This document shows positions 1 to 64,000 of a stretch of 64,000 bases of DNA, piece after piece. The notes below the pieces were generated by a model. That model did no database searches. It was given only the letters and a program-made list of their open reading frames with translations, and was not told the origin of the DNA. The DNA lies in the NCBI RefSeq assembly GCF_006741185.1, contig NZ_AP019379.1, forward strand, positions 62,001 through 126,000, read 5' to 3'. Positions within the stretch are counted from its first letter, which is position 1, and every line of letters starts with the position of its first letter. A program made the translations under genes and the position numbers. The stretch is from Buchnera aphidicola (Nipponaphis monzeni) (GTDB lineage Bacteria > Pseudomonadota > Gammaproteobacteria > Enterobacterales > Enterobacteriaceae).

Positions 1-753
1 AACAAAATAGTAAATAGTAAAGAATTATTATATTTAAACCCCAATAGAATTTGGAAAGAAACTGAAAAAGCCATGAAAACTAATAATCCACACATATTTT
101 TTCAAATTCTACACTATTGCCATGTATTGCCATCTTTATTTCCTGAATTACATGCAATCATTTTAACTCACAAAAAAATACATTTATATAATCTTACACA
201 AAATTTATATGAAACTTGTTTTAAAGCGTTAGCTAAAATATCATTAGTAACTAACGAAATTGATATCAAATTTGCTTATTTATTTCAACAATTAAGTTTA
301 CCAAACCACTATTTTACGTATAATTCACTTTTGTTACGCAATTTATTTATCATTAATATGATTAACAAACTATGTAAACGTTTAAACATTCCTAATTATA
401 TCAAAAAGTTATCTAACTTAATAATGAATCATCAACATTTTTTATGTACTCTATGTTATCAATCATCTGAATTTATTGTGCAATTATTTTATAAAATTGA
501 TGCTTGGAGAAAACCTATTGTAATAGACAAATTATCTTTTTTAATAAATTATATTTGTCGTGATAGTAACATTTATATTGGAAATAATTTTTTTAGACCT
601 GGAAACTATTTAAAAGAAATATTTAATATTGCACATAACGTTTCAATTAAAAAAATTATTATGTTCAAAAATATAAAAGGATGTGCTATACGAAAAATTT
701 TTATACAACATAGAATAAATGCTATTAATATTTGGAAATCTAAATTATATTAA
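1..753 (+). CDS. cca: CCA-adding enzyme (tRNA nucleotidyltransferase), 3' part
   Basis: This is the C-terminal part of the enzyme that adds or repairs the CCA end of tRNAs. The frame is open from base 1, so the true start lies outside the window; the first internal ATG (73) is not the start. The residues read before it (LNPNRIWKETEKAM) match the E. coli Cca segment around VWKETENAL, and the match continues to the end through IDAWRKP and KNIKGCAIRKI. In E. coli this half holds an HD phosphohydrolase domain. Here the HD signature of LCHDLGKG reads LFQQLSLP and the nearby RHHGHG histidines are gone, so the phosphohydrolase activity is probably lost while the N-terminal nucleotidyltransferase (outside the window) may remain. 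The gene matters here because the tRNA-Lys, tRNA-Ala-like and tRNA-Val(GAC) genes in the window do not encode CCA. Its 3' end overlaps the convergent uppP by 9 bp. Confidence 0.93.
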   Translation, partial: NKIVNSKELLYLNPNRIWKETEKAMKTNNPHIFFQILHYCHVLPSLFPELHAIILTHKKIHLYNLTQNLYETCFKALAKISLVTNEIDIKFAYLFQQLSLPNHYFTYNSLLLRNLFIINMINKLCKRLNIPNYIKKLSNLIMNHQHFLCTLCYQSSEFIVQLFYKIDAWRKPIVIDKLSFLINYICRDSNIYIGNNFFRPGNYLKEIFNIAHNVSIKKIIMFKNIKGCAIRKIFIQHRINAINIWKSKLY

Positions 754-1566
754 TAAAAATAATATTATAATAATAATTCTATAAATTATAAAGGGATAAA
801 ATGAATAATTTGTAATTATAAATAATGTTTTTCTTATTGTTAACATTGAAATTGAAAAAGAAATAATTAATCCAATAATATATAAGATAAAATTTTTAAA
901 TAATATTTCTTTTGATAATTCAATTATATTTAAAATAGATACACCGAAAAGTATTGGTATTGCAATGATAAAAGAATAATTTACTGCAATGGATTTTTCA
1001 ACACCTAAAAGTATAGCGCCCGATACTGTAGTTCCTAATCTAGAGCACCCAGGACATAATGCTATGCATTGTATCAGACCTATTAAAAATGCTTGTAAAT
1101 AAGATATCTTTTTCAGATTTTTAATTTTTTTATTTTTTTTTACAATAATTTCACTAAATAATAATAACATAGTACCAATAATTAAAGAATATAACATATT
1201 CTTTGAATTAGTTAAACATGTTATTTTAGAATAAATTAAAAGACCAATTAAAATAATAGGGAAAATACTTAAAAAAATATGTAATATTGTTATATTTTTG
1301 TATCGATAATTTGTTTTAATTAATTTATTAAACGAAAAATAAAATATTGCCATCCATTTTTTCTTAAAAATTATCAATAAAGAAAAAACAGATCCTAATT
1401 GTACAAATGATTCAATAAAAATTATCTGATTAGAATTAATATTAACTAGTTTTCCAAATAAAATCAAATGCAAAGTAGAAGATATAGGAAAAATTTCAGT
1501 AATTGCTTCAATAACTGCGATAATAAATATATTAAATATGCTAGTAATATCATTAGTAAAAATCAT
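745..1566 (-). CDS. uppP: Undecaprenyl-diphosphatase (BacA/UppP)
   Basis: Integral membrane phosphatase that recycles undecaprenyl pyrophosphate to the monophosphate carrier used for peptidoglycan precursors. The 273-residue product has the usual family length and about eight hydrophobic segments. The two signature motifs are visible: an ExxxE-type motif near residues 19-23 running into the FPISSTLHL segment, and PGCSRLGTT near residues 172-180, with the catalytic arginine of the PGxSRSxxT family motif retained. The gene is convergent with cca, overlapping its end by 9 bp, and lies downstream of crr, from which it is separated by a GC-rich hairpin. The ATG at 1566 is the first usable start. 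No strong ribosome binding site is apparent. Confidence 0.93.
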   Translation of the reverse strand: MIFTNDITSIFNIFIIAVIEAITEIFPISSTLHLILFGKLVNINSNQIIFIESFVQLGSVFSLLIIFKKKWMAIFYFSFNKLIKTNYRYKNITILHIFLSIFPIILIGLLIYSKITCLTNSKNMLYSLIIGTMLLLFSEIIVKKNKKIKNLKKISYLQAFLIGLIQCIALCPGCSRLGTTVSGAILLGVEKSIAVNYSFIIAIPILFGVSILNIIELSKEILFKNFILYIIGLIISFSISMLTIRKTLFIITNYSFYPFIIYRIIIIILFLLI

Positions 1567-1641
1567 ATTTTACTCTAAACAATTTATTTATTGTTATTAT
1601 AACAATGTTTAAAATATAAATTTTATCATATTATAATAAAT

Positions 1642-1664
1642 AACGGCACTAAAATTGTGCCGTT
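1642..1664 (-). terminator. Probable terminator of the ptsHI-crr transcript
   Basis: AACGGCAC and GTGCCGTT form a perfect 8-bp stem around a 7-nt loop. The G+C content is very unusual for this A+T-rich spacer. It lies 17 bp past the crr stop codon and is followed on the minus strand by an A/T-rich stretch rather than a pure T run. Confidence 0.7.
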
Positions 1665-1680
1665 TATAATATTAATAAAT

Positions 1681-2184
1681 TTATTTTTCGATCAACATTA
1701 TTATAGTTTTTCCAGCAACAACTTTTCCTGACATTTTTTTTAAACTTTTAAATTTCTCAATATTAGATATAACAATTGGAGTTAATATAGATTTAGCATT
1801 TTTTTTTAAAAAATTTAAATCATAATCTATAATTGAATCTCCTTTTTTTACTCGCATTTGTTGTGTTATTTTTCGTTTAAAACCCCTGCCTTTTAATTGC
1901 ACAGTATCAATACCAAAATGAACAAATAATTCTACATTATCATCAGATTTTATTGAAAAAGCATGTAATGTATTAAAAATTTTGTGAATAATTCCATCTA
2001 CGGGTGATACAATACTTTTCCCAGAAGGTTTTATAGCTATTCCATCACCTACAATTTTCTTAGAAAAAATTTCATCTGGTACATTTTCAATAGGAATGAT
2101 TTCTCCAGATATAGGTGCTACTATTTGTATAGTATATTTTAAATTATTTTTTTTATTACTAAAAAAAGAAGATAACAATCCCAT
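1681..2184 (-). CDS. crr: PTS glucose-specific enzyme IIA component
   Basis: Cytoplasmic phosphocarrier that accepts phosphate from HPr and passes it to a membrane IIB domain during sugar uptake. The 167-residue length is close to the 169 of E. coli. The active-site histidine sits in LFVHFGIDT (about residue 88), and the EIIA signature continues through VQLKGRGF. The ATG at 2184 is preceded by an AAGGA ribosome binding site. It is the last gene of the ptsH-ptsI-crr unit, 34 bp after ptsI, and a hairpin follows it. No IIBC sugar permease lies in the window, so the membrane partner must be encoded elsewhere. Confidence 0.97.
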
Positions 2185-2218
2185 TTATTTTGTCCTTGAA
2201 AAATTAATTAAATAATTA

Positions 2219-3931
2219 CTATTCAGTAAATTGATCAATTATGTTCAATATACCTTTTGACGTTGCCTGACATAATGCTTTTTTTGCCATTTGTTTTGAA
2301 TTTTTAAAATTACTCTTTCTAATAATGTTTTTAATAATAGGAATAGATGGAGCATTCATACTAAATTCATCAATACCTATACCTATTAATAATGTTGTAG
2401 CTCTAGTATCTGCTGCAAGCTCTCCACATATTCCAGTCCACTTACCTCTTTTGTGAGCAGCATCAACTACAATTTTAATTAACTTTAATACAGAAGGACT
2501 CATTGGATCATATAAATTTGATACTAAATTATTTCCTCTATCTACAGCTAAAGTATATTGAGTTAAATCATTACTACCTATACTAAAAAAATCAACTTCT
2601 TCTGATAAATGTTCAGACATCATAGCTGCAGCAGGTGTTTCAATCATAATTCCAATTTCTAAATTTTCATCAAAAATTAAATTTTCAATTTTTAATTGAT
2701 GTTTAATATTTTTTAATTCTATTTTTAATAATTTAATTTCTTCAACTGAAATAATCATAGGAAACATTATTCTTAATTTTCCAAAAGCAGACGCTCGTAA
2801 AATTGCTCTTAATTGAGTATATAATATTTCTTTTCGAGACATAAAGATTCGAATTGCTCTCCAACCGAGAAAAGGATTATCTTCTTTAGGTAATTGCATA
2901 TACGGTAAATCTTTATCTCCTCCAATATCCATTGTTCTAATAATTACTGATTTGTCTTTCATTGATTGAGCTACTAATTTATAAGCTTCAAATTGTTCAT
3001 TTTCAGAAGGTAAAGACTTTCTTCCCATAAATAAAAATTCAGTACGATATAAACCAATACATTCTGCTCCATATTTTTGTACTCCAAGCATATCATTAGG
3101 AGCACCTATATTAGCACCTATTTCTATTAAATGATTATCTATAGTTTTTGCAGGTAATTTTTTTAATTTATCTAATTGTAATTTATTATTTAAAAACAAT
3201 TTTTTTAAATGTTTTTTTGTATTAATAATAGAATTTATAGGGTTAATATATATTTCATTGTTTAAGCTATCAAGTATAATAAAATCTCCATTTTTTACTT
3301 TTCGAGTTATATTTTTAACGCCCACTATTGCCGGAAGTTCTAATGATCGAGCCATAATAGAAGTATGGGAGGTTTGACTTCCTAAATCAGTGATAAATCC
3401 AAGTATTTTTTTTAAGTTAATTTGAGCTGTTTCTGAAGGTGTTAAATCTTTAGCTATCAAAATTACTTGATCACGTATTAAATCTAACTCACATATTTTA
3501 ATATTTAATATATTTTTAATTAATCTATTACCAATATCTCTTATATCAACTGATCTTTCTTTTAAATAATGGTTATTTAATTTTTCTAAAGTTTTAGCTT
3601 GTTTTTCAATAACATAAAATGTTGCGGCATCTGATGAGTAATATTTTTCTTTAATAAGATAAATTATTTCTTTTTCAAATTCTTCATCTTCTAAAAGCAT
3701 AATATGCCCTGTAAAGATTTCTTCTTTATTTTTACCAACAGTGTGTGCTGCTTTTTGTTTGATTATTTCTAACTGTAAAATAGTTTTTTTTCTAGCATTT
3801 AAAAATTTATTAATTTCATTTTTAGTTTGTTCATAAGGTATTTTGTTTGTATTAATAAGTATTTTTTGCTCATATATAAAAAATGCTTTTCCGAAAGCTA
3901 TGCCCGGCGATACTGGAATACCTGAAATCAT
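2219..3931 (-). CDS. ptsI: PTS enzyme I (phosphoenolpyruvate-protein phosphotransferase)
   Basis: Cytoplasmic kinase that takes phosphate from phosphoenolpyruvate and passes it to HPr. The protein is 570 residues (E. coli 575). The phospho-accepting histidine is in [20 protein letters not shown] (about residue 190). The PEP-binding domain shows [21 protein letters not shown], the GSNDLTQY motif, and the catalytic cysteine in [13 protein letters not shown]. All domains (HPr-binding, phosphohistidine swivel, TIM barrel) are present in order. An AAAGG ribosome binding site precedes the ATG at 3931. It follows ptsH after a 157-bp spacer that contains a GC-rich hairpin. Confidence 0.97.
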
Positions 3932-4014
3932 AACGTGCCTTTTTTGTAAATTTAATTATTTTAAAATAAATAATGACTATACTTAAGACAATAAAATTAT
4001 TATTAATCTAATTC

Positions 4015-4040
4015 ACCGGAAGTAAAATTCTTCTTCCGGT
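4015..4040 (-). promoter_or_regulatory. Hairpin between ptsH and ptsI (partial terminator or RNA stabiliser)
   Basis: ACCGGAAG and CTTCCGGT pair perfectly over 8 bp with a 10-nt loop. It lies 48 bp past the ptsH stop, inside the operon. No T run follows on the minus strand. A role in lowering ptsI relative to ptsH, or in protecting the ptsH mRNA end, is inference. Confidence 0.55.
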
Positions 4041-4088
4041 AATAATTATTTTTTAAAGATAATATTTTTTTTTCTAAAAAATAATAAT

Positions 4089-4346
4089 TTATTTTAATTT
4101 TGTCATCAAATTTGAAAGATATTCTATTGCTTCTTTTTCATCTATACCTTCTGCTGATAATCTAATAATGCTATTATGTACAAGTTCAAGAGTTTGCAAT
4201 TTAAATAAACTTTTCGCGTTTGTAGTTTTTCCTTGATTTGTTATAGTAATATTTGAAGAAAATTTTTTTGCAGCTTGTACAAATTGAGCAGCTGGTCTCG
4301 TATGTAACCCATTAACTGCTTTAATTACAATATCTCTATGTAGCAT
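4089..4346 (-). CDS. ptsH: PTS phosphocarrier protein HPr
   Basis: Small cytoplasmic phosphocarrier linking enzyme I to the EIIA proteins. Its 85 residues match the E. coli length. The phosphorylated histidine is in NGLHTRPAAQF (about residue 15), and the serine-46 region is kept in TNAKSLFKLQTLEL. The ATG at 4346 has a strong AAGGGGG ribosome binding site about 6 nt upstream, fitting high expression as first gene of the unit. The promoter must lie in the long spacer above 4346. Confidence 0.97.
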   Translation of the reverse strand: MLHRDIVIKAVNGLHTRPAAQFVQAAKKFSSNITITNQGKTTNAKSLFKLQTLELVHNSIIRLSAEGIDEKEAIEYLSNLMTKLK

Positions 4347-7292
<2,946 letters not shown>

Positions 7293-7329
7293 GAAAATAT
7301 ATAAATTAACCAATAATGATGAAATATTT

Positions 7330-7402
7330 TGGGTCGTGCAGGATTCGAACCTGCGACCAATTGATTAAAAGTCAACTGCTCTACCAACTGAGCTAACGAC
7401 CC
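7330..7402 (-). tRNA. tRNA-Lys(TTT)
   Basis: Full cloverleaf on the minus strand: acceptor GGGTCGT with ACGACCC, D arm GCTCAGTTGGTAGAGC, anticodon loop CTTTTAA giving anticodon TTT, and T arm with GGTTCGAATCC. The discriminator base is A. CCA is not encoded. It lies just downstream of tRNA-Val in the same orientation, a remnant of the valUXY-lysV arrangement that neighbours gltX in E. coli. Confidence 0.96.
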
Positions 7403-7431
7403 TAATTTTGTTAAATAACAGTTTATTACAA

Positions 7432-7507
7432 TGGTAGGTGATGACGGACTCGAACCGCCGACATCCTCCGTGTAAAGGAGGCACTCTGCCAACTGAGTTA
7501 ATCACCT
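7432..7507 (-). tRNA. tRNA-Val(TAC), CCA encoded
   Basis: Cloverleaf on the minus strand: acceptor AGGTGAT with ATCACCT, anticodon stem CCTCC/GGAGG around the loop TTTACAC (anticodon TAC), and T loop TTCGAGT. The encoded 3' end is A-CCA, unlike the other tRNAs in this window. It is the first gene of a two-tRNA unit with tRNA-Lys and has a good promoter just upstream. Confidence 0.96.
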
Positions 7508-7526
7508 ATTTAAATCTATACCTTTC

Positions 7527-7554
7527 ATTGTAAAGGTTAAAGATAATGAGTCAA
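7527..7554 (-). promoter_or_regulatory. sigma70-type promoter of the tRNA-Val/tRNA-Lys unit
   Basis: On the minus strand TTGACT (7549-7554) and TACAAT (7527-7532) are separated by 16 bp, and the tRNA begins about 20 bp below the -10 box. Both hexamers are one base from consensus. This is one of the few clean promoters visible in the window. Confidence 0.65.
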
Positions 7555-7700
7555 TCTTTTTTATTCAAAAAAAGTTTGTTTGCTCATTATTTGATCACTT
7601 TTTATGTATGAACTCTTTTTTTATAATTTATTTAATTATTTAATATATTATTTATTATAAAATAAATTATTTTTTTATTTTTTTAGACTGAAGGATTATC

Positions 7701-9137
7701 ATGACAATAATAACTCGGTTTGCTCCAAGCCCTACTGGTAACATACATATTGGAAATATTCGTACTGCATTATATTCTTGGTTGTTTGCCCGAAAACATA
7801 AAGGGTTATTTATTTTACGTTTCGAAGATACAGATATTAAACGTTGCACTACTAAGTCAAAAAAAGAAATATTAAATGTTTTAAAATGGTTAGGATTAAC
7901 GTGGGATAAAGGTCCTTTTTATCAAAGTGATAGATTAAAATATTATAAAAAATTAATCAATCTTATGTTAAAAACAGGCAATGCATATAAATGTTATTGT
8001 TCAACTGATAGGTTACTTAAATTAAGACAATCACAAATAATTAAAAAGGAAAAAACACGTTACGATGGTCAATGTAGAAATATATTAAACGTGAAAAAAA
8101 TGGGTTTGCCTTTTATTATAAGATTTAAGAATCCAACAGTAGGTTACGTTATTTTTGAAGATGAAATTAAAGGATTGATTAAAATTAATAATAATGAACT
8201 AGATGACTTAGTTATTCAAAGATCGAACGGTATGCCAACATATAATTTCTGTGTTGTTGCAGATGATATAGACATGAATATTACTCATGTTATTAGAGGA
8301 GAAGACCATATTAGTAATACTCCTCGTCAAATTAACATTTATAAAGCTTTAAAACAACCTATTCCTAAATACGTACATCTATCTATGATTTTAGATGCAA
8401 ACGGTAAAAAAATTTCTAAAAGAGAAAATTCAGAACATATAATAAAATATTATAATGAAGGATATTTACCAGAAGCTCTTTTAAATTATATTGTTAGGTT
8501 AGGATGGTCATATGGAAATAAAGAAATTTTCAGTCTCCAAGAAATGCAAAATTTATTTTCTTTAAAATCTATTACCGGATCATCTAGTCGTTTTAATATT
8601 AAAAAATTAGTATCTTTAAATAGATATTATATAAAAAATTTATCTTTAAATAATTTAGTTAAATATCTTAATATTTATTTACTTAAAAATAAAATTAATG
8701 TACAAAATGGCCCTTGTTTATTAGACATAATTGATTTAGTTCGTAATAAATGTAATACATTGACTGATATAATAAGTGTTTGTAATTATTTTTATAGAGA
8801 CAATATTAATTTAAAATTAATCAATTGTGAAAAAAATTTAACTAATGAGTCAATAATACCTTTAAAAATAATATTTAGTTGTTTAAATAATTTGAATAAT
8901 TGGAATATCATTCAAATTAATAAAATAATATTCAATTTACCACAAATTTTAGGTATTAAGATACAAAAAATAGGAATGCCTTTAAGAATTGCTGTCACAG
9001 GTACAAATATATCTGCTAGTATTGATAAAATCATTTTCTATATTGGAAAAAAAAGAACTTTATATCGTATAAAGCAAGCTTTAATTTTTATCATTAATAA
9101 TAAAAATAAAAAATTAAAAAAATGTAAATATATTTAA
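7701..9137 (+). CDS. gltX: Glutamyl-tRNA synthetase
   Basis: Class I aminoacyl-tRNA synthetase that charges tRNA-Glu. The protein is 478 residues (E. coli 471). The HIGH-type motif is in PSPTGNIHIGNIR near the N-terminus and the KMSKS-type motif is GKKISKRE near residues 235-241. The E. coli zinc ligands are kept as CYC near residues 98-100 plus a downstream Y and C in RYDGQC. An AAGGA ribosome binding site stands 7 nt before the ATG. It diverges from the tRNA-Val/tRNA-Lys unit, as in E. coli. The C-terminal 40 residues are unusually lysine- and asparagine-rich. Confidence 0.97.
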   Translation: MTIITRFAPSPTGNIHIGNIRTALYSWLFARKHKGLFILRFEDTDIKRCTTKSKKEILNVLKWLGLTWDKGPFYQSDRLKYYKKLINLMLKTGNAYKCYCSTDRLLKLRQSQIIKKEKTRYDGQCRNILNVKKMGLPFIIRFKNPTVGYVIFEDEIKGLIKINNNELDDLVIQRSNGMPTYNFCVVADDIDMNITHVIRGEDHISNTPRQINIYKALKQPIPKYVHLSMILDANGKKISKRENSEHIIKYYNEGYLPEALLNYIVRLGWSYGNKEIFSLQEMQNLFSLKSITGSSSRFNIKKLVSLNRYYIKNLSLNNLVKYLNIYLLKNKINVQNGPCLLDIIDLVRNKCNTLTDIISVCNYFYRDNINLKLINCEKNLTNESIIPLKIIFSCLNNLNNWNIIQINKIIFNLPQILGIKIQKIGMPLRIAVTGTNISASIDKIIFYIGKKRTLYRIKQALIFIINNKNKKLKKCKYI

Positions 9138-9357
9138 AAAATATTAACCTTCATTTAATAAATTTTTTTATATTATTATCTATATAATCTATTTTCAAAC
9201 GTATCCTTATATACTTTAAAATGTTATATGTATATAATATGTTTTTGAAATATTTGAAATAAAAAATTTTTTTTCATCATATTTATGAATATGAAGTATA
9301 TTTAAAATATATAAATTATTTATTAGTCTTTACAAAAACACTAAATTTATAAAAAAT

Positions 9358-9431
9358 GGGGTTGTAGCTTAGTTTAGTAAATCAGATGCATAGCATACAT
9401 AAGGTTATCGGTTTAAATTCTTCCAACTCCA
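9358..9431 (+). tRNA. Degenerate tRNA-Ala-like gene, possibly a pseudogene
   Basis: A 74-nt sequence with an intact 7-bp acceptor stem (GGGGTTG with CAACTCC, one G-U pair) and an A discriminator. It aligns with tRNA-Ala, whose E. coli GGC form has the anticodon loop ATGGCAT; here the loop is ATAGCAT, giving anticodon AGC. The D stem (GCTT/AATC) has one mismatch and the GG of the D loop reads AG. The anticodon stem (GATGC/ACATA) has two mismatches. The T stem (ATCGG/TCTTC) has three mismatches and the T loop reads TTTAAAT instead of TTCRA. CCA is not encoded. It is either a dying gene or a tRNA with a strongly altered body; on sequence alone I lean towards loss of function. Confidence 0.6.
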
Positions 9432-9818
9432 TATAAAATATATTTTTTAAAGTATATGTTTTGAAACAAAATATTAATATTTTAAATTGTAAAAATAACT
9501 TAATTTAAAACAAATCGTCATTGTATAAAATAAAATTTTTTTAAAAAAAAAATAAAATCACATTTTTAATTTATGAAATATGTTTCAAAATAATAATTAT
9601 TTTTTTTAAAAACAATTATAACTATATATTCAACAATTAATGTTGAATAAATAACCGATATTATTTGTTTCTACAAAAATTTAACATGATATTTACTAAA
9701 TATCATGAATAATATTTATCCAAATATTACTCAAAACATTAGTATATTTAAAGTTAAAATATGGTAACAATATTATACAAAGATTTTTATTTATTTAAAA
9801 AATAAATATTTTTTTAAT
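9432..9818. other. Gene-free spacer between the tRNA-Ala-like gene and fliE
   Basis: About 390 bp without a plausible gene. It contains a T7A10 dyad at 9536-9552, a type of element seen in several spacers of this window. Nothing else is recognised. Confidence 0.5.
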
Positions 9819-10133
9819 TCATAATTGCATATTCATAATTTCTCTATAGGCTGAAATAATTTTATTTTTTATTTGTACTACCATTTGTACTGCTATAGAT
9901 GATTTTTGTATATCAATCATAACATCACTTAGTGATATTTTTTTATCACCAGATTCAAACTTTTTTATATGATTAGCAGCAGTACTTTGAATGTTATTAA
10001 CTTCTGTTATTACATTTTTTAATATTTCAGGAAAATTAATAGTTGTATTTGTTTTATTAACGTTAATTGGTTGTATAACATTATTATCAGTGTTTATATG
10101 ATTAATAAATTTTGTAGTAGGTCCGATAAACAT
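9819..10133 (-). CDS. fliE: Flagellar hook-basal body protein FliE
   Basis: Small rod-base protein that joins the MS ring to the flagellar rod. It is 104 residues, the expected length. The conserved C-terminal half is clear: SLSDVMIDIQKSSIAVQMVVQIKNK-type sequence ending near AYREIMNMQL. AAGGA precedes the ATG at 10133. It is transcribed divergently from fliF, the same arrangement as in enterobacteria, and the 281-bp gap between them must hold both promoters. Confidence 0.93.
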   Translation of the reverse strand: MFIGPTTKFINHINTDNNVIQPINVNKTNTTINFPEILKNVITEVNNIQSTAANHIKKFESGDKKISLSDVMIDIQKSSIAVQMVVQIKNKIISAYREIMNMQL

Positions 10134-10414
10134 AATTATTCCTTATAATTTTTTTGCTAAATGTTTATTTGTAATTTTTATTATTAAAAAATAGATAATT
10201 TAATATCAATATATATATATCAAATATTTTATTAAACACAAATATCCTCATAAACAAAGCATATTATATTATCCACTTTTTTTTGTAACAAAAAGTTATT
10301 TTATCTAAAATTGAATGTAAAATATTAATAAGTTAATACAAATAATTTATTTGTTAATCATTATATGTAAAATTTTAATTAATTTTTTTATTATTAAAAT
10401 AGTAGGACAGTTAT

Positions 10415-12106
10415 ATGAATGTTAATACAAAATCACAATTTAAAAATAATCAAAACTTTAAAAAGTTATTAATACTATTTAATAATAGAAATTATATGCT
10501 TATTATAACTATAATAATTATTATTACCATGTTATTTTCTATTTTTTTTTGGTATAAAAGTCCAAATTATGGGATACTTTATAGTAATTTATCAATAGAA
10601 GATAAAAATGAAGTAATCAAAAAATTAGAAGAAATGCACGTTTCGTACCATCTAGAAAAACAATCAGGCACTATCTTAGTACCTAATGATAAAATATATA
10701 TTTTACGAATAAATTTGTTAAAAAATGGCTTTCCTAAAAGTCCTTATGTTGGATATGAATTATTAGATCAAGAAAGATTTGGAATTAGCCAATTTAATGA
10801 ACAAATAAATTATCAAAGGGCATTAGAAGGTGAATTAGAAAAAACAATTCAACAATTGAATAATATAAAACATGTAACAGTACATTTATCGTTACCTAAA
10901 TCATCTTTATTTTTATATGAAAAAAAAGAACCATCAGCAGCGATTTCTTTAATTATAGATGATAATAAAAAAATTGAATATGAAGAAATACGCGCTATAG
11001 TCCATTTAGTATCAAGTAGTGTATCGGGATTATTGCTTAGTAAAATTACTATTATTGATCAATATGGACATTTATTAAATCAATCTGGACAAGGATATAA
11101 TGAATTAAATAATGCTTGCTTAAATTATACTAATACTATAGAAGAGAAATATAGTAGAAAAATTGAAGAAATTTTAATACCTTTATTCGGAGTAGAAAAT
11201 ATACATGCAAAAGTAACTGTTCAAGTAGATTTTGATTCAAAAGATCGAATGGAAGAAAAATATTCTCCAAATTATTTAAACCAGGGACAATCTGTTCGTT
11301 CTCGTCATGTTGTTTCTAGTACAAAAAATATCAAAAAAAAATTTCTTAATAAAGATAACTATCATAAAAATTATAATGATACTTCTTCACATATATTGAA
11401 AAATAAAAACAATTTAAAAAACAAAATATTTGTTAATAATAATTATAATTATGATAAATATCATTATATACACCCTATTAAAAAACCTTTTGATAACGAT
11501 TCAAAAATAAATTCAGATTATGAAGATACTGTCAACTATGAGTTAAATCATACAATTTTGCATAATAAAGTTAATAAAGGTACTATTAAACGAATATCAG
11601 CAGCGGTAATTATTAATTATTTAAAGTTATCTAATAACCGATTAGTACCATTAACTCCTTATAAAATTACCAAAATAAAAAAACTTATTAAAGAAGTAAT
11701 TGGTTATTCTGAACAAAGAGGTGATTCTTTAGAGGTAGTTAATTCATTATTTTTTTTAACAAATACAACTATTAAATGTAACATCAACAAAAATTTAAAT
11801 AACACTTTAACCAATAAGATATCAAACAACATACATTACGTTATCTTAACAAGTATAATTATACTAATCATTATTATTTTTAAAAAACAAATAGCACGTT
11901 TTATTTCTCAAAAACATAATATTAAAAAAAATAACAATATTAAAAAAGATCAATTATTAAATCAAAATTTAATTAATAAAAATATATTTAATAACAATGA
12001 TTTTTATGATAAAAAATACTTTACACAAGAAATTCAAGAATTACGTAATAGTGATACACACATTATAACAAAAATTATTCGTCACTGGATTAATGAAAAA
12101 TTATGA
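10415..12106 (+). CDS. fliF: Flagellar MS-ring protein FliF
   Basis: Inner-membrane ring that is the base of the flagellar basal body and houses the type III export gate. The protein is 563 residues (E. coli 552). One transmembrane helix lies near residues 28-47 and a second near 460-480, with the periplasmic ring-building motifs between them (YGILYSNLS, GYELLDQERFGISQFNEQINYQRALEGELEKTI segment at about residues 111-143). The C-terminal tail that binds FliG ends in IRHWINEKL. The central periplasmic region (about residues 300-375) is rich in Asn, Lys and Tyr and poorly conserved. AGGAC precedes the ATG. The stop overlaps the fliG start by 4 bp (ATGA), implying coupled translation. Confidence 0.96.
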   Translation: MNVNTKSQFKNNQNFKKLLILFNNRNYMLIITIIIIITMLFSIFFWYKSPNYGILYSNLSIEDKNEVIKKLEEMHVSYHLEKQSGTILVPNDKIYILRINLLKNGFPKSPYVGYELLDQERFGISQFNEQINYQRALEGELEKTIQQLNNIKHVTVHLSLPKSSLFLYEKKEPSAAISLIIDDNKKIEYEEIRAIVHLVSSSVSGLLLSKITIIDQYGHLLNQSGQGYNELNNACLNYTNTIEEKYSRKIEEILIPLFGVENIHAKVTVQVDFDSKDRMEEKYSPNYLNQGQSVRSRHVVSSTKNIKKKFLNKDNYHKNYNDTSSHILKNKNNLKNKIFVNNNYNYDKYHYIHPIKKPFDNDSKINSDYEDTVNYELNHTILHNKVNKGTIKRISAAVIINYLKLSNNRLVPLTPYKITKIKKLIKEVIGYSEQRGDSLEVVNSLFFLTNTTIKCNINKNLNNTLTNKISNNIHYVILTSIIILIIIIFKKQIARFISQKHNIKKNNNIKKDQLLNQNLINKNIFNNNDFYDKKYFTQEIQELRNSDTHIITKIIRHWINEKL

Positions 12107-13089
12107 ACTTAAATGGTTTAAAAAAAAGTGCACAATTATTAATGTTAATAGGCAATCAAAAAAGTATTGAAGTTATAAAACAACTTCATACTACAGAAAT
12201 AGAAAAAATTATATATGCAATAACAAACATAAAAAAAATTTCTTCAGAAGACATACAAATTATATATTCTGAATATAAATTATTATTTAAAAAAATATAT
12301 TTAGAAAACATTAACAATAACGATTATTGTTTACCTTTATTACAAAAAGCATTAGGCGAAAAAAAAACCGAATACATATTAAAAAATATACACCAAAAAA
12401 AAAATTTAGAAAAACATATTTGTATGTTAAATAAAACAAGTTCAAAAGAAATAGCTAATTTATTAAGTAAAGAACATCCACAATTTGCAGCCTTGTTATT
12501 AATGCATTTGAACCTTACAAAAAGCGCTGAAATATTATCTTTATTAGAAAATAAAAAATGCGCACACATTATTTTAAGAATCGCATCATCTAAAAAATTA
12601 AGTAAATATACTAATGATATATTTTCAAAAATTATTAATTTAATATTATTAAAGAAAAATACAATAGCAAATAATTTTAGTGGTATTTCATATGCAAAAA
12701 ATTTACTAAGTATATTAAATAAAAATATTAAAACAAAAATAATAAATAACATTATTGAAACGAATAAAAATTTATCAAAGAAAATATTAAATCAAGTATT
12801 TTTATTTGAAGATATTATAAAATTGTCAAATAAAGATATTAAATGCATTTTTCAAGAAATAGATACAGAAAGTTTATTTTTATCTATGTATAATATGTCT
12901 CAAGATTTTAAAAAAAAGATTCTTAAAAATTTATCTGCAAATAAATTAAATAATTTTTATAATTTTATAAAAAATAAAACATTTTCAGAGGTCTCTTCTA
13001 GAATGATACAAAACAAACAAAATTTTATAATGAAAATTATAAAATTACTTGTACAACAAAAAAAAATAACAACGAATATATTAGGATAG
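12103..13089 (+). CDS. fliG: Flagellar motor switch protein FliG
   Basis: Cytoplasmic C-ring protein that sits on FliF and, in motile bacteria, takes torque from MotA. Its 328 residues compare with 331 in E. coli. The middle domain is well kept (EHPQFAALLLMHL) and the C-terminal domain is recognisable (KDIKCIFQEIDTESL). The charged C-terminal residues needed for torque in E. coli (K264, R281, D288, D289, R297) align by eye with Tyr, Asn, Asn, Phe and Glu, so the motor function is probably gone. The gene overlaps fliF by 4 bp and fliH follows after 6 bp. Confidence 0.94.
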   Translation: MNLNGLKKSAQLLMLIGNQKSIEVIKQLHTTEIEKIIYAITNIKKISSEDIQIIYSEYKLLFKKIYLENINNNDYCLPLLQKALGEKKTEYILKNIHQKKNLEKHICMLNKTSSKEIANLLSKEHPQFAALLLMHLNLTKSAEILSLLENKKCAHIILRIASSKKLSKYTNDIFSKIINLILLKKNTIANNFSGISYAKNLLSILNKNIKTKIINNIIETNKNLSKKILNQVFLFEDIIKLSNKDIKCIFQEIDTESLFLSMYNMSQDFKKKILKNLSANKLNNFYNFIKNKTFSEVSSRMIQNKQNFIMKIIKLLVQQKKITTNILG

Positions 13090-13095
13090 TTTTGT

Positions 13096-13980
13096 ATGAA
13101 TAATTTGCTTTTTAAAAAAGAATGGCAAATATGGTTTCCTCAAGAAACACAATCATCGAGCAATGTAAATGTTACAAATAAAAATAGTACAAAATTTACT
13201 TCTTTAAAAAAAATATTATTAAAAAATAATGAAATTAATACAAACGAAAGAAAATACTTAAAAAAAAATAATCAAACAAAAACAATCTATTTGTTAAAAA
13301 AATTTAAGAAAGGAGAACAAATCGGATATTCTGAAGGATTAAAGAAAGGAGAACAAATCGGATATTCTGAAGGATTAAAGAAAGGAGAACAAATCGGATA
13401 TTCTGAAGGATTAAAGAAAGGAGAACAAATCGGATATTCTGAAGGATTAAAGAAAGGAGAACAAATCGGATATTCTGAAGGATTAAAGAAAGGAGAACAA
13501 ATCGGATATTCTGAAGGATTAAAGAAAGGAGTATTACAATATCAAAATAAATACAAAGATATTCAAGAAAAGTTACAAACGTTAATTACTAATTTTAAAA
13601 TATCTTTAAAGGATGTTGATGGCGTAATATCAAATCGCATATTAAATATTATTATTAAAATTACAAAAAAATTCTTTTGTAATGAAATAAAAATACAAAA
13701 AAATAGTATTTTAATTAAAAAAATTAAAAAAATTTTAACCAAGGATCTAATGTTTGCTAAAAAGTTACAATTGCACATTAATCCAAAAGACGAATATATA
13801 ATAAATTATTACTTTGGGAAAATTATAAAATTACATCATTGGCAAATTTTTTGTAATATAAACATTTCTAGAGGTGGTTTCAAAATTATTTCACAACATG
13901 CTAATTATGATAATACTTTACCAACTTATTGGAAAGAATTATGCAAAACAATTATTGTTAAGGAAAATAATGAGCAATAG
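13096..13980 (+). CDS. fliH: Flagellar export regulator FliH with tandem glycine repeats
   Basis: Regulates the FliI export ATPase and links it to the C ring. The product is 294 residues, longer than the roughly 230 of E. coli FliH. The extra length lies mainly in residues 71-145, where a 12-residue unit KKGEQIGYSEGL is repeated six times without change. The repeats place a glycine every four residues, the GxxxG pattern typical of the FliH N-terminal helix. The C-terminal domain (about residues 155-285) is divergent but follows E. coli order, with THPD-like and GGFKI segments. It overlaps fliI by 11 bp. Confidence 0.9.
   Translation: MNNLLFKKEWQIWFPQETQSSSNVNVTNKNSTKFTSLKKILLKNNEINTNERKYLKKNNQTKTIYLLKKFKKGEQIGYSEGLKKGEQIGYSEGLKKGEQIGYSEGLKKGEQIGYSEGLKKGEQIGYSEGLKKGEQIGYSEGLKKGVLQYQNKYKDIQEKLQTLITNFKISLKDVDGVISNRILNIIIKITKKFFCNEIKIQKNSILIKKIKKILTKDLMFAKKLQLHINPKDEYIINYYFGKIIKLHHWQIFCNINISRGGFKIISQHANYDNTLPTYWKELCKTIIVKENNEQ
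13306..13530 (+). repeat. Six perfect 36-bp tandem repeats inside fliH
   Basis: The unit begins AAGAAAGGAGAACAAATCGG and is 36 bp long. Six identical copies start at 13306, 13342, 13378, 13414, 13450 and 13486, followed by a 9-bp partial copy. The length is a multiple of three, so copy-number changes keep the frame. No base differs between copies, implying recent expansion or continuing homogenisation. Confidence 0.98.
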
Positions 13981-15337
13981 ATTAAAAAATTGGTTAACAA
14001 AAGTAAATAAAATAGAAGTTAAGCTTAAAACTTTTCCTAATATAATTAAATATGGAATTTTAGTTAGTTCAATAGGATTAATTGTTGAAGTAATAGGTTT
14101 AAAATTACCTATTGGGGCTGTGTGCATTATTGAGTCTAAAATTAACAATAAAACTTTTGAAATAGAAGCAGAAGTAGTAGGTTTTAAAAATAAAAAACTT
14201 TTATTAATGTTATTAAATGAACCAATAGTCATGGCTCCTGGATTAAAGGTATTTCCTAAAATCGACTCATCAGGAATAGTATTAGATAAAAAATTACCAA
14301 TAGGCAAAAAATTATTAGGTAGAATTCTTGATGGTAACGGACAGCCTGTTGATAAATTGGGAAAATTGAAATATGAATTTTTATCTTCACTTTCTAGTAC
14401 AACTATAAATCCTTTAGAAAGAAAACCAATTACTAATATCTTGGATCCTGGAATTCGAGCAATTAATGGATTATTAACATTAGGTAAAGGACAAAAAATT
14501 GGAATATTTGCTACTGCAGGAGTTGGAAAAAGTATATTATTAGAAATGATGATGCGTTCTATAAATGTTGATGTTATAGTTATTGGGTTAATTGGAGAAC
14601 GGAGTAGAGAAATTAAAGAATGTATAGAAGTTATATGTAAAGAAAATAATTTCTTTCGTTCTATAGTTATTATAGCTCCTTCTAATGTTTCACCAATATT
14701 ACGTATACAAGCTACTTTATATGCAAGTAAAATTGCTGAATATTTTAGATCTCAAAATAAAGATGTATTATTAGTAATAGATTCTTTAACTCGTTATGCA
14801 ATGGCTCAAAGAGAAGTATCTTTAGCAATAGGAGAGTTTCCGATTTCTAAAGGATATGCTTCTTCTATTTATTCACAATTACCATTACTTATAGAACGAG
14901 CAGGTAACGGTGTCAAAAAAAATGAATCTATTAGTGCATTTTATACTATTTTAACAGAACAAAATGAATTTAACGATCCTATATCAGACATTGCTCGTTC
15001 TGTTTTAGATGGACATATCGTGCTATCAAAACAATATGCAGATTCCGGTCATTTTCCTGCTATTGACATTGAAAAATCTGTAAGTCGTGTAATGCATCGA
15101 TTAGTTGATAAAAATCATTATACTCAATCTTTACATTTCAAAAAATTAGTAGCATGTTATCAACGAAATAAAGATTTAATTAATATGGGTGCATATATCT
15201 CAGGAACAGATTTTGTTTTAGACGAATCCATTCGTTTATGGCCTCAGTTAATAAAATTTTTACAACAAAATTTTTTCGAAAATATTTTCTATAAAAAATC
15301 TTATGAAGAATTAAAAAATATATTTAATGAAAATTGA
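13970..15337 (+). CDS. fliI: Flagellum-specific export ATPase FliI
   Basis: Hexameric ATPase of the flagellar type III export system, related to F1 beta. The start at 13970 (MSNRLKNWL) is chosen because it has an AAGGA site 5 nt upstream, matches the E. coli N-terminus and gives 455 residues (E. coli 457). The frame is also open further upstream, from 13874, inside fliH. The P loop is ATAGVGKS (about residues 180-187). The Walker B aspartate lies in LLVIDSLTRYAMAQRE. The C-terminal part matches E. coli throughout, ending near LWPQLIKFLQQ. It overlaps the fliH end by 11 bp and fliJ follows after 39 bp. Confidence 0.97.
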   Translation: MSNRLKNWLTKVNKIEVKLKTFPNIIKYGILVSSIGLIVEVIGLKLPIGAVCIIESKINNKTFEIEAEVVGFKNKKLLLMLLNEPIVMAPGLKVFPKIDSSGIVLDKKLPIGKKLLGRILDGNGQPVDKLGKLKYEFLSSLSSTTINPLERKPITNILDPGIRAINGLLTLGKGQKIGIFATAGVGKSILLEMMMRSINVDVIVIGLIGERSREIKECIEVICKENNFFRSIVIIAPSNVSPILRIQATLYASKIAEYFRSQNKDVLLVIDSLTRYAMAQREVSLAIGEFPISKGYASSIYSQLPLLIERAGNGVKKNESISAFYTILTEQNEFNDPISDIARSVLDGHIVLSKQYADSGHFPAIDIEKSVSRVMHRLVDKNHYTQSLHFKKLVACYQRNKDLINMGAYISGTDFVLDESIRLWPQLIKFLQQNFFENIFYKKSYEELKNIFNEN

Positions 15338-15376
15338 ATATAAAATAACTCTATAAACTATAAATTATATTTTTTT

Positions 15377-15820
15377 ATGAAAAAAAACGTTATTTTTATA
15401 CTAAAAAAAAATGAACAATACAAATTGTTACAGTTAATCAATTCTTTAAAAAAGAATATTTTAAAGAACAAAAAAAATAATAAAAAATTGTTTTTATTAA
15501 AAAATTATTTTAATGATTATACAAATAAATTTAAAAATATGTGCATAAATGGTATTACAAATTACCAATGGAGCAATTATAATTATTTAATTAACATGTT
15601 AAAAATAAACATAAATCATAACAAAATAAAAGAAAAAAAATATTTTAATAACATACGAAAAATAAAAAAAAATATTTATCAATTAAATAATAAAATAAAT
15701 GTATGGACTAATTTAAAATTTAAAATTGTTACAAAAAAACTAATAGAACGAGAAACAATTGAAGAAGAATTTTTTAATGATATCTTGCAAACAAAATGTA
15801 TTATAAGGGATGTAATTTAA
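15377..15820 (+). CDS. fliJ: Flagellar export chaperone FliJ
   Basis: Coiled-coil stalk protein that works with FliI and FlhA in substrate export. The product has 147 residues, the same as E. coli FliJ, and is almost entirely helical and lysine/asparagine-rich. Primary-sequence similarity is weak. The call rests on length, a coiled-coil look, the C-terminal REXXEEEFF-like segment and, above all, its place between fliI and fliK. Its stop codon is immediately followed by the fliK ATG. The coding sequence contains an A9 run near its start. Confidence 0.8.
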   Translation: MKKNVIFILKKNEQYKLLQLINSLKKNILKNKKNNKKLFLLKNYFNDYTNKFKNMCINGITNYQWSNYNYLINMLKININHNKIKEKKYFNNIRKIKKNIYQLNNKINVWTNLKFKIVTKKLIERETIEEEFFNDILQTKCIIRDVI

Positions 15821-16795
15821 ATGCTAAAAACAATTAGCAATAAATTAGTTATACCGTTAATTTTACATCGAAATATACCTAAAAAAATTTACAAAAATAA
15901 AATTAATAAAAAATTAAAATTTAAATTAATATACAAAAATAAAATATTAAAATTTAAAAAAAGTAAGCATTATTTTGCAAAAAAAATACAACAAATAAAA
16001 CAATTTAATAACATTTGTTATATCCATCCACGTGAATTATTATGCCATTCTAAAAAAAGTAATTTAAATATTAAATATGATGTATGTTTTTCTTGTATAT
16101 TAAAAGATGAACACTTCTTATTTTTTTTAAAAAAAATTAACAATTATTTTATTTATAAATTACCAACTAACTTTTTTATATCAAAATTGTTTGTTAAAAA
16201 TTTTGAAAAGAAATTTTATGAAACACTATTTTACAAAATGTTAAATGATTGTACTTTAAATAATTTAAATTATCACATTCATTCTCTAATTATTTTTAAA
16301 AACATTGATTTGAACAATTCTGTTTGTTTTTTTTTAATAAACAATTGCAGTAAATTTTCAAAATTATTAACATTACATTTATTCTGTCGACAAAATAAAT
16401 ATAAAAAGTTCTTAGAAATAACAAACGATACAAAAAATTTATTTAAAAAAATATTTTTAAAAAAATTTTTTTGTATTAATAAATTGTTAAATATGAAACT
16501 CGTTACTTTATATCATAAAAAAAATAGTTCACTTAAAATGCATAAACAAAACAATGTTCATTATCATTTTTTTAATTATTTTCAATTCAAATTAACACTT
16601 AATGAATCATATTTAGGTACGATCCAAATAAAATTAGATTTTAATGATAAAACAATATGCTTAGAAATTATTTCTGAAGAAGAAAAAATTAGAAAACTAT
16701 TACAAAATAATATTTATAAATTAAAAAAAATATTTATAGAAAAAGGTATGTACATAAAAAAATGTATTGTTAAAAATAATACTGCTATGAATTAA
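15821..16795 (+). CDS. fliK: Flagellar hook-length control protein FliK
   Basis: Secreted ruler that controls hook length and switches export specificity. At 324 residues it is somewhat shorter than the E. coli protein (375). The N-terminal two thirds are not recognisable and are extremely rich in Lys, Asn, Phe and Ile. The C-terminal core is identifiable: FKLTLNESYLGTIQIKLDF matches the ELRLHPEHLGxVQI motif of the FliK switch domain. The position between fliJ and fliM supports the call. The weak conservation suggests relaxed constraint. Confidence 0.82.
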   Translation: MLKTISNKLVIPLILHRNIPKKIYKNKINKKLKFKLIYKNKILKFKKSKHYFAKKIQQIKQFNNICYIHPRELLCHSKKSNLNIKYDVCFSCILKDEHFLFFLKKINNYFIYKLPTNFFISKLFVKNFEKKFYETLFYKMLNDCTLNNLNYHIHSLIIFKNIDLNNSVCFFLINNCSKFSKLLTLHLFCRQNKYKKFLEITNDTKNLFKKIFLKKFFCINKLLNMKLVTLYHKKNSSLKMHKQNNVHYHFFNYFQFKLTLNESYLGTIQIKLDFNDKTICLEIISEEEKIRKLLQNNIYKLKKIFIEKGMYIKKCIVKNNTAMN

Positions 16796-16967
16796 TAATT
16801 TAATATTTATCAAAATGATATTTAACAATAAGCTTATTAATTATTTTTGTTTATTAAAAATAAATGCTTCAAAAAAAAGTTTATATAAAATAAATGACAT
16901 ATATTTTATTAATTATTAAACATAATTAATTTATTCAAAATTTTAATTATAATATTTGAGACAAATA

Positions 16968-17954
16968 ATGAAAAAAAATACAAACATACTAAATTTTATA
17001 AAAACAAACACTTCAAATAAAGAAAATATACACAACAATTTCATGGTTCATAACAATTATAAACATAATAATCATGCTATTATAAAAGAAGAATTAAATA
17101 CTAAAAATATTCAATTAAAAAGTTTAGACATTTTAGAAGTAATTCATAAAGAATTTGCTAATGATTTAAATAAAAAATTATTAAATTTAACAAATAATAC
17201 AGTAAAAATACAATATCTAAGCAACTCAATGCAATTTTTCGAAAAATGTTCAAAAAATGTTAATAACCAAACATTTAATTTTGTTTTCAATATAAAAAAT
17301 TTTGAAAGTTTCTTTTATATAATTATCCCTACAAATATATTAGAATTAATTATTAATAAAGTATTTGGAGGAAATCATATGATATTAAATTCTTCAAATA
17401 TAAAATTAAAATCCTTATCATCAAAATATATTATAAACGACTTTATTTTTAAAATAAAAAAATCCTACAAATATGCATGGGGTAATGAATACTATATATA
17501 TTTTAAAAAAAAAATATATAATATTAGAATACAACATATTAAAAAAAATTTTCAAATAACAAAAATATTTATTCACTTTTATTTTAGAGTATATACAAAT
17601 TTCTGGAGCAATATTTTTACTATTAGTATACCTTTAAATATTTTACAAATAATACGTCAAGATATAATAAATAAAAATATACTATATAAAATTGATCAAG
17701 ATCTCGACAATACATGTATTTTCCAAAAAAAAGTTTCAAAAAATATTTTAAATATGTTAGAAATATGTTTAATTGCTCAATTAAATAAATTCAAATTACC
17801 AATACTAAATTTATTAAAAATGAAAGTAGGAGATATCATCTCTATTCCAAATCCAGATAAAATTTTATTATATGTAAATAATATACCAATATTATCTGGA
17901 AATCTCGTTGTTTATAGTAAAAAGTATGCTATATGTATAAGTACATATTTGTAA
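16968..17954 (+). CDS. fliM: Flagellar motor switch protein FliM
   Basis: C-ring protein that normally binds phospho-CheY. The start at 16968 (MKKNTNIL) is preferred to the TTG at 16956; it gives 328 residues (E. coli 334). The middle domain (residues about 45-230) and the C-terminal SpoA domain (about 250-325, ending with LLYVNNIPILSGNLVV) are recognisable. The N-terminal CheY-binding motif of E. coli (LSQAEIDALLNG) is absent and replaced by an Asn/Lys-rich stretch. There is no fliL between fliK and fliM; only 172 bp separate them. Confidence 0.9.
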   Translation: MKKNTNILNFIKTNTSNKENIHNNFMVHNNYKHNNHAIIKEELNTKNIQLKSLDILEVIHKEFANDLNKKLLNLTNNTVKIQYLSNSMQFFEKCSKNVNNQTFNFVFNIKNFESFFYIIIPTNILELIINKVFGGNHMILNSSNIKLKSLSSKYIINDFIFKIKKSYKYAWGNEYYIYFKKKIYNIRIQHIKKNFQITKIFIHFYFRVYTNFWSNIFTISIPLNILQIIRQDIINKNILYKIDQDLDNTCIFQKKVSKNILNMLEICLIAQLNKFKLPILNLLKMKVGDIISIPNPDKILLYVNNIPILSGNLVVYSKKYAICISTYL

Positions 17955-18002
17955 AATAAAAAACATATAAAATATTTTAAACAAAAATATAGGTTATTTT
18001 CA

Positions 18003-18425
18003 ATGAATCAAACAAAAGATATCAATCTTAACACAAAAGAAATTATACAAACGAATAATAAGAAAGAGATTTCAAAAAATCAATCAATAATAAATAATAA
18101 TAATAAATCAAACGATTCTTTAATACTCCAAAAAAAAAGTAAAGAATCAAGTGAATCACTACTTAACAAAAAATTTATAGACAATATCGAAATAAATATT
18201 ACAGTAGAACTAGGGCAAAAGAAAATAACAATCAAAGAATTATTATCTTTATCTCAAAATTCTATACTAGTATTAGATAAATTAGCTGGAGAATTGTTAA
18301 ATATTTTTGCAAATGGATTATTAATAGCTTACGGAGAAATTGTAATGTTACACAACAAATATGGTATTCGTATTACAAATATAATAAATAATTATTCTTA
18401 CAACAATTTAAACAATAATGTATAA
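18003..18425 (+). CDS. fliN: Flagellar motor switch protein FliN
   Basis: Forms the bottom of the C ring and helps dock FliH-FliI. The 140-residue product (E. coli 137) has a low-complexity N-terminal 55 residues and a well-conserved C-terminal SpoA domain: ITVELGQKKITIKELLSL, then LDKLAGELLNIFANGLLIAYGE, then KYGIRIT (these are adjacent stretches around residues 60-130). It is followed after 5 bp by fliO. This is among the best conserved parts of the C ring here. Confidence 0.95.
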   Translation: MNQTKDINLNTKEIIQTNNKKEISKNQSIINNNNKSNDSLILQKKSKESSESLLNKKFIDNIEINITVELGQKKITIKELLSLSQNSILVLDKLAGELLNIFANGLLIAYGEIVMLHNKYGIRITNIINNYSYNNLNNNV

Positions 18426-18430
18426 TTAAT

Positions 18431-18775
18431 ATGAAAGATTTCTTTAAAGAATGTTTATCTAATTATTTTTCAATTTTTTATGATTATAAATCAATAATAA
18501 AAATTTTTATAAGCCCATTAATACAAATAATATTAATTATAATTGTATTATCATGGATTTATAAAAAATTAAATTTTCTTAAAACAAAAAAAAATGAATT
18601 TTATATAAAAGTAATAGCTAATATTCCCTTAGGACCCAAAGAAAAAATTATTGTTATAGATTTAAAAGAAGTACGATTAATACTAGGAAAAACATCACAT
18701 TACATCAATTGTTTACATATATTACCAATAGTACATAAAGACCTAAAGCCTGTTAAAAACAAATCAAATCTTTAA
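18431..18775 (+). CDS. fliO: Flagellar biosynthesis protein FliO
   Basis: Small membrane protein that helps assemble the FliP ring of the export gate. It has 114 residues with one hydrophobic helix (about residues 23-45) and a C-terminal cytoplasmic domain with VIANIPLGPKEKIIVIDLK, matching the LGPRExxxVV region of FliO. Sequence conservation is modest. The position between fliN and fliP is decisive. Confidence 0.85.
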   Translation: MKDFFKECLSNYFSIFYDYKSIIKIFISPLIQIILIIIVLSWIYKKLNFLKTKKNEFYIKVIANIPLGPKEKIIVIDLKEVRLILGKTSHYINCLHILPIVHKDLKPVKNKSNL

Positions 18776-18876
18776 CAAAGATTAAAATATTTATATCAGA
18801 AAAAATTTTTTAAATATTTAAAGTTCGTATCGTTTAATGAAATTAACTTATTAAATACAAAAATGTTGAGAAAAAA

Positions 18877-19611
18877 ATGATTTATTATAAGTTATTACTG
18901 TTTATTCCACTTTTAATACCTCCTATTGTACATTCTTCAATGTATCAATTAATGGATAACTTTTCATCAAAAATAGGAAACAACTGGTCTTTTTCTACAG
19001 AAACTTTAGTATTATTTATAATTTTAAGTTTTATTCCCATGATGGTACTAATGATGACTTGTTTTACGCGTATTATTATTGTCTTTAATTTATTACGCAA
19101 CGCATTAGGGACTCCATATTCTCCACCTAATCAAATAATATTAGGATTAAGTTTATTTTTAACATTTTTTATCATGTCTCCAGTATTTGATACAATCTAT
19201 CAAAAATCATATGTACCATATTATGAAAAAAAAATAAATTTAGAAGAAGCACTTCAAGTAGGATTAAAGCCTATAAGATCATTTATGTTAAAGCAAATTA
19301 AAAAACCTGATTTAGAATTATTTACACATTTATCAAATATAAACACATTTCAAACTGAAGAAGATATTCCTTTACAAATATTATTACCATCATTTGTAAT
19401 TAGTGAGCTTAAAACTGCTTTTCAAATAGGATTTATTATTTATATACCTTTTTTAATTATTGATCTAATAGTTGCAAGTGTATTAATGGCATTAGGAATG
19501 ATGATGATTCCCCCAGCTACTGTTTCATTGCCATTTAAATTAATGCTTTTTGTACTAGTTGACGGTTGGAATTTGTTAATTAATGCTTTAGTTCAAAGTG
19601 TACATGTGTAA
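18877..19611 (+). CDS. fliP: Flagellar export gate protein FliP
   Basis: Core of the type III export channel in the inner membrane. It has 244 residues (E. coli 245) with an N-terminal signal-like hydrophobic segment and three further membrane segments. Conserved stretches are plain: MMTCFTRIIIVFNLLRNALG, then QILLPSFVISELKTAFQIGF, then GMMMIPPATVSLPFKLMLF. GTTGAG lies shortly before the ATG at 18877. It is one of the most conserved proteins of the cluster. Confidence 0.97.
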   Translation: MIYYKLLLFIPLLIPPIVHSSMYQLMDNFSSKIGNNWSFSTETLVLFIILSFIPMMVLMMTCFTRIIIVFNLLRNALGTPYSPPNQIILGLSLFLTFFIMSPVFDTIYQKSYVPYYEKKINLEEALQVGLKPIRSFMLKQIKKPDLELFTHLSNINTFQTEEDIPLQILLPSFVISELKTAFQIGFIIYIPFLIIDLIVASVLMALGMMMIPPATVSLPFKLMLFVLVDGWNLLINALVQSVHV

Positions 19612-19688
19612 TTTAAAAAAGTTTTTAAACTAATATATTAAATATTAATTATTTAAGAGGTATAATATAAAATTATATTAATCAACTT

Positions 19689-19958
19689 ATGAATTTACAA
19701 TTGATTGAAACAATGTTTTACGAAGCTATGAAAATTGCATTAATGATATCAGGTCCATTATTAATTACAATTTTGTTTGTTGGATTAATTATAAGTTTTT
19801 TTCAAGCTGCTACTCAAATTAATGAACAAACCTTGTCATTTATTCCTAAAGTGATGTCTGTAATAGGAGTGTTACTAATTTTAGGATCTTGGATGTTGAA
19901 TATGCTATTACATTATATCCATAATTTATTTATTAACATACCTTTGATGATTAATTAA
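19689..19958 (+). CDS. fliQ: Flagellar export gate protein FliQ
   Basis: Two-helix membrane protein that packs around FliP and FliR in the export gate. It has 89 residues, as in E. coli, with helices near residues 15-40 and 53-77 and the conserved FFQAATQINEQTLSFIPK segment between them. It is followed by fliR with a single base between stop and start. Confidence 0.96.
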   Translation: MNLQLIETMFYEAMKIALMISGPLLITILFVGLIISFFQAATQINEQTLSFIPKVMSVIGVLLILGSWMLNMLLHYIHNLFINIPLMIN

Positions 19959-19959
19959 A

Positions 19960-20736
19960 ATGTACAATTTTTCCCAAGAAAACATATCTCAAATAACATA
20001 TAGTTTAATTTTACCAATGGTACGTATTATATCAACAATATCAAATTCTCCTATATTAGGTGAAAGTTTCGTAGATCGAAAAATAAAAATTATTATATCT
20101 TTTTTAATTACATTAATTTTGTTACCTACAATAAACCAAATCGAACCACTACCATCATATGATATCAAAATAATTGATATTTTAGAACAATTTTTAATTG
20201 GAATATCTTTAGGTTTCAGTTTTAAAATTATTTTTGTAATAGCAATTATAGCAGGAGAACTTATTAGTTTACAAATGGGCTTATCATTTTCAATATTTTT
20301 TGATTTTAATAGTCATTCGAACATTTCAGTTATATCTCGTTTGCTTAATAATTTAATGTTATTAGTCTTCTTATCTTTGAATAGTTATTTGTGGATTATT
20401 GCTTCAATTGTAGATAGTTTTCATTATTTACCTATTAGTCAACATATTAATAAAACTATTTTTTTTATTTTAATACATTATCTAGGAACACTATTTTTAA
20501 AAGGAATAATTCTTTCTTTACCAATTATTATTGTTATCTTGGTAGTAAATATTATGATGGCATTATTAATGAGAATGACACCACAATTGTCAATTTTTTC
20601 TTTACTATTACCTATCACTTTACTAATAAGTATGTTCTTTTTATATAAGTTATTAACTATTAATACTATCTTTTTTAAAAATTTATTTACAGATTATTTT
20701 AATTCAATTACACATAATTTATATTCTAAATTATAA
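19960..20736 (+). CDS. fliR: Flagellar export gate protein FliR
   Basis: Multi-span membrane component of the export gate. It has 258 residues (E. coli 261) with about six hydrophobic segments. Recognisable stretches include RIISTISNSPILGE near the N-terminus, the GLSFSIFFDF segment and MALLMRMTPQLSIFSL. It is the last gene of the fli cluster and converges on rpmG, 43 bp away; no clear terminator hairpin is seen there. Confidence 0.95.
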   Translation: MYNFSQENISQITYSLILPMVRIISTISNSPILGESFVDRKIKIIISFLITLILLPTINQIEPLPSYDIKIIDILEQFLIGISLGFSFKIIFVIAIIAGELISLQMGLSFSIFFDFNSHSNISVISRLLNNLMLLVFLSLNSYLWIIASIVDSFHYLPISQHINKTIFFILIHYLGTLFLKGIILSLPIIIVILVVNIMMALLMRMTPQLSIFSLLLPITLLISMFFLYKLLTINTIFFKNLFTDYFNSITHNLYSKL

Positions 20737-20779
20737 CCAAAAAAATTTAATGAACGATTTTGAACAAATATAAATATAT

Positions 20780-20947
20780 TTATTTTATTTTATGTTCTTT
20801 AAATAAAACATGTTTTCTCAATCTAGGATCATATTTTTTCATTACTATTTTTTCTGGACTATTTCTTACATTTTTAGTAGTAGTATAATAATATCCTGTA
20901 TTAGCAGAGGATACTAATTTAATTTTCTTTCTTATATTTTTTCCCAT
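20780..20947 (-). CDS. rpmG: 50S ribosomal protein L33
   Basis: Small large-subunit ribosomal protein of 55 residues. The translation begins [18 protein letters not shown] and ends FKEHKIK, aligning without gaps to E. coli L33 ([18 protein letters not shown] ... YKEAKIK). The ATG at 20947 lies 21 bp after the rpmB stop, forming the usual rpmB-rpmG pair. The E. coli protein also lacks the zinc cysteines found in some L33 forms, and they are absent here. Confidence 0.96.
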
Positions 20948-20968
20948 CGTATTCTTTCTCTATAATTA

Positions 20969-21196
20969 TTATGATTTTATTTGCTTTAAATTTAAAAATG
21001 ATTCAATTCCTTTTTTATCTATTATTCTAATACCTTTAGTAGATAATTTTAATTTAATAAACTTTTTATTTTTAGTTATCCAAAATTTATGTTGTTTAAG
21101 ATTTGGCAAAAATCGTCTTTTAGTAGCATTCATAGCATGAGATCTTTTATTGCCTTTCATAAATTTTTTCCCTGTAATTTGACAAATTCCAGTCAT
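20969..21196 (-). CDS. rpmB: 50S ribosomal protein L28
   Basis: Large-subunit ribosomal protein, 75 residues (E. coli 78). The match is clear: [20 protein letters not shown], then [15 protein letters not shown] and [14 protein letters not shown]. It is first in the rpmB-rpmG unit. AGAGG lies a few bases before the ATG at 21196. Confidence 0.97.
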
Positions 21197-21943
21197 GTAA
21201 TTCCTCTCAAATTTATTATTTATTTATAAAATATTATATATCATACAATATGGATTATTTACATATATTTTACGTTGCTTCTCTATAACAAAAAGAACAT
21301 TTTTTATATTAATATGTATTCAGATCCATTTGAGCTATAAATAACTATCAAAACATTGTTTGTATATGTAGCAATCAATTAAAAAATCAATTTATTATAT
21401 GTTTTAATATTAATAACATACAAAAATAAATTAAAATCATTAAGCTTTATATCGTAGAACAACATATTTAATAATTATTAATTTGATAAATACTATTAAT
21501 ATTAAAAAAATTTATTACAAATTTTTAAAAAAAACATCATAATGTATAAATACAAAAATTATTACTATTATTTCTTTGAAAAATTAATTTATTTACTTAA
21601 TTTAAGTAATTATATTCAAAATGTTATTTTTACGTTCTAAAAAATAACATTTTAAGTTATTTAAAATTACAAAATAATATTTATAGAATATATTTATATT
21701 ATTTTGTAGTATATAAACGTAATTATTTATATTCATATTATAAATTGTTTTAAAAAATAATTTTGTAACTCATTGTAAATTCTGTTAAATATTTTTTTTT
21801 AAAAAATATTAAAAAAAATAATAAATATTAATTTATATAATTATATACACAATAAAAAACATCAATTAAATACATAATAATAATATATTTAAAATCAGTT
21901 AATAAAATTTAATTATTATTATCTACATTAAAAATAATAATAA
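21197..21943. other. Gene-free spacer between rpmB and ppa
   Basis: About 750 bp of A+T-rich sequence upstream of rpmB and downstream of ppa. No credible open frame, tRNA or GC-rich hairpin was found. It must contain the rpmBG promoter, though none is clear enough to mark. Confidence 0.5.
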
Positions 21944-22483
21944 TTATTTTTTTAAAGAATTAATATATCTTTCAATAGAATTGACAATTTCTTTTTTTGC
22001 TGTATGTGAATTATCCCATCCTAATATTTTGGTCCATTTACCTTTTTCTAAGTCTTTATAATGTGTAAAAAAATGAATAATTTGATCCTTTAAATTGTTA
22101 GATAAATCTAAAATATCTTTAATAGTTTCGTATTCTGTTGTAACACTAGAGTGCGGAACACCAATTATTTTAAAATCATCACCTGACTCATCAATCATTT
22201 TAAGTATGCCTATTGGATTACATTGTATTACTGATCCAGGATTTAAAGAATACGGTGCAATTACTACAACATCTAAAGGATCATTATCTAAAGACAAAGT
22301 ATTATTTATATATCCATAATTACAAGGGTATAACATCTTTGTATTTATAAATCTATTTACAAATAAAATACCTGTTTTTTTTTCAATTTCATATTTAACA
22401 GGATTAGAATTAGATGATATTTCTATAATTACAAAAATGTCTTCAGGAATATTTTTACCAGAAAGAACATTACAAAAATTCAT
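21944..22483 (-). CDS. ppa: Inorganic pyrophosphatase
   Basis: Cytoplasmic enzyme hydrolysing pyrophosphate, which pulls nucleotide, aminoacyl-tRNA and histidine synthesis forward. It has 179 residues (E. coli 176). The family signature LDNDPLDVVV (the DxDPxD metal-binding motif) lies near residues 65-74, preceded by YPCNYGYI. Further active-site residues are seen in KIIGVPH and HFFTHYKDLEKGKW. AGGGA lies a few bases before the ATG at 22483. Confidence 0.97.
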   Translation of the reverse strand: MNFCNVLSGKNIPEDIFVIIEISSNSNPVKYEIEKKTGILFVNRFINTKMLYPCNYGYINNTLSLDNDPLDVVVIAPYSLNPGSVIQCNPIGILKMIDESGDDFKIIGVPHSSVTTEYETIKDILDLSNNLKDQIIHFFTHYKDLEKGKWTKILGWDNSHTAKKEIVNSIERYINSLKK

Positions 22484-22825
22484 TAACTTTTCCCTAATAA
22501 CGTAATTATTATTTCTAATAACAATTTAAATCAATTATATATGATTGGTTTTCTTAAATTAAATTTAATTTATTTAATATATAAAAAAATTATATTAATG
22601 TATAGATGTTTTATATTTAAATTATTTTATATTATCATATAATATACATTATATTAAAATAAATTTAAATATTAATATAAAATATTCGTTATATATAAAT
22701 AAATTATTAACATAACTTTTTATTTAATATTGTTTATACATAATATTTAGTTATAGTGCATATACATTTTATATTACAAAAAATATTTTTTTTAAAAAAA
22801 TATATTTTAAACTTAAGGGTAATCA
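22484..22825. other. Divergent promoter spacer between ppa and pmbA
   Basis: About 340 bp with no gene. It holds a T8A7 dyad at 22786-22800, just upstream of the pmbA ribosome binding site. No clear promoter could be marked. Confidence 0.5.
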
Positions 22826-24169
22826 ATGTACCATCTCGAAACAATACAAAAAGAAGAAATAAAATTAAAAGAATTAATACAATATGTTTTGAATTTAGCA
22901 AACAAAAAAGTTGATTTTATTGAAGTATACATTATTAAAAAAAAAGGAATAAACGTTACTACAAGAAATACTACTTTAGAGAATGTTGAATATAACAACT
23001 CAGGTAATATGACAATTACTGTATATAATGCATATAAAAAAGGAAGTGTTTCATTTACAAAAATGAACATAAACAACATAAAAAAAATGTTAAATAAAGC
23101 AATAGATTTATCAAATCATGTCTCTGTAGACCCGTATAATCAATTACCAGATAAAGATATGCTAGCTCTTTCAGCTATAAAATTAAATTTATTTAATTTT
23201 TATTTATGTAATTTTAAAAAAATTATTAAAACTAATTTTTTAATCGAAAAATGTGCTTTCGGTTTTAGTAAAAAAATAACTAATACAGAAGGAACGAATT
23301 TTTGTTATTCTATTGACACTATTGTTTTAGGAAATAATTTAGGATTGTTACAATCTTATAAAACAACTATTTACTCATTATCTACAGGTATGATTGCTGG
23401 TAAAAGTGATAATATGCAAACTGCTTTTTACTATACTATTGCTAGAGATATTAACAAACTAGAAAATCCAGAATATTTAGGTCACCAAAGCGCAAAACGT
23501 GCAATTAAAAAGTTATATCCAAAAAAAATATACTCAAATAAGTTACCTGTTATTTTTATATCAGATATCAGCTCATGTTTGTTTAATAATCTTGCATACG
23601 CTATTGATGGTTACAATATATATACAAAATCTAGTTTTTTAATTCATTCTTTAAAAAAACAAATTTTTCCTAATTGGTTAAATATTGTAGAAGAACCTCA
23701 TTTAGATCAGGGTATTGGTTCAAAACCATTTGATAGAGAAGGTGTATTCACTCAATCAAGAATAATAATAGAAAAAGGTATATTAAATAATTGGTCTTTA
23801 AGTACTTATACGTCAAAAAAATTAGGTTTAAAAACTACTGGAAATTTAGGAGGTATTTATAATTGGTTAGTTTCTTATGACTTAGCATACAGTTTGAAAG
23901 CATTATTACAGTATATGCATAAAGGAATTTTAATAACAGAATTATTAGGTCAAGGAATTAATTTTACAAACGGAGATTACTCTAAAGGCGCTTCGGGTTT
24001 TTTTGTGGATAACGGTACTATTCAACATCCTGTTCATGAATTTACAATTTCAAGTAATTTAAAAGATATGTTCTTAAATGTCGTAAAAATTAGTAAAGAT
24101 ATTAATAAACAAAAAATAATTCAATGTGGATCAGTACTATTATCTGACATGGTAATTTCTGGTATATAA
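22826..24169 (+). CDS. pmbA: PmbA/TldE metalloprotease-complex subunit
   Basis: Subunit of the TldD-TldE protease known from microcin B17 maturation and CcdA degradation in E. coli. In the family TldD carries the active site and PmbA is the partner. The product has 447 residues (E. coli 450). Conserved stretches are GQSAKRAIKKL-like, FDREGVFTQSRIIIEKGIL, TTGNLGGIYN and LLGQGINFTNGDYSKGASGF. AAGGGTAATCAATG gives a good ribosome binding site. No tldD is in the window. Its retention in a reduced genome points to a house-keeping role rather than microcin processing. Confidence 0.94.
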   Translation: MYHLETIQKEEIKLKELIQYVLNLANKKVDFIEVYIIKKKGINVTTRNTTLENVEYNNSGNMTITVYNAYKKGSVSFTKMNINNIKKMLNKAIDLSNHVSVDPYNQLPDKDMLALSAIKLNLFNFYLCNFKKIIKTNFLIEKCAFGFSKKITNTEGTNFCYSIDTIVLGNNLGLLQSYKTTIYSLSTGMIAGKSDNMQTAFYYTIARDINKLENPEYLGHQSAKRAIKKLYPKKIYSNKLPVIFISDISSCLFNNLAYAIDGYNIYTKSSFLIHSLKKQIFPNWLNIVEEPHLDQGIGSKPFDREGVFTQSRIIIEKGILNNWSLSTYTSKKLGLKTTGNLGGIYNWLVSYDLAYSLKALLQYMHKGILITELLGQGINFTNGDYSKGASGFFVDNGTIQHPVHEFTISSNLKDMFLNVVKISKDINKQKIIQCGSVLLSDMVISGI

Positions 24170-24235
24170 TGTACAGAGTAATCTGTATGTATATTATTAA
24201 TAATAATGTATCAAGTATTTATTTTTTTAAATATA

Positions 24236-24606
24236 TGAAGTTGACTAATAAGCCGGGTTCTGTATTAAACAGTCATTTATCTAGATTAATAATCACTTAT
24301 TAATTCAAGCAGCTTACCCAGGTTTTAAAGTACGGGTTATACACAAATTTACCTTTATTTAGCCTTGCTCCAAGTGGAGTTTACCTTGCCATAATTGTTA
24401 CCAATTATGCGGTGCGCTCTTACCGTCACCTTTTCACCCTTACCTATTATAATATATATTTAAAATAGGCGGTTCATTTTCTGTGGCACTTTTCGTAAGC
24501 TCACGCTTCCCAGGAGTTGCCTGGCACTATACCCTAAGGAGCCCGGACTTTCCTCTTTTTTTAATTTAGTTAAAAAATTAAAAAAAACGACTGTATAGTC
24601 AACTTC
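24236..24606 (-). ncRNA. rnpB: RNase P RNA (M1 RNA)
   Basis: Catalytic RNA that trims tRNA 5' leaders. On the minus strand the 5' end GAAGTTGACTATACAGTCG pairs with the 3' end TAGTCAACTTC. The universal core is plain: GAGGAAAGTCCGGGCTCC near the 5' end, GGTAAGGGTGAAAAGGTGAC and GGTAAGAGCGCACCGC in the middle, GGTAAACTCCACTTGGAGC, and ACAGAACCCGGCTTA near the 3' end. The length of about 371 nt is close to the 377 of E. coli. It is by far the most GC-rich long element in this part of the window. It converges on pmbA, 66 bp away. Confidence 0.97.
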
Positions 24607-25359
24607 ATATAATATACTTCATATTTTATACAATAAATTTATATCATATTATTTCTATAATTTAAACTTATTTTTATAATTAATATTTATAATATAAAAT
24701 TAACAATTTTTACTAAATGTAGTATCTATTTATAATATGTTATTTTATACATTTTTTATGTAAAATATATTTTTATACTATAATCATTTTTTAAAATTTA
24801 ATTTATGTTAAATAACTTTAGTTTTGTTACTTTAAAAAATACATCAAATATTGATTTATTATAAAAAAATTAATTAATATAAACTACAATGAAAACATTA
24901 GTTAATTACGTATTTATTTTTATAACAATTTTTTAAACAAACTTAAATTAATAAATTATCTATTTTAAATATCAATAATAAAATAATTTTTCATTGTTTT
25001 ATAATAAATAAAACAATGTTTTAATTTTATTATTTAATATTATTTAAACAAAACCTTTTAAGATATATTTCATATTTTCATTTTTTATATAAAGAATAAC
25101 AACTTATAACATATATGAAATTAATAATAATTATTAAAATAGTAGATAAAAAATTGATTTAAAAAATATAAATATTAACTAATTTTAAATTAACAAATTA
25201 TTAATAAAAATATTTTTAAATATATAGCTTTAAAAAATTAAAAAAAATATTAAATTTTTTAATAACAATATTCATCGTTATTTGTAATAAATAATTAACA
25301 AAATATGTACGTTCATATTAGATAAATATTTAATAATATAAATAAAACAGAGATGTATA
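24607..25359. other. Gene-free spacer between rnpB and fabB
   Basis: About 750 bp, divergent between rnpB and fabB, so it must hold promoters for both. I see no open frame, tRNA or clear hairpin. Confidence 0.5.
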
Positions 25360-26595
25360 ATGAAAAGAGTTGTAATTACAGGATTAGGTATCATTTCTAG
25401 TATAGGAAACAATGTTACAAAAGTATTAGATTCTCTCATGCAAGGAAAATCAGGAGTTACTTTTTCTTCAAAAATGAAAAAAATGGGTATAAAGAGTCAA
25501 ATATGGGGAAATATTAAAAATATTGATTATAAACAAAAAATTAATATAAAATATCATCGATTTATGAATATTGCATCAATGTATACATATTTATCTATGA
25601 AACAAGCTATTAAAAGTGCTAAATTACAAGAAACTTTATATAAAAAAAATCCTAAAATTGGAGTAATAGTAGGATCTTCAATTAGTTCTCCTAGAACACA
25701 TTACATGAGCGTAAATACTATAAAAAATAAAAAAAAAAATAGACATTTAAGTCCATATACTATTATTAGAACTATGTCTTCCAACATATCAGCATGCTTA
25801 ACAAGTTTTTTTAATATTTATGGTATTAGTTATTCTATTAATTCAGCATGTGCTTCTTCAGCTCATTGTATAGGACATGCTTTTAATTTAATTCAATCAG
25901 GTAAACAAGATCTCATTTTTTCAGGAGGTGGAGAAGAAGTTACTTGGGAATTAGCATATTATTTTGATGCAATAAAAGCACTATCAAGAAAATATAATCA
26001 TATACCTGAACAAGCATCTAGAGCATATGACATTTGTAGAGATGGATTTGTGTTATCAGGAGGCGCAGGCATAATAGTAGTAGAAGAACTAAATCATGCT
26101 CTGTCAAGAGGGGCTAAAATATATGCTGAAATTATAGGGTATGGAGCAAGTTCTGATGGATTTAATATGGTTTTACCATCTATTGAAGGAGCTATTCGTT
26201 GCATGAAACTTTCTATGCAAAAATTATCTGATTTCAAAATAGATTATTTAAACACACACGGTACTTCTACTCTTCAAGGTGATATTAGAGAACTGCATGC
26301 AATTGTAAAAGTATTTAACAAGAATAATATACCTATGATTTCATCAACTAAATCAATGACCGGGCATGCTTTAGGAGCTTCAGGAGTACAAGAAATTATT
26401 TATACTATTTTGATGATGAATAATAATTTTATTGCACCAAGTATTAATATAGATGTAATTGATCCATTAGCTGAAAATATGAATATTATTGTAAAAAACA
26501 TTAAAAAAAAAATAAATATTGCTATGTCAAACAGTTTCGGATTCGGAGGTACTAATGCTACAATAATAATAAAAAATTATGAAATCTCTTTATAA
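25360..26595 (+). CDS. fabB: 3-oxoacyl-ACP synthase I
   Basis: Condensing enzyme of fatty acid chain elongation, also needed for unsaturated fatty acids. The product is 411 residues (E. coli 406). The catalytic cysteine is in INSACASSAHCIGHA (about residue 166). The two histidines lie in NTHGTSTLQGD and STKSMTGHALGASG, and the C-terminal NSFGFGGTNA is intact. An A11 run at 25729-25739 sits in frame, at a loop where E. coli has no counterpart of the Lys-rich insert. AGAGATG-like sequence precedes the ATG at 25360. Confidence 0.97.
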   Translation: MKRVVITGLGIISSIGNNVTKVLDSLMQGKSGVTFSSKMKKMGIKSQIWGNIKNIDYKQKINIKYHRFMNIASMYTYLSMKQAIKSAKLQETLYKKNPKIGVIVGSSISSPRTHYMSVNTIKNKKKNRHLSPYTIIRTMSSNISACLTSFFNIYGISYSINSACASSAHCIGHAFNLIQSGKQDLIFSGGGEEVTWELAYYFDAIKALSRKYNHIPEQASRAYDICRDGFVLSGGAGIIVVEELNHALSRGAKIYAEIIGYGASSDGFNMVLPSIEGAIRCMKLSMQKLSDFKIDYLNTHGTSTLQGDIRELHAIVKVFNKNNIPMISSTKSMTGHALGASGVQEIIYTILMMNNNFIAPSINIDVIDPLAENMNIIVKNIKKKINIAMSNSFGFGGTNATIIIKNYEISL

Positions 26596-27282
26596 AATTA
26601 AATATTCAGTAATTTTTTAATAATATTTAAAATAAAAAATTATTATAACAGTTTAATTTTTACATATATATTAATATTTTCAAACATTAGAAATAGTGTG
26701 TTTATTAGATAAACTATAAAATAATTTTTTATATATGAAGATGTATTCAATAAAAATAATTTATATATAAAAAATACATATAAGTGATAAATAATATATT
26801 AATATTATTTAATTAATAAACTAATATATAATTTATAACTAATAATTAATGTTTAATTTTTTAAAAAATATAACAACAACATTATTATGTTGTATTAATA
26901 TATAAAAAATAATATTAAACAATATTTAAAAAATATAATTTAATCTGATACCCACTTTAAAATAAATACATATATGTAAAACAATATGTTAATACAAAAT
27001 ATAAATGTTATTTATATGAATTTATATATGTTTAACAAATACTAATTTTTTTCAATATACGTTTTATATTCTTATTGAGGATAAATGAAAAAATGAATCA
27101 TTTAACAAAATATTGTTTAATTATTTTAATAAAACATTAATATACGCTTATTATGTAGTTTTAAGAAAATACATTTATTAAAATCACAATTTTTAATTTA
27201 AATGTTTATTATATAAAATTAGAATTTTACTTTATATTAACTTTAATGTTGTTATACCGAAATAAAGTTTAAAGGTATACTT
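26596..27282. other. Gene-free spacer between fabB and talA
   Basis: About 690 bp of A+T-rich sequence. No recognisable gene, tRNA or strong hairpin. It must carry the talA-tktA promoter. Confidence 0.5.
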
Positions 27283-28233
27283 ATGAATCAATTAAATATA
27301 TTAAAACAATATAGTACTATTGTTGCAGACACTGGAGATATACAATCAATAATAAAATATTCTCCAAAAGATGCAACAACAAATCCTTCAATTATCCTAC
27401 AATCTATAAAATTAGATATTTACAAACATTTAATTACTGAAGCTATTAATTACGCAAATAAAAAAGGAGGTCTTCGAAGGACTAAAATAAAAAATGCTTC
27501 CACCAAAATTTTAGTAAATATTGGGAAAGAAATTTTAAAAAACATTCCAGGTAAAGTATCTACAGAAGTAGATGCTAAACTTTCATTCCATTCAGAAAAA
27601 TGTATAGAAGCAGCAGAAAATTTAATTTATTTATACGAATTAGAAGGTATTGATAGAAAACGAGTACTAATTAAATTAGCAGCAACATGGGAAGGTATTC
27701 AAGCAGCTAAAATATTAGAAAAAAAAAACATTAAATGTAATTTAACATTATTATTTTCGTTTGCTCAAGCTAAAGCGTGTGCAGATGCGAACGTATTTTT
27801 AATCTCTCCTTTTGTAGGAAGAATTTATGATTGGTATAACAAACAATTATTAATTAATAAAAAATCGATAAATAATGATCCTGGTGTTACATTTGTTACT
27901 AAAGTATTCAAATATTTCAAAAAACATAATTATAAAACTATTGTAATGGCAGCAAGTTTTAGAAAAAAAGAACAAATAATAGCATTATCAGGATGTGATT
28001 ACTTAACTATTTCTCCTATTTTTCTAGAGCAGTTAATAAATGCTAATGATAATTTTAATTGTAATTTAACCACTCCTATAAATTTTTCTAAACCTCCTAA
28101 ACCAATTATTAAATCAGAATTTTATGACCTACATAATAAAGATAGAATGGCTGTTGATAAACTATCAGAGGGAATTCATACATTTAAAAATGATCAAAAA
28201 AAATTAGAAGAAATATTAAACAAGAATTTATGA
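27283..28233 (+). CDS. talA: Transaldolase
   Basis: Pentose phosphate enzyme moving a dihydroxyacetone unit between sedoheptulose-7-phosphate and glyceraldehyde-3-phosphate; it yields erythrose-4-phosphate. The 316 residues match the length of E. coli TalA. The Schiff-base lysine is in [16 protein letters not shown] (about residue 131), with conserved DATTNPS near the N-terminus and GCDYLTISP near residues 235-243. AAAGGTATACTTATG gives the ribosome binding site. It is paired with tktA 105 bp downstream; together they feed the aromatic and histidine pathways encoded in this window. Confidence 0.96.
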
Positions 28234-28338
28234 ATAATATGAGTTATTATTATTAATCAATAATAATTCTTTCATTAATAATAAACAATATTTTTATATA
28301 TAAAATATAATTTTTAAAATTTAACGGATATTATTACT

Positions 28339-30327
28339 ATGCTTCCTGATCAACAATTATCTAACGTAATTAGAATTTTAAGTATTGATGCTATTGAACG
28401 ATCAAAATCTGGACACCCAGGAATGCCTATGGGAATGGCTGATATAGCAACAATATTATGGAAATGCTTTTTAAAACATAATCCTAAAAATCCAAATTGG
28501 TACGATAGAGATCGTTTTATCTTGTCTAATGGACATGGATCAATGTTATTATATAGTTTACTACATTTAACTGGATATGATATAAAAATAAATGATATAA
28601 AACAATTTAGACAATATAAATCAAAAACTCCTGGGCACCCAGAAGTTCATTGTACTCCAGGTGTAGAAATTACTACTGGTCCTTTAGGTCAAGGGTTAGG
28701 AAACGCTGTAGGTATGGCTATAGCAGAATATAATTTAAGTAATTATTTCAACAAAATAGATTATAAAATTGTAGATCATTATACTTGGGTATTTGTAGGG
28801 GACGGATGTTTGATGGAAGGTATTTCTCACGAATCCTGTTCATTAGCTGGAACATTAGGTTTAGGAAAATTAATAGTGTTCTATGATAATAATCATATTT
28901 CAATAGATGGGAATACTAAAGAATGGTTTACAGATGACACTTATCAACGATTCAAATCTTACAATTGGCATGTTATTCCTCAAATAGATGGTCATAATTT
29001 TAAAGACATCTATAATGCTATACAAAAAGCTAAAAAAATCCGAAACAAACCATCGTTAATCATTTGTAATACTATTATTGGATTTGGATCTCCAAATAAA
29101 TCTGGATCACATGAAATACATGGTACTCCTTTAGGTGATAAAGAAACGTCTCTTGTACGAAAAAAATTAAATTGGAATTATCCTCCGTTCTTTATTCCAA
29201 ACAAAATATATGAACAATGGAGTAATGTAAAAGAAGGTGCTAAAATAGAAGAATGTTGGTGGAACAATTTTAAAGCATATAAAAAAGAATATCCAAAATT
29301 ATCTCAAGAATTTATTCGAAGAATGAATTCAAAAATGCCAGAAAATTGGAATAATATTTCTCAACAATCACTAAAAAAATTTAGTTTTATTAATACAAAT
29401 TCAGCTACTAGACAATCTTCACAACAAGTTATTGAAGAATGGGCAAAATTTTTCCCAGAATTGATAGGTGGATCAGCTGATTTAGCTCCTAGTAATTTAA
29501 CGAAATGGTCTGGTTCTAAATCTATTAAATCTCATAAAATAGGTAATTATATTCATTATGGTGTAAGAGAATTTGGTATGACTGCAATTGCTAATGGTAT
29601 TTCTCATCATGGTGGATTTATCCCTTATACAGCTACTTTTTTAATGTTTTTTGAATATGCGCACAATGCAGTCCGTATGGCATCTTTAATGAAGACTAAA
29701 CATATTTTCGTATATACGCATGACTCAATTGGATTAGGAGAAGATGGACCTACTCATCAACCTATAGAACAACTTGCTCACCTTAGACTAATTCCTAATT
29801 TAAATGTATGGAGACCTTCTAATCTTTTAGAAACTGCTGTTGCATGGAAAAATTCGTTAGAAAACAACGAAGGACCCTCAGCTTTAATATTATCTCGACA
29901 AGTTTTAGTTAATACGTACCATACACAGATATCAATTAGCAACATTCTTAAAGGAGGGTATATACTAAAGGATTTTGGAAAATTTCCTCAAATTATTTTA
30001 ATAGCTACTGGATCTGAATTAAATATTACATTGCAAGCTGCTCAAGAAATAAATAAAAAAGGCTATTCCGTTCGAGTAGTATCTATACCCTCAATTAACG
30101 TTTTTGAAAAACAAACTTTTGCTTATAAAGAATACGTATTACCTGCTACAGTTAAAAAACGTATTGCTATTGAAGCAGGAGTACCTGATTTATGGTATAA
30201 GTACGTAGGATCAAACGGTATAGTAATAGGAATAAATACGTTTGGAGAATCTGCTTCATCAGAAAAATTGTTTCAAAAATTTGGTTTTACTGTTACAAAC
30301 ATAGTATCTCAAGCATTAAGTATGTAA
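28339..30327 (+). CDS. tktA: Transketolase
   Basis: Thiamine-diphosphate enzyme exchanging two-carbon units between sugar phosphates. The protein has 662 residues (E. coli 663). The ThDP motif is [12 protein letters not shown] with the closing NN (about residues 154-184). [11 protein letters not shown] lies near the N-terminus, and the catalytic glutamate region reads [27 protein letters not shown] is also intact. It follows talA in what looks like a two-gene unit and ends at a strong hairpin. Confidence 0.97.
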
Positions 30328-30359
30328 CAAATATTTGTTAAAAGTATATAATTTTAATT

Positions 30360-30390
30360 TTTTAAAAGGGTTACTAAAACCCTTTTAAAA
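30360..30390 (+). terminator. Hairpin terminator after tktA
   Basis: A perfect 13-bp stem (core AAAAGGGTT pairing with AACCCTTTT) closed by a 5-nt loop, 33 bp past the tktA stop. The T- and A-rich outer bases would let it work in either direction. The rest of the 350-bp spacer to dapE holds nothing recognisable. Confidence 0.8.
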
Positions 30391-30677
30391 TTAATTCATA
30401 TTTAATTGTTGCTAATAATTTAACAAATTTAATTTATTAATAATTAGAAAATTATTTAATTGCTATTAGCAAAAATATTAATCAAGCTAACAATTTTTGA
30501 CAAAAAAATCAATTATTAAAAAATTATTTTGTAACAATCTTTAATACATTGTTAAAATAATATTTTTTAATAAAATAACTAAAATTAATAATAATTAATT
30601 TTTTTTAAAAAATATACAACATAGTTAATTTAAAACATTTTTTTATAAAAAAATAATACTTTTTAAGGAATATTAAA

Positions 30678-31811
30678 ATGTTACAATCAGTAGTCAATCT
30701 TACTAAAGAATTAATTTCTATTCCTTCTATTAGCCCATTAGATTTAGGATGTCAAGATATTATTATTAAAAGATTAACTGCTATAGGATTTTTAGTAGAA
30801 AAAATGAATTTTAAAAATACTAAAAATGTATGGGCTATTCATAAAGGTACGTCTAATGAAAAAACGATTACTTTTTTAGGGCATACAGATATTGTTCCAG
30901 CAGGTACAATAAATAATTGGAAATTTCCACCTTTTAATCCTACTATAAGTAAAGGAAAATTGTTTGGAAGAGGAGCAGTAGATATGAAAGGAGCATTAGC
31001 AGCTATGATCGTAGCTATTGAACATTTTATATCTAGTAATCCAATACATAATCAAAGATTATCAGTTATTATTACCTCTGATGAAGAATCTAAAGCAACA
31101 AATGGAACAGTTAAAGTTGTAAATACTCTAAAATCACGAAATGAAGTAATAGATTATTGTATTATAGGAGAACCTACAAGTATTAATATAGTTGGAGATA
31201 CTATTAAGAATGGTAGAAGAGGATCGTTAACAGCAAATTTAACAATATATGGGAAACAAGGGCATATTGCTTATCCAAAATTGTCTATCAATCCAATTCA
31301 TAACATTATACCATTTTTAAATGCTCTAATTAAAAAAAAATGGGATGTTTCTAATACTTTTTTTTCAAAGACAACAATGCAAATATCTCAAATACATTCA
31401 GGATTAAATTGTAGTAATATAACACCTGGTAATTTATTTGTACAATTTAATTTTAGGTTCGGTTCTCAAATAACAATTGAACAATTGCAATTTGAAGTAA
31501 ATCAATTATTAAATTTTTTTCATCTAAAATATTCTATAAAATGGGTTATATCTGGAAAACCTTTTATTACTTATAAAGGTAATCTATTAGATACTGTCCA
31601 ACATGTTATTAAAAATTTTCATGGATTTTTACCAAAAACTTCAACAAGCGGAGGAACTTCTGATGGTAGATTTATAACTACAATGGGTTCTGAAATAGTA
31701 GAATTAGGATTAATAAATCGAAATATACATCAAGTAAATGAATATGTAAAAATATCTGATTTAAAGTTGTTAACTTTAATATATTTACAAATTATTAAGC
31801 AATTAATATAA
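30678..31811 (+). CDS. dapE: Succinyl-diaminopimelate desuccinylase
   Basis: Di-zinc hydrolase of the succinylase branch of lysine and diaminopimelate synthesis. It has 377 residues (E. coli 375). Metal and catalytic residues are in LGHTDIVPAG (His), GAVDMKGALAAM (Asp), TSDEES (Glu pair), IGEPTS (Glu) and NRNIHQVNEYV (His). AAGGA lies upstream of the ATG. Diaminopimelate serves both lysine supply to the aphid and the peptidoglycan of the symbiont. It converges on dapA, an earlier enzyme of the same pathway. Confidence 0.97.
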   Translation: MLQSVVNLTKELISIPSISPLDLGCQDIIIKRLTAIGFLVEKMNFKNTKNVWAIHKGTSNEKTITFLGHTDIVPAGTINNWKFPPFNPTISKGKLFGRGAVDMKGALAAMIVAIEHFISSNPIHNQRLSVIITSDEESKATNGTVKVVNTLKSRNEVIDYCIIGEPTSINIVGDTIKNGRRGSLTANLTIYGKQGHIAYPKLSINPIHNIIPFLNALIKKKWDVSNTFFSKTTMQISQIHSGLNCSNITPGNLFVQFNFRFGSQITIEQLQFEVNQLLNFFHLKYSIKWVISGKPFITYKGNLLDTVQHVIKNFHGFLPKTSTSGGTSDGRFITTMGSEIVELGLINRNIHQVNEYVKISDLKLLTLIYLQIIKQLI

Positions 31812-31933
31812 TATTCATTTAAATATTATTTAATTTTTCACCAAAAATTTTTATAAATAAATAATTATAATAATACAATTGTTTTATTTTTTAAAATAAA
31901 AAATATACTTTTAAAAAATATGATTATTTCATA

Positions 31934-31967
31934 TATACAGAGCATCACTTCAATGACACTCTGTATA
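31934..31967. terminator. Hairpin between convergent dapE and dapA
   Basis: TATACAGAG and CTCTGTATA form a perfect 9-bp stem, with an inner TCA/TGA pairing in the 16-nt loop. It is 123 bp past the dapE stop and is the only strong hairpin in the 406-bp spacer between the two converging genes. It could end either transcript. Confidence 0.55.
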
Positions 31968-32217
31968 ATTATTTTAAAACAAACGATATTTTTATAAATG
32001 TTATAAATTAAAAAAATTATTAGATATAATATACAAAAATAACAAAAAATTAATTTTTTTAGTATATAAATTTTTATTTTAAAAAATAAAACGTTATGTT
32101 ATGCATACTAGGTATATTAGTATTTTAAAATAATTTGTCAAAGTAATCATTATAAAATATGATATTAATATGTTGAAATATTAAGTATTTAAAATTACGC
32201 GTATATCATATATGTTT

Positions 32218-33102
32218 TTAAACATTACAAATAATATTTTTTTGAATATATTTTTCAATAATAAAACGCGTTTTTTTAGAAATTGAAGTTAACGGTAGGC
32301 GAACAAATGCATCTTTAATTAACCCGAGTTTCTTAGCTGCCCATTTAACCGGTACAGGATTAGGCTCAATAAATAAAGATTTATGTAAATACATTAATTT
32401 TTCATTAATACTCCTGGCTTCCTTAAATTGGTTATTTAACGCTAAAGAGCACATTTTTACCATTTGCTTTGCAGCTATGTTAGCAGTAACAGAAATTACT
32501 CCTTGACCTCCTAATTGAATAAAATCTAATGCAGTTGCATCATCTCCACTTATTAATAAAAAATTTTTGTCTACTATAGATTTAATTTTATGTACTCTAG
32601 ATAAATCTCCAGTTGCTTCTTTAACACCTATTATATTATCTAATATAGATAACTTAGAAATAGTATTTGGTAATAAATCACACCCTGTTCTCATTGGGAC
32701 ATTATATAAAATTTGTAATAAATTAGTACTTTCAGAAATAGCTTTAAAATGTTGGTATAATCCTTCTTGAGTTGGTCGATTATAATAAGGTGTAACACTT
32801 AAACAAGCTGCTATACCAGATTTTTCAAATTTTTTAGTTAACAAGATACTTTCTGCTGTTGCATTAGCTCCTGTACCTGCAATAATTGGTATATTTCCAT
32901 CAGAAAAATCTAATGATAACATAACTACTTTAAAATGCTCTTCTGGATTTAATGTAGAAGATTCTCCAGTCGTACCTACAGAAACAATTGCAGATGTATT
33001 ATTACGAATATGATAATTAATTAATTTTTTTAAACTTTTATGACAAATATTTCCTTTATTATCCATAGGAGTTATAAGTGCAACAATACTTCCTTTAAAC
33101 AT
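32218..33102 (-). CDS. dapA: 4-hydroxy-tetrahydrodipicolinate synthase
   Basis: First committed enzyme of lysine/diaminopimelate synthesis, condensing pyruvate with aspartate semialdehyde. It has 294 residues (E. coli 292). The Schiff-base lysine is in [13 protein letters not shown] (about residue 161), the catalytic tyrosine in [12 protein letters not shown], and the signature [10 protein letters not shown] lies near residues 42-51. AAGAGAG precedes the ATG at 33102. It reads toward dapE, ending 406 bp from it. Confidence 0.97.
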
Positions 33103-33906
33103 TTTAATTCTCTCTTATAAAAAAATTATTTATGAATTAAATAATAAATTATTATTTTAAAAACTAAAAAATATTTAATAGTAATTATTATTTTTATGAT
33201 AGTATATTGTATTAATTAAAATGTTGAATAATGAATTGTATACAAATTGTAAATTATAAAAAACTACAAATATATTAAATTATAAATAATAACAAATACT
33301 GCAATATTTTTTATAATGAATAAAATATTAAATATTTTATTCATTATAAAAAACTAATAAAAATATCGAATATAAACAAAATAACGATGTTTATATGATC
33401 TATAATTAGTAAATTATCATTCATTTTTTTATAAAATAATATTTATTAATAACAGTAACTGATATTTTAATATATATACAATAAATCTTATAAATTAACA
33501 AACGTAAATCTTTAAACAATCATATTTTTTATAAAAAATATATTTATTGTTTTACAAAAAAATATTCTCAATTTATATAAAAACAATTCTTTGTATCTCT
33601 AAACTATTCTAAATATATATCCTTATAAAAACATAATTAAACAATTCATTTATTAAAATATAATAACGTGACTATTTAATATTATTAGTAATTATTTTTT
33701 AAAAAAAAAAGTCAATACCAAATAATATAGTGGTATATTGTTAACAATAATTGTTTAATTATATTTAAACTGAGAAAAAATTGAAAATTATTATATATGT
33801 TAACACATACTTTATTAATTTATTTTTATTTTTTTTAATGCTACTAAAATAAATAATTCAGTAGCATTTAAATTATATATAATATTTGAAAAATATTGCG
33901 TATGTA
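33103..33906. other. Gene-free spacer between aroC and dapA with a 47-bp palindrome
   Basis: About 800 bp between two minus-strand genes, with no protein-like frame. At 33307-33353 two 23-nt arms are exact reverse complements around a single base. The arms are almost all A and T, with TTTTTT at one end and AAAAAA at the other. It lies 554 bp past the aroC stop and 204 bp before the dapA start, so it may end an aroC transcript. A T6A10 dyad is at 33695-33710. Confidence 0.6.
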
Positions 33907-34986
33907 TTATGTTAAAAAATTTTTTACTTGAAAACATTGAGCTGTATATCTAAGTAAATGGTCCATAAGAGTAATAGCAATCATAGATTCCGCTATAGGT
34001 ACAGCTCTTAATCCAACACAAGGATCATGACGACCTTTAATAGATATACTAACATTGTTATTATTATCATCAATAGTATTAACAGGTTTTTTAATACTTG
34101 AAGTAGGTTTTAAAGTTATTTTAACAACAATATTATCTCCATTACTAATACCTCCTAAAATTCCTCCAGCATGATTAGTTTTAAATCCATTGTTACATAT
34201 TTCATCTCTATGTTGACTACCTTTACAATTTGCTACTTGTACTCCATCTCCAATTTCTACAGCTTTAACTGCATTAATACTCATTAGTGAATGAGCTAAT
34301 TCAGCATCTAATCTATCAAAAACAGGCTCCCCTAATCCAGCAGGTACATTTTCTGCAATTAATATCAATTGAGCACCAATAGAATCGCCTTCTTTTTTCA
34401 AACATTTAATAAACTCTTTAAGTAAAGATATTTTATTTGGATCTGGACAAAAAAAAGGATTTTTTTCTACATAATCCCATGATTGAAAATCACAAATAAT
34501 GGGACCCATTTGTTTTAAATAACCTCTTATTTTTATATTAAATTTATCTTTTAAATATTTTTTTGCAATAGCTCCTGCTGCTACTCGCATACTTGTTTCT
34601 CTAGCAGAAGATCTACCTCCGCCTCTGTAATCTCTTATTCCATATTTTAATGTATAAGTATAATCAGCATGTCCAGGTCTAAAAACATGTTTCATAGTCT
34701 TGTAATCTTGAGATCTTTGGTCAACGTTTTTTATACTTAATCCAATACTTGTTCCAGTTGTAACTCCTTCAAAAATTCCCGACAATATTTCTACTTGATC
34801 CAATTCTTTACGTTCAGTTGTATATCTAGAACTTCCTGGTCTTCTACGATTTAATTCTATCTGTAAATCACTTGAAGACAATTTTAAACCTGGAGGAACC
34901 CCATCTACTATACAACCTAAAGATACTCCATGAGATTCTCCGAAAGTAGTTACGTTAAAAATTTTTCCAATTGAGTTTCCAGCCAT
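33907..34986 (-). CDS. aroC: Chorismate synthase
   Basis: Last step of the shikimate pathway, converting EPSP to chorismate with reduced FMN. The protein has 359 residues (E. coli 361). Signature stretches are intact: [18 protein letters not shown] near the N-terminus, [39 protein letters not shown], and [15 protein letters not shown] near the C-terminus. AAGGA lies upstream of the ATG at 34986. It diverges from smrB. Confidence 0.97.
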
Positions 34987-35311
34987 TTTATATTCCTTAT
35001 ATATGTTTTTGTAAAAACATATTAATTAACATTGTTATATTAACGTATTTATTATGTTAATAAAAAATTTTTTACTTTTAAACTATCTATAGTTATACAT
35101 AAATTTATAAAAATAAAACACATGTCAAAACATAATTTTATCTTAAAAAAATAAAAAAAATTGTTAACTCTATATATAAATTATTTGATATGATTAATAT
35201 TACCAAACAAATATTCTTGTTAAAATAACTATTTAATTAATAATTAAATACACTTTTTATTTTTTTAACAATTTATTGTTATATATATTTTAATAATTGG
35301 TATATTAACGC
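34987..35311. other. Divergent promoter spacer between aroC and smrB
   Basis: About 325 bp without a gene. Apart from the aroC ribosome binding site nothing can be marked with confidence. Confidence 0.5.
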
Positions 35312-35848
35312 ATGACTAAAGAAGAATTTTCACATTCAAAAGAATTTATGATTTTTAGAAAAAAATATTTAGGAATAAAACAAATTGTGCAAGATACTAT
35401 AATTCACGTAACTAATCATAAAAAAAAGTTTTTATTTTACAAAGATAAGCGTATGTTTCTTGAAAAAGATGCTCATAGTTATTTTTTTTCTTATAAAACA
35501 TCTACTTATTTGTCAAATATAAAATCATTAACTTATGTTCAAAATATACACTATAAAAATAAATTAAATCAATTAAAATCAGGTCAATATAAACCAGAAA
35601 TATATGTCGATTTACATGGATTAACTCAATACGAAGCTAAAAAAGCATTAGGAACATTAATATTAATTTGTCATAAAGAACAATTAAATTGTGCTGGGAT
35701 AGTACATGGGCATGGAAAAAATATTTTAAAAAAAAGTGTGCCAATGTGGCTTTCTAACCATCCAGATGTACTAGCTTTTTATAAAGCCCCTAAAATTTTT
35801 AGAAATAATGCAGCAATTTTTGTCTTATTTAAACAATTATCTAAATAA
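35312..35848 (+). CDS. smrB: Smr-domain endonuclease SmrB (YfcN)
   Basis: In E. coli SmrB is recruited to collided ribosomes and cuts the mRNA between them, starting ribosome rescue. The product has 178 residues (E. coli 183). The Smr domain shows VDLHGLTQYEAKKALG (about residues 98-113) and the second motif VHGHGKNILK (about 130-139), with MWLSNHPDV after it. The N-terminal half has IKQIVQDTI like the E. coli hook that binds ribosomes. Retention is of interest here because mRNAs with slipped poly(A) tracts would stall ribosomes; that link is inference. Confidence 0.93.
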   Translation: MTKEEFSHSKEFMIFRKKYLGIKQIVQDTIIHVTNHKKKFLFYKDKRMFLEKDAHSYFFSYKTSTYLSNIKSLTYVQNIHYKNKLNQLKSGQYKPEIYVDLHGLTQYEAKKALGTLILICHKEQLNCAGIVHGHGKNILKKSVPMWLSNHPDVLAFYKAPKIFRNNAAIFVLFKQLSK

Positions 35849-36743
35849 AATGTTAATTTATTTTTTTTTAAAATAGACAGTTTATTAATAAAAAATCAAT
35901 TTATTTTATAATTTTTATATAAAAGATATATATTAATATTTTAAAAAAAATAATGTTAACATTGTTAAATTTTTTAATAACTATATCATTAATATTAATT
36001 ATTAAATAAATAATAGGATTATTAATATTAGAATTTTAATAAAGTTTAAATAAAAAATAACTTTTTTTATAAAAAAGTTATATTATAAATAATAAATTTT
36101 ATATAAACTTTTAAAAATATATTTAATAATATTAAATTAAATTTTTTTTAGTTATATTATGTAATAATATTACACATATTCCATTTTTATAGATAATATA
36201 TTGTTATCGTAATATTTTATACATTAAATAATAATCAACTTTTTTAAAAATATCTTAAAATATTTTTTATATTTTATTAATAGAAATATTCTATTTATAT
36301 TGTTTTAAATATATTTATATTACTCAAACTAATTTAATATTTTTTTTTAAAAAAAATAAATTACAGATTCAATTTTTATAAAAAATAATACAAAAAATAT
36401 TTTTTATAGACATAATTATTAACATAATAAAGTTTATTTTTTATAATTATAAAATATGTTTTTAAATTTTAAAAATATATAAATTTATGTACTTTAAATA
36501 GTATAACAATAAACTGCATTGTTGTACTTTTTTAAAGTACATATTAAACACAATAATAAATTTTTTTTATTTACAATAAATAAAGTAATTAACAACATAA
36601 TTTTATATTTTAATTTTAATTTTTAAATGATTAAATTCAATATTTTTACATTATAAAAATGTCTATTATTATTTATAATTCATTTTTTATCAATTATGTA
36701 AATCTGAATTAACAAATGTTTATAGATGAGGCACAATAAAAGA
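35849..36743. other. Long spacer upstream of the his operon
   Basis: About 895 bp with no plausible gene. It contains a T9A8 dyad at 36340-36356 and a set of competing hairpins at 36487-36542. There is no run of histidine codons, so an E. coli-type hisL leader peptide is not present. The his operon promoter must lie here but is not clear by eye. Confidence 0.5.
36487..36542 (+). promoter_or_regulatory. Competing hairpins upstream of hisG
   Basis: Arm 36487-36498 (ATGTACTTTAAA) is an exact reverse complement of 36531-36542, and it encloses a 6-bp AACAAT/ATTGTT stem (36505-36510 with 36518-36523). The segment GTACTTT at 36524-36530 can instead pair with AAAGTAC at 36534-36540. The two folds share the same 3' arm and so exclude each other. 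It lies about 200 bp before hisG. Function is unknown; attenuation, termination or chance are all possible. Confidence 0.4.
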
Positions 36744-37643
36744 ATGCAAAATAATAATCGATTACGCATTGTTATTCAAAAATCAGGTCGTTTAAGCACT
36801 GATTCAAAACAATTATTAATACAAAGTGGTATGAAAATTGATTTAGAAGATAAACGTTTAATTACTTTTTCTGAAAATATGCCAATTGACGTTATGTGCG
36901 TAAGAGATGACGACATTCCAGGTTTAATTATGGACGGAATAATTGATTTAGGAATTGTAGGGGAAAATGTATTAAAAGAAGAGCTATTAAAAAGACAATC
37001 GAAACTAGAAGATTCAAACTATATTAAGTTAATGCGTTTAGATTTTGGACATTGTAAATTGTCATTAAGTATACCTATAAATACTAATTATTTTGATATT
37101 AATTTTTTTAATCACACTAGAATAGCAACATCATACCCTTATATTTTAAAAAAATATTTTGATGATAAAAATATTATATTCAAATCTTGTTCATTAAACG
37201 GATCAGTTGAGGTTGCTCCTAGTGCAGGTCTAGCTGATGGGATATTTGATTTAGTATCTACAGGAGCTACACTTAAAGCCAATGGACTACGAGAAGTAGA
37301 AGTTATTTGTTATTCTTATGCATGTTTAATTTGTAAATCAAATAATATGAACTTATTCAAAAAATCTATCATAAATAAACTACTAACAAGAATTAAAGGA
37401 GTAATTAAAGCCAGAGAGTCTAAATATATTATGTTACATACTCCTAGATCTCAATTAAAAAAAGTTATGAAATTATTACGAGGAGCTGAGGAGCCAACTA
37501 TTATAGAATTAGGAAACGATAATAAAAAAGTTGCTATGCATGTAGTCAGTAGCGAAAATTTATTTTGGGAAACAATGGAAGAATTAAAATTACTAGGAGC
37601 TAGTTCCATATTAGTTCTTCCTATTGAAAAAATGATGGAATAA
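36744..37643 (+). CDS. hisG: ATP phosphoribosyltransferase
   Basis: First enzyme of histidine synthesis, joining ATP and PRPP. The start at 36744 ([10 protein letters not shown]) is chosen because it gives 299 residues, exactly the E. coli length, and aligns with its N-terminus. An upstream ATG at 36726 is in frame, and GAGG lies between the two. Key stretches are [36 protein letters not shown] and the PRPP-binding region [18 protein letters not shown]. The C-terminal regulatory ACT-like domain, ending LPIEKMME, is retained, so histidine feedback may still operate. It starts an eight-gene operon. Confidence 0.96.
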
Positions 37644-37649
37644 ATTACT

Positions 37650-38957
37650 ATGGATATAATTAAAAATATTGTGTTTTGGTCTCAAATTAATACAGAACAA
37701 AAATTAAAAGTTTTATCTAGACCAATATTAAATCAAAAAAAAACTATTACAAAAACAGTCAGTCAAATAATAAATGATGTACGCATCTTAGGAGATGATG
37801 CATTATATAAATATACTTATAAGTTTGATAAAATTAATTTAAAATCTATTAAAGTTAAATTTGATCATATCGCTAATGCTAGTACATATATCAATAAAAA
37901 TTTAAAAAAATCTATTAATATTGCTAAAAAAAACATTACTCTTTTCCATGCATCTCAAAAAAATTCTCCTATAAAATTAAATACACAAATAGGAGTAACA
38001 TGTGAACAATTAATTAGACCAATAGAATCTGTAGGAATTTATATTCCAGGAGGATCTGCTCCTTTAATTTCTACCGTGCTAATGTTAGCTATACCTGCAT
38101 ATTTATCTGGATGCAAAAAAATTGTTCTATGTTCTCCTCCTAATATTGACTACGCCATACTATATGCCGCTTACATTTGTAATGTACGTGAAATATATCA
38201 AATAGGAGGAGCTCAAGCTATAGCAGCCCTTGCTTATGGCACAAAAACTATTCCTAAAGTAAATAAAATTTTTGGACCTGGTAATATGTATGTCACAGAA
38301 GCTAAATCACAAATAAGTAATTTACTGAATAACACTAGTATTGATATGTTAGCCGGACCTTCAGAACTTATGATTATTGCTGATGAACATGCTAATGCTG
38401 ATTTTATCGCTTCTGATTTAATTTCTCAAGCAGAGCATGGTGTAGACTCTCAGGTTTTTTTAGTAACTTCTAGTATAAAGTTAGCAAACAATGTTTTAAA
38501 TAGTTTAAAGTCTCAAATTCATAAAATATCTAGAATTACTATAGTTAAAAAATCTTTAAAAAATAGTTTTTTTATCATTACAAAAAATTTATTAGAAGCT
38601 GTTGCCATTTCTAATATGTATGCTCCAGAACATTTAATTATTCAAACTAAAAAACCAAGATATCTATTACAATATATTAAAAATGCTGGATCAATATTTT
38701 TAGGATTATGGTCTCCAGAATCTGTAGGTGATTATGCATCAGGACCTAATCATGTTTTACCTACTTACGGATATGCTAGTTCTCAATCAGGTTTAAGTGT
38801 AAGAGATTTTCAAAAATATATTTCAGTACAAGAATTAACACTTAAAGGATTATTAAATATTTCTAAAACAGTAAAGATGTTAGCTTCTGCTGAAAAATTA
38901 GACGGACATAAATATGCTGTTCAATCAAGAATCGATTATATCAAAGGAAAAAATTAA
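37650..38957 (+). CDS. hisD: Histidinol dehydrogenase
   Basis: Carries out the last two steps of histidine synthesis, oxidising histidinol to histidine with NAD+ and zinc. It has 435 residues (E. coli 434). Diagnostic segments are YIPGGSAPLISTVLMLAIPA, IGGAQAIAALAYGT, FGPGNMYVTEAK, GPSELMIIADE, DLISQAEHGVDSQ and GPNHVLPTYG. It starts 6 bp after hisG and its stop TAA shares a base with the hisC ATG. Confidence 0.97.
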   Translation: MDIIKNIVFWSQINTEQKLKVLSRPILNQKKTITKTVSQIINDVRILGDDALYKYTYKFDKINLKSIKVKFDHIANASTYINKNLKKSINIAKKNITLFHASQKNSPIKLNTQIGVTCEQLIRPIESVGIYIPGGSAPLISTVLMLAIPAYLSGCKKIVLCSPPNIDYAILYAAYICNVREIYQIGGAQAIAALAYGTKTIPKVNKIFGPGNMYVTEAKSQISNLLNNTSIDMLAGPSELMIIADEHANADFIASDLISQAEHGVDSQVFLVTSSIKLANNVLNSLKSQIHKISRITIVKKSLKNSFFIITKNLLEAVAISNMYAPEHLIIQTKKPRYLLQYIKNAGSIFLGLWSPESVGDYASGPNHVLPTYGYASSQSGLSVRDFQKYISVQELTLKGLLNISKTVKMLASAEKLDGHKYAVQSRIDYIKGKN

Positions 38958-40030
38958 TGTTTGATCTTTATAAATTAACAAATTCTAGCATATTAAAATT
39001 AATTCCATATCAATCAGCTAGAAAAATTGGAGGAACGGGAAATATTTGGATAAATGCTAACGAGTCTCCATATCCTTTTAAATCTCGATACAAACATCAA
39101 AAATTGAATCGTTATCCTGATCCACAACCTGTAAAAATTATTGACAAATATTCTTCATATTCAAATGTCCAAAATGATGAAATATTAATTACTAGAGGAG
39201 CAGATGAAGGTATCAATTTACTAATTACAGCCTTTTGTAATCCTTTACAAGATGCTATTATAGTATGCCCTCCTACATACGATATGTACGCTATTAGTGG
39301 TAAAATTAATAGCATTAATATATATGAAATTCCTATGTTAAAAAATTGGCAATTAGATTTAAAAAATATTCAGTTAGTATTAAAAACTATAAAAATAATT
39401 TTTATTTGTCGACCAAATAATCCTACTGGAAATTTAATAAATAAAGATGATATAAAAAATTTACTTCAAGTAGTAAATAACAATACTATTGTAGTTATAG
39501 ATGAAGCTTATATAGAATTTTGCATAGAACATACTTTAGTTTCTTGGATACAAAAGTATCCAAATTTAGTAATATTAAGAACGTTATCTAAAGCATTTGG
39601 ATTAGCTGGCTTAAGATGTGGATTTGTTTTAGCTCGAAATAGTATAATAAAATTATTAAATAAAGTAATTTCACCTTACCCTATATCTACTCCTGTTATC
39701 AATATAGTTAACGAAGCTTTAAGTAATTTTAATATTAATTTAATGAAAAAAAAAGTACTACAAATTAAAAAAAATCGTGATCTAATATATATAGAACTAA
39801 AAAAATTAAATTGTGTAAAAAATGTTTTTATTAGTAATACTAATTATATATTAGTACAGTTTTATTTAGCTAATAAAATATTTAATAAATTATCTTTAGA
39901 AGGAATTATTGTACGTGATCAAAATTCAAAAAAATATTTAAAAGAGTGCTTAAGAATTTCTATTGGATCAAAAAATGAATGTTATAAATTAATTAATAAT
40001 TTAAAGATTATTTCTCAAAATTTGGCATAA
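38957..40030 (+). CDS. hisC: Histidinol-phosphate aminotransferase
   Basis: PLP-dependent enzyme making histidinol phosphate. It has 357 residues (E. coli 356). The PLP lysine is in RTLSKAFGLAGLRCGF (about residue 214), with RPNNPTGN near 154-161 and DEAYIEF near 186-192. Its ATG overlaps the hisD stop by one base, implying translational coupling. Confidence 0.97.
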   Translation: MFDLYKLTNSSILKLIPYQSARKIGGTGNIWINANESPYPFKSRYKHQKLNRYPDPQPVKIIDKYSSYSNVQNDEILITRGADEGINLLITAFCNPLQDAIIVCPPTYDMYAISGKINSINIYEIPMLKNWQLDLKNIQLVLKTIKIIFICRPNNPTGNLINKDDIKNLLQVVNNNTIVVIDEAYIEFCIEHTLVSWIQKYPNLVILRTLSKAFGLAGLRCGFVLARNSIIKLLNKVISPYPISTPVINIVNEALSNFNINLMKKKVLQIKKNRDLIYIELKKLNCVKNVFISNTNYILVQFYLANKIFNKLSLEGIIVRDQNSKKYLKECLRISIGSKNECYKLINNLKIISQNLA

Positions 40031-40046
40031 CACATTTGGATAAACT

Positions 40047-41114
40047 ATGTTTGAAAAAATTTTGTTTATAGATCGTGATGGTACTCTAATATCCGAACCT
40101 AAAAAAAGTTTTCAAGTTGATAATTTTAAAAAGTTAATTTTTGAACCTAACGTTATAACAACGTTATCTATATTAAAAAAAAATCACTATAAATTTGTTA
40201 TGATTACTAATCAAGATGGATTAGGAAGCAAACAATTTCCATTACATAAATTTAATTTAGTTCATAACTTTATGTTAGATGTATTTTTATCTCAAGGTAT
40301 AAAATTTAAAGATATATTAATTTGCCCTCATACACTTCAAAATAATTGTATATGTAGGAAACCTCAAATAACAATGCTGAAATCATGGTTAAAAGAAGGA
40401 TTGTTAGATAAAAATAATAGTTATGTTATAGGTGATAGACAAACTGATATGGAATTAGCTAAAAATATGAATATTACAGGAATACAATATGGTAAGAATA
40501 TAAGTTGGAACGATATTCAAAAAAAATTAATAAAAAAAAATAGAACATCAAGCATATTTAGACAAACTAAAGAAACTAAAGTACATGTAGAATTAAATTT
40601 AGATAATTATAAAAATAGTTTTATTGACACTAAAATAAAATTTTTAGATCATATGTTAGAACAAATAGCTATACATAGTAATATTTATTTAAAAATATAT
40701 TCTGAAGGCGATTGGAAAACAGATGATCATCATACCGTAGAAGATATAGGTATAGTATTAGGTAAAGCACTTAAACAAGCTATAGGAAATAAATTAGGTA
40801 TTAACAGATTTGGATTTTTTACTTTACCCATGGACGAAAGTATAGCTAGTTGTATTTTAGATATTTCTGGTAGACCTCACGTTAGTTTTTATGCTACTTT
40901 TAAGTATCAAAAAATAGGAGACTTAAGTACAGAAATGATTGAACATTTTTTTCAATCATTATCCTACTCTATGAATATTACAATACATTTAAATGCTATA
41001 GGAAAAAATGATCACCATATAGCTGAAAGCCTATTTAAAGCTTTTGGGAGATCACTAAAACAAGCAATTATTATTAAAGGTAATAAATTACCAACTTCAA
41101 AGGGAATGCTATAA
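40047..41114 (+). CDS. hisB: Bifunctional histidinol-phosphatase / imidazoleglycerol-phosphate dehydratase
   Basis: Two histidine steps in one protein. The N-terminal HAD phosphatase has the nucleophile motif DRDGTLISE (about residues 8-16) and zinc-type cysteines in CPHTLQNNCICRKP. The C-terminal dehydratase has the metal-binding motifs FLDHMLEQIAIHS, DDHHTVEDIGI and KNDHHIAESLFKAFGRSLKQA (adjacent residues near 310-330). Its 355 residues equal the E. coli length. The stop overlaps the hisH ATG by one base. Confidence 0.97.
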   Translation: MFEKILFIDRDGTLISEPKKSFQVDNFKKLIFEPNVITTLSILKKNHYKFVMITNQDGLGSKQFPLHKFNLVHNFMLDVFLSQGIKFKDILICPHTLQNNCICRKPQITMLKSWLKEGLLDKNNSYVIGDRQTDMELAKNMNITGIQYGKNISWNDIQKKLIKKNRTSSIFRQTKETKVHVELNLDNYKNSFIDTKIKFLDHMLEQIAIHSNIYLKIYSEGDWKTDDHHTVEDIGIVLGKALKQAIGNKLGINRFGFFTLPMDESIASCILDISGRPHVSFYATFKYQKIGDLSTEMIEHFFQSLSYSMNITIHLNAIGKNDHHIAESLFKAFGRSLKQAIIIKGNKLPTSKGML

Positions 41115-41713
41115 TGTATATTGCTATATTAGATGTTGGTTGCTCAAATTTATCTTCTGTAAAATGGGCTGTTCAAAAATTAGGATATGACGTTGTTATT
41201 ACTAAAAATTCTTCAACTATTTTAAAATCTCAAAAATTATTAATTCCTGGAGTAGGTACTGCTAAAACAGCAATGCAACATTTATCAATAAATAATTTAG
41301 TAGAAATTATTAAAAATTATAAAAAACCAGTTTTAGGAATTTGTTTAGGATTACAATTATTTGGTACATTCAGTACAGAAGGATCTAAACAAACTATAAG
41401 TATGTTACAAATTATTAATGAATCAATATCATTATTACATGTAAAAAATTTACCTTTACCTCATACTGGATGGAATACAGTATTTACTACTGTAAACAAT
41501 CATTTTTTACTCAAAGGTATTACTAAAAAATCTTATTTTTATTTTTTACATAGTTATGCTATGAATTTAAATAAATATACCGTTGCTCAAACTTATTATG
41601 GTCAATATTTTTCATCAATTATACAAAAAAACAATTTTTTTGGAGTACAATTTCATCCTGAAAAATCAGGAAATTGTGGATCCATTTTATTAAAAAATTT
41701 TTTAGAGACATAA
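41114..41713 (+). CDS. hisH: Imidazole glycerol phosphate synthase, glutaminase subunit
   Basis: Supplies ammonia from glutamine to HisF. It is a class I amidotransferase of 199 residues (E. coli 196). The catalytic cysteine is in LGICLGLQLFG (about residue 79), and the His-Glu pair is in QFHPEKSG near 180. It overlaps hisB by one base and is followed by hisA after 4 bp. Confidence 0.97.
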   Translation: MYIAILDVGCSNLSSVKWAVQKLGYDVVITKNSSTILKSQKLLIPGVGTAKTAMQHLSINNLVEIIKNYKKPVLGICLGLQLFGTFSTEGSKQTISMLQIINESISLLHVKNLPLPHTGWNTVFTTVNNHFLLKGITKKSYFYFLHSYAMNLNKYTVAQTYYGQYFSSIIQKNNFFGVQFHPEKSGNCGSILLKNFLET

Positions 41714-41717
41714 ATTT

Positions 41718-42467
41718 ATGATTATTCCTGCTTTAGATTTATTTAACGGAAAGGTCGTTAGGTTATATAAAGGTAATTATCAAAAAATGAAATTTTATTC
41801 ACATACAATAGAATTTTTCTTAGAAAAATATAAATCATCACAAATAAATTATTTACATATTGTTGATTTGAATGGTGCTTTGAATCCTAATACTAATCAA
41901 TTTAATTTATTAAGCAAATTAGCAAAAAACACTAACATTTCTTTACAAGTAGGAGGAGGAATTCGCACAAATGCAAATATAGAAAAATTATTATTATCGG
42001 GAATAAAACGTATAGTTGTTAGTTCTGCTGCTATAACAAATAATCAAAATTTAAAAAATTGGTTAAGTTATTATGGAAGTAATTCTATTGTTTTAGCATT
42101 AGATTTAAAAATTAATACAAATAATCTTAAAGAAATATATACTCATGCTTGGAAAAAATCCACTGGAATTACTTTAGAAACATTAATTTCTCAATATTCT
42201 GAATTTGGTTTAAAACATGTTTTATGTACTGACATATCTAAAGATGGTACATTAAATGGACCTAATATAAAATTATATAATGAAATTGCTAGACTATTTA
42301 AACATATTCATTTCCAGGCTTCTGGAGGTGTTGGATCATTAACAGATATCATTGCTTTAAAAAAAACTAATGTACAAGACATAATAATTGGAAAAGCATT
42401 ACTAGAAAAAAAATTTAATCTACAAGAGGCTATTAAATGCTGGCAAAGCGCATCATTCCATGTTTAG
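41718..42467 (+). CDS. hisA: ProFAR isomerase
   Basis: TIM-barrel isomerase of the fourth histidine step. It has 249 residues (E. coli 245). The catalytic aspartates lie in [19 protein letters not shown] (N-terminal) and [14 protein letters not shown] (middle), with QVGGGIRT between them and ASGGVGS near the end. Its last 31 bp overlap hisF, more than is usual for E. coli his genes. Confidence 0.97.
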
Positions 42468-43213
42468 ACGTTAAAGACGGATTAGTAGTAAAAGGAATAA
42501 AATTTTGCAAACATAAAATTGTAGGAAATATATTACCGCTAGTTCAACGTTATTTAGAAGAAGGAGCTGATGAAATAGTATTTTATGATATCTTAGCATC
42601 TTCTCAAAAAAAATTACTTGATAAAGTGTGGATATCTAAAATTGCAGAAAAAATTAATATTCCTTTCTGCGTTGCTGGAGGTATTAAATCATTAAAAGAT
42701 GTAAAAAATATTTTATCATTAGGAGCAGATAAAATATCTATAAATTCACCTGCAATACAAAATCCAACTTTAATAAGTAGAATTGCGGATCGTTTTGGAG
42801 TTCAATGTGTAGTAGTAGGTATAGATTCTTGGTTTAATAAAAAATTGAATATATATGAAGTATATCAATATACAGGCGACATTAAAAGTATTTGCAATAC
42901 ACATTTAGAAACTATTGAATGGGTGGATAAAGTGCAAAAATTAGGAGCAGGAGAAATAGTACTGAATATGATGAATCAAGATGGTATTAAAAAAGGATAT
43001 GATATACCACAACTTAAAGAAATCAAAAAAAATTCTCATGTTCCTATAATTGCTTCAGGAGGGGCAGGTTTATCAAATCATTTTTATGAAGTTTTTGATC
43101 AAACTAATGTCGATGGAGCATTAGCAGCATCTGTTTTTCATGATAACTCTATTAATATAAAAGAATTAAAACATTTTTTATACAATAAAGGAATTACAAT
43201 CAGACTATGTTAA
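42437..43213 (+). CDS. hisF: Imidazole glycerol phosphate synthase, cyclase subunit
   Basis: Synthase partner of HisH, making imidazole glycerol phosphate and AICAR. It has 258 residues, the E. coli length. Matches include [40 protein letters not shown] and [14 protein letters not shown], with both catalytic aspartates. A GAGG ribosome binding site lies within the hisA coding region, which supports the start at 42437. The end overlaps hisI by 7 bp. Confidence 0.97.
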
Positions 43214-43824
43214 ACAAGTTACAATTATCAACTATAGATTGGAAAAAAATCAAAGGACTTATTCCAGTTATTATTCAAAGTCATGCCTCAGGAGAAGTGT
43301 TAATGCACGGCTATATGAATAAATTGGCACTAAAAACAACAATTCAAAAAAAAATAGTAACATTTTTTTCCAGAACAAAACAACGTTTATGGACAAAAGG
43401 GGAAACTTCTGGAAACTTTTTGAAAGTCATCGATATTTTTTCTGATTGTGATAATGATACTTTATTAATTAAAGTTTTCCCTATAGGTAAAACTTGTCAT
43501 TTTTTAAAAAATAGTTGTTTTAATTTACAAATTACAGATAACAGTTTTTTGTTTTATTTTGAAAAAATGTTAGAAGAAAAAAAGAAATCAAATTCAATTA
43601 ATTCTTATACCTCAAATTTATTTTCTAAAGGTGTTAAAAGAATAGCTCAAAAAGTAGGAGAAGAAGCGGTAGAAGTGATTTTAGCAGCTATGGTAAAAAA
43701 TAATAATAAAGAATTAATTGATGAAACTACTGATTTATTTTATCATTTATTAGTATTGTTACATAGTAAAAATATAAGTTTTAGAGAAATTATTTGTAAT
43801 TTAAAAAAACGCAGTTGTATTTAA
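43207..43824 (+). CDS. hisI: Bifunctional phosphoribosyl-AMP cyclohydrolase / phosphoribosyl-ATP pyrophosphatase
   Basis: Second and third steps of histidine synthesis. The N-terminal cyclohydrolase has [19 protein letters not shown] and the metal-binding DCDNDTLL. The C-terminal pyrophosphatase has [18 protein letters not shown] and [14 protein letters not shown]. It has 205 residues (E. coli 203). It ends the his operon; no strong terminator hairpin is seen directly after it. Confidence 0.97.
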
Positions 43825-44350
43825 CAATTATAATTATAACTTTTATTATCCTTATATATAAACACATATAATACATATGTGAATAACATACAATATGATA
43901 ATATATTTTTTTTAAAAAAAATAATAATAAACATATCATATTTAAATACACATTTTATAAAACGGATACTTTTAACATGAATTATTAAATATAAATTAAT
44001 GAATATTTTAAAAATATTTAAATAATATATCATATATTTTGAAAAAACTAAAATGTATAAAAACATATACTGATATACATTGTGTTACATATATATATTT
44101 TATATTATTTACTGAACCATAGTATGTAATTTATATATATATGAAATTTGTATTTTAATTATTTTGTTTTTTTAAAAAAAACTAAAAAAATTTTCATCAA
44201 TATAAATTACATTTTTTTTTACTATATTAAACATTATTCAAACATAATTTTTTTCATTAAATTTAAATTTTTCACTTTTTAAATTAATAGCTATTATATA
44301 AACTTTATATAATATAAAATTATAGTATGTTACAGTTACAAGGGAAAATT
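43825..44350. other. Gene-free spacer between hisI and gnd
   Basis: About 525 bp with two T/A dyads, T8A8 at 43906-43921 and T7A8 at 44167-44181. Either might act as a weak terminator for the his operon. No gene is seen. Confidence 0.5.
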
Positions 44351-45769
44351 ATGATCAAACAAAAAATTGGTATTGTAGGAATGGCTGTAATGGGACGTAA
44401 TTTAGCTTTAAATATTGCAAATAATAATTATACAGTATCTATTTATAATAGATCTTCTGAAAAAACAAAAAAAATTATACTAAAACATCCAAAAAAAAAT
44501 TTACATCCATTTTATACTATTAAAGATTTCGTTAATTCATTAATAAAACCAAGATGCATTTTAATTATGGTTCAAGCTGGTTTAGCTACTGATAATGTTA
44601 TTCAATCAATAATTCCATATTTAGATAAAAAAGATATGTTAATTGATGGAGGTAATGCTTTTTATAAAGATACTATTCGTAGAAATTATGAATTATCAAA
44701 TCAAGGATTTTATTTTATAGGTGCTGGTATTTCAGGTGGTTCAGAAGGAGCCCTCAAAGGTCCTGCAATAATGCCTGGAGGTAATAAAAAAGCATATGAT
44801 TTAATTCAACCAATGCTATACACAATATCAGCTAAATCAAAAGGAGAACCTTGTGTAAATTATATTGGACCAGATGGTTCGGGACATTATGTTAAGATGG
44901 TACATAATGGAATAGAATATAGCGATATGCAATTAATTGCAGAAGTATATTTTGTATTAAAAAAGTTATTAAAAATAGGTAATCAAGAATTGTCAAAAAT
45001 TTTTGATGAGTGGAATAAAGGAGAACTAAACAGCTATTTAATTGAAATTACAAAAGACATTTTAATAAAAAAAGATGACTGTGGAAATTTTTTATTAGAT
45101 TATGTATTAGATCAAGCTTCTAATAAAGGCACAGGAAAATGGACTAGTCAAAGTGCTTTGGATTTAAATGAACCATTATCTTTAATTACTGAATCTGTTT
45201 TTTTCCGTTATTTATCTTCTTTAAAATTGCAAAGAAAAATAGCATCAACTGTTTTGAAAGGTCCTAATATCAATTATATAATTAACAATTCACATAAATT
45301 GATTGAACAAATAAGACAATCATTATATTTAAGTAAAATTATTTCATATGCTCAAGGTTTTTCACAACTAAACACAGCTTCAAATAAATATCAATGGAAT
45401 TTAAAATTTAAAAATATTGCAAAAATTTTTCGTTCAGGGTGTATTATCCGTGCCAGTTTTTTACAAAAAATAATAGAAGCATATACAGATAATACCAATC
45501 TTATAAATATTTTATTACATCCATATTTTAAAGACATTTCAAACAAATACCAATTATCTTTAAGAAAAATTGTGTCTATAGCGGTGGAAAATGGAATTCC
45601 TATACCTGCATTATCAGCTGCTATTGCATATTTTGATAGTTATAGATCTAATTTATTACCATCAAATTTAATTCAAGCACAAAGAGATTATTTTGGATCA
45701 CATATGTACCAGAGAATTGATAAGGACGGCTTATTTCATACAAATTGGCGTAATGAACGTACAATATAA
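44351..45769 (+). CDS. gnd: 6-phosphogluconate dehydrogenase
   Basis: Oxidative pentose phosphate enzyme giving ribulose-5-phosphate and NADPH. The start at 44351 ([17 protein letters not shown]) is preferred to an in-frame ATG at 44327, because AAGGG lies just before it and the protein then has 472 residues (E. coli 468). The NADP fold is [11 protein letters not shown]. The substrate and catalytic segments are [35 protein letters not shown] and [15 protein letters not shown] very strong hairpin follows 163 bp downstream. Confidence 0.97.
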
Positions 45770-46393
45770 AATATATGATAATATAAAAAAAATATATACG
45801 CACAAAATATGTATCTTAAATACAAAAAATTATATGTTTTGTATTTAAATTAATTCGAAAACAATATTTTTAAATTACCACTAACGTTAAATACTTTACT
45901 TATATAAATATAAATAAATTGTTTAAAATAATAAGTATTACTTTGATTATTATCATTACTAATGATAATAATCAAAGTATACTTAAAATAAAATTAATTT
46001 ATTAAATATGATATTAACTAAGCAATAAATTTAAACCTAATATTTTTTACATAACATTTTTGAAACATTAGTTTAAATAAACATTAATAGTAAATTACTA
46101 TTAAGAAATAGTTAATAATGTTAATACTTTTTAAAAAAAAATAAATATATTCTCATAATATGTAATAAGTAAACATGTAAAAAAAAGTTATTATAAGCAG
46201 ATTTGTTTAATAATATAACATCTATTATCGTTTTTTATTAAAAATATCTATATATATATTATTAAATGTATCCATACATAAATAAATAAATTTAAACATT
46301 ATATTTACAATATATTTATTTCAATAATTATGATATATGTATAAATTACAATTTAATATTCTATAAAAATAACTATTTATTTTTTAATTAAAA
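45770..46393. other. Gene-free spacer between gnd and metG
   Basis: About 625 bp. Apart from the large hairpin at 45933-45984 nothing is recognised. In larger Buchnera genomes I recall dcd between gnd and metG; no readable trace is seen. Confidence 0.5.
45933..45984 (+). terminator. Long hairpin downstream of gnd
   Basis: Bases 45939-45957 and 45961-45979 are exact reverse complements (19 bp) around a 3-nt loop. A further 5 bp (45933-45937 with 45980-45984) pair across a one-base bulge. This is one of the longest perfect stems in the window. It lies 163 bp past gnd, so it fits a transcription terminator, though no pure T run follows. Confidence 0.7.
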
Positions 46394-48046
46394 ATGACAA
46401 TTAATAATTTAAAAAAAATGTTAGTTACCTGTGCATTTCCATATGCTAATGGATCTATTCATTTAGGTCACATTTTAGAACAAGTACAAGCAGATATTTG
46501 GGTTAGATTTCAAAGAATGAAAGGACATGAATTATGGTTTATTTGTGCAGATGATTCTCATGGCACAGCAATTATGCTAAAAGCACAAGAAGAAAATATT
46601 TCTCCTGAAAATTTAATTAACAAAAGTTTAAAAGAACATAAATCTGATTTTATTAAATTTTCTATAATACATGATAATTATCATACTACACATAGTAAAG
46701 AAAATAAGTTTTATGTAAAAAAAATTTATCAAATATTACAAAAAAAAAAATTAATTATAACAAAAACAATTAGTCAATTTTATGACATAAATAAAAAAAT
46801 ATTTTTACCAGATAGATTTATTAAAGGTTCATGTCCTGTTTGTTACGCTATAAATCAATATGGAGACCATTGTGATCAATGTAGTTCCATTTATAACGCA
46901 ATTGATTTAATTAAACCAATATCAATTTTATCTAAAACATCTCCAATATTAAAAAAATCTCTTCATTTATTTTTCGATTTACCTCAATTTAGTAATTTTT
47001 TGAAATTATGGATTACTTCAGGAGTATTACAAATACAAATAATTAACAAAATTAAAGAATGGTTTGCTATCGGTTTAAAGCAATGGAATATCTCAAGAGA
47101 TGCTCCATATTTTGGTTTTAAAATTCCTGGATATGAAGACAAATATTTTTACGTATGGTTAGATGCTCCTATTGGTTATATAAGTACATTTAAAAACTTA
47201 TGTAATAATAAAACAATGTTAGAAATTAATGAATATTGGAATAAATATTCAAAAACTGAATTATATCATTTCATAGGAAAAGACATAATTTATTTTCACA
47301 GTTTATTCTGGCCAGCAATATTAAAAGCTTGTTCTCTAAGACAACCAACTAAAATTTTTGTTCATGGATATGTGACAATTAATGGAAATAAATTATCTAA
47401 ATCTAAAGGTTCTCTTATTAACGCTAATCAATGGTTAAAACATTTAGATTCAGATAGTTTACGTTATTATTACGCTTCTAAATTATCTTCTAATATTAAA
47501 GATATTGAAATTAATTTAGAAGATTTTTATAAAAAAATTAATTCAGACATAGTTAATAAAATAGTTAATTTAGCGTCTCGTTGTGCTAAATTTATTAATA
47601 AATACTGTGATAATACATTATCTAATGTATTACTAGACTATAAAATACATAAAAATTTTGTATCTTCTTCATCGATAATTGAAAAACTTTTTAAAAATAG
47701 AGAATACAACAAAGCTATTCGAGAAGTAATTAAACAAACTAATTTTGCAAATCAATATATTACTAATAAATCTCCTTGGATACTTTTTAAAGATAAAAAA
47801 AATAAAAAACACGTTCATATGATTTATTCAATGGGTATCAATTTTTTTAAAATAATAATGACTTGGTTAAAACCTATAATTCCTAATTTGTCACAAAAAT
47901 CAGAAAATTTCCTAAAAGTGAATTTACAATGGAGCAATATTCATATACCTCTTTTAAATCACAAAATTTCTTTATTCGTTCCACTTTATGAAAAAATCGA
48001 TTATAAAAAAATAATAGCTATGAAAAAATATTTAAATAAAAATTAA
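46394..48046 (+). CDS. metG: Methionyl-tRNA synthetase, truncated form
   Basis: Class I synthetase charging initiator and elongator tRNA-Met. Motifs present: GSIHLGHILEQVQAD (HIGH), the zinc knuckle CPVC then CDQC (about residues 147-163), and NGNKLSKSKG (KMSKS). The protein ends at residue 550, just after the segment matching E. coli LYNRIDMRQVEALV. The C-terminal tRNA-binding dimerisation domain of the 677-residue E. coli enzyme is therefore missing. The shortened E. coli core of about this size is known to be active. An in-frame A11 run lies at 46740-46750. Convergent with tilS. Confidence 0.96.
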   Translation: MTINNLKKMLVTCAFPYANGSIHLGHILEQVQADIWVRFQRMKGHELWFICADDSHGTAIMLKAQEENISPENLINKSLKEHKSDFIKFSIIHDNYHTTHSKENKFYVKKIYQILQKKKLIITKTISQFYDINKKIFLPDRFIKGSCPVCYAINQYGDHCDQCSSIYNAIDLIKPISILSKTSPILKKSLHLFFDLPQFSNFLKLWITSGVLQIQIINKIKEWFAIGLKQWNISRDAPYFGFKIPGYEDKYFYVWLDAPIGYISTFKNLCNNKTMLEINEYWNKYSKTELYHFIGKDIIYFHSLFWPAILKACSLRQPTKIFVHGYVTINGNKLSKSKGSLINANQWLKHLDSDSLRYYYASKLSSNIKDIEINLEDFYKKINSDIVNKIVNLASRCAKFINKYCDNTLSNVLLDYKIHKNFVSSSSIIEKLFKNREYNKAIREVIKQTNFANQYITNKSPWILFKDKKNKKHVHMIYSMGINFFKIIMTWLKPIIPNLSQKSENFLKVNLQWSNIHIPLLNHKISLFVPLYEKIDYKKIIAMKKYLNKN

Positions 48047-48096
48047 TAATCTTTTTATTAAAATATTTTATATGCGTTAGATTAATACATTTGTTA

Positions 48097-48130
48097 TTGA
48101 TAATAATTTTTCATGAAAAATTATTATCAA
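48097..48130. terminator. 34-bp perfect palindrome between convergent metG and tilS
   Basis: The 17-nt halves (TTGATAATAATTTTTCA and its exact reverse complement) meet without a spacer. It starts 51 bp past the metG stop and covers the tilS stop codon (48127-48129). The symmetry and convergent setting fit a two-way terminator. Confidence 0.7.
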
Positions 48131-49425
48131 AAACATCGATCCCAACAAATAGTCCACATTTTATTTTCTTTCAATAATTTTTGTTTATTTACAAATATTC
48201 CAATAGCAGATATAAATTTGTTATTATAAAACAAAAGTGGAGTAATTTCTCTTTTCCAAGGAGGTATACTTAATTCTTGTAATATTTTTTTAAACGTTCT
48301 TTTTTTATGCCTACCAACAATAGACAATTTACCTTGATATTGAAAACGAATATTTATCAAATCATTTTTATTTGGCTGAATCATTTGATTACCATATTTG
48401 TGGATTGTCAACTTTCCTAAATTAAAAGGCAAAACTAATGTTTGGGTAGGATTGTGCCAGAAAATTATTAAATTTTTAAGCGACAATGGTATATCAGGTA
48501 TACAATAAATAATGTTTCGGTATTTACGAATTTGATATTTATAAAATACTAATTTAGGATTAGCTTCATTTTTGCTATTAATAACTTCATAATAAATTTT
48601 TTGTATTTTTTTATAGGAAATGTATTTTTTAGTAATTTTGTAAATCCATTCTCTTAAAATAAGGTTTCTATACTCCTCTGCAATATAAATAAACTCATGA
48701 ACTTTTAATGACAAATTATTTAAAATATATTTTGATAATAGATTTTTAGCAACATTTTTAACGATTACTTCTGTATTTTTACAAATATTAGCAGTAGTTA
48801 AACAACTTTTAATAAAACTAGGCCACCGTTTATCAATTATAGGAATAACTTTTAGTCTTAAAAAATTTCTATCATATTTTATATTGTTATTACTATGATC
48901 AGTTATCCATAATAATTTTTTTTTTTTAGCCCAATTTTGTATAGTTGTTTTAGATACCTTTAATAAAGGTCTAATAATTTTGTTATGTCCTAAATTAGAG
49001 CATTCAGTTATTCCTTTTAATCCATTAGGACCACTACCTCTTTTTAAAGCTAAAAACATCGTTTCTACTTGATCATTTAAATGATGAGCAGTTACAAGAA
49101 CTTCTTGTGGTAAAATACATTTTTTAATTAATGTATATCTTATTGTTCTTAATTGACATTCTATATTACTAGTTATCTTTTTAGTAATAGTCTCTATTAC
49201 AATTGGAATGGAATGTCTTTTACATTCTTCTTTGCAATGTTGAACCCATTTATCTGAATTATAATCCATATTATGATTAATATGTATAGCTCTAATAATT
49301 AAATTTTTATTATTTTTTTTAAGATTTATAAATTGATGTAATAATACCGTTGAATCTATTCCTCCACTATAAGCTATTAAAATAGAACTATTAAAAGTAA
49401 TATATTTAAATATATGTTTAATCAA
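48127..49425 (-). CDS. tilS: tRNA(Ile)-lysidine synthase
   Basis: Modifies the wobble C of tRNA-Ile(CAT) to lysidine, which makes it read AUA codons; AUA is very frequent in this A+T-rich genome, so the gene should be essential. It has 432 residues, the E. coli length. The PP-loop motif is AYSGGIDSTVLLHQF (about residues 18-32), followed by AIHINHNM and TAHHLNDQVETMF. The C-terminal half is divergent but keeps LSIPPWKRE. An in-frame A12 run (plus-strand T run 48916-48927) is present. Its stop codon lies inside a palindrome. Confidence 0.96.
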   Translation of the reverse strand: MIKHIFKYITFNSSILIAYSGGIDSTVLLHQFINLKKNNKNLIIRAIHINHNMDYNSDKWVQHCKEECKRHSIPIVIETITKKITSNIECQLRTIRYTLIKKCILPQEVLVTAHHLNDQVETMFLALKRGSGPNGLKGITECSNLGHNKIIRPLLKVSKTTIQNWAKKKKLLWITDHSNNNIKYDRNFLRLKVIPIIDKRWPSFIKSCLTTANICKNTEVIVKNVAKNLLSKYILNNLSLKVHEFIYIAEEYRNLILREWIYKITKKYISYKKIQKIYYEVINSKNEANPKLVFYKYQIRKYRNIIYCIPDIPLSLKNLIIFWHNPTQTLVLPFNLGKLTIHKYGNQMIQPNKNDLINIRFQYQGKLSIVGRHKKRTFKKILQELSIPPWKREITPLLFYNNKFISAIGIFVNKQKLLKENKMWTICWDRCF

Positions 49426-49485
49426 AATTTCACCAAGTACAATTTTTTTAGAGTTATTAATATGATTTCAAGAATACAAATTTGA

Positions 49486-49560
49486 TACGTCCGAGTGGAT
49501 TTGAACCACTGCCACCCATCATGTCATAATGGAGCTCTAACCAAACTGAGCTACGGACGT
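49486..49560 (-). tRNA. tRNA-Val(GAC)
   Basis: Cloverleaf on the minus strand: acceptor ACGTCCG/CGGACGT, D arm GCTCAGTTTGGTTAGAGC, anticodon stem CCATT/GATGG around ATGACAT (anticodon GAC), T arm AGTGG/CCACT. It matches the E. coli valV/valW type closely. CCA is not encoded. It is 60 bp upstream of tilS and probably transcribed separately. Confidence 0.95.
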
Positions 49561-49701
49561 ATTTTATATGTTAAATATATAAAAATATTACTTTAACTGT
49601 TATTTTTTATCAACATAAATTTATTAATATTTTATATCAATTTAATATATGTTATATAAAACAAATTATTTTTAAAAACTATATTTTTAAAATAATTTAT
49701 T

Positions 49702-51060
49702 TTATAAATATAATAACGTTCTCTTTTGAAGGTATAATATACGACATATCATCATAATAGATCCAAATGTTAAAGCAACCATAATACCTATCCAAAATCC
49801 AATTGATCCTAAAGAAGGAATAAAAATGTTAGTTAATGCAAGCATATAGCCTAAAGGAAATCCTATAATCCAATAAGAAATTAATGTAATAAAAAAAATT
49901 CCAAAAGTGTCTTTATATCCTCTAAGAATACCATTTCCTATAATTTGTACAAAATCTAAACATTGATACATAGCAGATACTAACAAAATATTTTCTGCTT
50001 TTTTTACAATAAGAATATTACTTGTATATAAAGCAACAATTTTATCTTTAAATAATAAAATAAGAATAGTTTCAATAATTGATATAACTAATCCAAGTGT
50101 TTGTATAGAAAAAATGGTAGTATGTACTTTATCAATAGACTTTTGACCTATATGTAATCCTACTCTAATAGCAGCAGCTGTTCCTAACGATAATGGGATT
50201 ACAAATATTAAAGAACTAAAATTTAATGCTATTTGATGTGCTACAATTTGTATTAAATTCATAGAAGAAACTGAAATAGTAATCGCTGAAAAAAGAACAA
50301 CTTCAAAAAATAAAGCAGTTGCAATTGGTAAACCAACTCTTAACAAATATATAATCGTTTTTAGATGAGGTAATGAAAAAATATTTGTGCAATATAAATT
50401 AATTTTTGAAAGTTTTTTATATGCCCATATATTTATAAAAATATACATCAACCAATATACTATTGCTGTTGCAAGTCCACATCCAATACACCCTAATGCA
50501 GGCATACATACTTTCCCATATACAAAAATATAATTTAATATAACATTAATAACTAGACCTATTAACCCTACTATCATAGCAGGCTTAGGTTTTGATAACC
50601 CTTCAAATTTATTTTTTATAATTTGAAAATATAAGTACCCAGGAGTCCCCCACATTAATGCTTTTAAATAAGATGCACTTTTTTTTGCTAAGATAGGATC
50701 TATCTGATGAACAATATTAATTAAAAATTCAGAATGCCAAAGTATTAAAATTATCAATAATGATGTAAAAGTAGCTATGTAATAACTATGTTTAACATGT
50801 AGAACTATATTCTTTTCATTATTTTTAATACCGTTCATACGGGAAATAATAGGTGTTAGAGCTAAAAGTAATCCGTGTCCAAACAAAATAATTGGAGACC
50901 ATATCGAAGCACCTATAACAATAGCTGACATATCTGTTGAACTAACTTTACTAGCTATTATAGTATCAATAAATCCCATACCAGTTTGCGTCATTTGAGC
51001 TAATATCAATGGAATTGTAATAATTATTATTGCTTTAATTTCTCGAAAATATTTATACAC
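49702..51060 (-). CDS. mdtK: MATE-family multidrug efflux protein (MdtK/NorM type)
   Basis: Inner-membrane, cation-coupled exporter of the MATE family. It has 452 residues (E. coli MdtK/YdhE 457) and about twelve hydrophobic segments. Family features: IPLILAQMTQTGMGFIDTI in the first helix, SPIILFGHGLLLALTPIIS, and in the second half GLPIATALFFEVVLFS and GTAAAIRVGLHIGQ. Natural substrate in a symbiont is unknown; export of a metabolite is possible. The symbol rests on similarity to E. coli ydhE. Confidence 0.9.
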   Translation of the reverse strand: MYKYFREIKAIIIITIPLILAQMTQTGMGFIDTIIASKVSSTDMSAIVIGASIWSPIILFGHGLLLALTPIISRMNGIKNNEKNIVLHVKHSYYIATFTSLLIILILWHSEFLINIVHQIDPILAKKSASYLKALMWGTPGYLYFQIIKNKFEGLSKPKPAMIVGLIGLVINVILNYIFVYGKVCMPALGCIGCGLATAIVYWLMYIFINIWAYKKLSKINLYCTNIFSLPHLKTIIYLLRVGLPIATALFFEVVLFSAITISVSSMNLIQIVAHQIALNFSSLIFVIPLSLGTAAAIRVGLHIGQKSIDKVHTTIFSIQTLGLVISIIETILILLFKDKIVALYTSNILIVKKAENILLVSAMYQCLDFVQIIGNGILRGYKDTFGIFFITLISYWIIGFPLGYMLALTNIFIPSLGSIGFWIGIMVALTFGSIMMICRILYLQKRTLLYL

Positions 51061-51512
51061 TTGTATACCTTTTTTTGAAATTATATATATAATATATTTG
51101 ATATTATATAAAGAATATAATATTTTAGTGCAAAATTTTTTAATTTTTTAACAAAAAAATATTTTTTTATTTTGAACACAAAGTATAAATGTATAATTCT
51201 GAAATAATTAATATTATAAATATATATATTTTATATTACAATATTCAAGTAAGTTTATATAATTCTAAAAAATAAAAAGTAAATTAATATTTAGAAATAA
51301 AAAAATTTATTTTTAGCATTTAGAATAAACAAAAAGTTTAATACTTATTAAAACATTAAGTAGATTCATAATATTTAAAATAAATAAAAAATTCATAAAT
51401 TATTAATTTAAATAAAAAATACATTCTTACATATTTTTTCAAAATACGTAATAATATTTTTTTATTAAAAAATTAATTAAATTTTTAACAATATTTTATT
51501 TAAGGATTTATA
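51061..51512. other. Divergent spacer between mdtK and ribE
   Basis: About 450 bp, A+T-rich, with no gene or clear hairpin. It should contain promoters for both flanking genes. Confidence 0.5.
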
Positions 51513-52190
51513 ATGTTTACTGGAATTATAGAAGGTTACGGTACAGTTTTTAAAATTAAAAAAGAAAATTGTTTCATTACTTATACAATAAAAGTTCCTA
51601 TTTTTTTATCAAAAAAATTAAAGTTAGGAGCCTCTATAGCTAATAATGGTTGTTGTTTAACTATTACTGATATTAATAATCTATTTGTCAGTTTTGATAT
51701 TATAAAAGAATCTTTAGATAAAACTAATTTAAAATATTTACAAGTAAATGATTTAGTTAATCTCGAAAGATCATTGAAAATAGGTAACGAAATAGGAGGC
51801 CATTTAATTTTAGGGCATATTTCAGGAATAGCAAAAATATGTAATATTAGCATCAATCATAAATATACAAAAATATGGATACAAATAATAGACGTTATAC
51901 TCATGAAATATATTTTTTATAAAGGATGCATTTGTATAAATGGAGTAAGTCTTACTATAAGTACAGTATTACCTAATAATTTGTTTTGTGTTTATTTAAT
52001 ACCTGAAACTTTATCTCGAACAAATTTTAAAACAATTTCTTTAAATCAATTTGTAAATATAGAAATTGATTATATAACTCAAATAGTAGTAGATTCAATA
52101 GAACGATTGAAATTAAAAAATATAACTGACATAAAACATAATCTTTTTAAATCAATCAATAAGTTAATATCAACTTTTAAAAATAATTAA
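51513..52190 (+). CDS. ribE: Riboflavin synthase, alpha chain
   Basis: Converts two lumazine molecules to riboflavin and a pyrimidine. It begins with the family start MFTGIIEGYGTV and has two lumazine-binding repeats: SIANNGCCLTIT with GHLILGHISG in the first, and GCICINGVSLTIS with FCVYLIPETLSRTNF in the second. At 225 residues it is slightly longer than in E. coli (213) because of a Lys/Asn-rich tail. AAGGA precedes the ATG. The same gene is called ribC in E. coli. Confidence 0.96.
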   Translation: MFTGIIEGYGTVFKIKKENCFITYTIKVPIFLSKKLKLGASIANNGCCLTITDINNLFVSFDIIKESLDKTNLKYLQVNDLVNLERSLKIGNEIGGHLILGHISGIAKICNISINHKYTKIWIQIIDVILMKYIFYKGCICINGVSLTISTVLPNNLFCVYLIPETLSRTNFKTISLNQFVNIEIDYITQIVVDSIERLKLKNITDIKHNLFKSINKLISTFKNN

Positions 52191-52581
52191 ATTACTAAAA
52201 AAATCCACAAAATTATTTGACATTTTAATAAAAAAATTTAATTTTTTTTAAATATATAAATTTAAAAAATTTAATAAAAAAATTATTATTCTAAAAAACA
52301 TAATATTATTAAAAAATTTTTTAAAATAATAAATATATTTTAAATTAATTAAAAATCATTACATATTTAACATACATTCTTAAATAATTACTTAAAAAAA
52401 TATTTTGAATACAAAAAATGTTTTTATAAAAATTATTTGTAAGTAAATTTTAATGAAAAATTGATTTTTTTAACTCAATATATAATTTTTTATCATTTCT
52501 TATTATTTTTTATTTACTAAAAATAATATGAATAACAAGTAAATATATTATATTTACAATAAAATACATAAGAATAAACTA
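52191..52581. other. Gene-free spacer between ribE and nth
   Basis: About 390 bp with no protein-like frame. In larger Buchnera genomes I recall the rnf/rsx electron-transport genes between ribE and nth; none is present here. Confidence 0.5.
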
Positions 52582-53211
52582 TTGAATAATAACAAACGTA
52601 TTAAAATATTAAAAATTTTTCAATTAAATAATAAATTCCCTTTAACAGAATTATATTTTAATTCAAACTTTCAATTATTAATATCAGTAATGTTATCAGC
52701 TCAAGCAACTGATAAAAATGTTAATAAAGTTACTAAAAAATTATACAATTATATTAAAGAACCAAAAGATATTCTTTTAATGGGAATAAATACTTTAAGA
52801 ACATATATTAAAAGTGTTGGGTTATATAATATAAAATCATCTAATATCATTAAAACTTGTCATATATTAATAAATAAACATCATGGGAAAATACCTAATA
52901 GTAGAAAACAATTAGAAATGTTACCAGGAGTAGGAAGAAAAACAGCAAATGTTATTTTAAACACTATTTTTAAAAAGAAAACTATTGCTGTTGATACACA
53001 TGTTTTTAGAGTATGTAATAGAACTAAATTCGTTATAGGTAGTAATGTAAAAGAAATAGAATATAAATTAATTAAAGTGGTACCTGATAATTTTAAACTA
53101 AATTTTCATAATTGGTTTTTACTTCATGGACGATATATTTGTCAAGCTAAATGGCCTAAATGTAATATATGTAACATAAATATGTATTGTGAATATCATA
53201 AAAAAAAATAA
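52582..53211 (+). CDS. nth: Endonuclease III
   Basis: DNA glycosylase/AP lyase removing oxidised pyrimidines. The protein aligns end to end with E. coli Nth (209 versus 211 residues). The helix-hairpin-helix LPGVGRKTANVIL contains the catalytic lysine, and VDTHVFRVCNRT the catalytic aspartate. The [4Fe-4S] cluster cysteines are spaced C-x6-C-x2-C-x5-C at the C-terminus. The start is a TTG at 52582: it aligns with the E. coli MNKAKR N-terminus and there is no upstream in-frame ATG. It heads a short run with priA and tyrS. Confidence 0.95.
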   Translation: MNNNKRIKILKIFQLNNKFPLTELYFNSNFQLLISVMLSAQATDKNVNKVTKKLYNYIKEPKDILLMGINTLRTYIKSVGLYNIKSSNIIKTCHILINKHHGKIPNSRKQLEMLPGVGRKTANVILNTIFKKKTIAVDTHVFRVCNRTKFVIGSNVKEIEYKLIKVVPDNFKLNFHNWFLLHGRYICQAKWPKCNICNINMYCEYHKKK

Positions 53212-53402
53212 TATATATGTAGCATACATGTTATCAAATAAATTAATACTTTAAACAAAACTAATTACTATTTTTGATATCTGTAATCATTATTAAAATA
53301 TTTAATTATTTACATTTTATTGAATGATAGACTTGCTATATATACATTATATATCTTAAAATATTCAGACATTATTAAATATTTTTTTATTGGATTTTAT
53401 TT

Positions 53403-55606
53403 GTGATAATTGTAGAAGTTGCGTTACCTTTACCTATAAAAAATAATTTTTTTTATTCATTTCCTAAATCAGAAATTTGTCCTGTTATTGGTAGTAGAGT
53501 TATAGTACCTTTCAATAATAGTCAATTAATTGGAATAATTGTTTCCATTAATAACAATAAAACATATTCATTTAAATTAAAAAAAATAATTTCTATAATA
53601 GATCAACAATCAATTTTTACACCATCTACATGGAATTTAATATTGTGGTGTACCGACTATTATCAATGTCATATTAGCTTTATTATATTTAACTTTATAC
53701 CTTACCTATTAAAAAAAGGTAAAACTTTAAAAAAAAAATGTGCTACAAATGTAAAATTACTAAAAAAGGTAATTCTTTAAATAATAGTAAATTACAAAAT
53801 CAACCTAAACAATTACGCGCTTTATTAATTTTAAAAAAACAATCAATTCTTATTAGTAATTTACATAAATACAAAATATCAACTTATGTGCTAAATATAC
53901 TACTTAGAAAAAAATTATGTTATATACACCAATCCTTAATAAAAAAAAAAAATTGGAAACATTTAATTTTAACAAAAAATATATATTACAAGTTGACTAA
54001 TAATAATATTTTAAAGTTAAAACCAATTGTTCAAAATAATACTAAATTTAAATCTTTCGTTATTAAAATAAATACAATATACGATAAAGAAGAAGTTTAC
54101 ATATTTTTATTATTTGAATATTTAAAAAAAGGTTTAAAAACATTAATTTTAGTACCTAATATAGATTATATTTATAATTTAAGCAAATTTTTACAAAAAA
54201 GATTACAAATACCAATTGATATTTATCACACACACATTACTGAAACTAAAAAATTAATTTTATGGAATAAATGTAAAACTGAAGAAGCTGCAATTATTAT
54301 ATCTACTTCAGAAGGAATTTTCCTTCCAATAATTAATTTAGGTATAATCATAGTTAATGAAGAAAGTAACTTGTCTTATAAAATCACTAAAAAATGGACG
54401 TTTAATACTAAAAATTTAGCTATTATGAGATCTTATAAAGAAAATATACCAATTATTTTAGAAGGAAATGAACTTTCTTTAGAAACATTGCATAATATAA
54501 ATATAAAAAAATTTAATTTAATTACAATTAATTCAAAATATGAATCGTTTTTTGTAAAAAAAATAAATCAAACATTAATTGATATAAATCATAAACAATG
54601 TAAAGGTATTTTTTCTATTGAACTAATTGAAAAAGTACAAAAATATTTACTTAATAATCAACAAGTTTGTTTTGTAACTGATAATATATCTAATGCAATA
54701 ACTGTATTGCAGTGTTCTAATTGCAACGTAATAATGAAATGTCAATATTGTCATCAATACTATGAATATAGTAAACATTATCAAGAATTATCTTGCAAAT
54801 ATTGTTTTTTTAAAAAAAATGAACCTTTTTTTTGCACTATTTGTAATTCGTCAAATTATATTCTTATAAAATATAATGTAAGTTTACTAAAAGATAGTAT
54901 TAAGAAAATTTTTTTTGATTTCCCAATCATACATATTACTAACGATTCTACAATGTTTTTAAATAAACATTTAATAAATAAATTTCAATTAAAACATAAC
55001 AATCCATGTATTATTTTAGGAAATAATGATACATTAACAAAATATAAATTAGACAAAATAAAATGTTTAATTTTTTTAAATATCGATGTATACTTTAGAA
55101 GTAATAATTTCAGATCACCAGAATATTTTGGACAAAAATATTATTCTACACTTAGAAAAGTTAGTAACTTTTACACCATTAATACTGAAGTTTTAATACA
55201 ATCCAAAATGTTTAAAAATGCATTAATTCAAAAATTAATTACAAGTAATTATGAAAAATTTTCTTCAACATTATTAAAAATAAGAAGAAAATATGATTTA
55301 CCTCCATATACTCGTCACATAATAATTACTATTAAAAGCAAAAAATATGAATTTTTAACCATGTTTTTCAAAAAGTATTATAAATTTTTAATTACATATT
55401 CTTTGAATTATAAAAATAATTTATGGGTTGTAAAATCCGACATTATTTATTTTAACAAATATTTTAGCACCTTTTATACAACAATATTATTAGTTCATCC
55501 TTCAGTAATTTTTTTAAAAAAACTATCGAAACAATCTATAATTTTTATTAATACAAAACTTTTTTTTAAACATATACAATTAACATTTGATATGGATCCA
55601 ATATAG
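53403..55606 (+). CDS. priA: PriA-like protein, split by a frameshift and lacking helicase motifs
   Basis: PriA restarts stalled forks by loading the primosome. The N-terminal DNA-binding part is in one frame from a GTG at 53403 (MIIVEVALPLP) to a stop at 53780. The rest is in another frame and ends at 55606. The frames join at an A10 run (53729-53738): one extra A, or two fewer, restores a product of about 730 residues, the E. coli size. A second run, A12, lies at 53941-53952. The helicase motifs are gone: the Walker A site (E. coli GVTGSGKTEVY) reads INTIYDKEEVY, DEEH reads NEES, GSATPALET reads EGNELSLET and QVAGRAGR is lost. The eight zinc cysteines (CSNC, CQYC, CKYC, CTIC) are all kept. 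It may be a pseudogene, or a DNA/protein-binding remnant made through polymerase slippage. Confidence 0.85.
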
Positions 55607-55803
55607 ATACATTTATAATATAAATATGCAAATTAAATTTTCAATCATATTTTATATTTAAGTTTTTTATAAAAAATATAATAAATTGATAATTTAATGA
55701 TTTAAATTACATAAAATAACATTTATTATTTATTCTACATAAATAAAAATGTAATTAATATTAAGTACTAAATTTTTATTAATAAAATATTAAGGATTTT
55801 TAA

Positions 55804-57073
55804 ATGATTGAAAATAATATTATTACTAATTTAAAATCTAAGGGATTAATATCAAAAATTACTAATGAAAAAAAATTGTTTAAAGAAATTATTTGTAATA
55901 AAATTACATTATATTGTGGATTTGATCCTACTGCTGATAGTTTACATTTAGGACATTTATTACCTTTATTATGTTTAAAACAATTTCAATTACTAGGACA
56001 TAGGCCAATAATTTTAATCGGTGGAGCTACAAGTTTAATAGGTGATCCCTAGCTTTAAAAAAAAAGAACGAAAAATTTTGACAGGAGAAAATATTCATAA
56101 ATGGATACAAAAAATTACTTGTCAAATATCTTTATTTGTTGATTTTAAATGTCATAACCGAGCGATTATTGTTAATAACTACGATTGGTTTAAAAAAATT
56201 AATATAATAAATTTCTTAAGAAATATAGGAAAATGTTTTTCAATTAACACAATGATAAATAAATCTTCTGTAAAAAAACGTATTAATAGGACAGAAAAAG
56301 GAATTTCATTTACTGAATTTTCATACAGTTTATTACAAGCATATGATTTTTTATTATTATATAAAAAATATAATGCAATATTACAAATAGGTGGATCAGA
56401 CCAATGGGGTAATATTATTTCTGGAATAAATTTAGTTGATAAATTATATCATAAAAATGTTTATGGATTAACTACCCCATTATTAACCACATGTAATGGA
56501 TCTAAATTTGGTAAAACAGAAATTGGTACAATATGGTTAGATTCTAAAAAAACTAGTCCATTTAATTTTTATCAATATTGGATTAATATTCCAGATACTG
56601 AAGTTTTTCATTATTTAAAAATGTTTACTTCATTCAGTTTGAAAGAAATACATAACATGCAATTAAATAACAAAAAATCTGAAAATTTTAGTAATTTTCG
56701 TAAAATGTTAGCTGACTATATTACTTTAATAATTCATGGGAAAGAGGGGTTATCTAGTGCACAACGTATTACTAATTATTTATTTACAGATAATATTCAA
56801 CATATTACATTATCGGATATACAACAGTTAATTAAAGATGGCGTTAAATCAATACAATTGAAACACGAAAATTCTTTACAGAACATTTTAGTTTTATCTT
56901 CATTAGCTACATCTAAAAATAATGCTAAAACTATGATTTGTTCCAAAGCTATACGGATTAATAAAAAAATTCAAACAAATTGGAAATATCAATTAACTTA
57001 TAATGATAAATTATTTACACGATATACTTTATTGTCACGAGGAAAAAAAAATCATTGTTTAATTTGTTGGTAA
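55804..57073 (+). CDS. tyrS: Tyrosyl-tRNA synthetase, interrupted by a +1 frameshift
   Basis: Class I synthetase charging tRNA-Tyr. Codons 1-82 (55804-56049) end at CCC followed in frame by TAG (56050-56052). The rest of the protein is in the +1 frame. Skipping one base at CCC-T-AGC restores ...[11 protein letters not shown], exactly where E. coli reads GDPSFKAAERK. The joined product would be 422 residues (E. coli 424) with no other defect. Motifs kept: [16 protein letters not shown] (HIGH), [16 protein letters not shown] (KMSKS) and the S4-like C-terminal domain ending [10 protein letters not shown]. No second tyrosyl synthetase is in the window. The intact downstream part argues for a functional gene read by frameshifting, or for a sequence error. 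Confidence 0.92.
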
Positions 57074-57210
57074 ATTTGTTTCTAAAAATAAAAATATTAG
57101 TATAAACATACATTTATTACCTTTATCAAAAAAAAGCACTGTTGTACTAGATTTAATTTTTTTTATAAAAAATAATTTAATATTTACACATTACACTAAA
57201 TGATCTATAG

Positions 57211-57627
57211 TTATTTAATAAAATTAAAACTTTCTCCACATCCACAAAAGTTTTTCATATTCGAGTTATAAAAAACAAAAATAAAATTTATTCCATTTTG
57301 CACAAAATCTATTTGAATGTTATTTACTATATGAATAATTTTTATAGGTATAAAAAAATTTATTTTTTTATCATGTAATAAATTGAACTCTATTAAGTGA
57401 TGATTATTTGATAAATTTCTTATTAATTTACAAATATAACGAAAACCAGAACATCCAGATTTTTTTATATCTAATTTTATACCTATATTTAAACTATTTT
57501 TTTGTAGCAAATAAAAAAACTGGTCAATAGCTTTTTGAGTAATATAAATTTTAACATTATTATATTCTTTATTTATAACAGTATATAAAATAGATTTTTT
57601 TTTAATTTTCATAAGTTTTGAATTCAT
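57211..57627 (-). CDS. sufA: A-type iron-sulfur carrier protein (SufA/YdiC)
   Basis: Carries newly built Fe-S clusters to target proteins. The three cluster cysteines are present in KKSGCSGFRY and NFCGCGESF. The stretch DFVQNGINFIFVF matches SufA (DFVREGLNQIFKF) better than IscA or ErpA. The start is an ATG at 57627 (MNSKLMKIKK), giving 138 residues; E. coli SufA has 122. A shorter start at 57612 is possible. No ribosome binding site is evident. It is convergent with tyrS and no other suf gene is in the window. Confidence 0.87.
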   Translation of the reverse strand: MNSKLMKIKKKSILYTVINKEYNNVKIYITQKAIDQFFYLLQKNSLNIGIKLDIKKSGCSGFRYICKLIRNLSNNHHLIEFNLLHDKKINFFIPIKIIHIVNNIQIDFVQNGINFIFVFYNSNMKNFCGCGESFNFIK

Positions 57628-58256
57628 AACTAACAATTATATGTATTTAGAACATAAGTACACTTTTAAAACTAAGATTTGTTTTTTTAAAATTATATTT
57701 TGTAAACATTACTTAAGAAATCATTAAACATTTAAAATAGTATTTCATACTTTAAATATATTTAATATAAATCAAAAGATTTAAATTATAATTAATTATT
57801 TTTTAAATAAATGTTAATGTGTTGTTAGATATATTTCTTATTAGCAACAAAGCGTTTGTTAGAATATATATTGATATATATACATTATAATATTTTCGAT
57901 GTAAAGAAATTATTAATATTTTAAATGTTAACTTTTTTGTCAATAAAATACAACTGTTCTGAATAAAAAAAATAAAAAGTTACTAAATAAAAGTAAGTTT
58001 TAAAAAATGTAAATAGCAATATTGTAACTAATATTCACATTATATTTATAATTTTGTTTTTTTTAAAAAAAATTATATTTTTTTATATGTAATACATTAT
58101 TAAGCGTTTTTATTTCAATTTTTATCTCTTTATTCAGTTTATGTCTTAACTAATCTTTAGTATATTTTTTATTCTAAAGATACTATTGCCTATAAAAGTA
58201 ACAACTTGTTCGTATGATTAAAAAATATCAAGGAACTATTGAGGTATAATTTTTGT
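57628..58256. other. Divergent spacer between sufA and ydiK
   Basis: About 630 bp with no gene. A T8A8 dyad is at 58057-58072. Promoters for both flanking genes should be here but none is clear. Confidence 0.5.
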
Positions 58257-59372
58257 ATGCAAAATCCAAAAAAAAATATGGATTTACCAAAAGTAATTTT
58301 TTCTTTAGTATTCGTTATTTGTATGATAATTGCCAGTTTCTGGATAGTTCGTCCATTTGTATTAGGGTTTATTTGGGCAAGCATGATAGTAATAGCTACT
58401 TGGCCATTTATGATTAAATTACAAAGTTGGTTTGGAGGACAACGTTCATTTGCAGTTATTATTATGACTTTAAGTTTGTTACTTTTATTTATCATACCTT
58501 CTGTAATATTAGTACATATTATTATTAATAATAGTATACCTTTAATACATTTGCTTTCATCAGGTAAATTTAAATTTCCTACATTAATATGGTTACAAGA
58601 TTGCCCTATAATAGGGAATAAATTATTACATAATTATAAAAAAATTATTAATGGAGGTGGTAATAATATAATAAATCAATTACAACCTTACATTGGTCGT
58701 ACTACTGAATTTTTTTTTATACAAGCCAGTCATTTTGGTCGTTTTATAATCCATCTTGGTTTTATGTTAGTATTCAGTGTTATTCTTTATTGGAATGGAG
58801 AAAAAGTAACTAATATAATTAGACATGTCGCATTCAAATTAGCTTCTCAATCTGGAGATGCTGTTGTTTTATTAACGGGACAAGTTATTCGATCTGTTGC
58901 ATTAGGAGTTGTTGTAACTGCACTATTACAAGGATTGTTAGGTTGGTTTGGATTAATTATATCTGGAATTCCTTATTCTGTTCTATTTATGATATTAACG
59001 ATTTTATTTTGTTTAATCCAATTAGGTCCTTTACCAATTTTAGTTCCTATTGCTATTTGGTTATATTGGAATAATAATATTATTTGGGGAACCTTTTTGT
59101 TAGTATGGAGTGGTATAATATGTATATTAGATAATATATTAAGACCAATGCTCATAAAAATTGGAATTGATTTACCAGCATTATTAATATTGTCCGGAGT
59201 AATAGGAGGAATATTAGCCTTCGGAATTATTGGAATATTTATAGGCCCGGTAATTTTAATAATATCATATCGTATGATAGCATCTTGGATGTATGAAGCA
59301 CCAATTTCTAAAATTTTAGTACAACATTCTACAAAAAAAATACCACACAAAAAAAAGAAAACAAAATATTAA
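58257..59372 (+). CDS. ydiK: AI-2E family inner-membrane transporter YdiK
   Basis: Membrane protein of the AI-2 exporter-like (TqsA/YdiK) family; substrate unknown. The ATG at 58257 (MQNPKKNMDLPKV) gives 371 residues against 370 in E. coli. A TTG at 58239 is a weaker alternative, and GAGG lies 12 nt before the ATG. It has about seven or eight hydrophobic segments. Conserved runs include WIVRPFVLGFIWASMIVIAT near the N-terminus, VIRSVALGVVVTALLQ, LVQLGPLP-like IQLGPLPILVP, DNILRPMLIKIG and LSGVIGGILAFGIIGIFIGP. Its retention next to sufA and aroH follows Buchnera gene order. Confidence 0.92.
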   Translation: MQNPKKNMDLPKVIFSLVFVICMIIASFWIVRPFVLGFIWASMIVIATWPFMIKLQSWFGGQRSFAVIIMTLSLLLLFIIPSVILVHIIINNSIPLIHLLSSGKFKFPTLIWLQDCPIIGNKLLHNYKKIINGGGNNIINQLQPYIGRTTEFFFIQASHFGRFIIHLGFMLVFSVILYWNGEKVTNIIRHVAFKLASQSGDAVVLLTGQVIRSVALGVVVTALLQGLLGWFGLIISGIPYSVLFMILTILFCLIQLGPLPILVPIAIWLYWNNNIIWGTFLLVWSGIICILDNILRPMLIKIGIDLPALLILSGVIGGILAFGIIGIFIGPVILIISYRMIASWMYEAPISKILVQHSTKKIPHKKKKTKY

Positions 59373-60000
59373 TTTTAATAACATCAATATGTAAACTTAC
59401 ATTATCAAAATAATTGATAAATTCGCAATAATAATTAAATGTTCTATATAATAATTTTATATTTATACTTAACTTTAAAAAATTTTACTATATTAAAATT
59501 AATAACTTGATATATATTAATTTATATACTTTGAAATAATTTGTTTACTATTTTAACAAAAAGCATCTATACAATCTTTATTAAAAAATTTGGACATATT
59601 ATGTAAATTTAATTAATATAAGTTTATTTCAAGTTATTATTTTAATAAAAAGCAACATCAATTTTTTTAATTACATATTACATATTATATTATTTAGATT
59701 GATATAAATAAATAAACAAAAATATAAAAATGATTAAAATAAAAAAATGTATTAAATAAAATAAATAAATCAAATATATATCCTTTTTAAAAAAGATTTA
59801 TTATTTAATAAATACGAATATTTTTATACTTATAAAAATGTTTATATAACGAATTATATAATTTATATTATTTTATTTTTAATTTTCAATATTATTAACT
59901 TCAATAATTTTTTGAAAAACTTAAAATAATATAAATGAAAATAATAATTAATGTCTTTATTAAATATTTATCAAATTTTAATTTATTTAGAGAAAATATA
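59373..60000. other. Gene-free spacer between ydiK and aroH
   Basis: About 630 bp with no gene or clear hairpin. An in-frame extension of aroH reaches up to 59935, but its sequence does not look like the family. Confidence 0.5.
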
Positions 60001-61047
60001 ATGAAAAAAACAGACGAATTAAGAACAATAAGAATTGATCCTTTAATTACTCCTTTTGAATTAGCTACACACTATGCATTAACTCCTGAAATTATGGAGA
60101 ATGTTATTCAAACAAGAACAAATATATCTAATATTATTAAAGGACATGATAAACGTTTACTTGTAATTATTGGTCCTTGCTCAGTTCATGATCCATCAGC
60201 TGCAATGGAGTACGCTAACAAATTATATGAATTACGAAAAAAATATTATTCTCATCTCGAAATAGTTATGAGAACTTATTTTGAAAAACCTAGAACAGTA
60301 GTAGGTTGGAAAGGATTAATTTCAGATCCTGAACTGAATGGTTCTTTCAAGGTTAATCATGGATTATCTATAGCTAGAAAACTATTATTAAATATTAATA
60401 AATTAGGATTACCTGCTGCTACAGAATTTTTAGATATGGTAATAGGACAATTTATCGCAGATTTAATTAGTTGGGGGGCAATTGGAGCGAGAACAACTGA
60501 AAGTCAAATTCATAGAGAAATGGCTTCTGCTCTTTCATGTCCAGTAGGTTTTAAAAATGGTACTGATGGAAATATACACATTGCTATAGATGCAATTAGA
60601 GCAACTCAAGAACGCCATTTATTTCTAGCTCCTGATAAAAATGGACGGATGACTATTAATCATACTAGTGGTAATCCATTTGGGCATATTATTATGAGGG
60701 GTGGTAAAAAACCTAATTATCATGCGCAAGATATAAAAAAAGCAACAGATAATTTAAGAAAACATCATCTTCCAGAATATTTAATGATTGATTTTAGTCA
60801 TGCTAATTGCCTTAAAAAACATTATTTACAAATAAAAGTATGCGAATCAATTATAGATCAAATTTGCCATGGTAACAATGCAATTTTTGGAGTGATGATT
60901 GAAAGTTTTTTAAAAGAAGGTTCTCAAGTAATTAATAATAAAGATAAATTAATATATGGCCAATCTATTACTGATCCTTGTTTAGGATGGAAAGATAGTG
61001 AAATAATTATTGACAAATTAGCTGAAGCAGTAGATACACGATTATAA
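60001..61047 (+). CDS. aroH: DAHP synthase, AroH type
   Basis: First step of aromatic amino acid synthesis, joining phosphoenolpyruvate and erythrose-4-phosphate. The start at 60001 (MKKTDELRTIRID) gives 348 residues, exactly the length of E. coli AroH (MNRTDELRTARIE). An ATG at 59935 is in frame but has no homologous extension. Motifs: LLVIIGPCSVHDPSAAMEYA, MRTYFEKPRTVVGWKGLISD, GARTTESQIHREMASALSC and IMRGGKKPNYHA. In E. coli AroH is inhibited by tryptophan; whether that holds here cannot be told by eye. It feeds the pathway that ends with aroC in this window. Confidence 0.96.
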   Translation: MKKTDELRTIRIDPLITPFELATHYALTPEIMENVIQTRTNISNIIKGHDKRLLVIIGPCSVHDPSAAMEYANKLYELRKKYYSHLEIVMRTYFEKPRTVVGWKGLISDPELNGSFKVNHGLSIARKLLLNINKLGLPAATEFLDMVIGQFIADLISWGAIGARTTESQIHREMASALSCPVGFKNGTDGNIHIAIDAIRATQERHLFLAPDKNGRMTINHTSGNPFGHIIMRGGKKPNYHAQDIKKATDNLRKHHLPEYLMIDFSHANCLKKHYLQIKVCESIIDQICHGNNAIFGVMIESFLKEGSQVINNKDKLIYGQSITDPCLGWKDSEIIIDKLAEAVDTRL

Positions 61048-61383
61048 GTTTTGTATGCAGTTAGTTATTTTAACTCACTATACTTTGTTAGTTTAATTAA
61101 CTAATTTAGTTTAATTTAATCGTATATACTAATATAAAAAATTATATTTATTATTTTTTATAAAAAAATAATAAATATATAATTAAAAAATCTTTTATTT
61201 AGAATTAAAAAATATATTAGTTATATACTCAATTATAGTAAGTATATATATTTCATATATCTAAATTTTTAAAAATAAAAAAAATTTAAACAAATAAATA
61301 ATTAATTTTTTACCAATAAATATGTAGTTATAAAATATAAATTTACTTTTAAATTAATTGTTAATGCAGTGAAAGGACTTAAT
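61048..61383. other. Spacer and leader upstream of thrS
   Basis: About 335 bp. A small hairpin at 61088-61104 (TTAGTT with AACTAA) may help end aroH transcripts. In E. coli thrS is autoregulated by a tRNA-like leader; I could not fold a similar structure here. Confidence 0.4.
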
Positions 61384-63315
61384 ATGCCCATTGTTACATT
61401 AATAGATGGAACAAAAAAAATATTTAATGACCAAATTTCAATTTTAGAAATTGCCGAAACAATCAAATCAGGTTTATCTAAATTGTGTGTTGCTGCTGAA
61501 ATCAATGGAACATTAGTAGATGCGTGTACTATAATTAATGAAAATTGTAATTTAAAAATTATCACTAATTGTACAAATGACAAATTTGCATTAGAAATTA
61601 TCCGGTGTACTTGTATACAATTATTTTCTTATGCAATTAAAACTTTATGGCCAAATGCTAAATTAGCAAATAGCAAAATTACTGATGACGGTTTTTATTA
61701 TGATATTGAATATGAATTAAAAAAAAATGATTTACATATCATAGAAAAAAAAATGCGAGAATTAATTAAAAGAAAATATTTAATTACTCGAAAAATAATA
61801 AGTTATGATAAATGTAAAAAAATTTTTAAAAAATCATTAGAATATTATAAATATTATATACTTAAAAATAACAATTTTAATAAAAAGAAAATATTAACTA
61901 TTTATTATCATAATAACCATGTAGACATAACAAATGGTATTCAAACGTATAATATTAATTTTTGTAAAAATTTTAAAGTACAAAGATTTTCTGGAGTTTA
62001 TTGGCTAGGTAAACTTAAAAACAAAACATTACAACGTATATATGTGACTGTTTGGGATTCTAACAAAAAATTAAATTTTTTTTTAAAAAATATTGATGAT
62101 TCTTTAAAAAGAGATCATAGAAAAATTGCCAAAACACTCGATTTATACCATATACAAGAAGAATCTCCAGGAATGGTATTCTGGCATAATCATGGTTTAA
62201 TAATTTTTCAAGAATTACAAAAGTTTATTAGAACAAAATTAGGATATTACAATTATCAAGAAGTTAAAAGTCCTATAATGATAAATAAAATTATGTGGGA
62301 AAAAAGTGGTCATTGGTCAAATTATAAAGATAATATATTTGTAACATCATCAGAAAAACGTAAATATTGTATTAAACCTATGAATTGCCCAGGCCATGTT
62401 CAAATTTTTAATCAAAAATTACATTCATATAAAGATCTTCCCATTCGAATAGCTGAATTTGGAATATGCCATAGAAATGAATCATCTGGTTCTCTACATG
62501 GATTAATGCGTACTCGATCTTTTACTCAAGATGATGCACATATATTTTGTACAAAAGATCAAGTACAAAAAGAAATAAATCATTGCATTCAAATGACATT
62601 TGATATTTATAAAACTTTTGGTTTTAAAGAAATTAATGTTAAATTTTCCAGTAGACCAAAAAAAAGAATTGGTGATGATATAACTTGGGATACAGCCGAA
62701 AATGATTTAATTAATGTTTTAAATGAAAATAAGTTAAAATTTACACATCAAGAAGGAGAAGGTGCATTCTATGGACCTAAAATTGAATTAACTTTAAAGG
62801 ATTCTTTAAATCGTACTTGGCAATGTGGTACAATACAGCTTGATTTCTATTTACCTAAACGTTTACAATCTTTTTATATAGATAAGAATAACCATCGTAA
62901 GATCCCAATAATTATTCATAGAGCAATTTTAGGTTCTATGGAAAGATTTATAGGAATACTAACAGAAGAATATTCAGGATTTTTTCCATTATGGTTATCT
63001 CCGATTCAAGTAGGAATTATAAATATCACGGAAGACCAAATTGATTATGTCAATTTATTATATAATAAATTAATAATCTATAATATAAGAATAAAAAAAG
63101 ATACACGAATAATTAACATGAATATAAAAATTAAAACACTTGTTAACTATAAAGTGCCATATATTATAATATGTGGAAATGATGAATTAAAAAAATCAAC
63201 AATTACTATACGTACAAGAGACAATAAAATTTTAAAAAACATTAACATTAGTAATTTTATTGAAATGATACTAAAAGAAAATTCAATATATGCTTTACCT
63301 AAGATGGAGGTATAA
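61384..63315 (+). CDS. thrS: Threonyl-tRNA synthetase with a degenerate editing site
   Basis: Class II synthetase charging tRNA-Thr. The start at 61384 (MPIVTLIDG) follows an AAAGGA site and gives 643 residues (E. coli 642). The order is TGS domain, editing domain, catalytic core, anticodon-binding domain. The catalytic zinc ligands are kept in MNCPGHVQIF (Cys), ICHRNESSG (His) and IIHRAILGSMERF (His). The editing-site residues of E. coli His73, His77, Cys182 and His186 align with Gln79, Tyr83, Thr183 and Gln187. So removal of serine from mischarged tRNA-Thr is probably lost. First gene of the thrS-infC-rpmI unit. Confidence 0.96.
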   Translation: MPIVTLIDGTKKIFNDQISILEIAETIKSGLSKLCVAAEINGTLVDACTIINENCNLKIITNCTNDKFALEIIRCTCIQLFSYAIKTLWPNAKLANSKITDDGFYYDIEYELKKNDLHIIEKKMRELIKRKYLITRKIISYDKCKKIFKKSLEYYKYYILKNNNFNKKKILTIYYHNNHVDITNGIQTYNINFCKNFKVQRFSGVYWLGKLKNKTLQRIYVTVWDSNKKLNFFLKNIDDSLKRDHRKIAKTLDLYHIQEESPGMVFWHNHGLIIFQELQKFIRTKLGYYNYQEVKSPIMINKIMWEKSGHWSNYKDNIFVTSSEKRKYCIKPMNCPGHVQIFNQKLHSYKDLPIRIAEFGICHRNESSGSLHGLMRTRSFTQDDAHIFCTKDQVQKEINHCIQMTFDIYKTFGFKEINVKFSSRPKKRIGDDITWDTAENDLINVLNENKLKFTHQEGEGAFYGPKIELTLKDSLNRTWQCGTIQLDFYLPKRLQSFYIDKNNHRKIPIIIHRAILGSMERFIGILTEEYSGFFPLWLSPIQVGIINITEDQIDYVNLLYNKLIIYNIRIKKDTRIINMNIKIKTLVNYKVPYIIICGNDELKKSTITIRTRDNKILKNINISNFIEMILKENSIYALPKMEV

Positions 63316-63318
63316 AGT

Positions 63319-63870
63319 ATTAAATCTGGAAAACGAATGAAATTTACACGCCCTAATAGAATTAACGGAGAAATTCGAGCAACTGAGGTGCGTTTAACGG
63401 GAATACAAAACGACCCGATAGGAATTGTTAGCTTAGATAAAGCTTTAAATTTAGCAAAAAGCATTGGAGTAGATTTAGTAGAAATTAGTCCAAATGCGCG
63501 TCCACCTGTATGCCAAATAATGGATTATGGTAAATTTTTATACAAAAAAAGTAAATCTCATAAAAAACAAAAAAAGAATCAAAAAAATATACAAATAAAA
63601 GAAATAAAATTTCGTCCTGGTACTGAAGAAAGTGATTATCAAGTTAAAGTTCGTAATATTACTAAATTTTTAATAGAAGGTCATAAAGTTAAAATAACTT
63701 TAAGATTTCGAGGAAGAGAAATGGCACATCAAGAAATAGGAGTTCATTTGTTACATCGTATAAAAAATGAATTAAAAAACTTATCTACAATTGAATTCTT
63801 TCCATCTAAAATAGAAAGCCGTCAAATGATAATGATATTAGGACCTAAAAAAAATAAAATAAAAAATTAA
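63319..63870 (+). CDS. infC: Translation initiation factor IF-3 with AUU start codon
   Basis: IF-3 keeps ribosomal subunits apart and checks the start codon. The first ATG in frame is 63337, but the start is placed at the ATT at 63319. From there the reading [17 protein letters not shown] matches the E. coli start IKGGKRVQTARPNRING, and GGAGG lies 8 nt before it, inside the end of thrS. E. coli infC also starts with AUU, the basis of IF-3 autoregulation. The product is 183 residues (E. coli 180). Core motifs: [23 protein letters not shown] (adjacent residues near 52-74), [14 protein letters not shown] and [12 protein letters not shown]. Confidence 0.95.
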
Positions 63871-63944
63871 TAATTCATTCACAATTTTAAGTATTTTAAC
63901 TCAATTACCATATATTTTTATAAATTTCAATGGAAGTATTTTTT

Positions 63945-64000
63945 ATGCCAAAAATTAAAACTTTAAAAAGTGCTTCAAAAAGATTTAAAAAAACTTCATC
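63945..64000 (+). CDS. rpmI: 50S ribosomal protein L35, 5' part
   Basis: The window ends 56 bases into this gene. The reading MPKIKTLKSASKRFKKTS matches E. coli L35 (MPKIKTVRGAAKRFKKTG). A GGAAG ribosome binding site lies 8 nt before the ATG. It follows infC by 74 bp, in the usual thrS-infC-rpmI-rplT order. Confidence 0.95.
   Translation, partial: MPKIKTLKSASKRFKKTS

Follow-up and report, generated by a model that had tools for sequence, protein, structure and literature searches.

An interrupted tyrS gene in a Buchnera-type aphid symbiont, and its proposed correction by ribosomal +1 slippage at a CCC-UAG site

How can a bacterium retain a tyrosyl-tRNA synthetase gene whose reading frame is cut short by a stop codon? 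The question is raised by tyrS in the window, i.e., the whole stretch of 64,000 nucleotides that was analysed. As the first-pass annotation had claimed, the gene is split into 82 codons followed by 340 codons in the +1 frame, and the positions given for the elements at the junction proved exact. The upstream open reading frame (ORF1, 55804–56052, + strand) comprises codons 1–82, carries the HLGH signature and ends ...LIGDP, encoded as GGT GAT CCC TAG. The downstream frame (ORF2, 56042–57073, + strand) is readable from a GTG at 56042 for 343 residues, with 340 codons lying after the junction, and overlaps ORF1 by 11 bases. Positions 56040–56049 read AGGTGATCCC, of which the CCC proline codon (56047–56049, + strand) is the proposed +1 slip codon; the TAG stop of the upstream frame (56050–56052, + strand) follows, and then a C. 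The first eight of these bases, AGGTGATC (56040–56047, + strand), are complementary to the 3' end of the 16S rRNA, which reads GGATCACCTCCTTA. A run of nine A (56057–56065, + strand) begins four bases past the TAG, in the downstream frame. E. coli TyrS reads LIGDPSFKAAERK at the junction, and the +1 reading of the window gene matches it with D-P-S-F-K, a likeness already proposed and now borne out by tblastn. In this comparison, ORF1 is 58.5% identical to residues 1–82 of E. coli TyrS and ORF2 50.3% identical to residues 82–423, so that the two pieces abut. ORF2 also scores 274.9 bits against the NCBIfam tyrS family TIGR00234, for which the cut-off is 113.8.

On balance, we favour the view that this is a real and probably recent frame change, tolerated through adventitious, ‘corrective’ +1 frameshifting and not through a programmed shift. 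It is proposed that the change is tolerated because it is located where ribosomes slip.

The sequence itself points to a Buchnera-type aphid symbiont as the host of the broken gene. The assembly (G000) holds 599,733 bases in 3 contigs and is 98.98% complete. The contig of the window (C1) is 587,781 bases long, with a G+C content of 22.3%. Contig C2 (10.4 kb) carries leucine genes, whose names come from their sequence and from a search against plasmids; there, 66 of 118 records were from Buchnera, the ten listed all being Buchnera aphidicola. The plasmid search with tyrS gave nothing useful. Contig C3 (1,526 bases) is N throughout, and the gene-content results rest on the remaining sequence. 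Elsewhere in the window (13096–13980, + strand), an ORF of the flagellar cluster was seen by eye to repeat a 12-residue unit, KKGEQIGYSEGL, six times head to tail.

The first alternative, which we consider unlikely though it keeps real weight, is that of a sequence or assembly error, or of a minor variant from insects that were pooled, with tyrS being intact in the living cells. Finding a gene interrupted that the cell cannot do without is a textbook hint of error, and the relatives lend it further support. Across 118 genomes (G000 included), tyrS was matched in 117; the 84 relatives matched strongly (E <= 1e-80) all have the gene unbroken, as a single open frame no shorter than 422 amino acids. 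The other 31 matches were weak and were left out, while in G028, a genome that is 49% complete, tyrS lies in four pieces. None of the 84 strong relatives shares the break; the comparison covered relatives from outside the genus, for which G000 was the one genome available. Chance insertion was also simulated in 422 intact genes: CCC came to lie directly before a stop in 0.13% of 1,459,884 single-base insertions and in 0.31% of the 603,951 duplications among them. When a C is added to the CC runs of this genome's genes, a CCC-stop results at 585 of 4,518 runs (13%); by itself, therefore, the pattern argues only weakly for design.

Against an error stands a second contig. The protein P0002, from a separate contig of 1,366 bases, is identical over all 343 residues of ORF2. 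It was called from the GTG and starts MIPSF, as produced by the junction in the window, and the same junction is therefore implied in the second contig. A fault in a single assembly is thus an improbable source of the junction, even if both contigs possibly derive from the same reads. No close intact version of ORF2 was present among the 120 listed of 7,099 matches, the next best listed having 61% identity. The 82-residue part gave 227 matches, with none identical among the 120 listed and the best listed showing 67% identity over 95%. Furthermore, 278 A/T runs of at least nine bases stay in frame inside the 422 intact genes, against six breaks found at such runs, which indicates accuracy at harder places than this. 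The earlier suggestion that CCC is an error for CC is hence made less likely by the second contig but is not removed.

These six breaks come from a census of frameshifts, which took in 436 matched ORFs of G043 and 407 of G018, together with priA as seen in the window; it covers genes with a homologue in G043 or G018, and short terminal breaks can escape it. Seven broken protein genes were found: murB, cls, rlmN, mfd and recC (named after their G043 homologues), priA and tyrS. Six of them break at A runs of 9–11 located no later than the first stop, and tyrS alone does not. On C1, the frameshifts at such runs lie at 46176 (murB), 287116 (cls), 299644 (rlmN), 310960 (mfd) and 463022 (recC). The priA gene (window 53403–55606, + strand) changes frame near an A10 run (53729–53738); of its two parts, the downstream one fits the priA family TIGR00595.

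Fourteen of the 20 candidate frameshifts were dropped. B0445 was taken for an antisense-rRNA ORF and B0071 for a fused ORF; B0059 and B0548 sit over tRNA genes. The pieces of B0097, B0152, B0153, B0154, B0203, B0204, B0315, B0316, B0479 and B0495 overlap on the query and were read as paralogues lying side by side. The G018 comparison gave six candidates, two of which were dropped too, as they lie over the 16S gene. B0009, borderline at first sight, was set aside because the two reference-specific residues precede the gene start here. Among 36 length outliers, the 26 examined (15 + 11) yielded no further frameshift; the remaining 10 are the six known frameshifts (tyrS included) along with B0445, B0071, B0548 and B0529.

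It is improbable that two polypeptides are made, with ORF1 stopping at the TAG, translation restarting at the GTG at 56042 and a split TyrRS being assembled from the products. The downstream frame does have this GTG, within the overlap with ORF1, and P0002 was called from it. Nevertheless, it is a possible but poor restart codon, as inspection by eye found no Shine-Dalgarno sequence just before it except an AGG that overlaps the GTG itself. The cut presumably falls inside the catalytic domain, which also argues against two separate parts, as does the unsplit tyrS of the 84 strong relatives; the four pieces are those of the 49% complete G028, which is not among the 84.

Equally improbable is that tyrS is a young pseudogene whose activity is supplied by the host, by a co-symbiont or by contig C3. 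Other genes of this genome are indeed broken, e.g., priA, murB, recC and mfd, and C3, being N only, could carry a TyrRS. However, a check for a second tyrS, which the first-pass annotation had advised, found none in G000, either by a PF00579 search or by tblastn with E. coli TyrS. Besides tyrS, PF00579 picks out one other gene, an ORF of 332 amino acids; its sequence is read as TrpRS (trpS), and it was rejected as another TyrRS on that ground. Moreover, tRNA-Tyr is retained among the 31 tRNA genes, and the 340 codons stay open at 22% G+C.

Judged by the residues that they keep, both parts of tyrS are under constraint. Of 149 columns conserved in 98% or more of the 117 homologues of full length (passed by a length and motif filter, among the matches listed), the two parts together keep 141 (94.6%), the third lowest of 118 rows. 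P0003 and P0004, from Buchnera of Hormaphis cornu and both intact, keep 92.8%; P0089, from Buchnera of Nurudea shiraii, keeps 96.7%, and the remaining rows keep more. Since 141 of the 149 columns are kept and P0003 and P0004 keep fewer, the window gene is fast-evolving yet no worse than intact homologues. This retention of conserved residues speaks against a pseudogene.

A prfB-like frameshift, selected, programmed and regulated, is very unlikely. In its favour, CCC-U is followed directly by a stop (CCC TAG, 56047–56052) with AGGT upstream, and the anti-Shine-Dalgarno match is unusual for this genome. With 13 upstream bases, its energy is -9.0 kcal/mol, a value reached by 3 of 137 CCC codons counted and by just 27 of 2,746 sampled codons, which places the match in the top 1–2%. 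The distance to the slip codon is 3 nt from the paired AGGT and 4 nt from its GG, where a review gives 3 nt as the spacing for +1 stimulation (PMC5009743, section 36). Thus, the match and spacing on which the first-pass annotation based a prfB-like stimulator do exist. The 8-nt match, however, extends into the E-site codon and into the slip codon itself; with CCC in the P site, AGGT (56040–56043) is the sole part of AGGTGATC that lies upstream of the E-site codon. Once that codon is left out, 4 pairs at -3.3 kcal/mol are left in tyrS, compared with -11.5 for the genome's own prfB, -8.7 for E. coli prfB and -5.8 for G043 prfB, the last of which narrows the contrast. In addition, AGGTGATCCCT is also found in the intact gene B0256, and the stimulator was rejected on this and on the weak pairing. 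Counting both strands, C1 has 7 copies of AGGTGATC.

Neither the junction nor AGGTGATC is conserved in the relatives examined. A contig scan for tyrS returned 11 loci at 35–42% identity, mostly from Bacteroidota lineages by title. Among 41 loci examined, own locus included, none had AGGTGATC at a G-D-P-S/T site; as no relative's locus has it there, the element is not conserved. The junction proline codon, in the 39 loci where it was read, is CCG in 16, CCC in 10, CCA in 8 and CCT in 5, and in these sequences the conserved residues of the junction appear to fix amino acids, not codons. The genome does have a +1 site of its own in prfB, AGGAGG AAT CTT TAA C (C1:441661–441676, L123), a further point in favour of programming. 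Its stop is UAA rather than UGA, and RF2 autoregulation would be expected to be weakened in G000 because both release factors read UAA. A candidate prfB site, AGGAGGTCACTTTAAC, is carried by G057; the pattern, with UAA or UGA allowed, matched 2 of 20 genomes.

The least credible proposal is that transcription slippage restores the tyrS frame, as proposed for Buchnera poly(A) genes: an A9 run does begin close to the TAG, and six other genes break at such runs, but this run follows the stop and slippage there therefore cannot restore the frame, while all homopolymer insertions reported for Buchnera and E. coli fell in A/T runs, the authors concluding that transcription does not readily slip on runs of G or C in either (PMC5574713). 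The same study reports no instance of a frame being restored by transcription error (PMC5574713).

A ribosomal slip at CCC-UAG, as in the adventitious reading that we favour, is plausible from the tRNA set and the codons involved. A single proline tRNA was found, tRNA-Pro(UGG), and tRNA-Ser(GCU), which reads the next codon after the slip, is present among the 31 tRNA genes. The ribosome would reach CCC, where the sole tRNA-Pro(UGG) would read the codon by a weak wobble pair, and would wait with UAG in the A site. The peptidyl-tRNA may then re-pair one base on, from CCC to CCU, with the first two pairs kept. AGC would next be read by tRNA-Ser(GCU), and full-length TyrRS (with GDPSFK) would be made at a reduced level. 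No dedicated stimulator would act at the slip site; instead, the slip may be eased by the loss of RF3, of the enzymes that modify EF-P and of the other proline tRNAs. Thus, of the earlier claim that an essential gene may depend on a +1 shift, the slip-prone CCC-U before a stop stands, supported by the sole tyrS found and by a P-site tRNA that can re-pair, while prfB-like programming is not supported.

Published work speaks partly for and partly against such a slip. E. coli tRNA-Pro(UGG) is reported to pair weakly with CCC and can shift, m1G37 suppressing the +1 event; when the tRNA is unmodified, each of the four CCC-N sequences allows the shift to a similar extent (PMC4519876). In Salmonella, +1 shifts are induced when the GGG proline tRNA is missing (PMC3617221). 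In E. coli K-12 lacking RF3, the prfB shift rose from ~28% to 47%, with values that vary with the RF2 variant (PMC5373646). Against a slip, removal of cmo5U in Salmonella almost abolished the slippage seen with defective proL, other proline tRNAs being present (PMC3617221), and EF-P without its modification is described as partly active (PMC4399890).

In G000, efp is present with its PGKGQ motif, epmB gave no match and epmA gave only matches below the family cut-off, in larger open frames. EF-P is hence kept while its modifying enzymes EpmA/EpmB were not found; among other genomes, EF-P was looked at in G043 alone. Of 20 genomes examined, 8 have epmB (7 over the cut-off), G043 and G018 included, and 12 have none; epmA is over the cut-off in 10 and not in the other 10. 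These losses are common in small genomes and are therefore not distinctive for G000. No match over the cut-off was obtained for prfC (RF3) in G000. Three further points count against a slip. By tblastn, neither cmoA nor cmoB was detected in G000 or in G043; trmD is present, so that m1G37, a suppressor of +1 slips, probably exists here; and the 432 open frames counted (a set that includes the false ORF B0445) contain 37 CCC-T sites, so a strongly slipping CCC-T would be costly elsewhere.

Should the junction be real, tyrS would show that slipping ribosomes can keep a frameshifted essential gene in service, in symbionts of the Buchnera kind, where frame repair has so far been ascribed to RNA polymerase at A runs. 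A wider claim, which we hold to be doubtful, is that this natural bacterial symbiont lineage relies on ribosomes slipping by +1 to make an aminoacyl-tRNA synthetase it cannot do without, permitted by eroded frame-keeping factors. It is just as tentatively that we count among these the single tRNA-Pro(UGG) and the CmoA/CmoB, EpmA/EpmB and RF3 that were not found. If true, the decay of translation fidelity would buy tolerance for coding damage. A real junction would also be a warning that such genes should not be called pseudogenes or errors without a check. No published report of this case appeared among the matches listed in searches of an open-access library.

Known systems resemble this site to differing degrees. 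Like tyrS, prfB (RF2) has a slip codon before a stop and an AGG upstream; prfB, however, is conserved widely and has its Shine-Dalgarno sequence 3 nt away from a conserved CUU, whereas the tyrS site has a 4-pair match and is not conserved. The poly(A) genes of aphid and ant symbionts (PMC5009743, section 15) are likewise kept though frameshifted and corrected during expression; theirs are long A runs corrected by RNA polymerase, whereas at the tyrS site only the ribosome could do so. Single-base inserts in mitochondria (PMC5009743, section 15) are also natural, lie in essential genes and are tolerated by +1 slips, but in organelles and at other codons. At the CCC_UGA sites of E. coli pheL and Listeria phage tsh (PMC5009743), CCC is again followed by a stop and tRNA-Pro re-pairs in the +1 frame. 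Their stop is UGA, not UAG, and the pheL shift (15% in E. coli) appears incidental, while the use in the phage is functional (PMC5009743). At the same pheL site, the shift reaches only 1.9% in Salmonella, which weakens the case for a slip in tyrS (PMC5009743). E. coli also has other tRNA-Pro species (PMC7022156), whereas UGG is the only one found in G000.

A close parallel is E. coli rpoB, in which ribosomes that slip on CCC-AGG-C make up for an inserted C, no further element nearby being required (PMC7022156). RpoB reaches 60–71% of the wild type, owing partly to translational up-regulation, by way of the UGG tRNA (PMC7022156). In both genes, a single base, an inserted C, changes the frame of an essential, otherwise intact gene. 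In rpoB, tRNA-Pro(UGG) slips on CCC while the A site waits, with no other local element needed, and in tyrS it would do likewise. In rpoB, the insertion lies three codons before the slip and the A site holds the hungry codon AGG, as compared with UAG in tyrS. The rpoB case is a laboratory mutant under selection, proven by mass spectrometry and reporters, and tyrS is known from sequence; if its junction is real, tyrS would be the natural bacterial counterpart of that laboratory case.
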